Source: Longimicrobiales bacterium
Lineage (GTDB): Bacteria; Gemmatimonadota; Gemmatimonadetes; Longimicrobiales; Gaopeijiaceae
Reading direction: 5' to 3'
DNA: 64,000 nt
NCBI GenBank assembly: GCA_028823235.1
Contig: JAPKBW010000005.1
Location: 62,001 to 126,000, forward strand
A program made the translations under genes and the position numbers. This document shows positions 1 to 64,000 of this stretch, in pieces. Each line of letters begins with the position of its first letter. The first letter of the stretch is position 1. The notes below the pieces were generated by a model. The model was not told the origin of the DNA. It was given only the letters and a program-made list of their open reading frames with translations, and ran no database searches.

Positions 1-773
1 CCCTCTACCTGCTCGTCGGATGCGTAGAGGAATGACCCCGGTACCGGCGGCCCGCCCCGCCCCCAGAGGATCTTGCTCGGCACCTCGAGCCCTTGGACAG
101 GATCAGTCTTCAAAAGCTTCGCGCCCCGTGCGCCGAGTTCCGCAACCAGTCGTCCTTGGAGACCGCGTGTCCCGATGCCTGGCATCATGACAACGACATC
201 AGTGTCCAGCGATGCCGGTAACTGGCCGCCGGCCTCGTCCAGAGCCTTCAGTGCAAGTCGCGTGACAGTCGCGACGTCGGCCCGCCTACGCTCCGTGAGG
301 AGTCGTTCGTATCGCTGAAGTACCCGGAGCAGAAAGAGCTTCTTCTCCCACTGCCCGAAGCGGGCCGCATCGAGATCTCGAGGACCGATTCCCGCAGCCC
401 TTAACTCGCCGACGGCCCTGTGCACGTGCTTACGGAAGCCAACGCCTTCCGCGAGGTCACCGAGTGTGCCCCCTTCCGCTCTCAGGGCAAAGTCGAGGGC
501 CTCGTCGACGATCGCTTGCTGCTCGAAATTATCGAGAAGCGAGAGACCTGCCTGCTCCATACCCGCGAGCGCCACACGTTGCGCAAGTCGTTGTGGTGTA
601 GTGACTTCAAAGCCTATCCACCCATCTCCCACAAGAGCGAGACGCCGTAGAAGCTCGCGCCCTGCCGAGAAATTCGGGGCAAGCACAAGCTTGCGGGCAA
701 CTCGCTTCTGACGTGCGATGCGAGCGAGCGAGTCGACGAGTCGGGGGACAGCTCCCGTGGTGGTGTCGGTCAT
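1..773 (-). CDS. AddB-like PD-(D/E)XK nuclease/helicase family protein, N-terminal part
   Basis: An open frame starts at an ATG read leftwards from 773 and runs off the left edge, giving 257 codons of a larger protein. Near residue 27 it has a KLVLAPN-type strand followed by a GRELLRRLA helix, then a VTTPQRLAQ segment. A long helical region follows with ELRAAGIGPRDL and LLRVLQRYERLL blocks. This is the usual look of the N-terminus of AddB-type subunits, which lack Walker A and carry a C-terminal nuclease. The family works with an AddA/UvrD-type helicase on DNA ends for recombination. The expected partner would lie left of the window, so it cannot be checked. Family assignment is from overall pattern; the nuclease motif itself is not in view. 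Confidence 0.6.
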   Translation of the reverse strand, partial: MTDTTTGAVPRLVDSLARIARQKRVARKLVLAPNFSAGRELLRRLALVGDGWIGFEVTTPQRLAQRVALAGMEQAGLSLLDNFEQQAIVDEALDFALRAEGGTLGDLAEGVGFRKHVHRAVGELRAAGIGPRDLDAARFGQWEKKLFLLRVLQRYERLLTERRRADVATVTRLALKALDEAGGQLPASLDTDVVVMMPGIGTRGLQGRLVAELGARGAKLLKTDPVQGLEVPSKILWGRGGPPVPGSFLYASDEQVE

Positions 774-920
774 GCCCTCGGAGTGTGGGTGTGGCTACCG
801 CGCCGTCGCGTGGAGGATGGTGGCAAGATAGGCGACGCCGGGCCGTCCGGGGAGTGCGTTCGGCTCGGCCGTCACGTACCCTTCCCGGCAGAAATCTGTA
901 GCCAACCGGAGGTTAAGCCG

Positions 921-1212
921 ATGCTGCGTGAAAACCAGTGCCACTCTGTGCTGACACGACTCTTTTACATCGCGGCGGCAACAGTCGCGCTCACCGCACC
1001 CTCGGTAATCGAGGGTCAGGCCTACTGGCTAGGGCAGCAATTGGACTGGGACCGAAGGGCGCCGGATCGAAGTCCGTCCTGGATCTGTCCTCTATTTAGC
1101 GAAAGAGAAGGAGCATCGATTTGTGGACATCACCGAAGACCTGTCACTGCTCATCTTCTTCGCCACGCCCGGCCGTGAAGAAGATGCAGAAGGAGGCAGT
1201 TCGGATGCCTAG
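921..1212 (+). pseudogene. Secreted cupin-type protein, remnant with internal deletion and frameshift
   Basis: From ATG 921 one frame gives an N-terminus with a hydrophobic signal-like stretch (FYIAAATVALTAP) ending near EGQA. The good coding then switches frame at about 1035-1055. The second frame has a stop at 1030, so it cannot be an independent gene with a normal start. It continues to TAG 1210 and reads as the second half of a cupin barrel: a GRRIEVRPGSVLYLAKEKEH strand pair, then RFVDITEDLSLL and FFATPG. The first cupin motif (HxH...E) is missing, so sequence was lost between signal peptide and C-terminal half. I infer a dead gene. An assembly error alone would not explain the missing motif. 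Confidence 0.6.
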
Positions 1213-1239
1213 ACGTGGCACTGGAACCAGGGTCAGCCC

Positions 1240-1746
1240 ATGAAGATCTGGATCGATGCGGACGCGGCCCCCAACGACGTGAAGACTATCGTTGCGAAAG
1301 CCGCGCTGCGGCTCGAGGTCGAGACCGCGCTGGTCGCAAACCAGCGACTTCAACCCCCCGCGAATAATCCCTTCGTGTCCTCTGTGCGTGTCGAGGGTGG
1401 GCCCGACGTAGCCGACGACCACATCGCTGAGCATGCTGAGCCGGGTGACCTCGCCATTACGGCAGATATCCCACTCGCGGCACGACTCGTCGAAAAAGAC
1501 GTGAGTACGATCGACCCACGTGGGACGGAGTACACACGGGAGAACATCGGCGAGCGCCTCTCCGTCCGGGACTTCATGGATCAACTTCGCTCCACAGGCG
1601 TGGAGACAGGGGGGCCGCAGGCATGGAATCCACAGAACAAGCAGGCCTTTGCGTCGACCTTCGACAGGGTGCTGACGAAGCTGATGCGTGCGGCACAGAA
1701 GAAGGTGGCAAAAAAGGGGCCGATGGATCTCTCCTCCGGCCCCTGA
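1240..1746 (+). CDS. YaiI/YqxD family protein (UPF0178, DUF188)
   Basis: 168 residues, the normal length for this PIN-like-fold family, whose biochemical role is not settled. Visible hallmarks in order are MKIWIDADA at the N-terminus, LVANQ (32-36), ADDHI (60-64), GDLAITADIPLAA (70-82), a DPRG block near 92-95, a VRDFMDQLRSTG segment and GGPQAW near 124. The usual DADACP is DADAAP here, so the conserved cysteine is alanine. ATG 1240 follows a stretch without a strong ribosome site. The 3' end contains a hairpin that probably serves the converging glutamine synthetase gene. Confidence 0.9.
   Translation: MKIWIDADAAPNDVKTIVAKAALRLEVETALVANQRLQPPANNPFVSSVRVEGGPDVADDHIAEHAEPGDLAITADIPLAARLVEKDVSTIDPRGTEYTRENIGERLSVRDFMDQLRSTGVETGGPQAWNPQNKQAFASTFDRVLTKLMRAAQKKVAKKGPMDLSSGP
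1710..1743 (-). terminator. Rho-independent terminator for glnN-type gene, inside the 3' end of the YaiI gene
   Basis: Read on the minus strand, arms 1743-1737 and 1722-1716 (GGGGCCG with CGGCCCC) form a 7-bp stem with a 14-base loop. Six T (plus-strand A at 1710-1715) follow it. It lies 52 bases past the glutamine synthetase stop. Confidence 0.6.
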
Positions 1747-1794
1747 TCACTTCGACGAAGCTGGCGCGCCCACAGTCCCGACTGGCCCCCGTCG

Positions 1795-3975
1795 TTACTT
1801 CACAAAGAGCATGTCGCGGTAGGTCGGCACCGGCCAAAGGTCGTCCGGCACGATCCGCTCGAGCCTGTCGGCCGCGTCACGCACCGACTTCATCGCGGGA
1901 ATGATGTTGACCCGCATGTGCTCTGCCTTTGACACGACGTCGTCACCACCAAGCTCCTGATTCTGATTCGCCAACACGTCGATCGCGTCGGAAAGCTGGT
2001 TCACGAGTTCATTCACGCGGCGCGCAGTTCTGACTACACCCTCGGTATTCAAGTCGACGTCACTCGCCCGTTCTGCCGTGGAAAGTAACTCTCCCAGATA
2101 ACGGATCGCGGCGGGCAAAATCATGGTCTGAGCCATGTGCTGAGCGGTCTCGCCCTCAATATTGACCGTCATGAAGTACTGCTCGACATAGATCTCGTAC
2201 CGGGACTCGAGCTCGCGATGCGAGAGAACCCCATACTTCTCAAAGAGAGCTGTATTCTTCTCGTCGACGATCCTCGGGAGCGCATCCATAGTGCTCCGCA
2301 GGTTGAGCAAGCCGCGCTCCTCAGCCTCGGTCACCCATTCGCCCGAGTAGTTGTCCCCGTTGAAGACGACATGCTTGAAATCGGGGACCTCGGCGGCCAA
2401 CAGCTCCCGAAGTGCGTCGTCAAAAGATGCCCCTTTCTCGATCTCGCTCTCGAGCGTCGTGCACAGCTCATCGAGCGACTCGGCTACGATCGTGTTCAGC
2501 ACCATCGTGGGGAAAGAGACACTCTGGGACGAACCCAGTGCGCGGAACTCCCACTTGTTTCCAGTGAAGGCGAATGGTGAGGTCCGATTCCGATCACCTG
2601 CATGCTTTGGCAGGCTCGGAAGCACCTTCACTCCGAGCCCAAGCAGCCCGTCAGGCTTGCTGCTCGTAGCCTCCCCCATCTTTTCGATCTGCTCGAAGAT
2701 GTCCTGGAGTTGATCGCCACAAAACGCGGAGATGATCGCCGGGGGAGCTTCGTTCGCGCCGAGCCGGTGGTCATTCCCCGCATGGGCGACAGCCGCACGC
2801 AGAAGATCCTGATGCCTCGCGACAGCCCGAAGAACGGAGGCCGTGAAGAAGAGAAACTGCATGTTGTCATGCGGTGTCTCGCCTGGCTCGAGCAGGTTCT
2901 GCTCGTCCGTACCCATGGACCAGTTGAGATGCTTGCCACTGCCGTTTACACCCTGGAACGGTTTCTCGTGCATCAAGCAGACGAGGCCATACTTCCTCGC
3001 CACCCGCCGCAGCGTCGACATCACGAGCTGCTGATGGTCGGCAGCCTGGTTCGCGTCTTCATAGATCGGCGCCATCTCGTACTGACTTGGCGCGACTTCG
3101 TTGTGGCGTGTGGTAACGGGCACACCGAGGCGGTAAAGCTCGAACTCGACCTCATTCATATACTCGAGCACGCGATCGGGAATCGATCCGAAATAATGGT
3201 CGTCCATCTCCTGACCCTTCGGTGGCTTCGTACCGAACAGAGTCCGCCCTGCCGTCTGCAGGTCGGGTCGACGGAAGTAGAACTCCTCGTCCACCAGGAA
3301 GAACTCCTGCTCTGCGCCGCAGGTTGCCCTCACAGCCAGCGGCGGTGAGCCAAAGAGCCGTAGCGCACGCCGAGCCTGCTCGTCGATCGCGTTCATCGAC
3401 CGGAGGAGCGGCGTCTTCTTGTCGAGGGCGTCACCTGCCCACGATGCGAACGCAGTCGGGATGCAAAGATAGGCACCTCCTGGGCCCTCCATCATGAAGG
3501 CCGGAGACGTCGGATCCCACGCGGTATATCCACGGGCCTCGAACGTCGCGCGCAACCCACCTGACGGGAACGATGACGCGTCAGGCTCACCCTGGATGAG
3601 CTCCTTGCCGCGGAACTCGGTGATAGCGCGTCCATCACCGGTCGGCTTCAGAAACGAATCGTGCTTCTCAGCAGTACTCCCGGTCAGCGGCTGGAACCAG
3701 TGCGTATAGTGGGTGGCGCCCTTTTCAAGAGCCCACTCCTTCATGGCCGATGCGACCGCATCTGCGACCGAGGAGTCGAGTTCGGTGCCGTTCTGCATCG
3801 TCGAAAGCAAGGCTTCAAACTGAACGGTCGGGATCCGCGCCTCCATCTGGTGGATGCTGAAGACGTTCTCACCGAAGACGGACTCAAGGTCAGTTCGGTG
3901 ATGCTTCTCAGCGGAAGGAGTCGAATCGTACTTTGCCGCCGCCAGCGAATCGAAGCGTGGAATCACTCTGCTCAT
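1795..3975 (-). CDS. glnN: Glutamine synthetase type III
   Basis: 726 residues, matching the long GSIII family (about 700-730) rather than GSI (about 470). The enzyme makes glutamine from glutamate, ammonia and ATP in the cytoplasm and is the main entry of ammonia into metabolism. Recognisable catalytic-core blocks are [17 protein letters not shown], a [12 protein letters not shown] active-site segment, [14 protein letters not shown], and [20 protein letters not shown] near residue 480-500. ATG 3975 begins [11 protein letters not shown]. It is transcribed away from the ATPase gene at 4109, so the short 4000-4100 interval must hold divergent promoters. No linked PII or nitrogen-regulator gene is seen. 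Confidence in family is very high. Confidence 0.95.
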
Positions 3976-4060
3976 GAAGACGCACTCCGGGGGGGATGAT
4001 GAACCTTAAGGACGGAAGGTCACCACGCCTGTCTCCTCACTCAAGGCTCGCTCGCCAGTA

Positions 4061-4088
4061 TTGTGGCTAAATGTCCTTACGCTAATAT
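4061..4088 (+). promoter_or_regulatory. Candidate sigma70-type promoter of the DUF234-type ATPase gene
   Basis: TTGTGG at 4061-4066 and TAATAT at 4083-4088 are separated by 16 bases within a strikingly AT-rich patch (about 4060-4135). The presumed start codon at 4109 is only 20 bases from the -10 box and has no Shine-Dalgarno sequence, so the mRNA may have a very short leader. Matches to consensus are partial. Confidence 0.3.
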
Positions 4089-4108
4089 TTCATGACGTAC
4101 CCTTATTC

Positions 4109-5524
4109 ATGAGGCATTGGCTTATTTTTATTGGTAGATCACGTGAACTCGGCCGGCTACGCGCACTGTTTGATGCGTCGGTGCCAAAGCTGACGTGTGT
4201 GTCAGGACTCAGAGGATCCGGAAAGTCCGCACTGGTGCGCCGGGCCGCCGCAGGCTTTCCGAGCGTGGCTCTTACGTTCGCGCCTGAGCCGGATCCCGGA
4301 CTCCGAGCTGCATTCGCGGACGCGGTCAATCATGCCGGACAGAGGCTCTACAATTGGGACGACATCGTCTCGCGGGACGATGCTTGGTCAGATCTGTTCG
4401 AGGCGATCATCCATCTCGCAGCCGCGAGCACTGCTCCGTTCATCGTGATCCTAGACGACGCGGGACGTCTGGCTCAGGCGCGCTCACGCTTTGTCGCCCC
4501 ATTGGAGACAGCTGCACATCATGCAGCCGAGCGCGGCGTACGGGTCCACTTCGTTCTCGTCGGACCCGAGGCCGAGCTACCGGTGTTCTCAGACGACGCC
4601 CGGGGAACCCTAGCGACCCTTCGCCTAGACCCCCTGCCACTCCGTGCCGCGGCACGTTGGCTTCCGGGTCACCGCCCCCATGAACAGGTGAGAGCGTACG
4701 GCGTATTTGGAGGGCTGCCCCGTGTGCTCTCAATGCTGGACGCCTCGGTCACTGTAGGTACGAATGTCCGAAGGCTCCTCTTGGCCGACTCCGGAGCGCT
4801 GACCGACGCACCGTTTTCCTGGCTCGAGCGAGAAGTCCAAACCCCCTCTCGCTACGTTGCGATTCTCCGAACGCTAGCAATGGGCGAGGCGAACTGGAAT
4901 ACCGTGCACCAAGGCGTCGCAGACCTTACGCGCAGCGGACAGGTCGCACCGTACCTAAATCGTCTCGTGGAGCTCGGAATGGTTGAAATGCGCCGTTCAC
5001 TTGATGCCGGGCCACGGAGTCGATCGACTCGCTACTCCATCACCGATCCCTTTCTGGCGTTCTGGTTCCGGTTCGTTCTTCCCTGGCGGCTCGAAGAAAT
5101 TAAAGAAGGGGCCGGGCCCTATTACACGCGTGTGGTACGGCCCGGCATCAACCACCACATGAATTGCATGCTCCCGCGAATCGGCCGACAGCACATGCAG
5201 TTCGATGCGCGGGAAAGCATCGGCTCCGCGCCTCGCGAGAACGGAAGTCTTTGGGGACCTGACTACGACATTCCGATGGCAGGGATCCTCAATTCAGGAG
5301 CAGCATTCTACGGGACAACTCAATGGAGCGACATCGAGACCGACACCGCGGCGCTGGACCACCTAGACGGTCAGGTTCGTGCGACGAGGTACGGATTCGG
5401 GCGGGAGCGACGACTACGCATCATCGTCACAGGAAGGCCCGCGAGTGCAAGCCTCAGGCGCGGGGTCGCCCGCCGACATGACGCCAAGCTCATCGACGCC
5501 ACCGCCCTGCTGGGGTCGGAATAA
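4109..5524 (+). CDS. Archaeal-type AAA ATPase with C-terminal DUF234-like region
   Basis: From ATG 4109 the protein has 471 residues. It opens with FIGRSRELGRLRALF, the usual lead-in of archaeal-type STAND/AAA ATPases. Walker A is GLRGSGKS (33-40) and Walker B is FIVILDDA (111-118). A winged-helix-like segment follows (LNRLVELGMVEMRRS), then the DUF234 hallmark YSITDPFLAFWFRFVLP and a C-terminal alpha/beta region that in relatives is nuclease-like. Substrate and role are unknown. These ATPases are commoner in archaea and in scattered, possibly transferred, bacterial loci. An in-frame TTG at 4061 would add 16 residues but overlaps the candidate promoter, so I prefer 4109. It converges with gyrB. 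Confidence 0.75.
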   Translation: MRHWLIFIGRSRELGRLRALFDASVPKLTCVSGLRGSGKSALVRRAAAGFPSVALTFAPEPDPGLRAAFADAVNHAGQRLYNWDDIVSRDDAWSDLFEAIIHLAAASTAPFIVILDDAGRLAQARSRFVAPLETAAHHAAERGVRVHFVLVGPEAELPVFSDDARGTLATLRLDPLPLRAAARWLPGHRPHEQVRAYGVFGGLPRVLSMLDASVTVGTNVRRLLLADSGALTDAPFSWLEREVQTPSRYVAILRTLAMGEANWNTVHQGVADLTRSGQVAPYLNRLVELGMVEMRRSLDAGPRSRSTRYSITDPFLAFWFRFVLPWRLEEIKEGAGPYYTRVVRPGINHHMNCMLPRIGRQHMQFDARESIGSAPRENGSLWGPDYDIPMAGILNSGAAFYGTTQWSDIETDTAALDHLDGQVRATRYGFGRERRLRIIVTGRPASASLRRGVARRHDAKLIDATALLGSE

Positions 5525-5607
5525 GCAGCGAGGTGCGCCGGATCTGAATCCGCCGTGCCCCACTGATGCACCGGTCCGGCGATCTCGCCGCAGCACTTCG
5601 CGCGGCG

Positions 5608-7575
<1,968 letters not shown>

Positions 7576-7899
7576 TTAACCCGTCTCCGCGAGTACGAAG
7601 ACGATCCTCGTCATCGGCGTCTCCGGCATGCGTTCGTTCACGCACGCCAGGAAGTCGCCTTTCATCATGTTCAGTTCCATCAGCCAGGCACTCGTCCGCA
7701 CTTCTACAATGAGCGTCCGGTCATCCACGCTCCGTGCCCGAGTCACCTCTGCGACCTTCTCCCCGACCAGCCTCGGCCAGAGCTCGAGCAAGTTCATACG
7801 CCGCACTTGGTCAGCGACGCCATGCTCTTCCAGTAAATCCGACAGCACTGCGTCGACCCGCACCGGCTTGTTCCCCCCACCTGTATACGGATAGCCCAT
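7576..7899 (-). CDS. dciA: DUF721 protein, DciA-like
   Basis: 107 residues from the ATG at 7899, which overlaps the recF stop as TGATG and so suggests translational coupling. A GTG at 7932 would lie inside recF. The core LLELWPRLVGEKVAEVTRARSV, then LIVEVRTSAWLMEL, is the typical DUF721/DciA pattern. DciA proteins help load the replicative helicase in bacteria lacking DnaC. Position between recF and gyrB matches many genomes where this family sits near the replication origin. Function here is inferred from family and neighbourhood. Confidence 0.85.
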   Translation of the reverse strand: MGYPYTGGGNKPVRVDAVLSDLLEEHGVADQVRRMNLLELWPRLVGEKVAEVTRARSVDDRTLIVEVRTSAWLMELNMMKGDFLACVNERMPETPMTRIVFVLAETG

Positions 7900-9026
7900 C
7901 AGGTGCTGATCTCCCCGCACCGAATCCGCCACCGTGGCAACGCGTCTTTCCGCATACGCACATCCGCGTCCTTCGGGGCGGTCAACACAACTTGGCCGGT
8001 GTCCTCGGCCTCCATGAGGTCCAGGATTCTCTCACTCCTGCCTCCATCGAGCTCGGCGAACACATCGTCCAGCAGGATGAGCGGCCGCTGGCTCCTGCGC
8101 TCCCGAATGGTCATCGCCTCTACTAGCCGTAACGCGAGAGCTGCGGTGCGCCGCTGTCCCCCCGAGCCATAATCTCGGAAATCGAGGCCGGCCCGATCGT
8201 CTTCGATTTGCAGGCGCATGTCATCCCGATGCGGCCCAACCACGGTCACACCCATGCGACGCTCTCGGTCTGCCGAATCATCCAGCGCCTCGCGAAACGC
8301 ACCCGTGATCATCTCGAGCGTGGGCACTTCTGGTAAAGTGACATTCGGTCGGTACGTCATGCAGGCCCGAGCATCGTCGCTGACTCTCTGGTAGTAGTCA
8401 CCGAACGCGCCACACCGGGCTGCAATCCAAGTCGTCCTCTCGAGCATGACCCGAGCACCGGCGTTGATAAGCCCCTGGTCCCAGGCCGCCACGACCGACC
8501 CAGCGGCACTCGACTTGAGTGAGGCGTTTCTTCTCCGCAGGACCTTTCGATAGTCCGTCAGGGAGGAGAGGTACCCGGGCTCGTTCAACGAAAGCAGAAT
8601 ATCCAGAAACCTTCGGCGCTCCGATGGGCCACCACTGACCAGCTCGATATCCGACGGAGAAAAAATCACGGCGGAAAGTCGCCCGAGCGCGTCGCTCATG
8701 CGGTCCGGCTCACTCCCGTCAACCGAGATCTTCTTCCGCTTGCCCTTCTTCTGAAAGGCAGCCGCGATTTCAGTTCGGTGGCTCCCATGCGTCTCATATG
8801 ACTCGGTGGTTCCCACCACGCGGAACACCTCCGCGTCGAATCCGACCATCTGCTCGTCACGAGCACCTCGGAAGGATCGAAATGTCTCAAGGTAGTAGAT
8901 CGCCTCGAGAAAATTCGACTTGCCCTGGGCGTTGTCACCAATCAACGCGACCCCTTCCAGAGGAATCTCCAGATGCTGCGAATGGAGGTTCCGAAAGTGT
9001 CGAAGAGCGAGCGTGCTCAGGCGCAC
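7899..9026 (-). CDS. recF: DNA replication/repair protein RecF
   Basis: Structural-maintenance-type ATPase that helps load RecA at gaps. Landmarks are Walker A GDNAQGKSNFLEAIYY, the SGGQRRTAALALRL signature and Walker B LILLDDVFAELDGGRS. I choose GTG 9026 (VRLSTLALRHFRNL), where family members normally begin with a short strand before FRN. An in-frame start at 9089 would add 21 residues of unlikely sequence. The resulting 375 residues are typical. Upstream is a crotonase gene rather than dnaN or dnaA, so the usual origin operon is broken here. Confidence 0.93.
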   Translation of the reverse strand: MRLSTLALRHFRNLHSQHLEIPLEGVALIGDNAQGKSNFLEAIYYLETFRSFRGARDEQMVGFDAEVFRVVGTTESYETHGSHRTEIAAAFQKKGKRKKISVDGSEPDRMSDALGRLSAVIFSPSDIELVSGGPSERRRFLDILLSLNEPGYLSSLTDYRKVLRRRNASLKSSAAGSVVAAWDQGLINAGARVMLERTTWIAARCGAFGDYYQRVSDDARACMTYRPNVTLPEVPTLEMITGAFREALDDSADRERRMGVTVVGPHRDDMRLQIEDDRAGLDFRDYGSGGQRRTAALALRLVEAMTIRERRSQRPLILLDDVFAELDGGRSERILDLMEAEDTGQVVLTAPKDADVRMRKDALPRWRIRCGEIST

Positions 9027-9168
9027 GGCCCGCGACTTAGGAGAGTCCCTGAATACATAGACAAATCTAACGATTTGCCGCCGGACCATCTACCGCTTTC
9101 GTCCCCGGATTTGTTGGGTTTTCCTATTCCACCTTGAAGGGGCCCCAGGCGCCCCAAGGCGCGGGAAG

Positions 9169-9954
9169 CTACTCGCCCTTAAAGTCCGGCTTCCGCTTCT
9201 CCAGGAACGCCTCCATGCCTTCACGCATGTCGTCGGTCGAGGCCAGTAGGCCGAAAAGGGACGACTCAAAATCCAACGCCTCGGCCGTCGCTGTGTCCAG
9301 GCCACGATAGATTGACTCGAGTGCCATCCGAATCGCGACCGGCCCATTTTTCGTAACCCGCCGGAGGAGTGACTTGGCCTCCTCCATCAAAGCATCAGGC
9401 TCAACGACGGATATGACGAGGCCAATAGTCTCTGCACGCTCCGCATCGACCATATCTCCCGTCAGCGTCAGCTCAATGGCTCGCCCGAGCCCGATGAGTC
9501 TCGCCAACCGGATGGTGCCGCCGTATCCCGGAATGATTCCGAGCCCCACCTCAGGCAGGCCAAAGCGCGCGCTCGAACTGGCAATACGCATGTGGCAGGC
9601 TAGCGCGAGTTCACATCCGCCGCCCAGCGCGTAGCCGCCGACGGCCGCGAGAACAGGCTTCGGGAACCGCTCAATTGCCCTGAACACATCCTGTCCGTCT
9701 CTGCTCACCCGAACACCGGTTACCGAGTTCATTGTCGCGAGTTCGCCGATATCCGCCCCGGCTACGAATGCCTTCCGTCCGGCCCCGGTGAGGATGACAC
9801 CACGCACGTTGCCGTCGTCACGGAGACTCGAGAACACCTCCCCGACCTCCCGCACAACTTGGGCATTCAAGGCGTTCAACTTGTCCTGACGATCGATCGA
9901 TACGATAGCCAGCTCGCCATCCCACTCAACGCGGACATACTCAAGATCTACCAT
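9169..9954 (-). CDS. Enoyl-CoA hydratase/crotonase family protein, both catalytic glutamates present
   Basis: 261 residues. The oxyanion-hole and first catalytic Glu block is GGYALGGGCELALAC, and the second is FGLPEVGLGIIPGYGGT. The substrate-binding AGADIGEL segment is also present. With both glutamates kept, this is the crotonase in the window most likely to be a genuine enoyl-CoA hydratase in fatty-acid or related acyl-CoA breakdown. It ends DFKGE, the common crotonase tail. It precedes recF on the same strand with a 142-base gap and probably has its own promoter in the divergent 9955-10132 interval shared with ssb. Confidence 0.9.
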   Translation of the reverse strand: MVDLEYVRVEWDGELAIVSIDRQDKLNALNAQVVREVGEVFSSLRDDGNVRGVILTGAGRKAFVAGADIGELATMNSVTGVRVSRDGQDVFRAIERFPKPVLAAVGGYALGGGCELALACHMRIASSSARFGLPEVGLGIIPGYGGTIRLARLIGLGRAIELTLTGDMVDAERAETIGLVISVVEPDALMEEAKSLLRRVTKNGPVAIRMALESIYRGLDTATAEALDFESSLFGLLASTDDMREGMEAFLEKRKPDFKGE

Positions 9955-10132
9955 TCGGACCGTGACTCCTACCTGGTTTTCACAAAGACGAAACGCTGCA
10001 AGCTAGCGACCTGAACCGTGATGGAAAAACCGACGCACAGCGCTTAACTTCTGGGCCTTCCCAATACTGCGTCACAGCAGGGAAAGCCAACTGCCGCCGT
10101 GACGATTCAGCGCCACAGGAGTGAGGTCCGCA

Positions 10133-10594
10133 ATGAGTCGATCGCTTAATAAAGTCATGCTCATCGGAAATGTCGGTAGTGACCCGGAGATCAGGGCAAC
10201 CGGTTCAGGAAACCGGGTCGCCAAGCTATCGGTAGCAACGAATCGTTCTTGGACCGACCGGACCACAGGCCAGAAGACGGACAAGACCGAGTGGCATCGC
10301 CTGACGTTTTTCGGTCGCCTCGTGGACGTGGTCGAGCAGTGGGTGAAGAAGGGAGACCGACTCTACATCGAAGGCAGGATCGAATATTCACAGACCGAGA
10401 GCGACAATGGTCCGAAGTACTGGACGGACATCGTCGTGTCTGAAATGGTGATGCTCGGATCGAACAGCGGCGGCGGTGAGGGTGGCAACTACGACGGCGG
10501 AAACGCTGGCAGCGGGGGCGACCTCACTGAAGACAGAAAATCGCCAGGTGGCCACTCACCCACAGCCCACGCCGGCGGCGACCTTCCGTTCTAG
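10133..10594 (+). CDS. ssb: Single-stranded DNA-binding protein
   Basis: 153 residues from ATG 10133, preceded by AGGAGTGAGG. An in-frame GTG at 10121 falls inside that ribosome site. The OB-fold is clear: LNKVMLIGNVGSDPEIR, VAKLSVATNRSW, KTEWHRLTFFGRLVDVVEQWVKKGDRLYIEGRI. A glycine-rich linker (about 115-130) follows, then the conserved tip ends GGDLPF, close to the usual DDIPF that binds partner proteins. It coats single-stranded DNA in replication and repair. Confidence 0.95.
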   Translation: MSRSLNKVMLIGNVGSDPEIRATGSGNRVAKLSVATNRSWTDRTTGQKTDKTEWHRLTFFGRLVDVVEQWVKKGDRLYIEGRIEYSQTESDNGPKYWTDIVVSEMVMLGSNSGGGEGGNYDGGNAGSGGDLTEDRKSPGGHSPTAHAGGDLPF

Positions 10595-10634
10595 CTACAC
10601 GGACCGCCGACAGAGGCGGCCCGGCAGAGCCAGG

Positions 10635-10985
10635 TCAGCTCGATTCGTCGGGCGGGGCTTCGCCCTGCGGAGGCACATCCGCCTCCCAAAGACCCATGAA
10701 GTACTCCTCATACAGATCTGGATGAGCACGGTAGTCCTCGACCCACACTTCGAACGGCGGCAATGCCACTCGATTGCCAATCCAGTCGGTCGCGACTCGG
10801 ACCATCTCCGCGTAGGAGATATCGACCTCGCCGCCCTCCTCACGGTAGGCGCGATGCGCGAGCAGGTAGATCTCGTCGGGACTCATGTACACAAGCAAGT
10901 CCGCGACCTGCGCCGAACAGTAGTCGTGATACTTGGCGCGCAGGACGTGCAACGGCTCGCCCGAGTCCTTCCTGTCTCCGTCCAC
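10635..10985 (-). CDS. Unrecognised protein with a C-terminal W-x-E-D module (copy 1)
   Basis: 116 residues from GTG 10985, which has GGAGG seven bases upstream. I do not recognise the family. It is acidic, mostly helical, and contains LLVYMSPDEIYLLAHRAYREE in its middle. The C-terminal segment ALPPFEVWVEDYRAHPDLYE is the same pattern found at the N-terminus of the product at 11681-12097 and the C-terminus of the product at 13316-13999 (consensus P-x-F-x-x-W-x-E-D-x-x-x-x-P-[DE]-x-Y). It converges with ssb. No function can be assigned. Confidence 0.6.
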   Translation of the reverse strand: MDGDRKDSGEPLHVLRAKYHDYCSAQVADLLVYMSPDEIYLLAHRAYREEGGEVDISYAEMVRVATDWIGNRVALPPFEVWVEDYRAHPDLYEEYFMGLWEADVPPQGEAPPDESS

Positions 10986-11107
10986 TGCGATGCCTCCGCC
11001 GGACGTGAAGCCCCCGAATCTGTCGGGCGCGACCTTGACAACCTCTCAGCTGGTCGTGCCTACGTTTGAGCCGCAGCGCCTTTAGTGCAAGCCTTTTGGA
11101 ATGCGCC

Positions 11108-11311
11108 CTAGGGCTGGGCCGGCAGGCTTTCCCCGGCCGAACCAGCGACCTGGTCGGCATCTCTGAGGTGCTGATAGATCGAACGGCGCGTGAGTCCGTA
11201 CAGGACGACGCGACTCAGAAACTCAGGATCACTCTCCTGAAATTCCTCGGCCTGCGCTGCGATATCGCTCGGCAGATCAATAGAAATCTGCACGGAACGC
11301 GTCTCCCACAT
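11108..11311 (-). CDS. Small ribbon-helix-helix-like protein
   Basis: 67 residues from ATG 11311; a GTG six bases upstream is the alternative. An N-terminal strand VQISIDLPSDIAAQAEEF is followed by two helices (EFLSRVVLYGLTRRSIYQHL). This resembles ribbon-helix-helix or UPF0175-type small DNA-binding proteins, often antitoxins or repressors. No toxin-like partner is evident beside it: 10986-11107 holds no gene and the 10635 gene product has no toxin signature. An inverted repeat lies upstream at 11502-11516. Confidence 0.5.
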   Translation of the reverse strand: MWETRSVQISIDLPSDIAAQAEEFQESDPEFLSRVVLYGLTRRSIYQHLRDADQVAGSAGESLPAQP

Positions 11312-11317
11312 AGACAC

Positions 11318-11680
11318 ACCCTGCCCACTTAAGATTGCGGAAAAGTTTCAGATTCAGGGATTCCGAATACTCGCCAAAGTATCTCACGAGTTCGGCAGGA
11401 GGCGCTAGCAACCTCGAACTGAGGAGAACTTTAAGGGGGCGCCGAGGGGCGCGCAACCCCTCTCGGGGACGGATTTTGCAGAAATATCAATTTCACTAAG
11501 CTGTTGTACTGCAACACTTTAGGAAACGGTCCAAATCTAATATCCAACTGTTTCCGCGTCTGTGTGCAGCTTATTCCCCACGGCAGCATTCTTCCGGAAG
11601 TCCAAGGAACAGCTGGTCTTGGGAGATCTGCCCAGCGCGACGAATCGGCTTGGTCCGCACAGTATTTTTACGAAAAACTG
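11318..11680. other. Intergenic region with two inverted repeats
   Basis: No convincing gene. GAGGGG/CCCCTC arms with a 7-base loop sit around 11433-11456. A palindrome TGTTG-TACTG-CAACA occupies 11502-11516 inside a locally AT-rich stretch (11475-11550) and could be an operator for a small regulator. The region may hold promoters, but no -35/-10 pair is clear. Confidence 0.3.
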
Positions 11681-12097
11681 CTACGGAAGCGGAGACCGTA
11701 AAAACGCCTCAAGCGTGGCTGGCTCAAAACTTAGAAAGCGGTCCCTCAATGTGCGGGGTCCTGGCTTACGAAAAATCAGAGACGTGCGGTGCACACGCCC
11801 GGACACGACCTCCTCAAACGCGATGAAGCCCCGCCAGGTATCTCGATCGCAGAAACCCCTCAGCCGGGCGGTCCGCGCGCCTAGCGATCGACCAAGGACA
11901 CGCGCCTCAAGCGTCGTAGGCGCCCGTCGCGGTCGGTACGTCGGTCGCCCCGCAACCAGATCGTCGAGATAGGCCTCGGGATGCGTTCCCATGTCCTCCA
12001 GCCAACTGTTGAAAAGAGGCCGCGGGAATAGAGTCTCACAAAATTGAACAAGCACGTGCAGCAGATCTGTGGCAGAAGGCTGGACGCCCAGCTGCAA
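11681..12097 (-). CDS. Unrecognised two-module protein (W-x-E-D module first, TWRG module last)
   Basis: 138 residues from TTG 12097; an upstream stop limits any longer start. Residues about 10-48 carry the W-x-E-D module (PLFNSWLEDMGTHPEAYLDD). The C-terminal half reads DTWRGFIAFEE, HRTSLIFRKP, LRDRFLSFEP and LEAFLRSPL. It aligns by eye with the N-terminal part of the product at 13316-13999 (RTWHGYFSFRP, RTTDIFVEAS, ARSLGRP, LQGLLDSAI). The two modules therefore occur in opposite order in the two genes. The N-terminus looks shortened compared with the 10635 product, so it may be a recombined or truncated gene. Function unknown. Confidence 0.5.
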   Translation of the reverse strand: MQLGVQPSATDLLHVLVQFCETLFPRPLFNSWLEDMGTHPEAYLDDLVAGRPTYRPRRAPTTLEARVLGRSLGARTARLRGFCDRDTWRGFIAFEEVVSGRVHRTSLIFRKPGPRTLRDRFLSFEPATLEAFLRSPLP

Positions 12098-12247
12098 GGC
12101 TCCGACGGTACAGAGGGCGCGGACGGCCTAGCGCGGGATCATCCCAACCAGGGCGCGAGCCTGACGGCGACGACACCCCAGCGTACCGTCGCCGCATGTC
12201 TACTTCACTGGCCGGAGCGAGATCGCTCCGCTACGTGCTGCTGGTCC

Positions 12248-13135
12248 TCAATGGACAACGTGCGATCCCGCGCCGGGAGGCGGTACTTCAACCACCGTCG
12301 CCATCGGCTCATGAATCTGAAGCCGGGCGAGGGTCTCGCGCGCGCCGAAGGTCTCCATCACGCGAGCCATCGAGCCGTACCGGTCGGGCTCAAACCGAGC
12401 CATCAGGGCACCCAGGCCACGTCTCATGCTTCCAAGAACTGCACGGGCCTCCCAAAGATTCGTTGGCAGCGGGAGGCGGACATGGTACGTCACCGTGTCT
12501 GCCGTAGTGAGCGGCTCCACGCGCCTCAGATGAGCTTCAGGAAATGCGTCGGTCAGGGCGTGCTCCAGAGGCGCGTCGGCCTCACTGAACGCTGTCCGGA
12601 AGACGAGCGCGCACGCATCGTAGTCAAGGTGAGCGCGTGTCAGACGCCCGGGGCCAAGCAGAAACCGAATCGACGTTCCCTCATGCATGTCGAGGTCGCG
12701 GCAGATGTCGCGATAGCCCACCCGCAGAAAGGTCGGGCGAGTCAACGGGCCGAAGCCGGCGCGCTCAAGAACCCGCATACCCAGGCGGCGACTGTATTGG
12801 CGCAGCGCGCCATCGTCGCGGGTCGCGGCGGAGGCGGTGATGAGCTCCGATACATGATCGACCGTCGGCTCATAGACCCAGTCAAGCACGACCAGTTCAG
12901 AACTGAGGTCTAGCACCTTCACCCTCCCGCTGCCCAGGTCGACGACCTCGGACGTCGAGGCGTAGCGACCCTCGACCACGAGTGCGAGCCCAATGTCTTC
13001 GATGCGCCCGCCCAGCATATCCATCTCATGGATATCGCGGTACTGAACAACCGCCCGGGTCAGCGGAAGTTCACAGATGCCGAGCACGTCGCCCATAGCC
13101 TCTGGGCGAGCGTCGGCTGTCGTATTGAGATGCAT
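12248..13135 (-). CDS. Unrecognised acidic protein
   Basis: About 295 residues from ATG 13135; a GTG at 13147 and a later ATG after codon 12 are alternatives. The opposite-strand frame is basic and compositionally unlike a protein, so this strand is preferred. I recognise no family. Segments such as RVKVLDLSSELVVLDWVYEP, FLRVGYRDICRDLDMHEGTS and VTYHVRLPLPTNLWEARAVL suggest a soluble alpha/beta protein. No signal peptide or membrane segment is seen. It diverges from the 13316 gene, leaving an AT-rich gap (about 13140-13290). Confidence 0.55.
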   Translation of the reverse strand: MHLNTTADARPEAMGDVLGICELPLTRAVVQYRDIHEMDMLGGRIEDIGLALVVEGRYASTSEVVDLGSGRVKVLDLSSELVVLDWVYEPTVDHVSELITASAATRDDGALRQYSRRLGMRVLERAGFGPLTRPTFLRVGYRDICRDLDMHEGTSIRFLLGPGRLTRAHLDYDACALVFRTAFSEADAPLEHALTDAFPEAHLRRVEPLTTADTVTYHVRLPLPTNLWEARAVLGSMRRGLGALMARFEPDRYGSMARVMETFGARETLARLQIHEPMATVVEVPPPGAGSHVVH

Positions 13136-13315
13136 ACAGATCACCACAGTGAAACGAGACGGATCAATAGGATAACAATCTGTTTACGGCCACTGCAAGG
13201 AAAAAACGCCGCTCGAATAAACGCCTTGCAGCCCCATGCACCCACGGTCATCTTCACCCCGAGAGCTTTATTTTCATGCATATCGGCACCAAGTGCCGGA
13301 GGCCCCCACCACCTC

Positions 13316-13999
13316 GTGACGATTCAGACAGAACGCCGCCGCTCGGTGGCCTTTCTTGAAGACGGCGACGATTCTTGGGCATGCTTCCTCGTGACGTTCC
13401 CCGCCACGCAGCGCACTTGGCACGGCTACTTTTCTTTTCGGCCCAGCTACAGCGAACTGCACGACGACGAGGTCCGGACCACGGATATCTTCGTCGAAGC
13501 GTCAGAGGCTGAGATCCACGAGAAGGCGAGGAGTCTCGGGCGCCCCCTGCTCCAAGGCCTGCTCGACTCCGCCATACACACCCGTGGCCGGGATGACGAC
13601 GACGGCGACTCACACCTTCGTGGCCGATTCCGCACAATCCTTTCCGCTAACGCAGTCGACATCGCTGGAGCGTGGACCGAAGCCGAGGTGGACATCGGCG
13701 GAGACGAACTGGACCGACTTCGCTCACTTTACGAGTCCTACCGAATCGATCAGGTGTCGCACTTCATCTGTCTGGTTGATCCGGAAGCCTTCGAGTCAGC
13801 GGTGGATCAGATCCTGGACGGCGGAAGCATCGACTTCCGAACCAAGGATAAGGTTCAGTTCGCCCGGATGGTCGTTGACTATCTAGAGAAACTGATCCCG
13901 CTCCCCGACTTCGAAACATGGGCTGAAGATTTCCTGAACAATCCAGAAGCCTACCGGCTCTACGCGCACACGCTCCATCGCGAGGGCCGGTTGCCATAG
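13316..13999 (+). CDS. Unrecognised two-module protein (TWHG module first, W-x-E-D module last)
   Basis: About 227 residues from GTG 13316, with GGAGG 13 bases upstream. The frame is open further upstream to 13028 but would overlap the divergent gene. The N-terminal part contains QRTWHGYFSFRP and VRTTDIFVEAS. The middle has an acidic linker (RGRDDDDGDSH) and a helical region (DELDRLRSLYESYRIDQVSH). The C-terminus carries IPLPDFETWAEDFLNNPEAY. Both end modules recur in the 11681 product in reverse order, and the last also in the 10635 product. Function unknown. Confidence 0.6.
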   Translation: MTIQTERRRSVAFLEDGDDSWACFLVTFPATQRTWHGYFSFRPSYSELHDDEVRTTDIFVEASEAEIHEKARSLGRPLLQGLLDSAIHTRGRDDDDGDSHLRGRFRTILSANAVDIAGAWTEAEVDIGGDELDRLRSLYESYRIDQVSHFICLVDPEAFESAVDQILDGGSIDFRTKDKVQFARMVVDYLEKLIPLPDFETWAEDFLNNPEAYRLYAHTLHREGRLP

Positions 14000-14001
14000 G
14001 T

Positions 14002-14017
14002 GAGGTTGTCCAACCTC
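14002..14017. repeat. Perfect inverted repeat after the 13316 gene
   Basis: GAGGTTG-TC-CAACCTC, three bases past the stop. T5 lies 15 bases further on, so it is at best a weak terminator and might instead be a protein site. Confidence 0.35.
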
Positions 14018-14067
14018 TCAAGCCCATTTAGCTTTTTGCGCTCTACAGTTTGGTACTACCAAAGGAT

Positions 14068-14283
14068 GTGACCGTCTTGGAAGTCGTCGTACAGGACAAC
14101 GAAAGTCTCGACCGCGCGCTCCGTCGCTTCAAGCGGAAGGTTCAGCGCTCCGGCCTGTACTCGGAGCTGCGTAAGCGCCGGTTCTATGAGAAGCCGAGTG
14201 CACAGCGGAAGCGGAAGAAAGAAGCCGCCATCCGTCGCGAGCGCCGCAGACAGCGTCGCAAGCGCCCCGGCATAGCCGTGTAA
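14068..14283 (+). CDS. rpsU: 30S ribosomal protein S21
   Basis: About 71 residues. [19 protein letters not shown] followed by [15 protein letters not shown] and a very basic tail is diagnostic for bS21, a small-subunit protein involved in translation initiation. The start is uncertain: GTG 14068 (MTVLEVVV) or TTG 14077, the latter having AAAGGA at a better spacing of ten bases. A strong terminator follows, so it is probably a single-gene transcript. Confidence 0.93.
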
Positions 14284-14299
14284 GACCTGACGTTCCGGG

Positions 14300-14338
14300 A
14301 CGGTCCTCTCCCCTCCCTCAGGGGGAAGGCCGTTTTTT
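14300..14338 (+). terminator. Rho-independent terminator of rpsU
   Basis: A GC-rich hairpin (ACGG...CCGT, inner CCTC and CCCC paired with GGGG and AGG) is followed by six T at 14333-14338. It starts 16 bases after the rpsU stop. Confidence 0.75.
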
Positions 14339-15132
14339 ACCCCACAACCCTGCACTCGAACAGGTCGTCCAACGCGGCCCCGCCTTCGAGATCCTCGCCC
14401 GAGAGATGTTGCCAGGAGAAATTGATGAGGAGCCGATTCCACCCTGGGAGCGTGCGAGCCTTGGTCGGCGTCATTCCCCGTCACGGTCGTCATCACCCGG
14501 CACCACTTTCCGGCAGACTTAAAGCAGAGCCTGCGGGCCGGCTCTGCGCAACTGTAACAGTCCGGTCGGAGAGGAGATCCGCCACTGCCATCAGCTGAAA
14601 CCGCCTCAAGTAGGTGGATGGCGAAGTCAACTCGTGGAGGCGAAACCGAGCCTTTAGCGCCCCCGGGTACGTGGATGCCGCGCAGGCCAGCGAATGCACA
14701 GCCTTGTAGCGAATCGGAAACTCCAACACTCTGCGGCCAAAAGGGGTGGGGGGATAGCGGTAGCCTTGCTCTTGCAGCGCGAGACAAATCGTCGAGAACA
14801 CGTCCCACCGCAGTCGATGGCGAGGCATAGGTCCTGGACCGCCCCTAAATCGATCTGAGATATAGTCTAGCCGTGCGGGGAACGGCTCCCGCGGTCGGCG
14901 GTCGGCGGTCGGCCTCCCAATTTGGTCGACCTCCGGAACAGGGACCAGCCGTCTTGGGCGGGCGTCACGCACCACCAGCCGAGGGAATCCGAAATTGAGC
15001 GCCTCGACGGCCAGACGATTTTCAAGAATCACATCCTCTTCGGGATGCGCAGCCTGGACAGCAGCTTTCTTCAGGCTCAGATCGTTGACCTGAACGACGA
15101 TCGTAACGGCAGCGTTCGCGCGTCAGGTGGCT
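14337..15132 (-). pseudogene. AraC-type transcriptional regulator, broken by two frameshifts
   Basis: Three consecutive minus-strand frames join into one protein. The first (down to about 14545) reads TIVVQVNDLS, then LAVEALNFGFPRLVVRDARP, and an HTH part with STYLRRFQLMAVADLLSDR and TVTVAQ. The second (about 14545-14475) gives EPARRLCFKSAGKWCRVMTT. The third, ATG-ACG-CCG onward, gives MTPTKARTL and WNRLLINFSWQHLSGEDLEG, with TAA at 14339-14337. This is the order of the AraC two-HTH domain. The second shift looks like one extra A at 14474-14475. No start codon fits the N-terminus. The 3' end overlaps the rpsU terminator. Confidence 0.65.
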
Positions 15133-15209
15133 CTGAATCAGGGTGGACCATGAACGGGACACGCGCCAATGCGTGCCCCGCCCCATGTCCACCTCCCCCT
15201 ACGGAGCCG

Positions 15210-16085
15210 TCAGATCGGGAGTGGAACCGGCTTCTCGCCGGACCAGTCGTAGAAACCTTGCCCTGACTTCCGTCCGTAACGACCCATCGCGACGACTCGC
15301 TTCAGGAGCGGGGGAGGCGCATAGCGCTCTTCACGATACTCCTCGTACATGATCTCGCTGATCTTGTATAGCGTGTCGATTCCGACGAAATCGCACAGCG
15401 TGAATGGGCCCATCGGGTAACCACACCCGAGTGCCATCCCAGTGTCGATGTCCGCGATAGTCGCCACGCCTCTCTCGAGCTGGCGGATCGCGTCAAGCAT
15501 ATACGGGACCAGCAGTAGATTCACAACGAACCCGGAGTTGTCCTTCGCTGCAATTGGAACCTTGCCCAGAGCCTTCGCAAACTCGAACGCTCGATCGAAG
15601 GTCTCCTCCGTCGTCGCGATCGTACGCACGACCTCGACCAGCTTCATGACCGGAACCGGATTGAAGAAGTGGAGGCCGACGAAACGATCAGCGCGGCTTG
15701 CAGCCGCCATGTCCGTGATCGTCAGAGAGCTCGTGTTCGATGCGAAGATCGTATGCTCGCCACAAAGGCCATCGAGCTCACCAAAGAGCGCGTTCTTCGC
15801 TTCTAGTTCCTCGACGATCGCTTCGATCACGATGTCGCAATCAGCGAGATCGGACACCTCGGTAGTGAACGAGAGCCGAGCCCATGCCGCGTCCCGATCC
15901 TCTTGCGTGAGCTTTTCTTTCTTCACGGCCCGGTCCATGGATTTGCGAATCCGCTTCTCGCCTGCCGCCAAGAAGTCTCCGTTGACCTCCCGGACGCGCA
16001 CCTCGAACCCGCTTTTGGCCGCGATCTCCGCGATACCGCTTCCCATGAGCCCGCAACCAACTACTCCGACCTTGCTGATATTCAC
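15210..16085 (-). CDS. 3-hydroxyacyl-CoA (3-hydroxybutyryl-CoA) dehydrogenase
   Basis: 291 residues from GTG 16085, preceded by GGAGG at five-base spacing. An N-terminal Rossmann motif KVGVVGCGLMGSGIAEIAA binds NAD(P). The catalytic His lies in FVGLHFFNPVPVMKLVEVV. The C-terminal domain carries NLLLVPYMLDAIR, MGPFTLCDFVG and the GRKSGQGFYDW ending. It oxidises 3-hydroxyacyl-CoA to 3-ketoacyl-CoA, or the reverse in butyrate or PHB-type routes. The thiolase nearby on the same strand (17016) could act on its product; one unrelated gene lies between. Confidence 0.93.
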   Translation of the reverse strand: MNISKVGVVGCGLMGSGIAEIAAKSGFEVRVREVNGDFLAAGEKRIRKSMDRAVKKEKLTQEDRDAAWARLSFTTEVSDLADCDIVIEAIVEELEAKNALFGELDGLCGEHTIFASNTSSLTITDMAAASRADRFVGLHFFNPVPVMKLVEVVRTIATTEETFDRAFEFAKALGKVPIAAKDNSGFVVNLLLVPYMLDAIRQLERGVATIADIDTGMALGCGYPMGPFTLCDFVGIDTLYKISEIMYEEYREERYAPPPLLKRVVAMGRYGRKSGQGFYDWSGEKPVPLPI

Positions 16086-16145
16086 ACCCGCCTCCGTTCT
16101 AGTGCTTCTTCGTGAATCCCTGACAACGTCCACGAGGACGTTGAT

Positions 16146-16994
16146 CTATCGTTCTTCCGATCCCCTCAGGTCTCGGGCGACTCCGTGAAAATGCCGCTTG
16201 ACCCACCGCCTCCAAGAGGCCGGTGGTGGTTCGAGTGACACTCCATACTCGAGCGCATCGAGGACACCCTCAACCTCGACACGGACCTCATCGAACTTCT
16301 TCTTATGCCTTCGACCCACGGAGTATCCGATGACCGCCCATAGCGCCGCACCTGCGACAACACCGACTCCAACCGCCGCTCCGACGGGCAGTAGTGCCGT
16401 CATGCCAGTGCCCGCCGAAGTTCCGGCGAGACCACCCACGACTCCGCCGCCGATGACAGCCCAACGGATGTCCTCACCGCGCGTGCCGGGATCTACAAGA
16501 AACTCGACCAAAGTGTGTTCGTCGTCGACCCGTTCCAGTCTCACTTCCACGGACTTAGCCGAAGCGATGTAGTGCTTTCTGGACGAAAAACTCGCCGCGC
16601 GTGCCAGCTGGGACGCCCAGTCCACTGCAGGCCGGTACTGAAGGATGCCGACCCCTCGACGGACCCCTTGAAGCAACTGGCCTGCGACGAGAAAGTCATC
16701 GATCTGTGACGTGATCTCTTCCGGGTCGCCCGGGACGACTCTCGACGCCCGGATCGACGCAGGGCCGAAGACTCTGGCGATCGGACCGCCGCCCATCACT
16801 CCGCTCCGCACCTCAGCCAATGCTAACCGAACATGCGACTCAGAAAGTCCCACCTCCCTGGCAATCCGAAGAAGCTCCCCTTCCGTCAGTGCCCCATCCG
16901 CCCCGTCAGGATCGGAGGTCGCAAGTTCAGCGGCCCGCCGGATGACCGCGTCGAACTCCCACCGGGTCAGGCTTCGGCCTACCTCGTCATTCAT
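16146..16994 (-). CDS. Unrecognised membrane protein with N-terminal helical module
   Basis: 282 residues. The N-terminus LTRWEFDAVIRRAAELA with LTEGELLRIAREVGLSESHV resembles a small helix-turn-helix-like module. A mixed region follows, with a VEVRLERVDDEHTLVEFLVD strand pair. Two hydrophobic glycine-rich segments (about 178-200 and 207-226: WAVIGGGVVGGLAGTSAG; AAVGVGVVAGAALWAVIG) form a likely transmembrane hairpin. The C-terminus is amphipathic and basic. It sits between a thiolase and a hydroxyacyl-CoA dehydrogenase on the same strand, with gaps of 21 and 60 bases, so co-transcription is likely. No family function known to me. Confidence 0.7.
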   Translation of the reverse strand: MNDEVGRSLTRWEFDAVIRRAAELATSDPDGADGALTEGELLRIAREVGLSESHVRLALAEVRSGVMGGGPIARVFGPASIRASRVVPGDPEEITSQIDDFLVAGQLLQGVRRGVGILQYRPAVDWASQLARAASFSSRKHYIASAKSVEVRLERVDDEHTLVEFLVDPGTRGEDIRWAVIGGGVVGGLAGTSAGTGMTALLPVGAAVGVGVVAGAALWAVIGYSVGRRHKKKFDEVRVEVEGVLDALEYGVSLEPPPASWRRWVKRHFHGVARDLRGSEER

Positions 16995-17015
16995 TCCGGC
17001 GAAGGGTTCACGCGA

Positions 17016-18224
17016 TCAGTACGCCTCAACAATGACAGCGCCTCCCTGCCCACCACCGATGCAAGCAGACCCAAGGCCATACTTCAGGCCGCGCCGACGA
17101 AGCTCGTGAACAAGGTGAATCGTGATCCGCGCACCAGACGCCGCGAGAGGATGCGTCAGAGCAATCGCACCCCCATTCACGTTCGTCTTGTCAGGGTCCA
17201 GACCGAGTTCCTTTTCGACCGACTTGTACTGCGGCGAGAACGCTTCGTTCACCTCGACCAGATCCATGTCGTCGAGCGTCAGGCCAGCCTTCTCGAGCGC
17301 AAGGCGAGCAGCCGGTGCCGGACCAATGCCCATGACCTGCGGCTCTACGCCGACAAAGCCCCACGAAACGATCCGACCAATCGGTGGGACACCGTTGGCC
17401 TGCGCCCAGTCGGATCCGGCCAGTACGGCACTCGCCGCGCCATCACCGATGCCGCTCGCGTTTCCAGCGGTAACGAGACCATCCTTACGGAAGTAGGGGC
17501 GCAACCCACCGAGCGCCTCCATCGTCGTGTCCGACCGGATGTGTTCGTCTGCAGCGAACGTTGTTTCACCCTTCCGGCTCTTGATCACAACCCCGGCGAC
17601 CTCGGCGTCGAAGTGGCCGGCGTCCCACGCGGCCCTGGCGCGCTGGTGTGAATTGTAGGCGACTTGATCGGCCTCCTCCCGCGACACCGCATAGCGATCG
17701 GCGAGCTCCTCAGCAGTCTGGGCCATCGTGAGATCACAATTGGTATCGAGGAGCGCCTCCCAAAGGAGATCCTCGAAATTCGGACCGGCGGGTCCGAGAC
17801 GGAGCTGCTTGCCCCACCGCGCGCCGCGCACGACATGCGGTGCTTGGCTCATCGACTCGGCCCCACCCGTCAGGCAGACATCGGCCTCACCGAGGACGAT
17901 TTCCTTCGCACCCTGAACGATGGCCTCGAATCCCGATCCGCAAAGCCGATTGACGGTGAGAGCACCGGACTCCTGGGGAACGCCACTCCGAAGCGCCACA
18001 TGCCGCGCTAGGTAGATCGAGTCTGATGACGTCTGGAGGGCGTTACCGATAAACGTGTGATCCACCTTGTCGGCTGTGATACCCGCAGCCTCGATAGCCG
18101 CCGTACTCGCGAAGACGCCCAGGTCCGAGGCCGTGAAGCCTTTGAGTGTCCCTCCGAAGGTACCGAATCCAGTCCGTTTTCCAGACAGAATGACGACGTC
18201 GCGCGGATGTCCCTGCGTAGCCAT
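17016..18224 (-). CDS. Acetyl-CoA C-acyltransferase (thiolase)
   Basis: 402 residues, full-length thiolase. The nucleophilic cysteine is C95 in NRLCGSGFEAI. The His motif is GGAIALTHPLAASGARI, and the second cysteine is in GLGSACIGGGQGGAV near the C-terminus. ATG 18224 gives MATQGHPRDVVILSGKRTGFG. It either condenses two acetyl-CoA or cleaves 3-ketoacyl-CoA. With the linked dehydrogenase it could form part of acetoacetyl-CoA/3-hydroxybutyryl-CoA interconversion; degradative versus biosynthetic direction cannot be told from sequence. Confidence 0.95.
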   Translation of the reverse strand: MATQGHPRDVVILSGKRTGFGTFGGTLKGFTASDLGVFASTAAIEAAGITADKVDHTFIGNALQTSSDSIYLARHVALRSGVPQESGALTVNRLCGSGFEAIVQGAKEIVLGEADVCLTGGAESMSQAPHVVRGARWGKQLRLGPAGPNFEDLLWEALLDTNCDLTMAQTAEELADRYAVSREEADQVAYNSHQRARAAWDAGHFDAEVAGVVIKSRKGETTFAADEHIRSDTTMEALGGLRPYFRKDGLVTAGNASGIGDGAASAVLAGSDWAQANGVPPIGRIVSWGFVGVEPQVMGIGPAPAARLALEKAGLTLDDMDLVEVNEAFSPQYKSVEKELGLDPDKTNVNGGAIALTHPLAASGARITIHLVHELRRRGLKYGLGSACIGGGQGGAVIVEAY

Positions 18225-18325
18225 GAAGCCTCGACCGAGAAGTGTTGTTGTTGGGGGACAAAGGCTACCCCCAGAAGAGTCACCGGTTCACCCACCCCAC
18301 AGCCGTAATCTCGCACGATCCGGGG

Positions 18326-18475
18326 CTAGGTGAACCTGGCCTCAAGCGGCTTGTCGAGGTGCTGCATGAAGGCCTTTTTGTTGTTGGCATTCATGTAGGT
18401 TCCCGCGGGCGCAATCTTGCCCGGCATCCGACCGACATTGGTCAGAATCTGACCGATCGTGCGCCCTTCACTCAT
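18326..18475 (-). CDS. Small unrecognised protein (49 aa)
   Basis: ATG 18475 lies 14 bases past the stop of the decarboxylating dehydrogenase gene; TAG is at 18328-18326. The peptide begins MSEGRTIGQILTNVGRMPGK, is basic, and contains NANNKKAFMQHLDKPLEARF. Position at the end of an operon-like pair and protein-like composition support it, but I know no homologue. It could be a genuine small protein. Confidence 0.45.
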   Translation of the reverse strand: MSEGRTIGQILTNVGRMPGKIAPAGTYMNANNKKAFMQHLDKPLEARFT

Positions 18476-18489
18476 CGGGTCGGTCGCCG

Positions 18490-19554
18490 TCAGCCATGAG
18501 CGGCGTAGGCCGCCTCAAGATGCTGCAATATCCAGGTGCCGGCCTGCTCGGTCGACAGTTTGCCATCAAGATCGGGCGTGGTATTCCCCGTCGAGAACGC
18601 TGCGACGACAGCATCCTCGATCCTTTCCGCTGCGGTGCGGTACCCGAAGTGATCGAACATGAGGCCGATACACCTGATGGCTGCGATCGGATTAGCTTGT
18701 CCCATGCCTGCGATATCGGGTGCCGAACCATGGACTGGCTCGAACAGCGCGTTCTGGCCGGGATGAATATTCGCCGACGGCGCCATCCCCAATCCCCCAG
18801 TGATCTCTGCAGCGAGATCACTGATGATGTCTCCGAAAAGATTGGACGCGACGATTACCTGGTAACGCTCCGGACGTCGTACGAGATCCATGGCCATCGC
18901 ATCGACGTACATGGCGTCCGTCTCTATGTCCGGGTACTCGGAGGCGACCTCAGCGAAGACTCGACGCCAGAGTCCACCCACATACCGCATGACGTTCGAC
19001 TTGTCGACGAGCGTGACCTTGTCCCTGTCCCTCGTCGAGGCAAACTCGAAGGCCGCCCGGACAATCCGCTCGACCCCCTTTCGAGTGGCAATGTTCTCCT
19101 CGAGGGCGATCTCGTCAGGACTGTCCATCTTGAAGTTCCCGCCCATTCCCGTGTACTCACCTTCGGTATTCTCACGGAAGATGTCGAGCCTCAGCGACGA
19201 CGTGTCGCGAAGCGGCGAAAGCTCCGGAGAAAAAAGCACGCACGGTCGATAGTTCACATAAAGATCTAGCCTGAAGCGCATTCCGAGGAGAATGTCCTTG
19301 GCGTGCTGATTGCTCGGCACACGCGGGTCACCGAGCGCTCCGAGCAGCACAGCATCGTGATCTTCGTCGAGCGAACGGAATTCCTCATCAGTGATGGTGA
19401 TGCCATCACGGAGGAAACGGTCAGCACCAAGATCCCAGTCCGTAATCTCGACAGGTAGTGCCTCGGCACTGGCAACGAACTCGAGGATTCGCCGGGCTTC
19501 CCGGACGACCTCGATCCCAATGCCATCTCCGGGGATAAGCGCGATGCGGGGCAT
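18490..19554 (-). CDS. Isocitrate/isopropylmalate dehydrogenase family (beta-decarboxylating; isopropylmalate or tartrate type)
   Basis: 354 residues with the family landmarks ALIPGDGIGIEVV, LRLDIFRENTEGEYTGMGG (substrate and metal binding), DKSNVMRY, an AMAMDLVRRP metal-binding segment, IVASNLFGDIISDLAAEITG and the NAD-binding FEPVHGSAPDIAG. The phrase FRLDLYVNYRPC is closer to tartrate/D-malate-dehydrogenase-like members than to typical LeuB. No leu genes are adjacent, so leucine synthesis is not supported by context. Specificity is open. Confidence 0.85.
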   Translation of the reverse strand: MPRIALIPGDGIGIEVVREARRILEFVASAEALPVEITDWDLGADRFLRDGITITDEEFRSLDEDHDAVLLGALGDPRVPSNQHAKDILLGMRFRLDLYVNYRPCVLFSPELSPLRDTSSLRLDIFRENTEGEYTGMGGNFKMDSPDEIALEENIATRKGVERIVRAAFEFASTRDRDKVTLVDKSNVMRYVGGLWRRVFAEVASEYPDIETDAMYVDAMAMDLVRRPERYQVIVASNLFGDIISDLAAEITGGLGMAPSANIHPGQNALFEPVHGSAPDIAGMGQANPIAAIRCIGLMFDHFGYRTAAERIEDAVVAAFSTGNTTPDLDGKLSTEQAGTWILQHLEAAYAAHG

Positions 19555-19638
19555 GTTTCGGCGTGAGGGTCAGCGTGCGAAGGAAGGCAGGAAAGCGTTG
19601 GCCAGACTAAGGATAACCGAGATGAGGCGCCAGCAAGC

Positions 19639-20136
19639 CTACCTTCCCTCGGGCGATGCTACCACGATTTCTCCTAGCCCGTTCGCGCGATTCCCCTGAA
19701 GCAGGTATGGGTACCGGCCCACAGGCGCGTTGGCGAAAGAAAGGACGAAGCGACTGCCCTCCTCAAGCAGGGGAGGCGATACGGTCTGGCCTGTCCGCTC
19801 GAGGAAGGTGCGAGCGTCCGGGGCCATCGCCTCCACGTCGAATCGGACCTCGTGAACGAACCAGTCCGTGGACACTAGCTGAACGAGTTCACCTGCTGAG
19901 ACTGTCACTGAGGCTGGATCAGAGCGCTCGCTCACCCCCGTCGAGATCTGAACCGTGTGGATTCGATCATCCTCGGTCAGGCCCAGTTTGGCCTGCAGCT
20001 GAGCATCCGGAATTAGGGTGGGGTCAACCGGCTCGCAACCGGTGGTGGAAAGAGAGGCTATCGCAGCGACGACGAGCGCCCTCCACTGCACAGGGCCTCG
20101 GGCACTGCGAAGGAGGGCAGATGGACCCTCAGTCAA
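19639..20136 (-). CDS. Lipoprotein with cupredoxin-like fold (predicted)
   Basis: 165 residues from TTG 20136, which overlaps the previous gene's stop; an in-frame GTG 16 codons later is possible. A hydrophobic stretch WRALVVAAIASLSTTGC ends in a lipobox (STTGC), so the mature protein should be lipid-anchored. The rest is beta-rich: VTVSAGELVQLVSTDWFVHEV, FVLSFANAPVGRYPYLLQG. This looks like plastocyanin-type proteins, but no full Cys-His-Met copper set is evident. Role unknown; it may bind a partner rather than copper. Confidence 0.6.
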   Translation of the reverse strand: MTEGPSALLRSARGPVQWRALVVAAIASLSTTGCEPVDPTLIPDAQLQAKLGLTEDDRIHTVQISTGVSERSDPASVTVSAGELVQLVSTDWFVHEVRFDVEAMAPDARTFLERTGQTVSPPLLEEGSRFVLSFANAPVGRYPYLLQGNRANGLGEIVVASPEGR

Positions 20137-20984
20137 TCGCTCGCCTCAGAACCGCAGGACGCGCAGAAGCGCCATCCGGGCCCGAGTTCTGCTCCACAGG
20201 ACCCACATGGAACCAACCGAAGATCCGTTCCGCAGAACGGGCAATAGTTGAGGGTGTCCGGGTTGGGAAGGTCGGAGTGGCACCATTTGCAGGCATCACC
20301 GTCGGTCGTGGCCGTGGGAGGGACCGAGATCTCCTCGCTCATCGTCGGGGTAGCTGCAGCTTCCTCGACGAACTCCGAGGCAAGCGGCTGACGATGTGCC
20401 GAGGAATCCGGTACACTTGCCACGACTTCCGTCGCAGGTGGGTCTGGAGTGGCAGCGACCGGTGACGGGACATTCTCAAGCACGACCTCGGTCGGGTCCG
20501 CGAAGATGTCGACCCGGGGGGCCTCGACGCCGAGATCGGATCCGGTAGTAACCCCACCGGCAGGCGCCAGGTCGTTCATCGTGACTGGATCTTCTGCGTC
20601 CAGTTGTGTCGCGAGGTCAGGGAGTTGGCCCATTGCCGCTGCCGAAAGGTCCAGGTACGCCTGATTGAGCCGAACCTCCACGGCTGCGAATTCCCGATAC
20701 AGGCCGGTGTTTGGATTACTGGTCTTGAGCTCAGCCTTCAGAAGCTTGAGCGCAGGCTCCGAGTCAAGGATCAGGTACCCGCCCCTTCCCGCCAATAGAC
20801 GGATGAGCGCGTCTTCATAGTCGCCGTTCATCGCGACGCCGATCCGGTCTCGATGAGAGCCGTACGGCAACAGATTCTGATAGATCTCCGCTACGGTGAA
20901 CGCGGAGGTCAGATACTCAGGTCGCTGAGTCTGGATCTCCTCAATGAGAGCGCGGTAAAACCTCTCCAAGACCGCTTCGGACAC
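20133..20984 (-). CDS. Double zinc-ribbon protein of unknown function
   Basis: 283 residues. The N-terminal 120 form a helical domain (LERFYRALIEEIQTQRPEYL; GRGGYLILDSEPALKLLKAE). A long acidic, Pro/Ala/Thr-rich linker follows (about 130-225), then paired zinc-ribbon motifs CKWCHSDLPNPDTLNYCPFC and CGSCGAELGPGWRFCASCG. Such C-terminal double ribbons bind zinc and usually protein or nucleic acid. It lies four bases after the TPR gene and overlaps the lipoprotein gene, so the three are probably one operon. No function is claimed. Confidence 0.7.
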   Translation of the reverse strand: MSEAVLERFYRALIEEIQTQRPEYLTSAFTVAEIYQNLLPYGSHRDRIGVAMNGDYEDALIRLLAGRGGYLILDSEPALKLLKAELKTSNPNTGLYREFAAVEVRLNQAYLDLSAAAMGQLPDLATQLDAEDPVTMNDLAPAGGVTTGSDLGVEAPRVDIFADPTEVVLENVPSPVAATPDPPATEVVASVPDSSAHRQPLASEFVEEAAATPTMSEEISVPPTATTDGDACKWCHSDLPNPDTLNYCPFCGTDLRLVPCGSCGAELGPGWRFCASCGSEASD

Positions 20985-20988
20985 GGGC

Positions 20989-22089
20989 CTACTCCTCCAC
21001 TTCCAGACGAATCAACCCAGCTTCAACCGCGGCACGTAAAAACGTGCGCGGGTCCATAAACGGTACCTCGACGCCATGCTGTTCGTGCCACCGCTCGGCC
21101 AGACGCCGCATGTACTGTGGCAGCGTCTCGTGCGAGAAACCGGCCTGGTCTCTCATCTGCCGAACGATGTCTCGCCAGCTACCTCTAAGGACATGGCCGT
21201 CGGAGAGTCTGATGACGCGCACACCCTCGCCGTCGGTAGAGCCTTCGAACAGCTCCAGCTGACTGGGATCGTAGTAGTGCACCGGATCCGTCGCACCCAT
21301 GCTCGCTTCGACGTCGGCGAGAAGACGATCGATTGGGTCCTCGAGCTCTTCAAGTTCTCCTAGCCGCTGCTCCCACGGAGCCAGTCGGGAGTCACCCGAC
21401 TCGAGGTGCCACAGCGTTCGCTTCAACTCCATGAGCCGCCACACCGCAAGTGGGTCCCAATGCCCTTGGGGCGGTACTCGCTCCAGCTCCCGCAAAGACC
21501 CCTCCCAATCGCCGCGGTCATACAGGAGATGACCGAGGTACACACGAGCTTCATGGAGGTCTGCGTCGAGTCGCAGAGCACGGCGGATCTGCCGACCCGC
21601 TCCGACATCATCACCAAGCCTGTGGAGCGCATAGCCGAGGGCCGCCGCGGCTTCGGCACTGTCGGGACGCCCAGCCGCCGCCTTCGCAAACACATCCCGG
21701 CATTCGCCGTACATGGCTGCCCGATACAGCGCCCGTCCCATGGTCAGCATGAGCTCGATGTCGTCATCGAATCCGAGCGCAGCAACCTCATTGAAGAGGC
21801 GCAACGCCTCCGCTCTTTCTCCGAAAAGGAGAAGGGTTTCGCCGAGCCCCACCAGAGCGTCTTCATGCGAGGGATCAAGCACCGCCGCACGCTCGAACGC
21901 GTGGCGAGCCCAAGCATATTCCTCCCGGACCAATCGTGCATACCCAAGGCCGACGTAGAGTTCTACGGCGTTAGGATGCGCGCTGAGACCCTCTTTCAAC
22001 ATCTTGAGGGCCCCATCATAGTCGCCGTCATTGTAGAGCTTGTGCGCCTGCTCGTCGTATTCCTCTGAACTGAGGAACCCTTCGGGCAT
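20989..22089 (-). CDS. Tetratricopeptide-repeat protein
   Basis: 366 residues from ATG 22089, with GAGGGAG nine bases upstream. Repeats of about 34 residues fill residues 1-230: YNDGDYDGALKMLKEGLSAH, ELYVGLGYARLVREEYAWA, DALVGLGETLLLFGERAEA and ALGYALHRLGDDVGAGRQI. The C-terminal 130 residues differ, with GVRVIRLSDGHVLRGSWRDI and a region that looks DNA- or protein-binding. TPRs are scaffolds. The protein is predicted to be cytoplasmic, as no signal peptide is seen. It is co-directional and tightly spaced with the zinc-ribbon gene. Confidence 0.8.
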   Translation of the reverse strand: MPEGFLSSEEYDEQAHKLYNDGDYDGALKMLKEGLSAHPNAVELYVGLGYARLVREEYAWARHAFERAAVLDPSHEDALVGLGETLLLFGERAEALRLFNEVAALGFDDDIELMLTMGRALYRAAMYGECRDVFAKAAAGRPDSAEAAAALGYALHRLGDDVGAGRQIRRALRLDADLHEARVYLGHLLYDRGDWEGSLRELERVPPQGHWDPLAVWRLMELKRTLWHLESGDSRLAPWEQRLGELEELEDPIDRLLADVEASMGATDPVHYYDPSQLELFEGSTDGEGVRVIRLSDGHVLRGSWRDIVRQMRDQAGFSHETLPQYMRRLAERWHEQHGVEVPFMDPRTFLRAAVEAGLIRLEVEE

Positions 22090-22202
22090 GTGGTTAAGCT
22101 CCCTCGTCGACCACAGGGTCGGACTCAATGGTGTGAATGCCTCCCAAGTTAATGCGCGAATTCAGGCGGTACCACCCTGATTCAGACCGGGAGAATGCGC
22201 GA

Positions 22203-22547
22203 TCAGACCTTCGCGAAAGGAATCCCGCAGCTTCCGCAAACGATCTCTTTGCCGGCCCGCTTGAGAGACGTTTCAGGGCCATGCCGAGGGCATTCCATCT
22301 CCTCGCCAGCGGCGAGAGCATCCTTGACGGTCTTACGCTCGGTACGCGTCGCCTTGGGAATCGGTAATTCGTAGCGCAACGAAGAGACGCTGCACTCAAA
22401 AATGCCCATCGCAGAGCCACCCTCGAGCGAACGAACTCCAAGCAAAATCAGAAAGCCCCCGTTTGGAGACTCCATCTGATTACCTGCGTAATACAGCTTA
22501 AGCAGCTGCCGCGTGTTCCCCAGCTGCAGTACGTCTCCCAAGTTCAC
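22203..22547 (-). CDS. Unrecognised small protein with C-terminal zinc-knuckle-like cluster
   Basis: 114 residues from GTG 22547; TTG 22541 has better spacing from the G-run. The N-terminal part VLQLGNTRQLLKLYYAGNQM and FLILLGVRSLEGG looks like a small beta domain. The C-terminus ECPRHGPET...VCGSCGIPF has the C-x2-H ... C-x2-C pattern of a zinc ribbon. A perfect TATAAT lies about 80 bases upstream on this strand. It may head the TPR/zinc-ribbon transcript (gap of 113 bases). Confidence 0.55.
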   Translation of the reverse strand: MNLGDVLQLGNTRQLLKLYYAGNQMESPNGGFLILLGVRSLEGGSAMGIFECSVSSLRYELPIPKATRTERKTVKDALAAGEEMECPRHGPETSLKRAGKEIVCGSCGIPFAKV

Positions 22548-22627
22548 CCCCCCTGTTCACCGTCAGACTGTGGCGTGCGCTACACACACCGAAAAACCCG
22601 TGGAACCCCTGATAAAAAGTGGGCGCA

Positions 22628-22633
22628 ATTATA
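22628..22633 (-). promoter_or_regulatory. Candidate -10 box upstream of the 22203 gene
   Basis: TATAAT read on the minus strand, in an AT-rich patch. No good -35 hexamer is found at 16-18 bases. Confidence 0.35.
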
Positions 22634-22704
22634 GAGGGATGGATCCCGTTCCGCTACCCACATGCCATGTCGCCTGGCCAACAAAATTCCTGAAGGCAAA
22701 ATCA

Positions 22705-22744
22705 CAAAAAAACGGAGGCCGGGGCGCTGTGCGCCCCGCCTCCG
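22705..22744 (-). terminator. Strong rho-independent terminator of the 22769 gene
   Basis: On the minus strand CGGAGGCGGGGCGC pairs with GCGCCCCGGCCTCCG (one bulge) around a three-base loop, followed by seven T (plus-strand A at 22706-22712). It lies 25 bases past the gene's stop. Confidence 0.85.
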
Positions 22745-22768
22745 GTGTGCCTGCCGAAGCATGCCCGA

Positions 22769-23041
22769 TCAAGCGACCGCGGCATCCTCCATCGACTTCG
22801 AGGCACTAGCCGAACCGTGTGCGATGGCCGGCTTGCAAAAACGAATGCCGATCTGGTGAAGATTTTTAAGATCCGCATCGCCCAAATCGGGATAACGCTC
22901 CCCAATGTAGTCGATGGTCTCGTCCATCCAGTGCTTCTGATCTTCGACTTCCGCCCGAAGAACTCCACAGCGATGCACGTGACTGAACAGCTCGTCACGG
23001 GCTCGATCAAGCAGCTTCTCGTGGGACAAATCACCCTCCAT
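22769..23041 (-). CDS. Unrecognised 90-aa protein
   Basis: Acidic, helical protein beginning MEGDLSHEKLLDRARDELFS, with a HVHRCGVLRAEVEDQKHWMD segment and NLHQIGIRFCKPAIAHG. No membrane segment. I do not recognise it. Strong support for it being real comes from the perfect terminator immediately after its stop. It is divergent from the hydantoinase-B-type gene, with a 99-base gap between them. Confidence 0.6.
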   Translation of the reverse strand: MEGDLSHEKLLDRARDELFSHVHRCGVLRAEVEDQKHWMDETIDYIGERYPDLGDADLKNLHQIGIRFCKPAIAHGSASASKSMEDAAVA

Positions 23042-23140
23042 TCATCGTATTGGCACAAGCACGCCTTCAGCGCACCGGGTCGTGATCTTAGCTTCAGCGG
23101 TATAACGTAACCTTGAATCGAATTCAGATATACTGGAGTC

Positions 23141-24748
23141 GTGGTGGTACGCTCCGAAGGTCCAGACGCGGTCGAGCTTGAGGTATTCAGACACCTCTTC
23201 ACAGCCTTGGCGGAGGAGATGGGAGCTGCCCTAAAACGTGCTTCCTTCTCTCCGAACATCAAGGAACGCAGAGACTACTCGTGCGCGCTGTTCAGCCCGA
23301 CGGGCGAAGCGGTCTCGCTTGGAGATCACATGCCGGTGCACCTGGGGGCGATGCCCATGAGTGTGGAGGCAGCTCTGTCCGAGCTTGGCACGCTCAACCC
23401 AGGCGATGTCGTGATTCTGAACGACCCCTTTCGAGGCGGCACACACCTTCCCGACATCACGCTCATTTCGGCGGTCCACGACGATGCCGAGGCATTGCTG
23501 GGTTACGTGGCGTCGCGGGCACACCACAGCGACGTCGGCGGATCGACTCCGGGCTCAATGCCGCTCGCCCGAGAGATCTTCGAGGAAGGCCTGCGCATTC
23601 CTCCCGTGTTGCTGTACAGGAAACACACCCGAAACGACGCCCTCTGGCTGACCCTCCTCGCAAACGTCCGCACACCGGTTGAGCGGGCCGGAGATCTCGA
23701 CGCACAGCTCGCCGCACTTCATACCGGCTCGACCCGCCTGCTCGAGATCGCCGCGAGGCGGGGCGCACAAGCGACGCTCGCCGCAATGGATGCACTGATC
23801 GCATATGCAGATCGTCTCGTCGCGGCAGGTCTCTCCGAAATTCCAGACGGGGTCTATGTCGGGAAGGACTCCATTGAGGATGACGGATTCGGTTCGGGGC
23901 CGGTCCCGATCATTGCCACCATGACACTGAAGGCTGACCGGCTCACGATTGACTTCGCGGGCACCTCACCTCAAGTCCCGGGTGGAGTAAACGCCGTCGC
24001 GGCAATCACCTCGTCGGCCACGAGGTACGTGGTGCGCTGCGTCGTAGAGGCACTCCTTGGCGAGCCTCTACCGGCTGGCGGTGGATCGATGTCCGCAGTC
24101 GAGCTCGTCCTCCCCGAGCGAAGTCTCGTCAATGCCGGACCGCCTGCCTCGGTGGCTGCTGGAAACGTGGAGACGAGTCAGCGCATAACCGACGTGCTCC
24201 TTCGCGCCTTCGGCGAAGCTCTCCCGCATCTGATGCCCGCGCTGTCCCAGGGGACGATGAACAACACAACGGTCGGAGGAACGGACCCGACTACCGACAA
24301 GCCCTTCGCCTACTACGAGACGGTAGGTGGTGGCATGGGCGCTGGCCCCTCCGGACATGGCCTCAGCGGCGTTCACGTACACATGTCCAACTCCCTCAAC
24401 ACGCCGATCGAGGCACTGGAGCACGCGTATCCTTTCCGCATCACCGCCTACGGTATTCGTCGCGACTCGGGCGGATCAGGCCTTCACCGGGGTGGCGACG
24501 GCCTGAGGCGCGATCTCCAGGTACTCTGCCCGGCGCGAGTGGCCCTGCTTTGCGAACGGCGAATCGTTGGTCCGTCGGGTATGCAGGGCGGCAGCGATGG
24601 GGCCACCGGCGAGAACGTCCTGATTCGAGATGGGGTAGAGCAGCATCTCGACGGAAAGACGACCTTTTCTGTCGAAGCCAATGATGTGATCAGTATCCGA
24701 TCGCCAGGCGGCGGCGGATGGGGCACACCCTCCAGCCCGAACTCATAA
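23141..24748 (+). CDS. Hydantoinase B/oxoprolinase (HyuB) family protein without a HyuA partner
   Basis: 535 residues, normal for HyuB. Landmarks are SFSPNIKERRDYSCALF, GDHMPVHLGAMP, VVILNDPFRGGTHLPDIT, ASRAHHSDVGGSTPGSMP and the Gly-rich C-terminus GGSGLHRGGDGLRRDLQVL ... SPGGGGWG. The family, usually with an HyuA subunit, catalyses ATP-dependent ring opening of hydantoins or 5-oxoproline, or acetone/acetophenone carboxylation. No hyuA flanks it: upstream is a divergent small gene and downstream DUF6941. The HyuA subunit may be elsewhere. Start GTG 23141 or 23144, with GGAG close upstream. Confidence 0.88.
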   Translation: MVVRSEGPDAVELEVFRHLFTALAEEMGAALKRASFSPNIKERRDYSCALFSPTGEAVSLGDHMPVHLGAMPMSVEAALSELGTLNPGDVVILNDPFRGGTHLPDITLISAVHDDAEALLGYVASRAHHSDVGGSTPGSMPLAREIFEEGLRIPPVLLYRKHTRNDALWLTLLANVRTPVERAGDLDAQLAALHTGSTRLLEIAARRGAQATLAAMDALIAYADRLVAAGLSEIPDGVYVGKDSIEDDGFGSGPVPIIATMTLKADRLTIDFAGTSPQVPGGVNAVAAITSSATRYVVRCVVEALLGEPLPAGGGSMSAVELVLPERSLVNAGPPASVAAGNVETSQRITDVLLRAFGEALPHLMPALSQGTMNNTTVGGTDPTTDKPFAYYETVGGGMGAGPSGHGLSGVHVHMSNSLNTPIEALEHAYPFRITAYGIRRDSGGSGLHRGGDGLRRDLQVLCPARVALLCERRIVGPSGMQGGSDGATGENVLIRDGVEQHLDGKTTFSVEANDVISIRSPGGGGWGTPSSPNS

Positions 24749-24757
24749 AGGACAGGA

Positions 24758-25171
24758 ATGCATCTCCGCTTTTCGGCCGTTTGCGATGACGCTCGGCCCA
24801 CAACCGAAGGCAAGATCGACATCCACGGCGTGTTCCACGACCTCTCCGCGCCAGGATTCCCCGCGAAACAAGATCGCCTGGTTCTCGTCCTCGTGGTCGA
24901 GTGGACTCGTGAGGATCATGGTCGGTACCTCTTCAAGGCAGACCTCGAAGACGATGATGGAGACATCTCGCTAACGGTCGAAGGCGAGACTGAGGTACAC
25001 CGCCCGGAGGAGGACCAGCCGCCGGCCCGAAGCCAGCTCATCATGCCGATGGAGGGCGTGATCTTTCCGCACGCAGGGCAGTACACCTTTCGGGTAAAGG
25101 TGAAGGGCCAGACACTCGAGGGGCCGGGCGTCTATCTGATGGAGGTTCCGGAGGGCCAGGCAACAGCCTGA
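24758..25171 (+). CDS. DUF6941-like protein
   Basis: 137 residues beginning MHLRFSAVCDDARPTTEGKI, then DIHGVFHDLSAPGFPA, VLVVEWTREDHGRYLFKADLED and a C-terminal FPHAGQYTFRVKVKGQTLEG strand pair. The all-beta layout and the phrase about a short gene-description-like N-terminus fit the DUF6941 family, of unknown function. It starts nine bases after hyuB and its stop overlaps the next start (TGATG), so it is translationally coupled to the kinase-like gene. It may be cytoplasmic, as no signal peptide is seen. Confidence 0.6.
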   Translation: MHLRFSAVCDDARPTTEGKIDIHGVFHDLSAPGFPAKQDRLVLVLVVEWTREDHGRYLFKADLEDDDGDISLTVEGETEVHRPEEDQPPARSQLIMPMEGVIFPHAGQYTFRVKVKGQTLEGPGVYLMEVPEGQATA

Positions 25172-25995
25172 TGTCGGGCAGGGCCTCCCTCGAAGGTCGC
25201 ATCACAAAGCGTCTGCCCACGGGGTACGAGGACGTACGGTCGGGAACGGGCAGAGCTTGGGTCTGGGGAAATTCCTCCGAATGGTGTACGGCCGTCCTAG
25301 CTAAGGGCCGCACGCTGCACGACTGGGCCGTTGATCGGGAAGAGACGATCCCCTACTCCGGCCGGGGGCTAGTCTACTCGGTTCCAGCCGCTGCTTCTGG
25401 CCCCACGGCTGCTCCTCGATGGGCCGTCAGGCATTATCGCCGCGGGGGCGCGATGGCCATGCACATGTCGGACCGGTACCTGCGCACTGGCCATCCGCGA
25501 CCCTTCCGCGAGCTCGAAGCTTCGGTGGTCGCAGGACGCAGAGGGATACCCACGCCGTCCGTCGTGGCCGGAGCAACGTATGCCGACGGCCCCTACTACC
25601 GATGCGACCTCGTCACCGAGGTCGTACCTTCAGCCAAAACACTGGCCGACGTGCTTCAGGAAACGGACGGAACGCGGGGATGGCTGGTTGCCATGGCTCG
25701 TGCGGGCGGACTGATTCGTCGGCTCGGGAGCGCCGGGATCTTCCACGTTGACCTCAATGCTCGGAACGTCCTGTTGCAAGAGTGGCAAGATAGTTCTCGC
25801 CCAGAGGACGACGCAGGCGCCTGGGTGATCGACCTGGACCGTGCCCGCATCTTCTCGCGACAAGCCAAGTCGGCTGCGGAGCGCATGCAGGTTCGGCTCA
25901 CCCGCTCTATCATAAAAATCGGCACGCCTACCGGGGAGGCGCTTCGGGACTCGGAAATCGAGGCAGCACTCACGACGCGCCTGGAAGAACTGTGA
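25171..25995 (+). CDS. Kdo kinase/InaA-like lipopolysaccharide kinase
   Basis: 274 residues with a protein-kinase-like fold. The basic RHYRRGGAMAMHMSDRYLRT segment resembles KdkA. A later HVDLNARNVLL is the catalytic loop (Asp acting as base, Asn for metal), and WVIDLDRARIF is the second metal Asp. KdkA phosphorylates a 3-deoxy-manno-octulosonate of lipid A-core. The heptosyltransferase gene overlaps its end and supports this role. The N-terminal 60 residues are variable. Substrate is inferred. Confidence 0.85.
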   Translation: MSGRASLEGRITKRLPTGYEDVRSGTGRAWVWGNSSEWCTAVLAKGRTLHDWAVDREETIPYSGRGLVYSVPAAASGPTAAPRWAVRHYRRGGAMAMHMSDRYLRTGHPRPFRELEASVVAGRRGIPTPSVVAGATYADGPYYRCDLVTEVVPSAKTLADVLQETDGTRGWLVAMARAGGLIRRLGSAGIFHVDLNARNVLLQEWQDSSRPEDDAGAWVIDLDRARIFSRQAKSAAERMQVRLTRSIIKIGTPTGEALRDSEIEAALTTRLEEL

Positions 25996-27113
25996 GGGAG
26001 TCGGTACCGACCACCACGCTCGGAGATCTGGGACCCGAAGGCTGGACCGGTCCGCCGCCCCGCGAGATCTGTATCGTTATGCTCTCCGCCATCGGAGATG
26101 CAGTGCACGTATTGCCGGTTGCCGCTGCGTTGAAACGGCACTGGCCCGACTGCCGGATAACCTGGGTGATACAGCCGATCCCGTACCTGATGGTCCGAGA
26201 TCACCCAGCGATCGATGATTTCATCGTGTTCAACCGATGCAAGGGGTGGAAAGCCTTGGCTGGCTTCCAGGAGATCCGGCGTGCGATGCGTGGGCGCCAC
26301 TTCGATCTACTGATCGGACTCCAAGTGTACTTCAAGGCCGGACTGATCACCTGGCTGGCTCCGGCGCGGATCAAGCTCGGATTCGATCGACTCAGGGCGC
26401 GAGACGGGCAGTGGCTTTTTACGAATCGTCAAATCTCGGCGAGCGGCCAGCACCACGTGCAGGATCAGTACTTCGAGTTTCTCGAGGCGCTCGGCATCGA
26501 CCCGCATCCCGTGACCTGGGACATCGACTTCACCACCGAGGAGCGGAACGCGCAGAAAGCGTTCTTCGCTTCGCTGGATCGGCCCGCGTGCGCGGTCGTG
26601 GTCGCTACGAGCAAGCTCGAAAAGAACTGGACGGCCGAGGAATACGCGCGCGTACTCGAAGGCATCGAGGATACTCATGGGATGCGACCGGTGATCGTCG
26701 GCGGACCTTCGGACTTCGAGCGTCAGATGACGGACGAGGTGATCGCTAGGACCGGCGCCGACGTGAAGGTCGAGCTTGGGAATGACCTCAGGCGACTCAT
26801 GTGGATCATCGACGGTAGCGCGTTGTTGATCTCACCCGACACAGGCCCCCTGCATATCGGGCGGGCCCTCGGCACACCGACCGTAAGCCTCTTCGGATAT
26901 ACCAACCCGAGACGCTCGGGCCCGTACCGAGCCTTCGAGGACATCGTCGTGGACGGCTATGCCGCATACCCGGGGGAGCCCTATCCACCGATGCCCGAGT
27001 ACCGCGACGGGATGGAACGGATCACCGTGGACGATGTGTTGGCGAAGGTGTCGTTGGCCATCGACAAATATGTCAGCCCCATGAACATGAAGAGGAACTC
27101 CGGCAATGAGTGA
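25992..27113 (+). CDS. Glycosyltransferase family 9 (ADP-heptosyltransferase type)
   Basis: 373 residues from GTG 25992, overlapping the kinase stop. Family motifs are ICIVMLSAIGDAVHVLPVAA near 26-45, WVIQPIPYLM, a middle linker, and the C-terminal donor site DGSALLISPDTGPLHIGRAL with TVSLFGYTNPRRSGPY. GT9 enzymes add heptose to the LPS inner core. It forms a translationally coupled pair with the Kdo-kinase-like gene. Which heptosyltransferase (WaaC- or WaaF-like) is not decidable here. Confidence 0.92.
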   Translation: MRESVPTTTLGDLGPEGWTGPPPREICIVMLSAIGDAVHVLPVAAALKRHWPDCRITWVIQPIPYLMVRDHPAIDDFIVFNRCKGWKALAGFQEIRRAMRGRHFDLLIGLQVYFKAGLITWLAPARIKLGFDRLRARDGQWLFTNRQISASGQHHVQDQYFEFLEALGIDPHPVTWDIDFTTEERNAQKAFFASLDRPACAVVVATSKLEKNWTAEEYARVLEGIEDTHGMRPVIVGGPSDFERQMTDEVIARTGADVKVELGNDLRRLMWIIDGSALLISPDTGPLHIGRALGTPTVSLFGYTNPRRSGPYRAFEDIVVDGYAAYPGEPYPPMPEYRDGMERITVDDVLAKVSLAIDKYVSPMNMKRNSGNE

Positions 27114-27313
27114 CACGGCGGGAATTCGCCTCGAGTCCGCCACCCAGACGTTTGCGCAAGCCGCGCCGGACGACAGCCACCGCGCCAGAGTGAACCGCCG
27201 CGATTCTGACCGGCGCTGAGGTCATGTCATTGCCCCATGCCGAGAGAGCCGTCTCGTTACCCGCCTCTTTAGCCAAGGCCATCGAAGCAGCTCTCACGGC
27301 ACGCGGCGCCTAA
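27106..27313 (+). pseudogene. Short broken reading frame after the heptosyltransferase gene
   Basis: An ATG at 27106 overlaps the heptosyltransferase stop and opens a 37-codon frame. Around 27210 a second frame becomes the protein-like one (AAILTGAEVMSLPHAERAV, LPASLAKAIEAALTARGA) and ends at TAA 27313. Joined by one shift they would give a protein of about 66 residues. I recognise neither half. It may be a frameshifted small gene or noise. Confidence 0.25.
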
Positions 27314-27378
27314 CAGGACGCTGAACCGTACGACCACAAAACCCTCACCTGAACAGCACCGATCCGGAGGGGCCTGAG

Positions 27379-27930
27379 CTATTCCCAGAACGCTCTCGCT
27401 GAGAGGATCGCAAACGCGGCAAGCGCACCCAGGGACGCCTCCCATTCTCGATTGCGCCGATACTGGGGCCACCCGAAGCCCTCCGTCTGCCCTGCCACAT
27501 CTCCGGGCGGGCAGTAAGGCGTGAACCGTGGGACGAAGCCGGGCACGGCCGATGCGTAGGCGCCGTACTCGGCCGGGAACAGTTCATTAAGGTGCGCCGC
27601 CTCACCCGCCATAGTGCGCGTGTAGACCGCCGTGTAGAAGGCGAGAAATATGAGCGGCCAGACCCAGTGACCTCCTGCAACGGCCACTCCGGCGCCAATG
27701 AAAAAACTCCCCAGGTAGAGGGGATTCCGCGTGAACGCGTAAGGACCTGACGTGGCCAGTTCCTCGTCTTTGTGGATCGTCCCTGCGGACCAGCCTCGAA
27801 TGAACAACCCCAGCACGGTTAGTGCTGCCCCGACAACAAGAAGTTCAACCGTCGTCGTCGCAAACAAAAAGAATGGGATGACAATCAGGCGCACCCACTT
27901 CAGGCGCATCCGCCGCATGGTTGCGGCCAT
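27379..27930 (-). CDS. Isoprenylcysteine carboxyl methyltransferase (ICMT)/PEMT-like integral membrane methyltransferase
   Basis: 183 residues with several hydrophobic segments (WVRLIVIPFFLFATTTVELL, VVGAALTVLGLFIRGWSAG, WVWPLIFLAFYTAVYT). The SAM-site hallmark is GPYAFTRNPLYLGSFFIGAG, followed by GEAAHLNELFPAEYGAYASA. The family methylates small lipids or thiols in the membrane; bacterial substrates are mostly unknown. It ends 66 bases before convergence with the heptosyltransferase side and starts three bases after the DUF3108 gene stop, so it is in the envelope operon. Confidence 0.88.
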   Translation of the reverse strand: MAATMRRMRLKWVRLIVIPFFLFATTTVELLVVGAALTVLGLFIRGWSAGTIHKDEELATSGPYAFTRNPLYLGSFFIGAGVAVAGGHWVWPLIFLAFYTAVYTRTMAGEAAHLNELFPAEYGAYASAVPGFVPRFTPYCPPGDVAGQTEGFGWPQYRRNREWEASLGALAAFAILSARAFWE

Positions 27931-27933
27931 CTG

Positions 27934-28893
27934 TTATCGCCGACCCTCTGGCTGTGCCTGAGCCCGCTGCGCCTGGCCATCTGCGGCGGCAGCACGGGAA
28001 TCCGGGTGCAGCGGCACGCCCTCCTGGACGGACCTTAGGTGCAGCGTCAGCGAACCCGGGAAGTTCGGAATGTCTGACTTCACGTACACGGGAATCCGTC
28101 GCTCATCGTCCGTCAGGTGGATCTCCGCACTGCCACCTTCTGCGAAGAGTCCGGAAGACCGGATCTCGGGCGCGACCACGATCGTGTTGTAGCGAACACC
28201 TTCCGTTTCCCGCTGGTCTCTCCGGAGGACCCGTACGGTGACCGGGTTCCCGTCGTCTTTGAAGTAGCGGTTGTACGTATACGACTTGCCGACTTCGAGC
28301 GGGAGCGTCCGCAAGAAGTAGATGAACGCGATCTCGTCGAGCGGGAGCGCCGAACCGAGGTCACCCGCTTCGTCATTGTCCTGGCGTTCCCACCGCATCC
28401 GATCAGGGAAGAACTCCCAGTGTCGGTAGCTCTGGTAGCCCACTTCATCGATGTCGCGGATATACCGCCAGGTCTGGAGCGTGGAGACATCGAACCAGCT
28501 CTGGTAGACGTCGTTCACCTTCGCCGGACCCAAGCTTCCCCGAATGGTCATCTCGACCTTATAACTGGGATTGCCGTCGTGGTCCTCGACCCCGGTCACA
28601 GCCATGTAACCTTCACCCACACCAAAAATTCCGACCTTCACTTTGTAGACGAGATGCTCACCCGGCCCGAATGGCGCGCGCGCCGCAAAAGGATCCGCTG
28701 GCACGTCGGCTTCCGTTGTCACGCCACTCGCGTCACTCAGGCCGTAGGCCGAACGGAGCGAATCAACGACCAGGTCCCGAGGCGTCTGAGCATGCGACGC
28801 CATGGGCAGAAAAACGAACCAGGCAGCAGCGACCACAACGGACAGCCCCATCGACGCCAACACGCGGCGGCCGATTAGACCCTGCGGGTTCAC
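27934..28893 (-). CDS. DUF3108 secreted protein
   Basis: 319 residues from GTG 28893, which overlaps the glycosyltransferase stop (GTGA) and has GGAGG six bases upstream. A signal peptide is visible: ASMGLSVVVAAAWFVFLPMA ending SHAQ. The DUF3108 body begins FGPGEHLVYKVKVGIFGVGE and continues with YQSWFDVSTLQTWRYIRDID and RRIPVYVKSDIPNFPGSL. The protein should be periplasmic or outer-envelope; molecular role unknown. An Ala/Gln-rich tail (about 300-319) ends in EGRR. Tight spacing links it to the LPS/lipid genes. Confidence 0.85.
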   Translation of the reverse strand: MNPQGLIGRRVLASMGLSVVVAAAWFVFLPMASHAQTPRDLVVDSLRSAYGLSDASGVTTEADVPADPFAARAPFGPGEHLVYKVKVGIFGVGEGYMAVTGVEDHDGNPSYKVEMTIRGSLGPAKVNDVYQSWFDVSTLQTWRYIRDIDEVGYQSYRHWEFFPDRMRWERQDNDEAGDLGSALPLDEIAFIYFLRTLPLEVGKSYTYNRYFKDDGNPVTVRVLRRDQRETEGVRYNTIVVAPEIRSSGLFAEGGSAEIHLTDDERRIPVYVKSDIPNFPGSLTLHLRSVQEGVPLHPDSRAAAADGQAQRAQAQPEGRR

Positions 28894-29678
28894 GCAGCCT
28901 CCGGACCCACTGGCGGCCACTTGGACGCCGGCAACTTGGCCAACTCGAAGAAAGTCTTTAACGGGCGAAAACGGGTCGGGCGCGCCTGTAGATCGTAGCG
29001 CCTCCGAAACGGCACCTCTGAGATTCGACGCGCGTAGGGCACAAGCGCCGTGAGGAGCTCGAGGTTGGCAGCCCATCCGTCAGAACGGGTCAACGGATCG
29101 GATTCGGTCCGATCCCTCAGGGCCTTCTTCAGCACGATGACACGATACGCGCGCAATCCGCCGAGGGGATCGGCAATCGGGGCACCTGACACAACCTTGT
29201 TCAGGAACCGCTTAGAAGCCCAGCGCACAGCGCGCACGGCAGGATCCGGGTCTTCGACACCGGTTCCGTCACCCGCAACGATGTCCACGCCTCCCTCCAG
29301 GATCTTCACGAGGGTGACGACATCGTCCGGCGACTCCGAGAAGTCCCCCTGCATGACGACCGCACAGTCACGCTTCGGATACGACGCTTCGTCCCGCACA
29401 TGGCGGAGAAGCTTTTCGACTGAACGACCGTACCCGATGCGCTTCTCAGAGCTGAGAATCGTGAGCGGGACCGATCGCCGATACCGGTGGAGAACCTCAG
29501 CCGTATCATCGCTGGACGCATCGTCATGTACGACGATCCGGTAGTCCCGACCGAATTCGCCGATCGCCTTCCGCGTCTTCCATAGGAGGACGCCGATGGT
29601 CTCGGCTTCATTGTGGGTGGGAATGCAGACGTAGATCACGATTCTGGCCGTAGCGTCGAAGAGTGAAGTGTAAAGCAT
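28890..29678 (-). CDS. Glycosyltransferase family 2
   Basis: 262 residues. The GT-A fold motifs are YVCIPTHNEAETIGVLLWKT near 16-35, VVHDDASSDDTAEVL, and a MQGDFSESPDDVVTL segment in place of the usual DxD. A basic C-terminal region includes VPFRRRYDLQARPTRFRPL. It probably transfers a sugar or sugar-phosphate to a lipid carrier. It is coupled to the DUF3108 gene and follows the acyltransferase gene by 27 bases. A membrane anchor is not evident; the enzyme is likely peripheral on the cytoplasmic face. Confidence 0.88.
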   Translation of the reverse strand: MLYTSLFDATARIVIYVCIPTHNEAETIGVLLWKTRKAIGEFGRDYRIVVHDDASSDDTAEVLHRYRRSVPLTILSSEKRIGYGRSVEKLLRHVRDEASYPKRDCAVVMQGDFSESPDDVVTLVKILEGGVDIVAGDGTGVEDPDPAVRAVRWASKRFLNKVVSGAPIADPLGGLRAYRVIVLKKALRDRTESDPLTRSDGWAANLELLTALVPYARRISEVPFRRRYDLQARPTRFRPLKTFFELAKLPASKWPPVGPEAA

Positions 29679-29705
29679 CTTAAACTAGCGCTTCTGTCGC
29701 TGTTC

Positions 29706-30617
29706 CTAAGTCGGACGTGTCTTCCAGCGCTTGTGTTGCCAAAAATATTGCTCGGGAGTCTCGCAAATCGCCTCCTCCAGAACCTCGTGGTAGGCGAGCA
29801 ACAAGCTCCGTGTATCGGCCTCGAGGTCCCCAGTCACGTCGTACTCCAGCCGCCGAGCCTTGAGGAGATAGGTCTGCCGCCACCCTGGGTCCCGAACCGC
29901 GAATCCGACGAAAACAGGAGCCCCCGTCCGAAGCGCGAACACGGCCGGGCCGCGTGCCGTCGCGGCATCGCAGCCGAAGAAGGGAAGGAAGATCCCATCG
30001 CGATGCGCGTTCTGATCGCCCAGGAGGGCCGCGACGCGCCCGCGGCCCAAAGATCGCAAGACGCCTTTCGGCGCAGCAGCCATCTCGATCACCCGCATGC
30101 CAAGCAACTCACGCGTTGTGAACAGGTCCTGCTCGAAGCGGCGGTTCGCCATCCCTTTTCCGACGACATCGATGGGGAATCCCCTAGCGGCGAGGCCCGC
30201 TCCAGCCATCTCCCAGTTCCCCAAGTGGGCGGTCAGAACAATAATGCCCTGCTCTTGGTCAGCCGCCTCCTGGACGACGGACAGGTTGTCGAACCGAATG
30301 CGGTCCGCGATCTCCGCACAGGACCACCGGTGCATCCGAAACAGCATGGCGGCCTCGCGGCCGAGGTGCATGTAGCACTGGCGCGCCACCCTCCGGCGCC
30401 ACGCCAGGGATTCTTCAGGGAACGCAGTTCGCAGATTCTCATCGACCACCCGTCGCCGGATTCGAAGCACCGACCCGGCGAGCCAGCCTGTCACCGCACC
30501 GAAGCGGATGGCCATTTCCTCGGGCAGAAACGCCCACTTCGCCCTAAGTAAACGAAAGGCCAGGTGCTCCAATCGATGCCGGAAAGGGACCGTCACCGCG
30601 TCAGGAGGCCCGCTCAT
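29706..30617 (-). CDS. LpxL/HtrB-type lysophospholipid (lipid A) acyltransferase
   Basis: 303 residues. The acyltransferase signature is VLTAHLGNWEMAG (H-x4-E type). A GVLRSLGRGRVAALLGDQNA block, FFGCDAATARGPAVFALRT and a C-terminal QYFWQHKRWKTRP tail complete the LpxL pattern. The enzyme adds secondary acyl chains to lipid A precursors at the inner membrane. ATG 30617 overlaps the MsbA stop (ATGA), giving a natural LPS-assembly pair: acylate, then flip. Acyl-chain specificity is unknown. Confidence 0.92.
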   Translation of the reverse strand: MSGPPDAVTVPFRHRLEHLAFRLLRAKWAFLPEEMAIRFGAVTGWLAGSVLRIRRRVVDENLRTAFPEESLAWRRRVARQCYMHLGREAAMLFRMHRWSCAEIADRIRFDNLSVVQEAADQEQGIIVLTAHLGNWEMAGAGLAARGFPIDVVGKGMANRRFEQDLFTTRELLGMRVIEMAAAPKGVLRSLGRGRVAALLGDQNAHRDGIFLPFFGCDAATARGPAVFALRTGAPVFVGFAVRDPGWRQTYLLKARRLEYDVTGDLEADTRSLLLAYHEVLEEAICETPEQYFWQHKRWKTRPT

Positions 30618-32434
30618 TCCGCGACTCGCACGTCCTGAAACTGGAGATCATACAACCGCTTGTATCGGCCGCCTTGCGCGATCAGTGTAGCATGATCTCC
30701 ACGCTCCACGATCTCGCCTCCGTCGAGAAGCAGGATCTGATCGGCCCGCCTCACGGTCGAGAGTCGATGCGCCACGACAAATACGGTGCGCCCCTTGAGA
30801 AGGCGTTCGATTGCATCCTGAATCAGCCGTTCCGACTCGGTATCGAGGGCGCTCGTCGCCTCGTCAAAAATGAGGATCGGTGGATCTCGTAGCAGCGCCC
30901 GGGCAATCGCGAGCCGTTGGCGTTGCCCTCCCGAGAGCTCGACCCCTCGTTCTCCCACCACGGTCTCGTACCCATCCCCCATCGACGCGATGAATTCGTG
31001 TGCGTTGGCGGCACGCGCGGCGGCTTCGACTTGCTCCAGCGTCGCATCCGGTCGGCCGTAAGCGATGTTCGCTCGCACTGTATCGTGAAACAAAATCGTG
31101 TCCTGAGATACGATCCCCAACAGACCGCGCAGGTCCGCGACGCGGAGGTCACGAACGTCCCGGCCATCGATGCGAACTGCACCTGACCCGACTTCGAAAA
31201 ACCGAGCAAGGAGATCGACTATTGTGCTCTTACCCGACCCACTCGGCCCAACCAGCGCGATGACGGACCCTCGCGGCGCAGTGAAGGATACGTCCCTCAG
31301 GGCCGGAGCCTCGTCGCGGTACGAGAAGCTCACTGAATCGAACTCGACCGCCTCACCGAATGCTGCGAGCGGGGCGGCATCCACCTTGTCCTGGATCTCG
31401 ATCGGCGCATCGAGAAATTCAAAGACGCGTTCTGCTGCAACGAGTCCCGGCTGAGCGGTCGCCGGAAACTTCGCAACGTTCTTCACCGGGGCATACAACT
31501 TCAGAGATAGGCCAAGGAATCCCACAAAGTGTGCTCCGGAAATTTCTCCACCTACCACTAACCGCGCCCCGTACCAGAGCAGAATCACCGTCCCGGCAGC
31601 CGCCAGCATTTCGGTCATCGGTGCGGCAAGCGCGCGGGCAAGCTCGGCCCGCATGAACTGCGAGAAATACTCACGGGTGAGACCGTGGAAGCGCTCCTGC
31701 TCTCGCTGCTCAGCAGAGGACGACTTCACCAGACGAATACCCGCCAACGTCTCGAGGATGTGTGAATTCACCTCAGCGCCAAGGTGCAGCACCCGCCGAT
31801 CTCGACGGCGCAGCACGTTCACGAGCGGGCCCCATACGCCCATCGCAGCGGGGATTACGATGAATGCTGCCACCGTGAGCTTCCACGAGATCAGGAGCAT
31901 CATGAACAACGCCACGATGAACTCGAAGACGGCGGACACCATCCGAGACATCTCCCGAGTCACCAGCATTCGGAACTGCTCGATTTCCGTCGTGAGGCGA
32001 CTCACAATCTGCCCCGTCCGGGTGCGGCCAAAAAAAGTCAGGTCGAGTTGCACCATGTGGTCGTACACGGTGTCCCGTAGGTCTCGATTCACCCCCTGCT
32101 CCGCTCTAGCAAGCAGGTAGGTGCGACTGAATGCGAAAAGATTTTTGAAAAAAAACACGCCGATGATCAGAACGATAATCTGGCCGATCGCTACGAGCGG
32201 GTCGCCCTCGAGATCGACCCACCGATAGACGCTTCCGTCCAGCAGGCGCTGCATCGCGCTTCCGCCTCCTGCCTGGGAGGCGCCGCCACCGATGAAGAGC
32301 GCCTCGACGAACGGAATAAGGAGCACATATACGGCCGAGTCGAACACCGCGTAGAGAGCCGCCGCCCCGACCGCGAGCATGACTGTCCGGATCTGGGGCC
32401 GCAGAAATGTCAGAATCCGACGGTAGAGCACCAC
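30614..32434 (-). CDS. msbA: Lipid A/lipid exporter-type ABC transporter (MsbA family)
   Basis: About 606 residues from GTG 32434; in-frame starts up to 32494 overlap the PorX-type gene and are less likely. The N-terminal half has six hydrophobic segments (VLLIPFVEALFIG; GQIIVLIIGVFFFKNLFAF; VSAVFEFIVALFMMLLISW and others). The ATPase has Walker A ALVGPSGSGKST, a LSGGQRQRLAIARALL signature and Walker B LIFDEATSALD. Half-transporters of this type flip lipid A-core across the inner membrane. Overlap with the LpxL-type gene supports that role. Confidence 0.9.
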   Translation of the reverse strand: MVLYRRILTFLRPQIRTVMLAVGAAALYAVFDSAVYVLLIPFVEALFIGGGASQAGGGSAMQRLLDGSVYRWVDLEGDPLVAIGQIIVLIIGVFFFKNLFAFSRTYLLARAEQGVNRDLRDTVYDHMVQLDLTFFGRTRTGQIVSRLTTEIEQFRMLVTREMSRMVSAVFEFIVALFMMLLISWKLTVAAFIVIPAAMGVWGPLVNVLRRRDRRVLHLGAEVNSHILETLAGIRLVKSSSAEQREQERFHGLTREYFSQFMRAELARALAAPMTEMLAAAGTVILLWYGARLVVGGEISGAHFVGFLGLSLKLYAPVKNVAKFPATAQPGLVAAERVFEFLDAPIEIQDKVDAAPLAAFGEAVEFDSVSFSYRDEAPALRDVSFTAPRGSVIALVGPSGSGKSTIVDLLARFFEVGSGAVRIDGRDVRDLRVADLRGLLGIVSQDTILFHDTVRANIAYGRPDATLEQVEAAARAANAHEFIASMGDGYETVVGERGVELSGGQRQRLAIARALLRDPPILIFDEATSALDTESERLIQDAIERLLKGRTVFVVAHRLSTVRRADQILLLDGGEIVERGDHATLIAQGGRYKRLYDLQFQDVRVAE

Positions 32435-32459
32435 GGCAAGAGTCGTCCGATCGCCGCGG

Positions 32460-34034
32460 CTACGGCCGCGGTGTAAGGCTGACGACCGGTACAATCATCT
32501 CTTCGGGACTGATGCCGCCGTGAAGGAATGAGTTGCGGTACCGCGCTTGGTATTCGCGGAGCTTCGTCGGATACACGAAAAAATAGTCATCCCGCGCCAC
32601 CAGATAGGACATTCCGAGCCGGCCTGCCGGGAGACGGAGATCCTTCTCGTCACGCGTGGTGAATGCTGTCGCCCCTACCTCGGCGCGAAGGTCCTGTCCG
32701 AACTTGTAACGGAGATTGCTGGTCGCGTCCCGTCGCGCGAAGACCGTCGACGGGTGCTGACAAAGAATCGACCCGTGGTCTGTCGTGAGAATGACCTTGT
32801 GTCCTCGCCGGGCGGCCTCACGCAACACGTCGAAGGCAGTCGAGCGCTCGAACCAGGCTCTCGTCAGGTCACGCAGCGCGGCTTCGTCGCGGGCGACCTC
32901 CATGAGAATCGGAGACTCGGACCGACCATGGGTCATGAGGTCTACGAAGTTGAAGACCAGGGCGATCACGGTGCCCGGTGTCTTGAGCGCAGAGTTCACG
33001 CGGCTGCGGACCTGCGCCCCCTGCCGATCAGAAAATATCTTGTCGTAGTGGACGGGCACATCGCGGCCAGTCAGTCGCTTGAGCTGCTCCGTAAGAAGCT
33101 CATCCTCGAACGCATTGAGACTCCCTTCATCGTCCGAAGGGTTCCACCACTCGGGGCGCTTCTGCGCGATCTCATCCGGATACTGTCCGCTGAAGATCGC
33201 GTTGCGCGCATACGGAGTCGCTGTCGGGAGGATGGAATAGTGATAGGTCTCCTCGATTTCGAAGTACTCCGCGAGGAGCGGTGCCATTGCACGCCACTGA
33301 TCCAAGCGCATGCAGTCCAGGACGACGAAATAGACAGGGTCCGTGCCGAGACGTGGCACGAGAAATTCACGGACGAGATCGACAGAAAGACGAGGTCGGT
33401 CCGCGGAGTCCTGCACCCATTTCGGATACTCCAAAATGACCCACGCTCCAAACTCCCTCCGGAGATCGACGACCATCGAATGAACCGTATCGAGCAGGCC
33501 CTGCTCACCAGCCTCCCGCAACCGGAGCTGCCAGTCCACGAGTTCGGTATAAACCTGGGCGAACTCATCTGCGGTCGCCGCGGACTGCGCCTTCTGGGTC
33601 AGTGCGCCGAAGCCGGACGCGAAATCCTGCGCCGCGCGTTGCTGACGGATGGAGGAACCTTCGAGAATCCGCGTGACGACTGAGAGGACCTGCCGCGGAG
33701 ACGTGGGCTTCACGAGATAGTCGTCCACGCGTCGACCGATCGCCTCGGTCATCGTGTGATCCTCTTCCGATTTCGTGACCATTACGACGCGCTGATGCGG
33801 GTCCGCGCGGCGCATGATTTGGAGCACCTCAAAACCGCTGCGGCCCGGCATCTGTTCGTCGAGAAGCACGAGGTCGTAGGGCGCTTCGCGGATGAGCTCG
33901 AGCGCATCGTCCCCATTCGAGACGGCGTCCACGTGATAGCCGCGCGCCTGAAGGAACAGCAGGTGCGGCTTCAGAAGGTCGATTTCGTCATCGACCCACA
34001 GGATGCGCTTCTTTGGACGGACGTTCTGGGGCAT
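32460..34034 (-). CDS. porX: PorX-type response regulator with PglZ (alkaline-phosphatase-superfamily) output domain
   Basis: 524 residues. Residues 10-120 are a receiver domain: acidic pair DD15-16, phospho-acceptor D59 in VLLDEQMPG, and K109 in DDYLVKP. A helical linker follows (about 120-215), then a PglZ domain with VYFVVLDCMRLDQWRAMAPL, a LPTATPYARNAIFSGQYPDE nucleophile region and ILTTDHGSI. In Bacteroidetes PorX is the response regulator of the type IX secretion system, working with the PorY kinase. No other T9SS gene or histidine kinase lies in this window, so pathway membership is inference. It is 25 bases upstream of MsbA. Confidence 0.9.
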   Translation of the reverse strand: MPQNVRPKKRILWVDDEIDLLKPHLLFLQARGYHVDAVSNGDDALELIREAPYDLVLLDEQMPGRSGFEVLQIMRRADPHQRVVMVTKSEEDHTMTEAIGRRVDDYLVKPTSPRQVLSVVTRILEGSSIRQQRAAQDFASGFGALTQKAQSAATADEFAQVYTELVDWQLRLREAGEQGLLDTVHSMVVDLRREFGAWVILEYPKWVQDSADRPRLSVDLVREFLVPRLGTDPVYFVVLDCMRLDQWRAMAPLLAEYFEIEETYHYSILPTATPYARNAIFSGQYPDEIAQKRPEWWNPSDDEGSLNAFEDELLTEQLKRLTGRDVPVHYDKIFSDRQGAQVRSRVNSALKTPGTVIALVFNFVDLMTHGRSESPILMEVARDEAALRDLTRAWFERSTAFDVLREAARRGHKVILTTDHGSILCQHPSTVFARRDATSNLRYKFGQDLRAEVGATAFTTRDEKDLRLPAGRLGMSYLVARDDYFFVYPTKLREYQARYRNSFLHGGISPEEMIVPVVSLTPRP

Positions 34035-34043
34035 GGTGGGAAG

Positions 34044-34697
34044 CTAAGTGAGGGGTCCCTTGAACAGCACCCGCAGCCGCTTCGACAATTCGTCGCGCAC
34101 CTCGCGGAACGCCTCGATATCATCGGCTGCACTCCCGACCGCCGCTGCGGGGTCGGGTAGCCTCCAGTGCAGTCGAGAGACCGGTTCCAGCCATACCGGG
34201 CAGACTTCCTCTGCGCAAAGTGTGATCACGGCTTCCACGGGGAGCTCGACCTCATCGATCCCAATCGAGCGATGCGAGGAGATGTCGAGTCCGATCTCGG
34301 CGAGTGCCTCGATGGCCTGAGGCCGTAGCGCCGTCGGCGCGGATCCCGCCGACGAGATCCGCACGCCCGCCGGGGCGAGTGACCGAGCGAGCCCCTCGGC
34401 GAGCTGGCTGCGCGCCGAGTTCGCGACACACAAAAACAGGATATGGCTGGGTGCCAGAGCGCGGAGAAAGGCTGCCTCGAGGAGCCAGGCCGGCGCATCC
34501 GGAGAGATCTCAACGTCACCCACGAATCCGCTGTCGACCCCTTGATGGGCCTCCGTCTCTTTCATGACGAGATCGACACCCAGGCGAACCGCAATCTCGC
34601 CGATCTCCTCAAGTTGACTCCCATGGCCGACGCTGTCGTGACCAGTCGCAAGCCGCACCTCGACGACTTCGTTCATCTGCCCTCCAATCTGAGTCAA
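34044..34697 (-). CDS. Low-molecular-weight phosphatase/arsenate reductase (ArsC) family protein
   Basis: 217 residues as read. The catalytic P-loop is FLCVANSARS (C90-x5-R96), followed by QLAEGLARSLAPAGVRISSA. The Asp loop region near the end reads HWRLPDPAA, with the general acid Asp. Members are either arsenate reductases (needing further cysteines: one lies in ITLCAEEVCP) or tyrosine phosphatases. The ALCAEEVCP-like pair favours ArsC. The N-terminal 80 residues precede the normal domain and have low similarity to anything; a GTG at about codon 59 could be the true start. It is nine bases upstream of porX. Confidence 0.8.
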   Translation of the reverse strand: MTQIGGQMNEVVEVRLATGHDSVGHGSQLEEIGEIAVRLGVDLVMKETEAHQGVDSGFVGDVEISPDAPAWLLEAAFLRALAPSHILFLCVANSARSQLAEGLARSLAPAGVRISSAGSAPTALRPQAIEALAEIGLDISSHRSIGIDEVELPVEAVITLCAEEVCPVWLEPVSRLHWRLPDPAAAVGSAADDIEAFREVRDELSKRLRVLFKGPLT

Positions 34698-34775
34698 ACC
34701 ATTCTGATCATCGCACCATCACACACCTGCACGCCCACCTAGAATTCTACATGTCGGCCACCTGAGAGGAATCCG

Positions 34776-35115
34776 ATGGGCCAACTCTTCAGCCTGACCT
34801 ACCCCACCGCCACCGTGCTGATCGCAATCTGCAGCGGTCACCGGTACGGCTTTGACATCATGGACGCCTCGGCGCTTCCCGACGGCACACTGTATCTACT
34901 TCTTCCCCGACTGGAACGGCGCGCTGTGTTGGATGCAAAGTGGGACAGCGCGGAGATCGCGATCAAGAAACAGCGTGCGCCAAAGACGGTACTACACGCT
35001 GACTCGGCTCGGCGAGGAATCAATTGCCGAGGCGCTCGATCGCCTTCCGACCCTTCCGAGGATCTTCGGCGCCGAAAGTGGGAGGCGGAAGTCACGTACG
35101 CGCGGTAATGAATGA
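34776..35115 (+). pseudogene. PadR-family transcriptional regulator, single-base frameshift
   Basis: ATG 34776 opens MGQLFSLTYPTATVLIAICS, then GHRYGFDIMDASALPDGTLY and LLLPRLERRAVLDAKWD, the PadR winged helix. After IKKQRAP the conserved RRYYTLTRLGEESIAEAL continues in the next frame to TGA 35115. Removing one A from the AAA at 34982-34984 restores a single frame of typical PadR length. Adjacent ADOP remnants fit the usual PadR-ADOP pairing. A sequencing slip at a short homopolymer is possible, but the downstream partner is clearly broken. Confidence 0.75.
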
Positions 35116-35121
35116 GCAGGG

Positions 35122-35337
35122 TTGCTACTCTCCCTTGGGTGCATGGACGTCGAGTTGGTAGCCGCGGCATTCCTGATGCTGATTCATGACGGCGCTTTTA
35201 TACAAAATCAGCGCAACTTCTCCGGTCTCCCGTGGACGGTCGCGATCAGCCTCCTACCCGTATCGATTACGGCGTACTGGATTCCAGCAACATTGGCGGC
35301 CGGGGTGAATCCATCTTCCGCGCTTCGATCAGAGTAG
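35122..35337 (+). pseudogene. ADOP/FtsX-type permease, C-terminal remnant (copy 1)
   Basis: The last 30 codons (AISLLPVSITAYWIPATLAA and GVNPSSALRSE) match the final transmembrane helix and the PARRA-x-x-x-P-x-x-ALRSE ending of MacB/FtsX-fold ADOP permeases (about 800 residues when whole). The upstream 40 codons are not recognisable. The frame begins seven bases after the PadR frame ends, so almost the whole permease has been deleted. PadR regulators and ADOP permeases are typical neighbours in Gemmatimonadota and Acidobacteria. Confidence 0.65.
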
Positions 35338-35377
35338 GTGAAGTCAGGCAGGCTCAGGAAGGTGGCTCGAATCGGCG

Positions 35378-36046
35378 CTACATCGTGATCCGGTAGGGGA
35401 ACCACGACGCGACCGGCTTCCCTTCCTGCACCGCAGGACGGAAGATCCATTCTGCGGCCTCGCTGATGAGGCGACGATTGAAGCTCCGATCCCTCGTGGG
35501 CGGGTCCAGTCGAGTCGAGTCAGCCACAACTCGTCCAGCCGCGTTCACGAAGACCCACACCTGAACCTCGGTACCACGGAGGCCTCGGTTCGTCGGAGGG
35601 ATGATCATGCCCCGCGGAGTTGCCGGCTGAAGTCGGAAGAACCCCTCGTCTGTATTCCCGCCATCTCCCTGGCCCGTAGCGTCCCCCAGTCCCGGCTTCT
35701 CCAACCGGCCTGGCTGCTCGCCAAGCACCAAGGCCGGGTCAAACTGTTCCTCCTGTTCGAATTCGACAGGATCGATCTCGACCTCCACCGTGATCGGTGC
35801 GGGCGGCGGAATGATCGGGCGGACCGGCGGCGTCCGGACATTGATCGCCTGAAGACCCCCGGCTGCAGCACGATTGTCGCCCGTCCGCGGCCCCGCAGCG
35901 GCGAAAGGAGAGAGCGGGCTCACGTTCCCTGGCCAGACAAAGAAGATCAGCAAGTGAAATAGAACGGACAGCAGCAGTCCCGCACGCCAGACTTTTCGAT
36001 CTCGGCGTCGTCGATCTACTGCGCTGATGTCATGCTGAACAATCAT
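35378..36046 (-). CDS. tonB: Energy transducer TonB
   Basis: 222 residues from ATG 36046. One N-terminal membrane anchor (WRAGLLLSVLFHLLIFFVWP, about 23-42) is followed by a proline-rich periplasmic linker (VRPIIPPPAPITVEVEIDPV) and a C-terminal TonB domain with VQVWVFVNAAGRVVADSTRL and an ISEAAEWIFRPAVQEGKPVA ending. It couples the inner-membrane proton gradient (through ExbB/ExbD, not in this window) to outer-membrane receptors. It is inserted on the opposite strand between two ADOP remnants. Confidence 0.9.
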   Translation of the reverse strand: MIVQHDISAVDRRRRDRKVWRAGLLLSVLFHLLIFFVWPGNVSPLSPFAAAGPRTGDNRAAAGGLQAINVRTPPVRPIIPPPAPITVEVEIDPVEFEQEEQFDPALVLGEQPGRLEKPGLGDATGQGDGGNTDEGFFRLQPATPRGMIIPPTNRGLRGTEVQVWVFVNAAGRVVADSTRLDPPTRDRSFNRRLISEAAEWIFRPAVQEGKPVASWFPYRITM

Positions 36047-36109
36047 GGATCTCCTTGCCCATGATACTACTGAATCGGGGGGCAACGGGTTTCCCTCGAA
36101 AGGGCGGCC

Positions 36110-36294
36110 TCAGGGTTAATTACCTGGGCGGAGCCCTGAGGAGTGCAGGATTTCTTTACGAAGTCAGCTCACTCGACCCCTCGGCCATGCTGACTCCACC
36201 GGTGCTGCTCGGTTCTATCGCCAGTCTCAGGACCTATATGCCCACGCGCCGCGCCGCGCTCGTCAATCCGTTCCAAGCACTCCGGGCCGATTAG
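36110..36294 (+). pseudogene. ADOP/FtsX-type permease, C-terminal remnant (copy 2)
   Basis: NYLGGALRSAGFLYEVSSLD, PSAMLTPPVLLGSIASLRTY and MPTRRAALVNPFQALRAD line up with the last periplasmic turn, final helix and end of ADOP permeases. Only about 60 of roughly 800 codons remain; the tonB start lies 63 bases upstream. An intact terminator follows at 36340-36370. Confidence 0.75.
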
Positions 36295-36339
36295 CGGTTT
36301 ACTCTCCATGACGGTCCGGTAGATTTCGCAGTACTTTCT

Positions 36340-36370
36340 CGGCTCGTATCACGCGAGCCGCTGGTTTTTT
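36340..36370 (+). terminator. Rho-independent terminator
   Basis: CGGCTCG/CGAGCCG 7-bp stem with a 7-base loop, then six T at 36365-36370. It fits the end of the lost ADOP gene and stands only eight bases before the ctaB start codon, so it could now affect ctaB. Confidence 0.75.
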
Positions 36371-36378
36371 CTTCCCCG

Positions 36379-37278
36379 ATGCCACACGGCATGGATCACG
36401 CCGCAGTCCGCACCCAGCCTAAAGGTTCACGGCCCAGGGCATACTACGAGCTGACAAAGCCGGGTATCGTTGGGTACGTGATGGTCACGGCGGGTGCGAG
36501 CGCCTTCGTGGGCACTAACGGTGACCTGAGTCTGGCGACCGCCATTCACACCATTTTCGGCACCGGACTCGCGACAGCGGGCGCACTTTCGCTCAACCAG
36601 TACGTAGAGCGGGACGCGGACGCGGTGATGCACCGTACACGCGGCCGGCCCCTGCCGACCGGACGGCTCGAGCCCATGGAAGCGCTCGCGTTCGGCAGCG
36701 CCCTGCTGATGGGTGGACTCATCTATCTGGCTCTCTTCCTGGGTGCGCTTCCCGCGCTGCTCACGGCAGCGAGCGCTCTTCTGTATCACGCGGTCTACAC
36801 GCCGCTCAAGAGCCGGTCCTACATGGCGACGCTGGCCGGCTCGGTGCCGGGCGCGCTCCCGATGCTCATCGGGTGGACAGCCGGAACCGGCACGATCAAT
36901 CAGGGTGGACTCGCCCTTTTTGCGATCGGATACTTGTGGCAACTACCTCACGTGCTCGGCCTCGCATGGATGCTCCGGGAGGACTACGCGCGCGTCGGCT
37001 TTCAGCTCATCCCGCAGGGCGGAGCCCGGTCGATCGGGCTGCAGATGATCGCCGCGACTGGCCTCCTGATCCCTGTAAGCTGGTTGCCGTCTCTGCTCGG
37101 CTACACAGGAACTCCATATCTCGTCGGCGCCACGCTGCTCGGAGCAGCCTTTCTGGCGTCCGCGGTGCGGGCGACCATGAACATGACGGAGGAATCGGCG
37201 CGGCGCGTCTTCCTGACGTCGCTGCTTTATCATCCGCTCCTGCTCTGCCTGATGGTGTTCGACGCGATGAGGCTGTGA
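36379..37278 (+). CDS. ctaB: Protoheme IX farnesyltransferase (heme O synthase)
   Basis: 299 residues, UbiA-superfamily prenyltransferase. The first Asp motif is NQYVERDADAVMHRTRGRPL and the second helix pair has YHAVYTPLKSRSYMATLAGS. LALFAIGYLWQLPHVLGLAWM and nine or so membrane helices complete the pattern. It adds farnesyl to heme b to give heme o for terminal oxidases. No cytochrome oxidase genes are adjacent, which is unusual. The start lacks a ribosome site and sits just behind a terminator hairpin; ATG 36391 is an alternative. Confidence 0.93.
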   Translation: MPHGMDHAAVRTQPKGSRPRAYYELTKPGIVGYVMVTAGASAFVGTNGDLSLATAIHTIFGTGLATAGALSLNQYVERDADAVMHRTRGRPLPTGRLEPMEALAFGSALLMGGLIYLALFLGALPALLTAASALLYHAVYTPLKSRSYMATLAGSVPGALPMLIGWTAGTGTINQGGLALFAIGYLWQLPHVLGLAWMLREDYARVGFQLIPQGGARSIGLQMIAATGLLIPVSWLPSLLGYTGTPYLVGATLLGAAFLASAVRATMNMTEESARRVFLTSLLYHPLLLCLMVFDAMRL

Positions 37279-37329
37279 CAGTACCGTCTAGCTGACCGCA
37301 CCATCTGACTCCGCACCAAGAGGATTGAT

Positions 37330-38517
37330 GTGATCTGTCCAAGCGTTCGTCGGCTCTTCATCGCGACACTACTGATCACGGCGTGCGCTGTGACTCCCGG
37401 AGCTACCCACGGTCAGGACCTGGACCGGCCCCGAGCACGAGACCTCGGCATCGTCGTAGGGGTCTTCGATCCGGGAACGCACAACGCGATCACCGATGTA
37501 GCCGGGGTCCGAGTCGGACACACGACCGTCATCGAAGAGCCAAACGTGCGCACGGGGGTGACCGCCATCCTTCCACACTCGGGCAACGCCTACCTGTCAC
37601 GCGTTCCCGCAGCAATCCACGTCGGCAACGGGTACGGAAAGCTTCTCGGAGTGACCCAAGTCCGAGAACTCGGAGAAATGGAGACGCCGATTCTGCTCAC
37701 GTGTACGCTGTGTGTATGGAAGGCAGCGGACGCCATGGTCGAGTGGATGATCGGTCTCGATGGCATGGAAGCGGTCCGTTCTCTGAACGCCCTAGTGGGC
37801 GAAACGAACGATGGTGGTCTCAACGACATCCGCCGACGACCCATCACGCCCGAGCATGTTGTCGCAGCGCTCGAGAACGCTTCGGCCGGTCCGGTAGTCG
37901 AGGGTGCAATCGGAGCCGGTGCTGGCACGGTCGCGTTCGGCTGGAAAGGTGGGATCGGGACGAGCAGCCGAGTGCTCCCCGAGAGCCTTGGCGGCTATAC
38001 CATAGGGGTCCTCGTGCAGTCTAATTTCGGCGGCATCCTCCAGATCGATGGAGCGCCGGTCGGTCAGGAACTCGGCCAGTACGCCTTCTCCTCCCAGGTC
38101 GGATCTGATGCAGACTATGACCCACGGGCTGATGTGCAGGAGTGGGGTTCGATCATGATGGTCGTAGCCACCGATGCGCCGCTCTCCGACCGCAATCTGG
38201 AGCGGGTAGCGCGCAGGGCGGTCATGGGCCTGTCGCGCACCGGCTCTTACGCCAGCAACGGTTCAGGCGACTACGTCATCGCGTTCTCGACCTCCGAAGC
38301 CGTCCGAAGGAGTCCTTCCGGGGGAGTGCGGAGCTTCGACTCGGTCTCGAACGGCGGGATGAGCTCTCTCTTTGAAGCGACCATCGAGGCAACGGAAGAA
38401 GCGATCTACAACTCGCTCTTCAAGGCGGAGACGGTCACCAGCAACGGGATGACCGTTGAGGCGCTCCCCGTCGAAGCCACCGTTGAGATCCTCAGGCGTT
38501 ATGGGGTGGTTCGATGA
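37330..38517 (+). CDS. P1-family (S58, DmpA-type) aminopeptidase, secreted
   Basis: 395 residues from GTG 37330. A signal peptide is visible (LFIATLLITACAVTPGATHG). The S58 body begins ARDLGIVVGVFDPGTHNAIT with VRVGHTT, and contains LGEMETPILLTCTLCVWKAA, GETNDGGLNDIRRRP, FGWKGGIGTSSRVLP and IGVLVQSNFGG. DmpA-type enzymes self-cleave before an internal nucleophile and release N-terminal amino acids. The exported form would act in the periplasm. Its stop overlaps the next gene's start (ATGA), so the alkylmercury-lyase-like gene is translationally coupled to it. Confidence 0.9.
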   Translation: MICPSVRRLFIATLLITACAVTPGATHGQDLDRPRARDLGIVVGVFDPGTHNAITDVAGVRVGHTTVIEEPNVRTGVTAILPHSGNAYLSRVPAAIHVGNGYGKLLGVTQVRELGEMETPILLTCTLCVWKAADAMVEWMIGLDGMEAVRSLNALVGETNDGGLNDIRRRPITPEHVVAALENASAGPVVEGAIGAGAGTVAFGWKGGIGTSSRVLPESLGGYTIGVLVQSNFGGILQIDGAPVGQELGQYAFSSQVGSDADYDPRADVQEWGSIMMVVATDAPLSDRNLERVARRAVMGLSRTGSYASNGSGDYVIAFSTSEAVRRSPSGGVRSFDSVSNGGMSSLFEATIEATEEAIYNSLFKAETVTSNGMTVEALPVEATVEILRRYGVVR

Positions 38518-39185
38518 GCCGACCCAGCGACTTCGACTGGTCGGTCCGAGCACACATCTATCGCAGCTTCGCCGAGACGGGTCAGGCACCGGCGATTCCC
38601 GAACTCGCCGCGCTGGTCAGTGGCACCGAGCACCAGGTTTATACCTCCCTCGAGGTGCTCTTCGCGGCACACGAAGTCGCGCTAAGACACGATGGCGGAG
38701 GCGTCTGGATGGCCAACCCGTTTTCCGGCGTGCCGACGGACTTTGAAGTCGAGACTCCCTCAATGACGTGCTTCTCGCCCTGTGCCTGGGATGCTCTGGG
38801 CGTGGGAGCGATTCTCGACACGGACGCCTGGACGCGCACGCACTGCGCCGAGAGCGGGGAGGCCATGGAATTCGGCGTTCGGGAAGGCCAGGTCGCTGGA
38901 GACGGAGTGATCCACCTGGTCACCCCGATTGGGCAGGCGTGGAAAGACATCGGCTTCACCTGAAGCCACTACCTCGCCTTCCGGTCGGAAGGGCATGTTG
39001 AGCAATGGTTGACCCGCACCGGGCACCCCCGGGGCGCCGTTCTGTCACTCGAGCAGATGTGGGCGCTCGTGCAGCCCTGGTACGCGGGCCGGATATCACC
39101 CTCATGGAGAGGCCGCAGCACGGCACACGCGCAGGCGATTCTCGACGGCGTCGGACTCGAAGGGCCCTTCTGGAAGCTCGGATAG
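38514..39185 (+). CDS. Alkylmercury lyase (MerB)-like protein with in-frame TGA at the second catalytic cysteine; candidate selenoprotein
   Basis: 223 residues if TGA 38961-38963 is read through. Residues 1-80 form a winged-helix-like N-terminus as in MerB (PAIPELAALVSGTEHQVYTS). C90 and D93 sit in FSPCAWDALG and C111 in TRTHCAESG. The spacings C-x2-D and C-x20-C equal those of MerB Cys96, Asp99 and Cys117. Position 150 (TGA) follows DIGFT and precedes SHYLAFRSEGHVEQWL, exactly where MerB has catalytic Cys159 before its FFAS helix. The frame then runs through GAVLSLEQMWALVQPWYAGR and GVGLEGPFWKLG to TAG 39183. A SECIS-like hairpin follows the TGA. Alternatives: nonsense mutation or a sequencing error from TGC. 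MerB cleaves carbon-mercury bonds; relatives may have other substrates. No merA is nearby. Confidence 0.7.
38961..38992 (+). promoter_or_regulatory. Candidate bacterial SECIS element
   Basis: After the TGA (38961-38963), arms CCTTCC (38977-38982) and GGAAGG (38987-38992) form a perfect 6-bp stem closing a GGTC loop (38983-38986). Nineteen bases separate the TGA from the loop. Bacterial SECIS hairpins lie within the coding sequence just behind the UGA and have a G, usually followed by U, in a short apical loop. In E. coli fdhF the loop also contains GGUC at nearly this distance. SelB binding here is inferred, not shown. Confidence 0.6.
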
Positions 39186-39208
39186 TCAGTCCTTTCACCG
39201 AATCCACC

Positions 39209-40414
39209 TCAGGATTCCAGCGCGTACCCCACTCCAGAAGCGAGTACTGACTCGATCTCTTCCCTGGCAAGCCCCGCCTCTTCGAGAACCTCGCGGGTGT
39301 GCTCACCGAAGAGCGGCGCGCCACGATCTGAAACGACGGATCGGTCATCGATCTTCACCGGATTCCCGACGGACCGGACCGGACCAAGCCTGCTGTGATC
39401 GACCTCCAATACCATGTCACGAGCGAGCGTTTGTGGGTGCTCGAGCATCTCTCCAATCGATGCGATCGGCCCCGCGGGGACTCCGGACTCGGTCAAGCGA
39501 GCGAGCCACTCATCAGATTTACGCGCGCGGAATTCCGGCGAAACCTCTTGGATCAGAGCAGGGAGGTTTCGCATCCTGTCCGCGTTGGTGCCGAAGCGTT
39601 CGTCCTCGCCGAGGTCAGGGCGGTCGATCGCCGTTGTCAGGCTGCGCCATGTGCCCTCATTGGACGCACCGACATTGATCCAGCCATCGGACGTTTCGAA
39701 CGCCTGATACGGAGCGGCCAGCGGGTGCGCCGTACCTAACGCACCTGGCGACGTCCCTGACGCGAGCGAAATAGCGCTCTGCCAATACGTGTGCGCGATC
39801 CCGGCCTCCAGCAGAGACGTGTCAACAAGGCGCCCCTGCCCCGTCCTTGCACGCTCGAAGAGCGCGGACGCAATTCCAAAGGCAGCAAGAATACCAGCGG
39901 TGATGTCCGTGACCGGCGCGCCGACCTTCACGGGGCTCCGCCCACCTCCCTCCCCGGTTACGCTCATCAACCCCGAGTAACCTTGCGCAATCAGGTCGAA
40001 TCCACCTTGATCGGCCAACGGCCCGGTGCGCCCGAAGCCAGTGATCTGGCCGTAAACGAGCCGTGGATTCGCCGCCGATAGCGTCGCCCAGTCTAGCCCC
40101 ATCCGCTCCATGGTCCCGACGCGGAAATTCTCGATCACGACATCAGCATCGGCGAGGAGTTTACGGACGATCTCCACGCCCTCCTCGGAGCGCAGATCGA
40201 GAGCGATCCCCCGCTTGCCTCGGTTGAGCATCATGAACGCCGCTGACTCTCCGTCCACATCAGGCGGTACGAAACCCCTCGTCCCATCCCCGTTCGGAAG
40301 CCGTTCGATCTTGATCACGTCGGCGCCCATGTCGGCGAGCATCAGCCCGCAAACCGGGCCAGCCATGATATGCGCCAGCTCGATGACCCGTACGCCCTGG
40401 AGCGGTCCAGTCAT
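39209..40414 (-). CDS. CaiB/BaiF family CoA transferase (type III)
   Basis: 401 residues from ATG 40414, four bases after the crotonase stop; earlier in-frame codons overlap that gene. Landmarks are LQGVRVIELAHIMAGPVCGL, DVIKIERLPNGDGTRG, MMLNRGKRGIALDLRSEEG, VVIENFRVGTMERMGLDW and the nucleophile region GGFDLIAQGYSGLMSVTG, with the catalytic Asp. Type III transferases move CoA between carboxylic acids. It pairs with the crotonase just upstream and a TRAP transporter, which suggests uptake and CoA activation of an organic acid. Its substrate is unknown. Confidence 0.93.
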   Translation of the reverse strand: MTGPLQGVRVIELAHIMAGPVCGLMLADMGADVIKIERLPNGDGTRGFVPPDVDGESAAFMMLNRGKRGIALDLRSEEGVEIVRKLLADADVVIENFRVGTMERMGLDWATLSAANPRLVYGQITGFGRTGPLADQGGFDLIAQGYSGLMSVTGEGGGRSPVKVGAPVTDITAGILAAFGIASALFERARTGQGRLVDTSLLEAGIAHTYWQSAISLASGTSPGALGTAHPLAAPYQAFETSDGWINVGASNEGTWRSLTTAIDRPDLGEDERFGTNADRMRNLPALIQEVSPEFRARKSDEWLARLTESGVPAGPIASIGEMLEHPQTLARDMVLEVDHSRLGPVRSVGNPVKIDDRSVVSDRGAPLFGEHTREVLEEAGLAREEIESVLASGVGYALES

Positions 40415-40418
40415 CAGA

Positions 40419-41198
40419 TCAATGCCCGCGGAAATCGGGGTCCCGCTTCTCGAGAAAGGCACGCCGCCCTTCGAGGTAATCCTCGGTTTCAAAGGCCTCT
40501 TGGGCCTCGTCTCGCTCCGTGTCTCTGACCGGCCGCCGCTCTAGGACCCGGCGAACGAATTTCTTGTGCCAGCGATTCACCAACGGCGCGCCCGTTGCGA
40601 TGCGAGCGACGAGGCCATATCCGTGCTCGACGACGGCAGCATCAGGATGAACGCGGTTCACCAGACCGCATTGCTGAGCCCGTTCCGCGTTGATGAGATC
40701 TCCGGTCAGGAGGATCTCGAGGACGGGAGCCGCTCCGAGGAGTCTCACGAGTGGCTCGAGTTCCTCGTGAGACATCGTGAGCCCGAGGCGATTGATCGGG
40801 GCACCAAAAAGGCTGGACTCACCGCAAACGCGAAGATCACAACATGCCGCGATTTCAAGGCCTCCTCCGACGCACAATCCTTCGATGAGCGCGACGGTGG
40901 GGTGCCTGCACACCCGAATCGCATACATGGCAGCGGCGATTGCGTCCGAGTAGATCCGTACATCCTCCGGAGTTGAACGCTGTGTATCAAAAGCCCGGAT
41001 GTCAGAACCGGCCGAAAACGCCCTCCCTCCAGTGCCCCGAACCGCAATGCACCGCACCTCGTCAATCGCCGAGATCTCACGAAAAGCGGCGGCCACAGCT
41101 ACCCAACCGTCGACGTCAAGAACATTGTGCCGTTCCGGACCATCGAACCGAACGGTCGCGATCGGCGTGTCGACCTCGACGTGAACGAGAGCACTCAT
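40419..41198 (-). CDS. Crotonase family protein lacking the second catalytic glutamate
   Basis: 259 residues from ATG 41198, which overlaps the DctM stop (ATGA). The frame is open much further upstream, but that part lies on DctM and is not protein-like. The oxyanion block is EGLCVGGGLEIAACCDLRV with the first Glu. The second block reads FGAPINRLGLTMSHEELEPL, so the usual P-E-V/I-x-L-G glutamate is replaced. The AGSDIRAF substrate loop is kept. Hydration is therefore doubtful; isomerase, hydrolase or decarboxylase activity is as likely. It belongs with the CoA transferase. Confidence 0.88.
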   Translation of the reverse strand: MSALVHVEVDTPIATVRFDGPERHNVLDVDGWVAVAAAFREISAIDEVRCIAVRGTGGRAFSAGSDIRAFDTQRSTPEDVRIYSDAIAAAMYAIRVCRHPTVALIEGLCVGGGLEIAACCDLRVCGESSLFGAPINRLGLTMSHEELEPLVRLLGAAPVLEILLTGDLINAERAQQCGLVNRVHPDAAVVEHGYGLVARIATGAPLVNRWHKKFVRRVLERRPVRDTERDEAQEAFETEDYLEGRRAFLEKRDPDFRGH

Positions 41199-42481
41199 CG
41201 GTAAAACAGCTCGACCAGCGCCAGCGGGACGATCGGGACGTAGGTGACCAGAAGCAGCATCGCGACGAGTACCGCTACAAAGTACACGTTCACCTTGCTC
41301 ACCTCCCAGATATCCGCCTTCGCGACCGAACACGCGGTCACAAGAACCGAAGCGACCGGTGGGGTCTGCTGACCAATGCCAAGATTGAGCGTCACGATGA
41401 GTCCAAAGTGTACGGGATCGATGCCCGCGGCCTGCACCAGCGGCATCACTATCGGTACTACTAGGATTATCGCTGCGGCCGAGTGAAGAAAGAGTCCGAT
41501 TACCAGGAAGAAGCCGTTGAGGAGCAACAGAATCGCCCACCGCTCCTGCGTGAACGCCATTATACCCTGCGCGACAGCCTGCGGAACGCGCACTTCGGTC
41601 AGGTAATCTCCCAGGAGCGCTGAAGCCGCAACGAGCAGCATGACCACCGCCGTCTGTTGACCACCTTCGAGCATGGCGCGCCGCAGCAGCGGCCAGTCGA
41701 GCTCGCGGTACACAAGACCTCCAATTCCGATGCTGGCCACCACTGCCAGACCAGCGCCCTCGGTTGCGGTCACCCAGCCGGAAAAAATCCCACCAAGGAT
41801 GATGACCGGGAGCAGGAGGGCCCACCCTGCATCTTTGAACGTGTCCCATACCCGCTGAAGCTCGAACGCCTGCTCCCGGGGAAAGTCATGCTTCCGCGCT
41901 AGACCGTAGGCGACCAGCATCATGAGTCCACCACCTAGGACACCGGGAACGATTCCCGCAACGAATAGTTCCACGATCGAGGTCCCGGACATCACCCCAT
42001 AGATGATCATCGGGATCGACGGAGGGATGATGACGGCGAGCGTGGCAGACGACGAAGTCACTGCCGCAGCGAATGCGCGAGAATATCCTTTCTTCTCCAT
42101 CGCAGGGATCAGAATCGAACCCAGCGCCGCGACGTCGGCGACAGCTGACCCAGAAATTTCAGCAAAGAAAAGTGACGCACTGATCGTCACCATTGCGAGT
42201 CCGCCTCGAATGAAGCCAACCATGGCAGAGGCGAACGCGATGAGGCGACGACTGATCCCCGACGCGTTCATGATGGCGCCTGCCAGGATGAAGAGCGGGA
42301 TCGCGATGAGCGGGAACGACGTCGCACCGTCGAACATCACAAGAGCCGCGTTGGGCAGGGATCCAACTCCGCCTGGACCGGTCAGCATCGCGACGATCGC
42401 GACGACCCCTAGAGAGACGGCAATCGGCACTCCGATCAGGACGAGTGCGAAGAGGAGAAGTCCGATCGCGAGAAGGCTCAT
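41195..42481 (-). CDS. dctM: TRAP transporter large permease (DctM)
   Basis: 428 residues and about 12 hydrophobic segments. Family blocks: AIPLFILAGAIMNASGISRR, IPPSIPMIIYGVMSGTSIVE, VAGIVPGVLGGGLMMLVA, GAGLAVVASIGIGGLVY and a C-terminal LGIGQQTPPVASVLVTACSV. TRAP systems import organic acids with sodium using a periplasmic binding protein. It overlaps the small-permease gene by four bases and the crotonase gene on the other side, so all five genes from 43011 to 39209 can be one transcript. The product sits in the inner membrane. Confidence 0.95.
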   Translation of the reverse strand: MSLLAIGLLLFALVLIGVPIAVSLGVVAIVAMLTGPGGVGSLPNAALVMFDGATSFPLIAIPLFILAGAIMNASGISRRLIAFASAMVGFIRGGLAMVTISASLFFAEISGSAVADVAALGSILIPAMEKKGYSRAFAAAVTSSSATLAVIIPPSIPMIIYGVMSGTSIVELFVAGIVPGVLGGGLMMLVAYGLARKHDFPREQAFELQRVWDTFKDAGWALLLPVIILGGIFSGWVTATEGAGLAVVASIGIGGLVYRELDWPLLRRAMLEGGQQTAVVMLLVAASALLGDYLTEVRVPQAVAQGIMAFTQERWAILLLLNGFFLVIGLFLHSAAAIILVVPIVMPLVQAAGIDPVHFGLIVTLNLGIGQQTPPVASVLVTACSVAKADIWEVSKVNVYFVAVLVAMLLLVTYVPIVPLALVELFYR

Positions 42482-42966
42482 CGTGCGCCCTCCTCTTCCT
42501 CTGCAGTCGGGTCCGTGTGAGCCAGCGCCTCCTCCGGGGAGTCCGCATCAGGCCCCGCAAGCACCTCGGGTAGAGAGAGGAGCTGAGCGATGATGAATAG
42601 AATCGCTCCGATCGGGATTACCGACTGAACAAGAGAGGCAGGAACAGCCGGCAGTGACACGAGTGTGGTGCCCCCGAGCACGGAGAGCACTCTCAGGCCG
42701 GCCCAAGCCAGAACACCGAAAAAGGCGATAGTGCAGAACTCACCGACGAGGACCAACGCGGTCCGCGCCTTGCCCGAAAGGCGATCCACCAGAGTCGGCA
42801 TGCCGATATGGGCCCTGTGCAGCGCAGCCAGTGCCGCTCCGTAGTACGTGAGCCACGCGAGCAGAATAGACGCTATCTCGTCATACCAGATGAGAGATGC
42901 GCCAGCCTTCCGGAAGACGATTCCGACCACGACGACCACGGCCAGAGTGATCATCAAGGCGAGCAC
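42478..42966 (-). CDS. dctQ: TRAP transporter small permease (DctQ)
   Basis: At least 162 residues with four membrane segments (VLALMITLAVVVVVGIVFRK; ASILLAWLTYYGAALAALH; LVLVGEFCTIAFFGVLAWAG; VQSVIPIGAILFIIAQLLS). It anchors the interaction between DctM and DctP. The first GTG (42966) begins in the first helix. Codons upstream (RIRSGLQTGLEYV) look like the normal DctQ N-terminus, but no ATG, GTG or TTG starts them. The GGAG just behind the dctP stop would suit an ATT or CTG start. The C-terminus is acidic. Confidence 0.88.
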   Translation of the reverse strand: MLALMITLAVVVVVGIVFRKAGASLIWYDEIASILLAWLTYYGAALAALHRAHIGMPTLVDRLSGKARTALVLVGEFCTIAFFGVLAWAGLRVLSVLGGTTLVSLPAVPASLVQSVIPIGAILFIIAQLLSLPEVLAGPDADSPEEALAHTDPTAEEEEGAR

Positions 42967-43010
42967 AACGTACTCGAGCCCCGTTTGGAGCCCCGACCGA
43001 ATGCGACTCC

Positions 43011-44015
43011 TCAGCGTGAGCCCGCCTGCATCGCGCGTTCGACTCGAGCTTCACCACCCTCGACCGCAGCGGCATACTCGTCGTACATCGAAGCACTGGC
43101 CTCAAGGAACGCACCCTGCGGTGGATCATTCACCGCGACACCTGCCTCCCTGATCTGATCGAGCAGCTCGGAGTCGAGCCGTGCAGCAGTCTCATGTACG
43201 AACGTCTGCGAGGCTCGCGCCTCTTCTTCTAGAATCGCGCGAATCTCAGGTGGCAGGCCATCCCAGCGAGCAGGAGACGTCACGACATAAGCCGGTGTAT
43301 ACACGTGGCCAGTGAGGGACAGGTACTCCTGCACCTCGTACAGTTTCGAACCCCAGATCTGTGCTAGCGGATTCTCCTGCCCATCGATAACACCGGTCTG
43401 CAGCCCGATGAACACCTCGGAAAGCGCCATAGGTGTGGGGTTCGCACCTAGCGCTTGGAAGAGCTTCAGGCGCCATACGCCGCTCGGGGTCCGAAGCTTC
43501 ACACCGTCCAGATCGGCCGGCGTCTCGATTGGCTGCCTGTTGTTGGTCACATGGCGGAAGCCGTTCTCCCAGATCGAAATGATCCGGTACCCGGCAGCCT
43601 CCGCGAGCGGGACGAGATCAGGCCAGACGACATCCTCTTCAATCGCCCGCATGTGGGCCCGGTCGCGCACGAGATAGGGCATTTCAAACAGGCCAAATTC
43701 GTCGACCTGTGACGACATGATCGTCGAGGGCAATGCGAAATCGACGGTACCGAGCTTGATCTTCTGCAAGAGAAGTTCGTCCCCACCAAGCTGACTCGAG
43801 CCGTAAGTGATGACCTCCCAACCTTCGGGGAGTCTCTCGTTGGCACGGCGCGCGAACTCGTCGGCAGAAAGCGCGAAGAGAGAGCCAGGCTCGCCAACGT
43901 GCCCGAACTTCAGCTCTCGCGGAGTTGTCGCGTCCTGGGCACATCCTGTAGTGACCAGCATGGCGGTAAGAGCGAGTGCGGACAATCGGAAGGAGACTTG
44001 AGATCTCGTATTCAT
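43011..44015 (-). CDS. dctP: TRAP transporter substrate-binding protein (DctP), lipoprotein
   Basis: 334 residues. The signal ends in a lipobox (LVTTGCAQ), so the protein is likely anchored. Body landmarks: GEPGSLFALSADEFARRANE, SSQLGGDELLLQKIKLGTVD, ENGFRHVTNNRQPIETPADL and DGVKLRTP, which carries the conserved Arg that binds the substrate carboxylate. MALSEVFIGLQTGVIDGQEN follows. The ATG overlaps the stop of the upstream aminotransferase (ATGA). The ligand is probably a mono- or dicarboxylate. Confidence 0.94.
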   Translation of the reverse strand: MNTRSQVSFRLSALALTAMLVTTGCAQDATTPRELKFGHVGEPGSLFALSADEFARRANERLPEGWEVITYGSSQLGGDELLLQKIKLGTVDFALPSTIMSSQVDEFGLFEMPYLVRDRAHMRAIEEDVVWPDLVPLAEAAGYRIISIWENGFRHVTNNRQPIETPADLDGVKLRTPSGVWRLKLFQALGANPTPMALSEVFIGLQTGVIDGQENPLAQIWGSKLYEVQEYLSLTGHVYTPAYVVTSPARWDGLPPEIRAILEEEARASQTFVHETAARLDSELLDQIREAGVAVNDPPQGAFLEASASMYDEYAAAVEGGEARVERAMQAGSR

Positions 44016-45184
44016 GATGCTTCCTCGGCAAGGACCGCCATGGCGGCTGCGACACCGCCCGCAGTATGAGGGATTCCAGCAAGTCCGAGTCCCATTTCAA
44101 CACCAGCGAGTGTGCCCATCAGAGCCAAGGCATTCAGATCACCGAGATGTCCGATCCGGAATACACGCCCTTTCCATTCCCCTAGTCCGGTACCCAAAGA
44201 CATGTCGAAACGCTCGAGGATGAGCGCGCGCAGAGCATCAGCGTCATGTCCGTCCGGCATGATGACAGCCGTGGCAGCCTGGCTCGCCTCGGACGCTACT
44301 GTGGATACAGTGTCGAAGCCCCATGTCGCAACAGCCGCCCGGACGGCTGAGCCGAAGCGCCGATGCCGGGCGAATACGTTGTCCATTCCCTCTTCGCGCA
44401 GCATCGCGAAGGCTTCCTCCAGTCCATAGAGGAGGTTCGTCGCCGGGGTATAGGGAAACGAGCCCTTGGCATTGGCTGCCCGTTGGTCATCCCAGTCCCA
44501 GTACGATCGCGGGATTGTGGCCGACTCATGCGCCGCTATCGCCCTTGGGCCAGCCGCCATCACTGCCAGGCCGGGCGGGAGCGTGAGTCCCTTCTGCGAA
44601 CCCGACACGGTGACATCGAGGCCCCACTCGTCGTGACGAAGATCGGTCACCGCGAGGGAGGACACAGCATCAATGAAGAGAAGCGCCGGGTGCCCGGATG
44701 CCTGCATCGCTGCTGCGATCGCCTTGATGTTGGTGGTGACTCCGGTCGACGTCTCGTTGTGAACGATCATGACGGCCTTTATCGCTTGATTGCCGTCGTC
44801 GGACAGCAACTTCGTCACCGCGTCCGGGGTGACGCCCTGACGTCCGTCCCACGATTGAAGTCTCACGTCCAACCCGAACCGGACCGCCACTTGAGCCCAA
44901 CTTTGAGCGAAGAAACCCTGCTCGAAGGCGACCACCGTATCCCCGGAGGAGAGCGTGTTCACGATAGCAGCTTCCCAGGCGCCACTCCCCGATGCCGGAT
45001 AGATGAAGACATCGTCGGTCGTGCCGCAAATCCACCGCAGATCTGCGAGCAATCGATGCGTGAGGGCCTCGAACTCCGGCCCCCGATGATCGATGGTAGG
45101 CTTGGACATCGCCCGAAGAACACGCTCGGGTGTATTCGTCGGGCCGGGAAGCTGAAGAAAGTGTCGACCGCTTTGGTAGCTCAA
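44012..45184 (-). CDS. Class V aminotransferase (serine- or alanine-glyoxylate type)
   Basis: 390 residues from TTG 45184. PLP enzyme with the class V pattern: LPGPTNTPERVLRAMSKPTI, DHRGPEFEAL, FIYPASGSGAWEAAIVNTLS, VHNETSTGVTTNI, FIDAVSSLAVTDLRHDEWGL and the Schiff-base Lys in SGSQKGLTLPPGLAV. This subgroup transfers amino groups to glyoxylate. It begins the apparent TRAP-transporter transcript, whose next gene (dctP) overlaps it. A linked fused glycolate-oxidase-like gene supports a glyoxylate role. Confidence 0.92.
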   Translation of the reverse strand: MSYQSGRHFLQLPGPTNTPERVLRAMSKPTIDHRGPEFEALTHRLLADLRWICGTTDDVFIYPASGSGAWEAAIVNTLSSGDTVVAFEQGFFAQSWAQVAVRFGLDVRLQSWDGRQGVTPDAVTKLLSDDGNQAIKAVMIVHNETSTGVTTNIKAIAAAMQASGHPALLFIDAVSSLAVTDLRHDEWGLDVTVSGSQKGLTLPPGLAVMAAGPRAIAAHESATIPRSYWDWDDQRAANAKGSFPYTPATNLLYGLEEAFAMLREEGMDNVFARHRRFGSAVRAAVATWGFDTVSTVASEASQAATAVIMPDGHDADALRALILERFDMSLGTGLGEWKGRVFRIGHLGDLNALALMGTLAGVEMGLGLAGIPHTAGGVAAAMAVLAEEAS

Positions 45185-45314
45185 AGTGGTTCTCGTTCGG
45201 GTGCGACGGGAGGCGACAAACCATAGATTGGCGCCACGGGGAAGGGGCCAACATAAGTGCTCCGGGACCCCCAGACACCCGCTTAACCCCTGATTCGCTT
45301 GAGAGTCTTATAGA

Positions 45315-48260
45315 ATGGCTGATGCGAAGGTAGCTCCGGGAGATCCAGCGCTGGAGCGCGCCCTGAGGACGGCGATCAAAGGGGACGTTTCCTTCGACGC
45401 GTTCACCCGGGGCCTCTACTCGACCGACGCCTCTCACTATCAGATCGAGCCTCTCGGAGTTGTCTTTCCCGAGACCACCGCGGATGTGCAGGCGATCCTC
45501 GAAATCGCTCGGGAACGGGACGTTCCCGTTCTCCCGAGAGGTGGGGGGACATCGCAATGCGGACAGACTATCGGCCGGGCGGTCATTCTCGACACAAGTC
45601 GCCATCTGAGGCACATCAGTGATCTCGAGTTCATGCAGCTCGGCCCCGACCGAGGCGACAACCCCCAGCACATCTGTGTCGAACCAGGCATCACGCTCGA
45701 TACTCTGAACCAGTCCCTTGAGGCTACAGGCCTCTGGTTTCCAGTGGATCCGTCGACCGGCAGCCGGGCCACCCTCGGTGGAATGGCCGGCAACAACAGT
45801 GCGGGGGCACGCTCGCTTCAGTACGGGATGATGGTCGACAACGTCTCGGCGGTCGAGGTCATACTCGCTGACGGTCGAACATTTTGGGTCGGAGAAGGCG
45901 GGACCGAAGGCTCCGACATGCCGAGTGAGCTCGCAGTACTTCGCGCGCTGCATACGAGAGAGGCCAAAGAGATCGCGGCACGGGCGCCCCGCACCATGCG
46001 GAACGTCGCCGGCTACAATCTCGAAAGGCTGGACCCAGCAGCAGAAAATATCGCCCGCCTCCTCATCGGCTCGGAGGGAACGCTTGGCTTCTTCTCAGAG
46101 CTACGCCTGCGACTCGCGAAACAACCGACAGCCCGCGTGTTGGGAATCTGTCATTTTCCCACGCTGGTCACTGCCCTAGATGCCGTCCAACATCTGGTCC
46201 AGATCGAGCCGAGCGCCGTCGAGCTGGTCGACAGCAACGTACTCCGACTCGCTGCTGAGCGGCCGGAGTTTCGCGATACCATGTCCACGTTCGTGCGGGG
46301 CGAGCCCGGCGCCCTGCTCCTCGTGGAGTTCGCGACGACGGAGGAGGGAGCGGAGTCGACATTTCTGATACCGAAGCTCACCGAGCTGGCTACCCTTTTG
46401 GGCGATCTCGGCTTCCCCGACAGCGTCGAGTCCGCAATCACGCCCGAAGGTCAGGGCGCTGTCTGGGCACTCCGAAAAGCCGGCCTCAATATCGTCATGT
46501 CGATGGCAGGGCCGAGGAAGCCCATCTCCTTCATCGAGGACTGCGCGGTGCCCTTGGAGCACCTAGCTGCATACGCGGAGCAGGTGAGTGAGATTTTCGC
46601 TCGTCATGACACAGACGGGACCTGGTACGCCCATGCCTCGGTCGGATGTCTACACGTACGCCCGGCATTGAACCTCAGGGATCCTGATGACGTGGCCCTC
46701 GTGCGACAGATCGCCAACGAGACACACGAAGTCGTCCGCACATTCGGAGGGACCCACTCGGGCGAGCACGGAGACGGCATCCTGCGCTCTGAATTTTTGG
46801 AGACGATGCTCGGCCGGCGCATGACCGAGGCCTTCAGGGAAGTGAAAGAGACGTTCGACCCCAACGGGATGATGAACCCTGGCAAGATCGTGGATCCGCC
46901 CAGAATGGATGACCGATCGCTCTTCCGTTATCCGCCCGGGTACGCTGCGAAGGAGCTGCCTGTCGTCCTCGACTGGTCAGCGAAGGGGGGGCTTCTTTCC
47001 GCGGTCGAAAGCTGCAACAACAACGGTGCGTGCCGAAAATTCGAAGCCGGTGTCATGTGTCCGTCTTTTCGCGCGACGCGCGACGAGCGACACAGCACCA
47101 GAGGCAGAGCGAATGCGCTGCGCCTCGCACTGACGAACCAGCTTGGGCCGGAAGGACTCGACTCGCCCGAGATGGCCGAGGCCATGTCGCTCTGCATCTC
47201 GTGCAAAGGGTGCAAGCGAGAGTGTCCAACCGGCGTCGATATGGCCCGTATGAAGCTCGAGTGGCAGCACCGCCGGAACGCGCGCGTCGGGATCTCGGCC
47301 AGGGATCGCGCGCTGGCATCCCTGCCTCGACTCGCACCGCGCATTCACCGCCTAGGGCCGCTTCTCAACCTTGGAGGACGTGGCCCGTTCAAGCGCCTGG
47401 TAGGGCTGGCCGCAAAGCGACCGCTACCCAGGTGGCACAGACGGCCATGGCTGGACGGTGAACTGGGCAGCGGCGAAAAGGTCCACGCAGGCGAGGCCGG
47501 GCACACACCCGACGTCGCCGTGTTCGTCGACACTTTTTCGCGCTGGTTTGAGCCGGAGATTCCTAGAGCCGCCTCAGCCGTTCTTGAGGCGGGTTGCTTC
47601 AAGGCTACAACTCTAAAGGCCCCTGAGGGCGAGCGACCGCTCTGCTGTGGCCGCACGTACCTCAGCAGCGGGATGCTCGACGAGGCTCGCATCGAAGGCG
47701 AACGCCTTCTCGCGGCGGCGCTTCCTTTGGCCGAAGCCGGCGTGCCCATCGTGGGGCTCGAGCCTTCGTGCCTCTACACGCTCCGCGACGAAATTCCGGC
47801 ACTGATTCCGGGCGCAGCTTCGGACGCAGTCGCCGCAAAAGCAGGATTGCTCGAGGAATTCCTCTCAGAGCAGTGGAGCGCAGGACGAGAGCTGCCACTC
47901 GGCGAGAGCACTGAATCCGACATAGCCTTGGTCCACGGGCACTGTCACCAGAAAGCGTTCGGCGGCACTGCAGCCACGATCACGATGCTCGAAAAGATCC
48001 CGGGCCTCGATGTACGGAAATTGGACACCGGTTGCTGTGGTATGGCCGGGGCATTCGGCTATCACGCGGAGCATTACGACATGTCGATGCAGATGGGCAG
48101 GGAGGGCTTGTTCGGGGAGCTCGACCGCTGGACAGACCACGCCCGGCTCGTCGCGGACGGAACGAGTTGTCGTGCCCAGATCGCGGACGGGACGACCCGC
48201 ACCGCGGATCACATAGCAGTCGTGCTCGCCGAAGCGCTCGTATCGAGTGATCAGGACTAA
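45315..48260 (+). CDS. Fused FAD-linked oxidase and Fe-S oxidoreductase (GlcD-GlcF/YdiJ-like)
   Basis: 981 residues. The N-terminal FAD domain has VPVLPRGGGTSQCGQTIGRA, CVEPGITLDTLNQSLEATGL and AGNNSAGARSLQYG. The FAD-oxidase C domain ends near MMNPGKIVDPPRMDD (about 530). Fe-S clusters follow: CNNNGACRKFEAG, CPSF and CISCKGCKRECPTGVDM. Two CCG domains carry RPLCCGRTYLSSGM and DTGCCGMAGAFGY. The family oxidises 2-hydroxyacids (glycolate, D-lactate, 2-hydroxyglutarate) and feeds electrons to the quinone pool. Divergent from the aminotransferase gene, with promoters in 45185-45314. Exact substrate unknown. Confidence 0.94.
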   Translation: MADAKVAPGDPALERALRTAIKGDVSFDAFTRGLYSTDASHYQIEPLGVVFPETTADVQAILEIARERDVPVLPRGGGTSQCGQTIGRAVILDTSRHLRHISDLEFMQLGPDRGDNPQHICVEPGITLDTLNQSLEATGLWFPVDPSTGSRATLGGMAGNNSAGARSLQYGMMVDNVSAVEVILADGRTFWVGEGGTEGSDMPSELAVLRALHTREAKEIAARAPRTMRNVAGYNLERLDPAAENIARLLIGSEGTLGFFSELRLRLAKQPTARVLGICHFPTLVTALDAVQHLVQIEPSAVELVDSNVLRLAAERPEFRDTMSTFVRGEPGALLLVEFATTEEGAESTFLIPKLTELATLLGDLGFPDSVESAITPEGQGAVWALRKAGLNIVMSMAGPRKPISFIEDCAVPLEHLAAYAEQVSEIFARHDTDGTWYAHASVGCLHVRPALNLRDPDDVALVRQIANETHEVVRTFGGTHSGEHGDGILRSEFLETMLGRRMTEAFREVKETFDPNGMMNPGKIVDPPRMDDRSLFRYPPGYAAKELPVVLDWSAKGGLLSAVESCNNNGACRKFEAGVMCPSFRATRDERHSTRGRANALRLALTNQLGPEGLDSPEMAEAMSLCISCKGCKRECPTGVDMARMKLEWQHRRNARVGISARDRALASLPRLAPRIHRLGPLLNLGGRGPFKRLVGLAAKRPLPRWHRRPWLDGELGSGEKVHAGEAGHTPDVAVFVDTFSRWFEPEIPRAASAVLEAGCFKATTLKAPEGERPLCCGRTYLSSGMLDEARIEGERLLAAALPLAEAGVPIVGLEPSCLYTLRDEIPALIPGAASDAVAAKAGLLEEFLSEQWSAGRELPLGESTESDIALVHGHCHQKAFGGTAATITMLEKIPGLDVRKLDTGCCGMAGAFGYHAEHYDMSMQMGREGLFGELDRWTDHARLVADGTSCRAQIADGTTRTADHIAVVLAEALVSSDQD

Positions 48261-48382
48261 GCCCCGTACGATCCGAAGATGAAATCGCCCAGCGACTCGA
48301 CATCGTCACTCCGGTACAACTCTCGGCAGTGGGCCAGCAGATCATCCCCGGTAACCTCCGCCCATTCCCCCGTGCTCCGCAC
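48257..48382 (-). CDS. Small unrecognised protein (41 aa) after the aminotransferase
   Basis: GTG 48382 directly follows the TGA of the 48383 gene. The peptide reads RSTGEWAEVTGDDLLAHCRE with LYRSDDVESLGDFIFGSYGA and ends at TAG 48257, overlapping the end of the fused oxidoreductase gene. Acidic, helix-forming composition and tight coupling support a real product; no homologue is known to me. Confidence 0.4.
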   Translation of the reverse strand: MRSTGEWAEVTGDDLLAHCRELYRSDDVESLGDFIFGSYGA

Positions 48383-49495
48383 TCATAGAAGCACCTCGGT
48401 CAGCACGTCTAGGACGGCATCGAGTTCACCCATAGTCTTCTCACCCATGTGCCCGATCCGAAACGTCGATGGCTTCAGCTTGCCATAGCCCCCGCCAACG
48501 AGCCACCCGCGTTCTACGACGCCACGAGTCACATCAGGGCCAGTGACTCCTTCCGGCGTGCGGATCGTGCTGACCGCAGGCGACCGAAAGGCTGCCGGCG
48601 CGACCATCTCGAGACCGACGCCCGCAGTTCTCATCTTGTCGACCCAGGCCGAGGTAGCGTCCGCCATCTCGACATGGCGCGCCCAGCGTGCTGCCATCCC
48701 TTCGCTGATCATGCGCGTCAATTGTACCTTGAGCGCATAGAGCACTGAGATGGCAGGCGTCGTAGGTGACTGGTCTTTCCCATGATTTGCGGCGAACAAC
48801 TCCAGATCGAAGTAGTAGCCACGGTTCGGAGCAACCGCAGCGCGCGCCATCATCCTCTCCGAGGCGACCCCGAAGGAAAGCCCTGGCGGCAATGCGAATG
48901 CCTTCTGCGATCCGGTCAGCAGGAAGTCGATACCCCACTCATCCGGTCGGAGCTCAGCCGCACCGAAGCTGGACACGGAGTCGACTAAGACGAGGGTATC
49001 GTCGAAGTCACGGACCACTTCCGTCAACGCACGCACGTCGTTGAGCACTCCAGTCGATGTCTCCGAGTGCGCCATGGTCACGGCATCGTAGGATTCGGAT
49101 TCGAGCGCCGTTCGCACCTGTTCGGGATCGTGCGCCTCCCCCCACGGCACCTCAACGACGCCTACCTCCAAGCCACACGCCCGCGCAATATCCGCAAACC
49201 GCTGACTAAACGCTCCGTTCACAAGTGACAGGATCCGGGTCCGTCCGGCATTTCGGACCGCTGCTTCCATGAGTCCAGTCGCCGACGATGTCGAAATGAA
49301 GACCGGCCGTTCGGTAACGAAAACAGTCTCCAGTCCCGCCTGAAGGGCACGCATGAAGGCCCGACTCTCGGGCCCTCGGTGGCTCACCATCGGAAGCGTC
49401 TGTGCCTGCAGCACGTCTGGATGGACTTCGGTCGGGCCGGGAAGAAAAAAGCGTCCGTACGGTCGTTCGGCGGATCCTGTTGTGGTCTGGCCCAA
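48383..49495 (-). CDS. Class V aminotransferase (alanine-glyoxylate type), second copy
   Basis: 370 residues from TTG 49495, with GGAG eight bases upstream. Blocks: FFLPGPTEVHPDVLQAQTLP, MVSHRGPESRAF, STSSATGLMEAAVRN, AHSETSTGVLNDVRAL, VDSVSSFGAAELRPDEWGID and the PLP lysine in LTGSQKAFALPPGL. It is distinct from the 44012 copy (different N-terminus and middle) but from the same subgroup. The two flank the oxidoreductase gene, which suggests both handle glyoxylate or related oxo-acids. Amino donor unknown. Confidence 0.9.
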   Translation of the reverse strand: MGQTTTGSAERPYGRFFLPGPTEVHPDVLQAQTLPMVSHRGPESRAFMRALQAGLETVFVTERPVFISTSSATGLMEAAVRNAGRTRILSLVNGAFSQRFADIARACGLEVGVVEVPWGEAHDPEQVRTALESESYDAVTMAHSETSTGVLNDVRALTEVVRDFDDTLVLVDSVSSFGAAELRPDEWGIDFLLTGSQKAFALPPGLSFGVASERMMARAAVAPNRGYYFDLELFAANHGKDQSPTTPAISVLYALKVQLTRMISEGMAARWARHVEMADATSAWVDKMRTAGVGLEMVAPAAFRSPAVSTIRTPEGVTGPDVTRGVVERGWLVGGGYGKLKPSTFRIGHMGEKTMGELDAVLDVLTEVLL

Positions 49496-49504
49496 GTGAG
49501 TTTC

Positions 49505-49528
49505 TCCGGGAGCTTGAGCGATCCCGGA
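49505..49528. repeat. Inverted repeat between the aminotransferase and dCMP deaminase genes
   Basis: TCCGGGA (49505-49511) and TCCCGGA (49522-49528) with a 10-base loop. It has no T-tract, so it is a weak terminator candidate or part of the aminotransferase leader. Confidence 0.3.
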
Positions 49529-49599
49529 GCCTGATGTCAGGGGGATGCTCCGAGGAACCCCGGAAGTCTAGCAAAAAGTTAGATGTTTCCCAGTGGCGC

Positions 49600-50064
49600 T
49601 CAGTCCCGCCAGGCATCCTTCCAGCGCGTGTAGTGCACAGCCACTACGCCAGCCTTCTCGAGCACGTCGAGCCCCGTAGTGGTCCGATACTTTTCACGGA
49701 AGAACACGTGGGAGACGTTCGCCTGAACCATGAGTTTCGCGCACATCACGCAAGGACTCGCCGTAATGAAAGCGACTTTGTCACGGAGTTGACCAGGGGA
49801 CTTCACGAGGGCGTTCATTTCGGAGTGAATGCAACCACACTTTCCGGCCTCCTCGGAATCACACTGGTTCGGAAAGCCCTTGGCGTTTCCGTTGTAGCCG
49901 ATCGCCACGACGTTCTCAAGATGCTCGTCGGTAATGACCGTGCCGACCTGAAGTCGCGCACACGTGGAACGCTTCGCCAGCTCTTCGGCCATACGCATGT
50001 ATACCTCGAACAGAGGCGGCCGATCGATCGTCGATTCGACGTCCACCCCGGCCTCTTGGACCAT
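49600..50064 (-). CDS. dCMP deaminase-like cytidine/deoxycytidylate deaminase
   Basis: 154 residues from ATG 50064 (MVQEAGVDVEST); upstream in-frame codons overlap the spermidine-synthase-like gene and are not protein-like. Zinc and catalytic motifs are CGCIHSEMNALVKSP (H-S-E where H-A-E is usual) and ITASPCVMCAKLMV, the second pair of zinc cysteines. It converts dCMP to dUMP for thymidylate synthesis, or a related nucleotide. RPPLFEVYMRMAEELAKRST is the typical N-terminal helix. The Ser in place of Ala next to Glu is mild and may not change activity. Confidence 0.88.
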   Translation of the reverse strand: MVQEAGVDVESTIDRPPLFEVYMRMAEELAKRSTCARLQVGTVITDEHLENVVAIGYNGNAKGFPNQCDSEEAGKCGCIHSEMNALVKSPGQLRDKVAFITASPCVMCAKLMVQANVSHVFFREKYRTTTGLDVLEKAGVVAVHYTRWKDAWRD

Positions 50065-50146
50065 CAGATTCAGTGGATGTCGATTCTCCGCCACACAATC
50101 TTTGGGTATCAACGGTCCTCGCGGGTCTTGCGTGGGATTCCGAAGC

Positions 50147-51601
50147 TCAGCGCCAACGAAGACCCTGAGCGAACACCTTGGCCTGAAGATACTCCACCGG
50201 AGCCCAAGCGTCGGTGAGTGGACGGCCTCCAGACTTGATCGTGGTTTGCCCCCAATCCAGCTCAGGCAGGACTGTGAGGTCGTTCGAAGCCACGACAATG
50301 AGATTCTGCGTCGCACCGGGGTCGAGTGCCTCATCGGTCAGGTACAGACGCACGTCGACGAAGGCCTCGTCGAGCGTCGCCCGGAACCGGCTCAGAAATT
50401 CCGTGCCCGGGCCCTCCAGCGGCGAGAGGACGTTCGCCATGAAGACACCATCCGGGCTGAGCTCAGCAGACATCGCCTGGAGCGCCTCGCTAGTGACCAT
50501 GGTCCACGGAACGGTGAGCAGATGATCGAAGACGTCGAGATAGACTAGGCCGTACCCGCCCTCACTCCTACGCAGAAAGACCCGTGCATCTTCGTGTACG
50601 ACACGTATGCCCTCTGAGACTTCGCCGTACGCGAAGTAGGTGCTGGCAAGTTCGGTCACCGCCGGGTCGATCTCGATGACGTCGACCTTGAGCCGATGAT
50701 CCCGACTACGAAGAGCGACTGGGAGGGTGAGTGCGGCCCCACCGAGCACCAGCGCTTTGTCTGGGTAAAGAGCCGCTGCATCGAGCAGCAACAGGCTGGC
50801 CTGAGCGTAGACATGCGCCGGCGTGCCATCATCATACTCCGCTGACGATGAGCCTCCATTTTGCCAGAGCTCCCGGACGATCTGACCGTCCCCCCAGGGT
50901 CTCTCCGTCACGACGACCGAGCTGTATAGCGTCTGCTCGGCGAACAGCGTGTCGGGGGGTGACCCTCCCATCGCGCCCAGGACCGGCATCGCCAACGCCG
51001 CGAGTAGAAGTGTCGGGTTCTCCGAGCTACCCAACAGGTGTGCAGTATATAGCGACATGAGGACCAGCGAGCCTGACGTGACGCCGAGAAGCACCGTGAG
51101 GGGCATCGCTGGGAGCAATACGAAACCCGTCAGGAATGAGCCGAGAATCGACCCGGCTGTCGCGGCCGCGCTCAGGTCACCGGCCCGTCGACCCACGGCG
51201 TCGAGACTCTCCGTGTCTGCCTGAACGAGATACGGCACGACCATGCCAAGGCACAGCACCGATGGGGCGAAAAGCACCAGGGCGCTCGCGACCGCGCCCG
51301 GAATGAATCCAAGTAGGTCCCGCGCAACCCACGGTAGCCCTGCCCCAATGATCGGCAGGATCCCCGTAAGGCCAGCTACAACCAGCACTCGGGAAAGTGG
51401 GATACGACCCACATCGGCCATACGACCACCCAGATGGCTGCCCACTGCCAACGCCGCGAGGATGACACCGATGACTGCGGTCCAGGGCACGACCGATAGC
51501 CCAAACACGGGTGCGATCAGTCGGGCTCCAGCGATCTCGATCGTGAGAACGGCGAAGCCCGACCCGAAGGCGATCGCAAAACTGCCGTAACGCTGCGTCA
51601 T
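50147..51601 (-). CDS. Fused membrane-spermidine synthase-like protein
   Basis: 484 residues. The N-terminal half (1-210) has about seven membrane segments (GFAVLTIEIAGARLIAPVFG; AVIGVILAALAVGSHLGGRM; VASALVLFAPSVLCLGMVVP). The C-terminal half is a SAM/dcSAM-fold spermidine-synthase domain: LYSSVVVTERPWGDGQIVRE, KALVLGGAALTLPVALRSRD, DVIEIDPAVTELASTYF, VVHEDARVFLRRS and GLVYLDVFDH. Such fusions exist in many bacteria; their true substrate is uncertain and aminopropyl transfer is not proved. It is followed, 82 bases on, by the dCMP deaminase gene. It is the third gene in a minus-strand run with the thioredoxin-like gene. Confidence 0.88.
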   Translation of the reverse strand: MTQRYGSFAIAFGSGFAVLTIEIAGARLIAPVFGLSVVPWTAVIGVILAALAVGSHLGGRMADVGRIPLSRVLVVAGLTGILPIIGAGLPWVARDLLGFIPGAVASALVLFAPSVLCLGMVVPYLVQADTESLDAVGRRAGDLSAAATAGSILGSFLTGFVLLPAMPLTVLLGVTSGSLVLMSLYTAHLLGSSENPTLLLAALAMPVLGAMGGSPPDTLFAEQTLYSSVVVTERPWGDGQIVRELWQNGGSSSAEYDDGTPAHVYAQASLLLLDAAALYPDKALVLGGAALTLPVALRSRDHRLKVDVIEIDPAVTELASTYFAYGEVSEGIRVVHEDARVFLRRSEGGYGLVYLDVFDHLLTVPWTMVTSEALQAMSAELSPDGVFMANVLSPLEGPGTEFLSRFRATLDEAFVDVRLYLTDEALDPGATQNLIVVASNDLTVLPELDWGQTTIKSGGRPLTDAWAPVEYLQAKVFAQGLRWR

Positions 51602-51658
51602 TGCAGCCCGTATTGGAGGTTCAGTGCTGCGGAGCCGACCGAAGCGACGTGACGAAGA

Positions 51659-52186
51659 TCAGGCCGCGGTCCTGACGATGTCCAGCAGCTCGGTAAGAGT
51701 GGTCTTCCCCCGGTCCTTCGCATACCAGCGTCGGATCACCTTGTATCGCTCCGGCGACGGTATCGAAAGTCCTTCGCCCATGGCCCAAGACTGGATCTCG
51801 CCCGGTCGCGGACCCCACCACCCAACTTCGTTGAAGTGTTCGTCATATACGATGACGATGGGAATCGACCGGCTGTGTCCGTTCGTCAGATGGGAATCCA
51901 TCAGATCGAGGTTGTCGTCCCGTCCGAGCACTCGCATGTCCCAACCAGCCTCGGCTGCCAACCTGGCTGCCACGGGCAGCGTGTTCACCGCATCACCGCA
52001 CCAGTCCTCGGAAAGCGCTGCGAGGTGCCAACCACCGGGCACCAGACGAGCAGCTTGAAGAACGTCCTCGGGGAGGCGTACGCGCTCGGACACTGCATGC
52101 CACAGCTCACGGTTCTCGACCACGGTTTCAAGATAACCGTCGAAGGTCAGAGCTCCGTCAAACCTCTCTCTATTCAATGCATTCAC
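51659..52186 (-). CDS. Thioredoxin-fold protein of the TEDWCGD type
   Basis: 175 residues. The active region is LSEDWCGDAVNTLPVAARLA, with one cysteine (WC-GD rather than C-x2-C), then GWDMRVLGRDDNLDLMDSHL, NGHSRSIPIVIVYDEHFNEV and GWWGPRPGEI. This subgroup of single-Cys thioredoxin-fold proteins is widespread and its role is unsettled; peroxide or low-molecular thiol chemistry is proposed for relatives. It is cytoplasmic, as no signal peptide is seen. The start at 52186 begins MNALNRERFDG. Confidence 0.85.
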   Translation of the reverse strand: MNALNRERFDGALTFDGYLETVVENRELWHAVSERVRLPEDVLQAARLVPGGWHLAALSEDWCGDAVNTLPVAARLAAEAGWDMRVLGRDDNLDLMDSHLTNGHSRSIPIVIVYDEHFNEVGWWGPRPGEIQSWAMGEGLSIPSPERYKVIRRWYAKDRGKTTLTELLDIVRTAA

Positions 52187-52239
52187 CTCATCCGCCGTAG
52201 GCCCGACCCACTGACTGAGAGCGCCAGAGCATCGGGATC

Positions 52240-52521
52240 ATGAATATCACTCCTCATCTACCGAATCCGAACGGGTTCCAACGACGCGACCCACACACCA
52301 CCCGACGGTTATTGGCGGCGGAGACCAGCCTCCCTCCCGGAAATCGAATGAACGAACAGCGAGACCAGACCGAGAAGCGCGTCGTCCACGCGCTCGATTC
52401 CACGAACGCAGCCTCCCATATCATGTCTGTGAACTTCGATGAAGACCGGTAGGTCGTCGTCGAAGCAACACGGGGAAAAGTCTCAGAGAAACGCCTGGTC
52501 GACATGATCGACAAGAACTGA
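52240..52521 (+). pseudogene. Short degraded reading frame with an in-frame amber codon
   Basis: From about 52348 (MNEQRDQTEKR) the frame reads VVHALDSTNAASHIMSVNFD, then TAG at 52450-52452, then VVVEATRGKVSEKRLVDMID to TGA 52519. The two halves look like one small beta-alpha-beta domain and faintly recall the second half of a heavy-metal-associated domain, but the CxxC is absent. It could be noise. Confidence 0.25.
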
Positions 52522-52808
52522 TCGAGGGACCTTGTGGTCGCGTCGGCCGCCGTGACCGGCGTTGGACGGGCTGGGCCCTTCACTCGAATTCGGCAACTCC
52601 CAGGAGATGCGCAGCTCTGGCGAAGGAGCTGGATGACCTCGCAGCACGAAAAGACAGATTGCTGGCCGCGGAAAAGAAGACTTTAACACTGATCGAATCA
52701 GGAGTTGGATTCAGAGATCGGTGCGTATGACCAACCCCGCCGGGTCGTGCATCAACGGGCGACTCGTAGAGACGGCAATACGAAGGGCTGATACCTCCGC
52801 CAATCTCC
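52522..52808. other. Region with a second degraded plus-strand frame
   Basis: A plus-strand stretch about 52578-52730 reads AALAKELDDLAARKDRLLAA, EKKTLTLIESGVGF and then TGA 52728, a coiled-coil-like tail without a start. No clear minus-strand gene precedes typA here. Nothing else is recognisable. Confidence 0.3.
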
Positions 52809-54653
52809 CTAGGCCGGCTGGTTGGCCTTCTTCGCCGCCTTCCTCCGCTGATTCGGATCGAGGACACGCTTCCGAAGCCGAATACCATCTGGCGTCACCT
52901 CGATCAACTCGTCGTCCTGGATGAACTCCAGGGCGAGTTCCATCGTCATCTGGCGGGGCGGCTCCAGCTTGATGTTTTCGTCGGATGACGTGGTCCTCAT
53001 GTTCGTGAGCTTCTTTTCCTTGCTCACGTTCACATCCATATCGTCAGCACGTGCGTTCTCTCCAACGATCATTCCGCAGTAACAGTCTACCCCGGGCTTC
53101 ACGAAGAGCGTGGCGCGCTCCTGAAGGCCAAAGAGTCCAAAGCCCACGGCTTTCCCGTGGCGATCGGCGACCAGCACGCCGCGCGACCGCCCCCGCAGTG
53201 GGCCAGCCCATGCACCCCACTCCTGGAAATTGTGATGCAAAATGCCTTCGCCACGCGTGTCGGTCATGAACTCTGATCGGTAGCCGAAGAGCCCACGAGC
53301 TGGAATCCTGAAGCGCAGGCGGGTCGTACCCGAGTCACCCATCGGCTTCATTTCCGTCATCGCGCCTTTCCGTGGGCCGAGCTTCTCAATGACGATCCCC
53401 ACCATCTCCGACGGGACTTCAATGACCGCCTGCTCATAGGGCTCCTGAAGGCCGTCCTCGCCCTTCCGCGTGATCACCCTGGGTCGCGATACCTGAAACT
53501 CGAACCCCTCCCGACGCATCGTCTCCATGAGGATGGTCAGGTGAAGCTCCCCACGACCACTGACGGTGAAGGTGTCGGGCAGCTCTGTCCCTTCAACGCG
53601 CAGAGACACATTCCGCTCGAGTTCTTTAAACAGCCGCTCTCGCACCTGACGAGTTGTGACGAACTTTCCGACCTGGCCCGCGAACGGTGAATTGTTGACC
53701 GTGAAGTCGACGGAAAGTGTCGGCTCTTCGACGGCGATACCCCGCAGTCGCTCACGGTGCTCAGGGTCCGTGATCGTCTTGCCGATCTCGATCCCGTCGA
53801 GGCCCGCCATGGCCACGATGTCGCCTGCAGCCGCCTCCTCGACTTCGATCCTGTCGAGTCCCTGGAAGGTGTAGAGCTTCGACACCTTCGAACGCTCAGC
53901 AGCAGAGAGGTCCTCGACCATTCCTTCGTCGCCGAGGTCCAGCAGCGTCACGGTATCACCCACGCGCACCATACCACGCTCGATGCGCCCAATGGCGATG
54001 CGGCCAACGTAGGGAGAAAAGTCCAGCGTCGAGACGAGCATCTGGAACGTGCCGTCCTGATCGACATCCGGTGGCGAAAAGTACGACACGATCTTGTCGA
54101 ATAGCGGGCCCAGATCTCCACCTGTCGCTTCCGGGTCCTCAGACGCCCAACCATCCCGCCCGACCGCGTAGAGGAACGGGGCGTCGAGCTGCGCATCCGT
54201 CGCTTCCAGATCCATAAACAGCTCGAGCACTTCGTCGTGCACTTCGTGGGGCCGGGCGTCGTGCCGGTCGACCTTGTTGATGACCACCAGCGGGAGGATG
54301 CCGAGATCGAGTGCCTTCCGCGTAACGAACCTCGTTTGCGGCATCGGACCCTCGGCGGCATCGACCAACAGAACAACTCCGTCGACCATTCGCAGCACCC
54401 GTTCGACCTCGCCACCAAAGTCGGCGTGTCCAGGGGTGTCGACGATATTGATCTTCGTGTCTTTCCAGTGCACCGCCGTGTTCTTGGCGAGGATGGTGAT
54501 TCCGCGCTCTTTCTCGAGTGGATTGGAGTCCATCACCCGCTCTTCGACCTGCTGGTTTTCACGGAATACGCCGGCCTGACCGAACATCTGGTCTACCAGT
54601 GTGGTTTTTCCGTGATCGACGTGCGCGATGATCGCGATGTTGCGAATTGGCAT
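52809..54653 (-). CDS. typA: Ribosome-associated GTPase TypA/BipA
   Basis: 614 residues from ATG 54653 (MPIRNIAIIAHVDHGKTT); an earlier in-frame start would add 13 residues before the conserved beginning. The G motifs are AHVDHGKTTL (G1), an ERGITI region (G2), DTPGHADF (G3) and INKVDRHDARP (G4). The C-terminal half carries GRGELHLTILMETMRREGFE, GDSGTTRLRFRIPARGLFGY and RTTSSDENIKLEPPRQMT. The enzyme is a 70S-bound GTPase used in stress and low temperature. Two adjacent stem-loops lie just upstream. Confidence 0.96.
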   Translation of the reverse strand: MPIRNIAIIAHVDHGKTTLVDQMFGQAGVFRENQQVEERVMDSNPLEKERGITILAKNTAVHWKDTKINIVDTPGHADFGGEVERVLRMVDGVVLLVDAAEGPMPQTRFVTRKALDLGILPLVVINKVDRHDARPHEVHDEVLELFMDLEATDAQLDAPFLYAVGRDGWASEDPEATGGDLGPLFDKIVSYFSPPDVDQDGTFQMLVSTLDFSPYVGRIAIGRIERGMVRVGDTVTLLDLGDEGMVEDLSAAERSKVSKLYTFQGLDRIEVEEAAAGDIVAMAGLDGIEIGKTITDPEHRERLRGIAVEEPTLSVDFTVNNSPFAGQVGKFVTTRQVRERLFKELERNVSLRVEGTELPDTFTVSGRGELHLTILMETMRREGFEFQVSRPRVITRKGEDGLQEPYEQAVIEVPSEMVGIVIEKLGPRKGAMTEMKPMGDSGTTRLRFRIPARGLFGYRSEFMTDTRGEGILHHNFQEWGAWAGPLRGRSRGVLVADRHGKAVGFGLFGLQERATLFVKPGVDCYCGMIVGENARADDMDVNVSKEKKLTNMRTTSSDENIKLEPPRQMTMELALEFIQDDELIEVTPDGIRLRKRVLDPNQRRKAAKKANQPA

Positions 54654-54699
54654 TGGAATATCTGAAAACGCCGGCGTGGGCGCAGGGTTCAATAGACAG

Positions 54700-54731
54700 C
54701 CGTTAAAGCTAACGGAGCGGCGTCAGCCGCT
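54700..54731. repeat. Two adjacent stem-loops between the wzz-like gene and typA
   Basis: CCGTTA/TAACGG with a 4-base loop (54700-54715) abuts AGCGGC/GCCGCT with a 4-base loop (54716-54731). No T-tract follows on the minus strand. They may form part of the typA leader, stabilise mRNA ends or mark a cold-sensitive leader. Confidence 0.35.
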
Positions 54732-54802
54732 GAACCCGGAGAGGGTGCCGGGACCTGTCCTGTCCGCCGGCCCTAGACGCACGTTTGGCGCCCTGCGACT
54801 TC

Positions 54803-55876
54803 CTACGCACCACCCATGAACGGGATCGAGCGCTTGAGACCCTTCCATGTCTTCTGGAAATCCTCACGAGCTGGATCACCTGCGCTGGGACGACGGAACG
54901 CCTCGACAAGGAACGCCATCAAGATGCCCAGCATTGCACCGAGGACGATGCCCAGTGCTGCAGTGAGCACTCGCCCACGCGGATCGTGCCGCGGCGGGAG
55001 AAATGGTACTTGAAGGACCGTAATCACCGGCGTGTCGCGCACTTCAGAGATTCGCGCCTGCTCATACGCCTGGATGAGTGTCGCCAAAACCGACGACCGA
55101 CGGGTCACTTCGCGCATGAGCGCCCCGTGTTGGAACTGGAGCAGCGGAGAATTCTGCCACTGCCGATTCGACTCAAGAAACGCACGCTGAGCGTCCTCCG
55201 TAACCTTGAGGGTACCCTCTGCTTCCCTCATCCGCCCCTCGATGAACGTCCGCTCGGACTCGGCGGTCGAGCGACGCGTCTCCTGATTGAAGCGAGCCAC
55301 CTCGGCGAGAAGCGCTTCGGCGATTGCCTTCGAGAGGTCAGGCCACTCGCTGGTGACGGAGACAGTTACCGTACCGGTTTCACGGCCGGTGGAAACGGAG
55401 AGGGCTTCTCCCCTCAACCACTCAAGGGTCTCTTCGTCACGGATCGCCTCGGTATCTGCTTCGATTTCAAGAAGGTCCTTGAGCATCACCGGGCCATGGC
55501 CTTCGACCGGATACGGTTCGTTGGCGGCTCGGGCCAAAAGCTCCCGAGAAGTAAGAATCTCCTGGTAGAACGCGGGACTCGCTTCGTTCCCACCGGAAGA
55601 ACCGGGCACATTTACGCCAAACTGCGACGCGAGCGCCATCATCTGTGAGCCGGAACCGCCCTCCGAGGCCTGTGACCGGAAGGAGGCCGCTGTCGTGAAC
55701 TGCAGGGGCCGGGACTGCGCCACCGCGATCGCAGCCAACGTCACGAGGAGCGTCGTCCAGATGATGATTCCCCGACGGCGGAGCAGAACTGTCAACACCT
55801 CCCAGAGGGAGATTTCGTCGTCGACCGGGCGTCGCGGCGCCGTCGAAGGCGATGTGGCGGGACTCAGATCAGTCAT
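54803..55876 (-). CDS. Wzz/chain-length-determinant-like protein
   Basis: 357 residues from ATG 55876 (MTDLSPATSPS). DEISLWEVLTVLLRRRGIII starts the first membrane helix, WTTLLVTLAAIAVAQSR. A periplasmic region of about 220 residues has coiled-coil stretches (SERTFIEGRMREAEGTLKVT; LMREVTRRSSVLATLIQAYE). A second helix (AALGIVLGAMLGILMAFLVE) follows a PPRHDPRGR proline motif, as in Wzz-type proteins. No tyrosine-kinase domain is fused. Such proteins set polysaccharide chain length. No linked polymerase or flippase genes are in the window. Confidence 0.9.
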   Translation of the reverse strand: MTDLSPATSPSTAPRRPVDDEISLWEVLTVLLRRRGIIIWTTLLVTLAAIAVAQSRPLQFTTAASFRSQASEGGSGSQMMALASQFGVNVPGSSGGNEASPAFYQEILTSRELLARAANEPYPVEGHGPVMLKDLLEIEADTEAIRDEETLEWLRGEALSVSTGRETGTVTVSVTSEWPDLSKAIAEALLAEVARFNQETRRSTAESERTFIEGRMREAEGTLKVTEDAQRAFLESNRQWQNSPLLQFQHGALMREVTRRSSVLATLIQAYEQARISEVRDTPVITVLQVPFLPPRHDPRGRVLTAALGIVLGAMLGILMAFLVEAFRRPSAGDPAREDFQKTWKGLKRSIPFMGGA

Positions 55877-56066
55877 CGATTGTATAGCTCGGAGACGGAC
55901 TGGAAAGACGCGTCGTCCATCCATCGGACGGCACGGAGTATCGCCGTCGCAAAACCATGCAGCAACCCGGATATCCGCCCCACCATGTCCTTCGTACGCG
56001 GATCCTCGAGGAGGGTTCGTCGGTATCCTTCCGCTTCAAGCCATCTGACTGAACAGGAGTCCTCGC

Positions 56067-57407
56067 GTGCTGATCACCCCACGACCGTCCGCCTCTGCAC
56101 TCGTGCGCCTCATCCGTAGCGGGTCCTCCGCGCTCGTGGTCGCCGTACTCTCCTCCGCTCCGGCAGTCGTCAGCGCGCAGGTCGCAGCCGCGGAGTACAC
56201 GGAGGAAGCGCAGGCCCTTCTCGCGAACTCGGCCGTCGCATCTGCTCTTCAGCTAGCGGAAGATCACGATGACTGGGCGCTCCAACGCCTGATCGAACTG
56301 ACTGAGATCCCAGCCCCGCCGTTCATGGAGATGCTTCGTGGCGAGCGGTTCGCCGAGCTCCTTCTCGAGACGGGCGCGGACTCGGTCTGGACGGATGCCG
56401 AGGGCAACGTGATCGGCCTTCGTCGGGGCCGGACTGGTGACCGAACGATCGGGTTCGGGGGTCACCTCGACACCGTCTTCCCGGAAGGGACCGATGTCAC
56501 GGTACGTCAGGTCGGGGACACGATATTCGCTCCCGGTGTCGGTGACGACACACGAGGGCTCGTGGTCGTCCTGTCGGTCCTCCGGGCGCTAGAGGAAGCG
56601 GCGGTTGAAACGGCAGACGATGTCTTGTTCGTCGGGGTGGTCGGCGAGGAGGGGCTCGGCGACCTGAGAGGAATGAAATACCTCTACCGAGACGGCGGTT
56701 TGCAGCCTGACGTTTGGATCGAAATCGACGGAGGTGGCCTTGGTCGTCTCGTATCCATGGGACTCGGCTCGGTCCGGTACCGCGTGACCTTCGCCGGCCC
56801 CGGCGGGCACTCGTGGGGTGCTTTCGGCACGGCCAATCCCGCACACGCGATGAGTCGGGCGGTTCGCTACTTCCAGGATGTCGCAGAAGAACTCACTCGC
56901 TCCGGCCCGAAGACCAGCTACAACGTCGGCCGGATCGGGGGAGGCACCTCGGTCAATTCGGTCCCCTTCGAATCGTGGATGGAGGTCGACATGCGCTCAG
57001 AGAGCCCCGCGAGCTTGAGCCGTATCGAAGACGCCTTCCTGGCTGCCATGGACCGGGGCGTTCTTGAAGAGAACGACCTTCGCCGCGAGGGCGAAGCGCT
57101 GGAGGTCATCAAGGACAGGATCGGAGATCGCCCGTCTGGAGAACTCGACCCCTCCCTTCCCATCATCCAGAGAGCACTTGCTACCACGGCAGCATTCGGA
57201 ATTGAGGGGACACTCGCTCGCTCGTCGACCGACTCGAACGTGCCGATCGCACTCGGGATTCCGGCAATCACGCTGGGTCGCGGCGGCGACGGATCGAACG
57301 GTCACGCTCCGAACGAGTTCTGGGTGAACCGCGAAGCCTACCTGGCAGTGCAGCGTGCGCTGCTGCTCGTCGTTGCGGAAGCCGGCTTCGCCGGACCGAT
57401 CAGCTGA
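56067..57407 (+). CDS. Secreted M20-family metallopeptidase
   Basis: 446 residues with a signal peptide (SALVVAVLSSAPAVVSA). Metal and catalytic residues are in GFGGHLDTVF (His, Asp), PGVGDDTRGLVVVLSVLRAL (Asp), VGEEGLGDLRGMKYL (Glu catalytic, Glu metal), WIEIDGG and NGHAPNEFW (His). It is close to tripeptidase/carboxypeptidase-type M20 proteins. Predicted periplasmic. Exact substrate unknown. It converges with the deoxyhypusine-synthase-like gene, whose stop is three bases from its own. Confidence 0.93.
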   Translation: MLITPRPSASALVRLIRSGSSALVVAVLSSAPAVVSAQVAAAEYTEEAQALLANSAVASALQLAEDHDDWALQRLIELTEIPAPPFMEMLRGERFAELLLETGADSVWTDAEGNVIGLRRGRTGDRTIGFGGHLDTVFPEGTDVTVRQVGDTIFAPGVGDDTRGLVVVLSVLRALEEAAVETADDVLFVGVVGEEGLGDLRGMKYLYRDGGLQPDVWIEIDGGGLGRLVSMGLGSVRYRVTFAGPGGHSWGAFGTANPAHAMSRAVRYFQDVAEELTRSGPKTSYNVGRIGGGTSVNSVPFESWMEVDMRSESPASLSRIEDAFLAAMDRGVLEENDLRREGEALEVIKDRIGDRPSGELDPSLPIIQRALATTAAFGIEGTLARSSTDSNVPIALGIPAITLGRGGDGSNGHAPNEFWVNREAYLAVQRALLLVVAEAGFAGPIS

Positions 57408-57410
57408 CGC

Positions 57411-58385
57411 TCAGTCGCCCAGAACCCATGCACAGATGAGGGGCGCCACGATCGCGGCATCCGAGTTGATCTCAAAAGACGGGGTCGACGGCTCGAGCTT
57501 TCCCCACGTGATCTTCTCGTTCGCCGGGGCACCCGAGTAGCCCCCGTATGAAGGCTGGGCATCGGTGATCTGGCAGAAGTAACCCCAGCAGGGCACGTCA
57601 CGACGCAGGTCCTGGGTAATGCTCGGCACCGCACAGATAGCGAAGTCCCCGGCGATACCGCCGCCGATCTGGAAGAAACCAACCGATGGGTGCGCCCCAC
57701 CCCCGTGGCTCGCTTCATACCACTCGATGAGCGACTGAAACTGCTCCGTGCCCGATTTGGCGCACGAATGATCCGGGAGTTCCCCCTTTATCACATTCGA
57801 AGTGAAAATGTTGCCTGTGGTTGAGTCCTCCCATCCGGGCGAATAAACGGGGATCCCAGCTTCCTTCGCTGCGAGCATCCATGAATTCGCCGGGTCGATC
57901 TGATAGTGCTCCGCGAGCGACGGATCGTCGAGCACCTCGAAGAGGAACTCGGACGGCATCTTTCGTTCACCGGAAGCAGCGGCGCGTTTCCAGCAGTCCA
58001 GTAGGCGCCCTGCAAGATGGCGCATGACCGTCTCAGGGATGCAGGTGTCTGTTACCCGGTTCATACCGCGCTCAAGCAGTGCCTGCTCGTCGTCTGCCGA
58101 CAGATCCCGCCACGACGGAATGATCTCATAGTCCCGATTCGCGACGAGATTGAATACGTCTTCTTCCAGATTGGCACCGGTGCACGAGATGGCGTGCACC
58201 CGGCCCGCCCGGATCATGCGAGCGAGGGTGATTCCAAATTCTCCTGTCGACATCGCACCGGCCATCGCGACCAGCATCTTGCCTCCGGCATTCACGTGCG
58301 ATTCGTATGCCTTAGCCGCATCCACGACTTCACGCGCATTGAAATGGAGATAGTTCGTCTCCATGAAGTCACGGATCGCGCCCAT
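57411..58385 (-). CDS. Deoxyhypusine-synthase-like protein
   Basis: 324 residues beginning MGAIRDFMETNYLHFNAREV. It has the family's NAD-fold and ends with the catalytic-lysine block ANEKITWGKLEPSTPSFEIN, so the active-site lysine (WGK) is kept. Other blocks are SSNVIKGE-like SNVIKGELPDHSCAKSGTEQ and FFQIGGGIAGDFAICAVPSI. Bacteria have no eIF5A, so bacterial members are thought to make homospermidine-type polyamines or other spermidine conjugates. A spermidine-synthase-like gene lies 6 kb away, without an operon link. Its true product is unknown. Confidence 0.9.
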   Translation of the reverse strand: MGAIRDFMETNYLHFNAREVVDAAKAYESHVNAGGKMLVAMAGAMSTGEFGITLARMIRAGRVHAISCTGANLEEDVFNLVANRDYEIIPSWRDLSADDEQALLERGMNRVTDTCIPETVMRHLAGRLLDCWKRAAASGERKMPSEFLFEVLDDPSLAEHYQIDPANSWMLAAKEAGIPVYSPGWEDSTTGNIFTSNVIKGELPDHSCAKSGTEQFQSLIEWYEASHGGGAHPSVGFFQIGGGIAGDFAICAVPSITQDLRRDVPCWGYFCQITDAQPSYGGYSGAPANEKITWGKLEPSTPSFEINSDAAIVAPLICAWVLGD

Positions 58386-58497
58386 CGGTCCCCCAGCGTG
58401 GTCGGGTTTTGAGAAGGCAAAAGTCTACCCAACTGCGGAAGGAGCGTCGACCGCAACGCGATATGCCTCTCGCGGTCCACGGCGATACACTTACGAG

Positions 58498-59265
58498 GTG
58501 AACACTCCAACAAACAAAGACGGCATCCGAGTCCGGAACGACAACTCCGTTGTTCGTGTGACGATCGATCGACCCGCCCAGCACAACGCACTTGGCGCGG
58601 CACAGGTCGACCGACTTCGTAGCGTTTTCGACGAGATCGAGAATGATCCGTCCGCGCGGGCGCTCGTCCTGACCGGCGCAGGAACAAAAACCTTCTCGTC
58701 GGGAGCCTCACTCGACGAGATGACCGACGGGACGATGACTGGCGAGCACTTCGATACGCTTACTGGCCGGCTCGCAAGGCTGCGCGTCCCCACGGTCGCC
58801 GCCCTAAGTGGCAGCGTATACGGGGGCGGGGCCGAACTGGCCCTATGCTGCGACTTCCGCGTCGGCGTACAGGGCATGGAACTCAGAGTGCCCGCGGCGA
58901 AGCTCGGAGTGTGCTACCCCGTTGGCGGACTGACGCGATACGTCCAGCGATTAGGGCTGCACGCCGCGAGTCGAATCCTGCTCGCAGCCGAGCTTCTGGA
59001 CGGAGACGAGCTGCTGCGAATCGGGTTCCTGACCGCACTCGTGGAACCCGAGCAACTCGTGGGTTCGGTCGACGCACTTGCGGCCCGACTGGCATCACTC
59101 GCACCCTTGGCGGTGCAAACGATGAAGAAAATATTGATCGAGATTGCGGCCGGATCACTCGATCCCGTCGAAGCTCAGCGCGGCATCGATGAGTGCAACC
59201 GCTCCAAGCATCTAGCGGAAGGACTCCAGGCATGGCGAGAGAAGCGGGACCCGGATTTCCGATGA
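58498..59265 (+). CDS. Crotonase family protein lacking the second catalytic glutamate
   Basis: 255 residues from GTG 58498. Longer frames start inside the neighbouring gene and are not protein-like. The oxyanion block is SGSVYGGGAELALCCDFRVG with the first Glu. The second block LRVPAAKLGVCYPVGGLTRY has alanine where the hydratase glutamate should be. The tail is REKRDPDFR. A plain enoyl-CoA hydratase activity is therefore doubtful. Its partner genes are not evident: it is flanked by a deoxyhypusine-synthase-like gene (divergent) and a convergent D-aminoacylase. Confidence 0.88.
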   Translation: MNTPTNKDGIRVRNDNSVVRVTIDRPAQHNALGAAQVDRLRSVFDEIENDPSARALVLTGAGTKTFSSGASLDEMTDGTMTGEHFDTLTGRLARLRVPTVAALSGSVYGGGAELALCCDFRVGVQGMELRVPAAKLGVCYPVGGLTRYVQRLGLHAASRILLAAELLDGDELLRIGFLTALVEPEQLVGSVDALAARLASLAPLAVQTMKKILIEIAAGSLDPVEAQRGIDECNRSKHLAEGLQAWREKRDPDFR

Positions 59266-59330
59266 AGGAAATCACGGAAACCAAAACGCTCTTCGCAGAA
59301 CACAACGAAACGTCGACACCTTCATTCCCG

Positions 59331-60905
59331 CTAGCGGCCTTTCAGTAATACGCGGCCGGGACGCTCTCCGGTGAACGCCCCATCCTGGACGACTGCGACA
59401 CCATTCACGAAGACATACACCATCCCCTCTGAGTAATGGTGGGGATCCGTGTACTCGGCCACGTCACGGACGGATGCGAGATCGAAGACGACGACATCCG
59501 CGGCGGCACCAGCGCGCAATACTCCGCGGTCGGTCATTCCAAACACCGACGCGGGGAGACCTGTCATACTCCGGATTGCCTGTGGTAAGCCGACCGTCCC
59601 CTTCTCGTTCACATAGAGTCGAATCTTGCGAGCGAAGGCCCCGTATGTCCGCGGGTGAGGGACGCCTTCTCCTTTCGGCACGAGGCCCCCGTCGGATGAC
59701 GTCATGGTCCAGGGCTGCTGCATAAGCGTCTCTACATCATCGACATGCATGTTGAACGACACGATGCTCACGCTGCCTCGCTTGATCAGATCGACCGCCG
59801 TCGCGATGGGATCTTGGCCGCGTTCAGCAGCGAGGTCGCTCAAGAGTCGGCCCTCTATCGACGGGTCCGGCAGGTAGCGCCGGAACTGAATGCGATCGGC
59901 GCCTCCTCGTCGCTCGAGTCCTTCGACCATCCCTTCCCGAATCCGCGACATGATGGCCGGATCAGCCATACGTGCCATGAGCGAATCGCGGCCGCCCGCC
60001 TGCGACCATCGGGGGAGCAGGGCCGCCTCGAGGCCGGTCGCAGAAGCCATGTATGGATACTGGTCAGCGAACACCTGCACGCCCTCGGTGCGCGCGCTCT
60101 CGACGCGCTGAACGATCGCTGCCCCGTATCCCCAGACGAACGGACCGAGGGCTTTCACATGCGTGAGCACGGCAGGAATTTTTGCGACCCTGCCGACATT
60201 GATCACCTCGTCGACCGCAGCGATCAGGCCTACGCTGTAGGTGGACTCGTCCCGGTAGTGACTCGTGTAGGCGCCGCCGAAGGGGGCCACTTCCTTGCCG
60301 AGTTCCTCAATCTCTTCAGGGGGCGCATAACTCCCCGGCACATAGAACGTCCCCGACGAAAGCCCCCACGCCCCTTCTGACATGCCGGCACGAACAAGTC
60401 CCCTCATGGCATCGAGTTCGGAAGTGGACGCATGCCGATCTGCTGTCCCGATGACGGCACGCCTTACCGACCCATGCGGGACGAGCTGCGCGACGTTGAG
60501 CCCCAAGCCGTCGCGAAGGAGCTCGCCACGCTGCTCTGCGAGGTCCACCGCGCCTCCCCCATCCGGGTTGATGAATACGGTCGTCAGGCCCATCGCCAGG
60601 AGCGGCTCGCCGTGACTGAGCCCCGATGAGGCGAGCCCTGGGCCGGAGTGCGAGTGCACGTCAATGAACCCCGGCGCCACATATAGTCCGGCCGCGTCGA
60701 TCACCCGGTCGGCTTCGACCTCTCCAAGATGGCCAACCGCTACGACGCGGTCCCCTTGAATGAGGACGTCTCCGTAGATCCAGGGATTTCCCGACCCGTC
60801 AAGGAGGCGGCCGCCTCGGATCAGGACGGACGATTCCTGTGCGGGAATCGTGCCAGGCACCAGAAGACATCCGATTACGAACAGCAGAACGTTGCGGAGC
60901 GTCAT
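59331..60905 (-). CDS. Secreted N-acyl-D-amino-acid deacylase (amidohydrolase family)
   Basis: 524 residues from ATG 60905 (MTLRNVLLFVIGCLLVPG), a signal peptide ending near IPAQ. The metal-binding start is APGFIDVHSHSGPGLASSGL (HxH), with TTVFINPDGGGAVDLAEQRG, VLTHVKALG (His) and a C-terminal MTSSDGGLVPKGEG (metal Asp). Later ADVVVFDLASVRDVAEYTDP and NGVAVVQDGAFTGERPGRVL are the usual amidohydrolase end. D-aminoacylases remove N-acyl groups from D-amino acids; export suggests peptide or cell-wall scavenging. Specificity is not decidable. It converges with the crotonase gene. Confidence 0.92.
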   Translation of the reverse strand: MTLRNVLLFVIGCLLVPGTIPAQESSVLIRGGRLLDGSGNPWIYGDVLIQGDRVVAVGHLGEVEADRVIDAAGLYVAPGFIDVHSHSGPGLASSGLSHGEPLLAMGLTTVFINPDGGGAVDLAEQRGELLRDGLGLNVAQLVPHGSVRRAVIGTADRHASTSELDAMRGLVRAGMSEGAWGLSSGTFYVPGSYAPPEEIEELGKEVAPFGGAYTSHYRDESTYSVGLIAAVDEVINVGRVAKIPAVLTHVKALGPFVWGYGAAIVQRVESARTEGVQVFADQYPYMASATGLEAALLPRWSQAGGRDSLMARMADPAIMSRIREGMVEGLERRGGADRIQFRRYLPDPSIEGRLLSDLAAERGQDPIATAVDLIKRGSVSIVSFNMHVDDVETLMQQPWTMTSSDGGLVPKGEGVPHPRTYGAFARKIRLYVNEKGTVGLPQAIRSMTGLPASVFGMTDRGVLRAGAAADVVVFDLASVRDVAEYTDPHHYSEGMVYVFVNGVAVVQDGAFTGERPGRVLLKGR

Positions 60906-61215
60906 GTCGCTTCCTTGCGAAGACGTATCACTTTGATAGCACGAAAATAGGGTCGACCCACATCGCAACGAAAGCAGAGGCAGGCCTGATGAAGGACCGG
61001 CGAAGCGGAATCAAGCATCCCGGATCTCCTCGACACCGTGGACGCAGCGTTGGGCTCTCAAGGGCTAGACTGCCTCGGCGAGAGGAGGACTGGGGACCTG
61101 GCTAAGTTTCGCCGCATCGACTTGGCCAATACGCTGAACCGTCTACGAACCCTCCGTGTAGACTAAGACTTCTTGGGCGAGCGAACGCCCGATAGAGCCC
61201 ATTTCGGGAGGCATC
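60906..61215. other. Intergenic region between divergent D-aminoacylase and M16 genes
   Basis: About 310 bases. No gene-like frame or strong hairpin is seen; it should hold two divergent promoters, but I find no clear -35/-10 pair. Confidence 0.4.
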
Positions 61216-63978
61216 ATGCGCCCTCGTATCGTCCAACTCGTTCCGTTCTGCGTCATCGCCACCATGCTCACGCTTCCGGCGCCCGCAGCGGCCCAGGCCG
61301 GCATGGATCTCCAGCCTGTCGCATCCGTTGAGGGCATCGCGGAGTATCAACTCGACAACGGCCTGCGCTTCCTGCTATTCCCGGATCCCAGCCAGCCTCA
61401 GATCACGGTCAACATTACCTATCTGGTGGGGTCACGGCACGAGGGTTACGGCGAGACCGGAATGGCTCACTTGCTGGAACATCTACTCTTCCAAGGCACG
61501 CCAAATCACCCTGAAATCACTCAGGAGTTGAGTGAGCGTGGTGCGCAGCCGAACGGGACGACGAGTGTCGACCGGACGAATTACTTCGAAGTATTTCCTG
61601 CGTCCGAGGACAACCTCGACTGGGCACTCGATCTCGAGTCCGACCGGATGGTGAACTCGTTCGTGTCACAGAGCGATCTCACGTCAGAAATGACCGTCGT
61701 CCGAAATGAGATGGAGTCCGGTGAGAATAACCCGGTCGGAATTCTATTCGAGCGCATACTCTCGACGAGCTACCTGTGGCACAACTACTCGCACTCGACG
61801 ATCGGAGCCCGAGCGGACATAGAGAATGTGCCGATCGAGCGGCTTCAGGCCTTCTACCGGAAGTACTACCAGCCGGACAACGCGCTTCTCGTAGTCGCGG
61901 GCGACTTCGATCCTGCGCTCGCGCTCGACCTCGTCGTAGAGAAGTTCGGAGCCATCCCGGCGCCAGACCGCGATATCGACAACGTCCTGTGGCCGACCTA
62001 CACAAGGGAACCGATCCAGGACGGGGAGCGGTCCGTAACTCTCGAGCGCGTCGGTGAGGTGCCCGCAGCCCTCTCCGTATACCACATCCCGCCTGGCGCC
62101 CACGAAGACTACGCGCCGACTGACATCCTGACATTCGTTCTCGGTGATGCTCCATCCGGGCGTCTATACCAGGCGATGGTCGAGACAGGCCTGGCGACAC
62201 AAGCTGGAACACAGTCTCTCCAGAGAGCGGAGGCTGGATCCATGCTCACGTTCTCCATGCTCTCGGCCGGCGCGGATGTCGACGCCGCCCTGCGCACGAT
62301 GAACGAGACGGTAGAGGGTGTACTGACGTCGCCGGTGACAGGTGATGAGGTCGAACGTGCGAAGGCCTCCCGGATGAATGACATCAACCGCGCCTTCACG
62401 TCATCAGCCGGAATCGCGCTGCAACTTTCCGAGTGGGCCGCGCGTGGAGACTGGCGCCTCTTCTTCCTCCACCGGGACCGCATCGAGGCCGTGACCGCCG
62501 ACGACGTAAACCGTGTGGCGCAAGCCTACATCAAGCCGTCAAACCGGACGGTCGGTCGCTTCATCCCCACTGCCACTCCTGATCGCGCAGAAATTCCCGA
62601 CGTCCCGGACGTCGCGGCGATGGTCGCGGGTTATACCGGCCGCGAGGCGGTGGCGCCGGGCGAGCCGTTCGATCCCTCTCCGGCGAATATCGACTCGCGA
62701 ACGGTTACCTACGAACTACCCAACGGAATGGAGGTCGCTCTCCTGCAGAAAGAGACCCGTGGAGATGTGGCGATGATTCGGATGCGGCTCCATTTCGGAG
62801 ATGCGGAATCCCTTATGGGCCGAGGCACGGCCGGTGGAATGGCGGGTGCGATGCTGATGCGAGGCACTGTGGCGCGGACGCGTCAGGAGATTCAGGATGA
62901 GCTGGATCGCTTGCAGGCGACCGGCGGGGTCGGTGGCACCTCGACGATCGCGAATGCTCAGTTCCAGACCGTGCGCGCCAACGTCACCGACGTGATCCGA
63001 CTCATGGCAGAGCTAGCTCGTCGGCCGTCCTTCCCAACCTCGGAATTCGACATCATTCGCGAGCAACGGATCGCTGGCCTGGAAGAATCAGGGACCGATC
63101 CACAGGTCCTAGCACAGCTGGAACTAGCGCGAATCATGGACCCGCGCCCAACTGGCCACCCGAGCTACACCGAAACAATCGAAGAGGCGGTGGCAGCTCT
63201 TCAAGCGACAACCCTCGAGGAAGCTCAGGCCTTTTATCATGATTTCTGGGGGCCACAAAACGGGAAGATCGTACTGGTAGGCGATTTCGACGAAGCCGAG
63301 GCACGCCAGGTGATCGATGAGGCGTTCTCCGACTGGGAAAGCCCGCACGCCTTCGAGCGCATAGCGACTCCGTTCGTCGATCCCGATGCTCAGAACATCG
63401 AGATAGAGACACCCAACAAGGCCAACGCAATGCTATGGGCGCGCCAGAATTTCGAACTTCGAGAGAGTGATCCCGACTATGGTGCGCTGCTCATGGCTGG
63501 AGAAATGATCGGCGGAGGAGTCCTCAACTCTCGGCTCGCGAATCGTATTCGTAACCAGGACGGGCTCAGCTATGGTGTCCAGGCCATGATCTCAGGACAC
63601 CCCGTCGACGCGGCTGGGCAGTTCATCGCAGTCGCGATCTTCGCGCCGGAAAACGTCGACAAGGTCGAGACCGCGCTAATCGAAGAACTCGAGAAGGTCC
63701 TGGCGGACGGATTTACCCAAGAGGAGTTCGACGCCGCGCGACAAGGATGGCTTGAAGGGCGCCAGTTGAGTCGATCACAGGACGGCAATCTGGCCGGAGC
63801 ACTCGCTCAGAACCTCTACTTCGACCGAACGTTTCAATTCGACCAAGAACTCGAAGATCGGGTGCGCACGATTACTCTGAATGAGGTAAACCAGGCCATC
63901 CGTGATCGCCTGGACCTCGAAAAAATGACGATCGTTAAAGGCGGGGACTTCGCGAACAAGCGGGTCACCATCGGGTGA
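61216..63978 (+). CDS. Secreted M16-family zinc peptidase (two tandem M16 units)
   Basis: 920 residues with a signal peptide (VPFCVIATMLTLPAPAAAQA). The first unit has the inverted zinc motif HLLEH at 85-89 and the third ligand E165 in VVRNEMESGE. The second unit begins near residue 495 (TVTYELPNGMEVALLQKETR) and lacks a zinc motif, as usual in M16B proteins where one half is structural. A GQFIAVAIFAPENVDKVETA block and DLEKMTIVKGGDF end are typical. Predicted periplasmic protein or peptide degradation. The gene ends 22 bases before the window edge. Confidence 0.95.
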   Translation: MRPRIVQLVPFCVIATMLTLPAPAAAQAGMDLQPVASVEGIAEYQLDNGLRFLLFPDPSQPQITVNITYLVGSRHEGYGETGMAHLLEHLLFQGTPNHPEITQELSERGAQPNGTTSVDRTNYFEVFPASEDNLDWALDLESDRMVNSFVSQSDLTSEMTVVRNEMESGENNPVGILFERILSTSYLWHNYSHSTIGARADIENVPIERLQAFYRKYYQPDNALLVVAGDFDPALALDLVVEKFGAIPAPDRDIDNVLWPTYTREPIQDGERSVTLERVGEVPAALSVYHIPPGAHEDYAPTDILTFVLGDAPSGRLYQAMVETGLATQAGTQSLQRAEAGSMLTFSMLSAGADVDAALRTMNETVEGVLTSPVTGDEVERAKASRMNDINRAFTSSAGIALQLSEWAARGDWRLFFLHRDRIEAVTADDVNRVAQAYIKPSNRTVGRFIPTATPDRAEIPDVPDVAAMVAGYTGREAVAPGEPFDPSPANIDSRTVTYELPNGMEVALLQKETRGDVAMIRMRLHFGDAESLMGRGTAGGMAGAMLMRGTVARTRQEIQDELDRLQATGGVGGTSTIANAQFQTVRANVTDVIRLMAELARRPSFPTSEFDIIREQRIAGLEESGTDPQVLAQLELARIMDPRPTGHPSYTETIEEAVAALQATTLEEAQAFYHDFWGPQNGKIVLVGDFDEAEARQVIDEAFSDWESPHAFERIATPFVDPDAQNIEIETPNKANAMLWARQNFELRESDPDYGALLMAGEMIGGGVLNSRLANRIRNQDGLSYGVQAMISGHPVDAAGQFIAVAIFAPENVDKVETALIEELEKVLADGFTQEEFDAARQGWLEGRQLSRSQDGNLAGALAQNLYFDRTFQFDQELEDRVRTITLNEVNQAIRDRLDLEKMTIVKGGDFANKRVTIG

Positions 63979-64000
63979 GCAAAGGCCACGAGAGTGCCGA

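Follow-up and report, generated by a model that had tools for sequence, protein, structure and literature searches.

A gene at positions 38514-39185 (+ strand) of the window, the whole 64,000-nucleotide stretch of DNA that was analysed, belongs to a family of MerB-like proteins with a predicted selenocysteine (Sec) at the position of Cys159, a catalytic residue of the organomercurial lyase MerB. What is new about this Sec-MerB family is that it is a separate clade of MerB-fold selenoproteins with an unusually wide distribution.

The Sec-MerB gene and its surroundings

The open reading frame runs from ATG 38514 to TAG 39183-39185 and holds 223 codons, one of which (codon 150, positions 38961-38963, + strand) is an in-frame TGA, the proposed selenocysteine codon. 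Under the standard code, translation stops after 149 residues. The first-pass annotation had described a frame open for 73 residues beyond this TGA, had placed the TGA at MerB Cys159, and had matched Cys90, Asp93 and Cys111 to MerB Cys96, Asp99 and Cys117. Coordinates and frame are as claimed, and alignment to MerB2 and MerB agrees: the TGA falls on Cys159, Cys90 (codon 38781-38783, + strand) on Cys96, Asp93 (38790-38792, + strand) on Asp99, and Cys111 (38844-38846, + strand) on Cys117, where relatives often carry D, Y, F or V.

A gene for a peptidase of family S58 (DmpA-type; 37330-38517, + strand) lies directly upstream, and its stop overlaps the Sec-MerB start (ATGA). Downstream, a convergent CoA-transferase family III gene (39209-40492, - strand) has no known mercury-related function. 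The pairing with the S58 peptidase is syntenic only in the Gemmatimonadota clade, where its retention makes translational coupling possible.

Conservation of the TGA codon

In the scan of the phylum, 70 of 395 genomes gave a family match, and TGA stands at aligned codon 150 in 52 genomes, within the aligned motif W-D-D-I-G-F-T-U. Wider relatives, nearly all from metagenome-assembled genomes (MAGs), were found by scanning named genomes with the family alignment; an earlier scan of genome contigs with a single protein as query returned no match. Among the best 80 of 215 relatives, TGA occupies the Cys159 codon at all 80 loci kept. By record title, these loci belong to Gemmatimonadota, Acidobacteriota, Chloroflexota, Actinomycetota, Marinimicrobia, Planctomycetota, Desulfobacterota, Pseudomonadota, Calditrichota and Verrucomicrobiota, so the Sec-MerB family spans at least ten bacterial phyla. 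A local sequencing error or chance was considered and rejected, given TGA at the same codon in the 52 genomes and in the best 80 of 215 relatives. These independent genomes also speak against a misread TGC at 38961-38963.

The part of the protein beyond the TGA is under selection as well. The ratio pN/pS is about 0.3-0.5 before the TGA and 0.2-0.5 after it, indicating similar protein constraint on both sides. Residues after position 150 are conserved in the homologues, contrary to what the first-pass annotation had named as a counter-indication.

Selenocysteine machinery and the SECIS-type hairpin

The search for Sec genes proposed with the original observation found them all: the host genome carries tRNA-Sec (TCA anticodon), selA, selB and selD, each over its cut-off. 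Given this machinery, and the conservation of both the UGA and the SECIS-type hairpin described below, UGA 150 is almost certainly decoded as selenocysteine, as judged from comparative sequence evidence.

The hairpin lies at 38977-38992 (+ strand) and encodes part of the peptide AFRSEG. Its stem is CCTTCC/GGAAGG (38977-38982 / 38987-38992) and its loop is GGTC (38983-38986). A bacterial SECIS is a stem-loop 3' of the UGA, with its loop about 16-37 nucleotides away and a G within the first two loop bases. The predicted hairpin fits this description: the loop starts 20 nucleotides past the TGA and reads GGTC in 89 of 100 sequences and AGTC in 6 of 100.

Codon choice and covariation were tested in 100 sequences below 80% identity, with expectations taken from the same genes. 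From +5 to +9 downstream of the TGA, the codons are nearly fixed as CTC (93%, expected 41%; P 1e-15), TTC (99%, expected 74%; P 1e-12), CGG (98%, expected 30%; P 1e-45), TCG (99%, expected 36%; P 1e-41) and GAA (79%, expected 34%; P 1e-19). After these, the strongest signal among the 60 scanned codons comes from ACC, the Thr codon immediately before the TGA, beside the decoding site (P 1e-10). Stem pairs 15-28, 14-29 and 13-30 are paired above shuffles, with C-G, U-A and G-C as alternatives. Standard pairing is found at 14-29 in 88 of 100 sequences (shuffles 69.8, sd 2.3), where U-A, C-G and U-G all occur, and at 15-28 in 98 of 100 (shuffles 94.1, sd 0.4). The peptide FRSE, which the hairpin encodes, is lost from most Cys homologues, so its conservation in the Sec form likely reflects a constraint on the RNA. 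The window hairpin taken alone is no more stable than shuffled sequence (z 0.47); folding of a single sequence is uninformative here because synonymous shuffles keep FRSE, and FRSE forces most of the stem. Support for the putative SECIS is comparative, coming from synonymous fixation and covariation.

The host selD gene (L195, C10:120945-121871) itself holds one in-frame TGA. SelD selenoproteins carry such a codon in selD, and the host SelD is probably a selenoprotein, judging by this codon.

Selenocysteine and cysteine forms

tRNA-Sec scored over the cut-off in 50 of the 52 genomes that carry the TGA form, against 3 of 11 with a Cys form (Fisher P 1.7e-6). The two TGA-form genomes without a match (G123, G342) are draft assemblies. 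In a tree built by a quick method, in which many forks are weak, the phylum's Cys homologues fall into a single clade with support 100, which lies within the Sec family. This CxxC-type clade (L048-L053, L055-L057 and the plasmid copies H1 and H2) has Cys at the Sec position. It differs from the Sec family in that Asp99 is replaced by Cys and Cys117 by Leu or Ile, and it occurs mostly in genomes without tRNA-Sec. Such a Cys/Sec split is the pattern that would be expected if Sec had been replaced as the Sec machinery was lost. The comparison of homologues that the first-pass annotation had suggested gives TGA throughout the Sec family and Cys in canonical MerB and in the CxxC clade. Its proposal of selenocysteine at position 150 has held up, on the strength of the Sec genes, the conserved TGA, the fixed hairpin, Cys homologues residing mostly in Sec-less genomes, and the fold.

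Family membership and predicted fold

The Pfam MerB model (PF03243, gathering cut-off 27 bits) matches residues 70-190 of the read-through product with 82.4 bits (E 3.4e-23), a match that spans the TGA. Two of the three catalytic residues of MerB, Cys96 and Asp99, are present in the window protein, and the third, Cys159, is the proposed Sec. The Cys96 and Asp99 equivalents are near-invariant across the Sec form; the Cys117 equivalent is variable within the family.

An AlphaFold2 model of the whole read-through product, with the TGA residue set to Cys, reached pLDDT 97.8 and pTM 0.92. Its best match in the PDB is mercury-bound MerB2 (Z 19.5, rmsd 3.0 over 189 residues). Mercury-bound MerB follows with Z about 15-15.5, and the next unrelated fold has Z 5.5. 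By this model, the read-through product is a MerB-fold protein.

The window protein thus shares with MerB (PF03243; R831b MerB; B. megaterium MerB2, PDB 5c17) its fold, Cys96, Asp99, Cys117 and the third catalytic position. It differs in having Sec for Cys159, in an identity of only about 20%, and in falling below the NCBIfam cut-offs for MerB sensu stricto (36.7 against 193 bits for NF009710; 29.2 against 200 bits for NF033555). No NCBIfam model of June 2026 scores the window protein above its own cut-off. The designation "organomercurial-lyase homologue" in the first-pass annotation stands as a statement of homology, by Pfam and by fold; the lyase activity remains putative.

Relation to SaoL

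SaoL (NF040728, motif CU) is the one MerB-like selenoprotein that the reviews PMC13188914 and PMC9312934 list. It is described as a MerB-like organometallic lyase (Haft and Gwadz 2023, J Bacteriol 205:e0025922, as cited in PMC13188914). A literature search for selenocysteine MerB, alkylmercury lyase or organomercurial lyase returned the SaoL entry alone (PMC9312934, PMC13188914), the source paper being covered through its citation.

In two sequences that exceed the SaoL cut-off, Sec aligns at Cys159 (L169, DTCUNVMNFF; L170, AGCUNIMNFF). Sec at this site therefore already exists in a published related family, and the caution of the first-pass annotation about a possible prior report was justified. 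That reading was right on Sec and on homology, and missed both the hairpin at 38977-38992 and the SaoL precedent. The two families are alike in being MerB relatives with Sec at Cys159, and the hairpin of L169 lies at the same distance as in the Sec-MerB family. They differ in several respects. SaoL has Cys-Sec ("CU"), whereas the Sec-MerB family has Thr-Sec (Thr in 100 of 100 sequences below 80% identity) and a conserved C-terminus ending in GxFWxL. Against the SaoL model NF040728 (cut-off 140 bits), the window protein scores 25.5 bits and the best relative scanned 48.7. The two form separate clades in the quick tree. Annotation of the neighbours by Pfam showed no ABC transporter adjoining the Sec-MerB gene, and by this measure no partner of the SAO operon (SaoB, C, P, T, X) was seen there. 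The idea of a MerB relative with Sec at Cys159 has a precedent; Sec-MerB is a separate and far wider clade. One further MerB relative (L172, genome G430) has Thr-Sec at Cys159 and groups clearly with neither SaoL nor the Sec-MerB family.

Double-TGA relatives in Desulfobacterota

Some relatives from Desulfobacterota carry TGA at both the Cys96 and the Cys159 positions. They fall into at least three groups: L104 (6001-6666) and L168; L173, L175, L180, L182, L183, L186 and L187; and L174, L176-L179, L184, L185 and L188. The same kind of hairpin lies downstream of the second TGA and, in many cases, of the first as well. These genes are candidates for double-selenocysteine proteins. No published report of double-TGA MerB relatives was found, in a search that covered the SaoL source paper through its citation.

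Proposed function and alternative explanations

The gene probably encodes a MerB-fold selenoprotein that works like MerB. In MerB, Cys96 and Cys159 are the ligands of the organomercury cation, and Asp99 protonates the carbon. By analogy, an alkyl- or aryl-mercury cation would be caught between Cys90 and Sec150; Asp93 would donate the proton to the carbon so that the hydrocarbon leaves, and Hg(II) would then be passed to thiols. In place of the second ligand, Cys159, there would be a selenolate, which is ionised at neutral pH and has a mercury affinity above that of a thiolate. Such a ligand would help at trace levels of organomercury, which would explain the near-invariant Sec. On balance, organomercurial cleavage is the function we favour as the physiological role.

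The genomic setting departs from that of MerB. Sec-MerB lies outside a mer operon, and MerA is usually absent. No mer genes adjoin the Sec-MerB gene, whose neighbours are the S58 peptidase, the CoA transferase, UbiA and a TRAP transporter. The search of neighbourhoods across phyla found no partner gene common to different phyla. MerA exceeds its cut-off in 4 of 20 Sec-form genomes tested and is not found in the window's own genome, so disposal of Hg(II) by MerA would usually be absent.

This setting, with no mer operon, mostly no MerA and no shared neighbour, would also suit a MerB-fold selenoprotein with another substrate, such as an organometal(loid) of arsenic, tin or selenium, or one that acts on a different carbon-metal bond. 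The distance of the window protein from MerB by curated cut-offs points the same way, and the name "Sec-assisted organometallic" leaves this open for the SAO system. Against it, the family retains the complete Cys96/Asp99/159 set, which is what conservation of the MerB reaction would predict, and the nearest structural matches are mercury-bound MerB proteins. Another substrate is judged unlikely, though it is the strongest of the competing explanations.

Cys90 and Sec150 might instead sequester or sense mercury or another soft metal without turnover. Selenium has a high affinity for mercury, and Hg(II) bound to a selenolate may be held too firmly to be let go; the double-TGA relatives would fit such a role. 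The Sec form, however, retains Asp99, the proton donor that only cleavage requires, and the Cys-form clade has lost it, which makes pure binding improbable.

Turning from function to decoding, a TGA that acts as a real stop would leave a 149-residue truncated protein or a pseudogene, as standard translation indeed predicts. This is very improbable: across phyla, both the TGA and the 73 residues that follow it are conserved, pN/pS is below 0.5 and synonymous codons are fixed. A stop codon that had arisen at random would decay, and TAA or TAG would occur in its place as well. Reading of the TGA as tryptophan or another amino acid through a changed code or a suppressor is hardly credible, since no supporting evidence was found, relatives align Cys here, several homologues use TGA as a true stop, and Sec genes are present.

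Significance for surveys of mercury demethylation

At least one recent environmental survey of merB discards sequences without Cys159 (PMC12874090). Since surveys that require Cys159 and standard-code gene callers that stop at TGA both exclude such genes, the Sec-MerB family is missed by design. Should its members cleave methylmercury, demethylation capacity has been overlooked in Gemmatimonadota, Acidobacteriota, Chloroflexota and Actinomycetota. Because the selenolate would sit where mercury is held during catalysis, a comparison of Sec with Cys within one enzyme would directly test what selenium contributes to carbon-mercury cleavage. A broader picture is speculative and, taken as a whole, doubtful: a mer-independent, selenium-dependent organomercury lyase, spread among soil and marine bacteria from ten or more phyla, could account for substantial uncounted breakdown of methylmercury, with some Desulfobacterota holding mercury between two selenocysteines.

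Existing annotations of related genes

Two kinds of relatives deserve mention. A plasmid gene of Sphingomonas panacis (L189), a plasmid gene of Paraburkholderia sp. PGU19 (L191) and L048-L053 encode CxxC at the Cys96/Asp99 positions and are without Cys117. The Sphingomonas panacis protein is annotated as an organomercurial lyase despite Cys in place of Asp99, and no mer genes lie near it. On plasmid 1 of Rubrobacter radiotolerans (L190, about 103195-103464), a 90-residue protein annotated "organomercurial lyase" appears to be a Sec-family member that is degraded or has a disrupted frame and is cut short at the TGA (YDDLVFAU).
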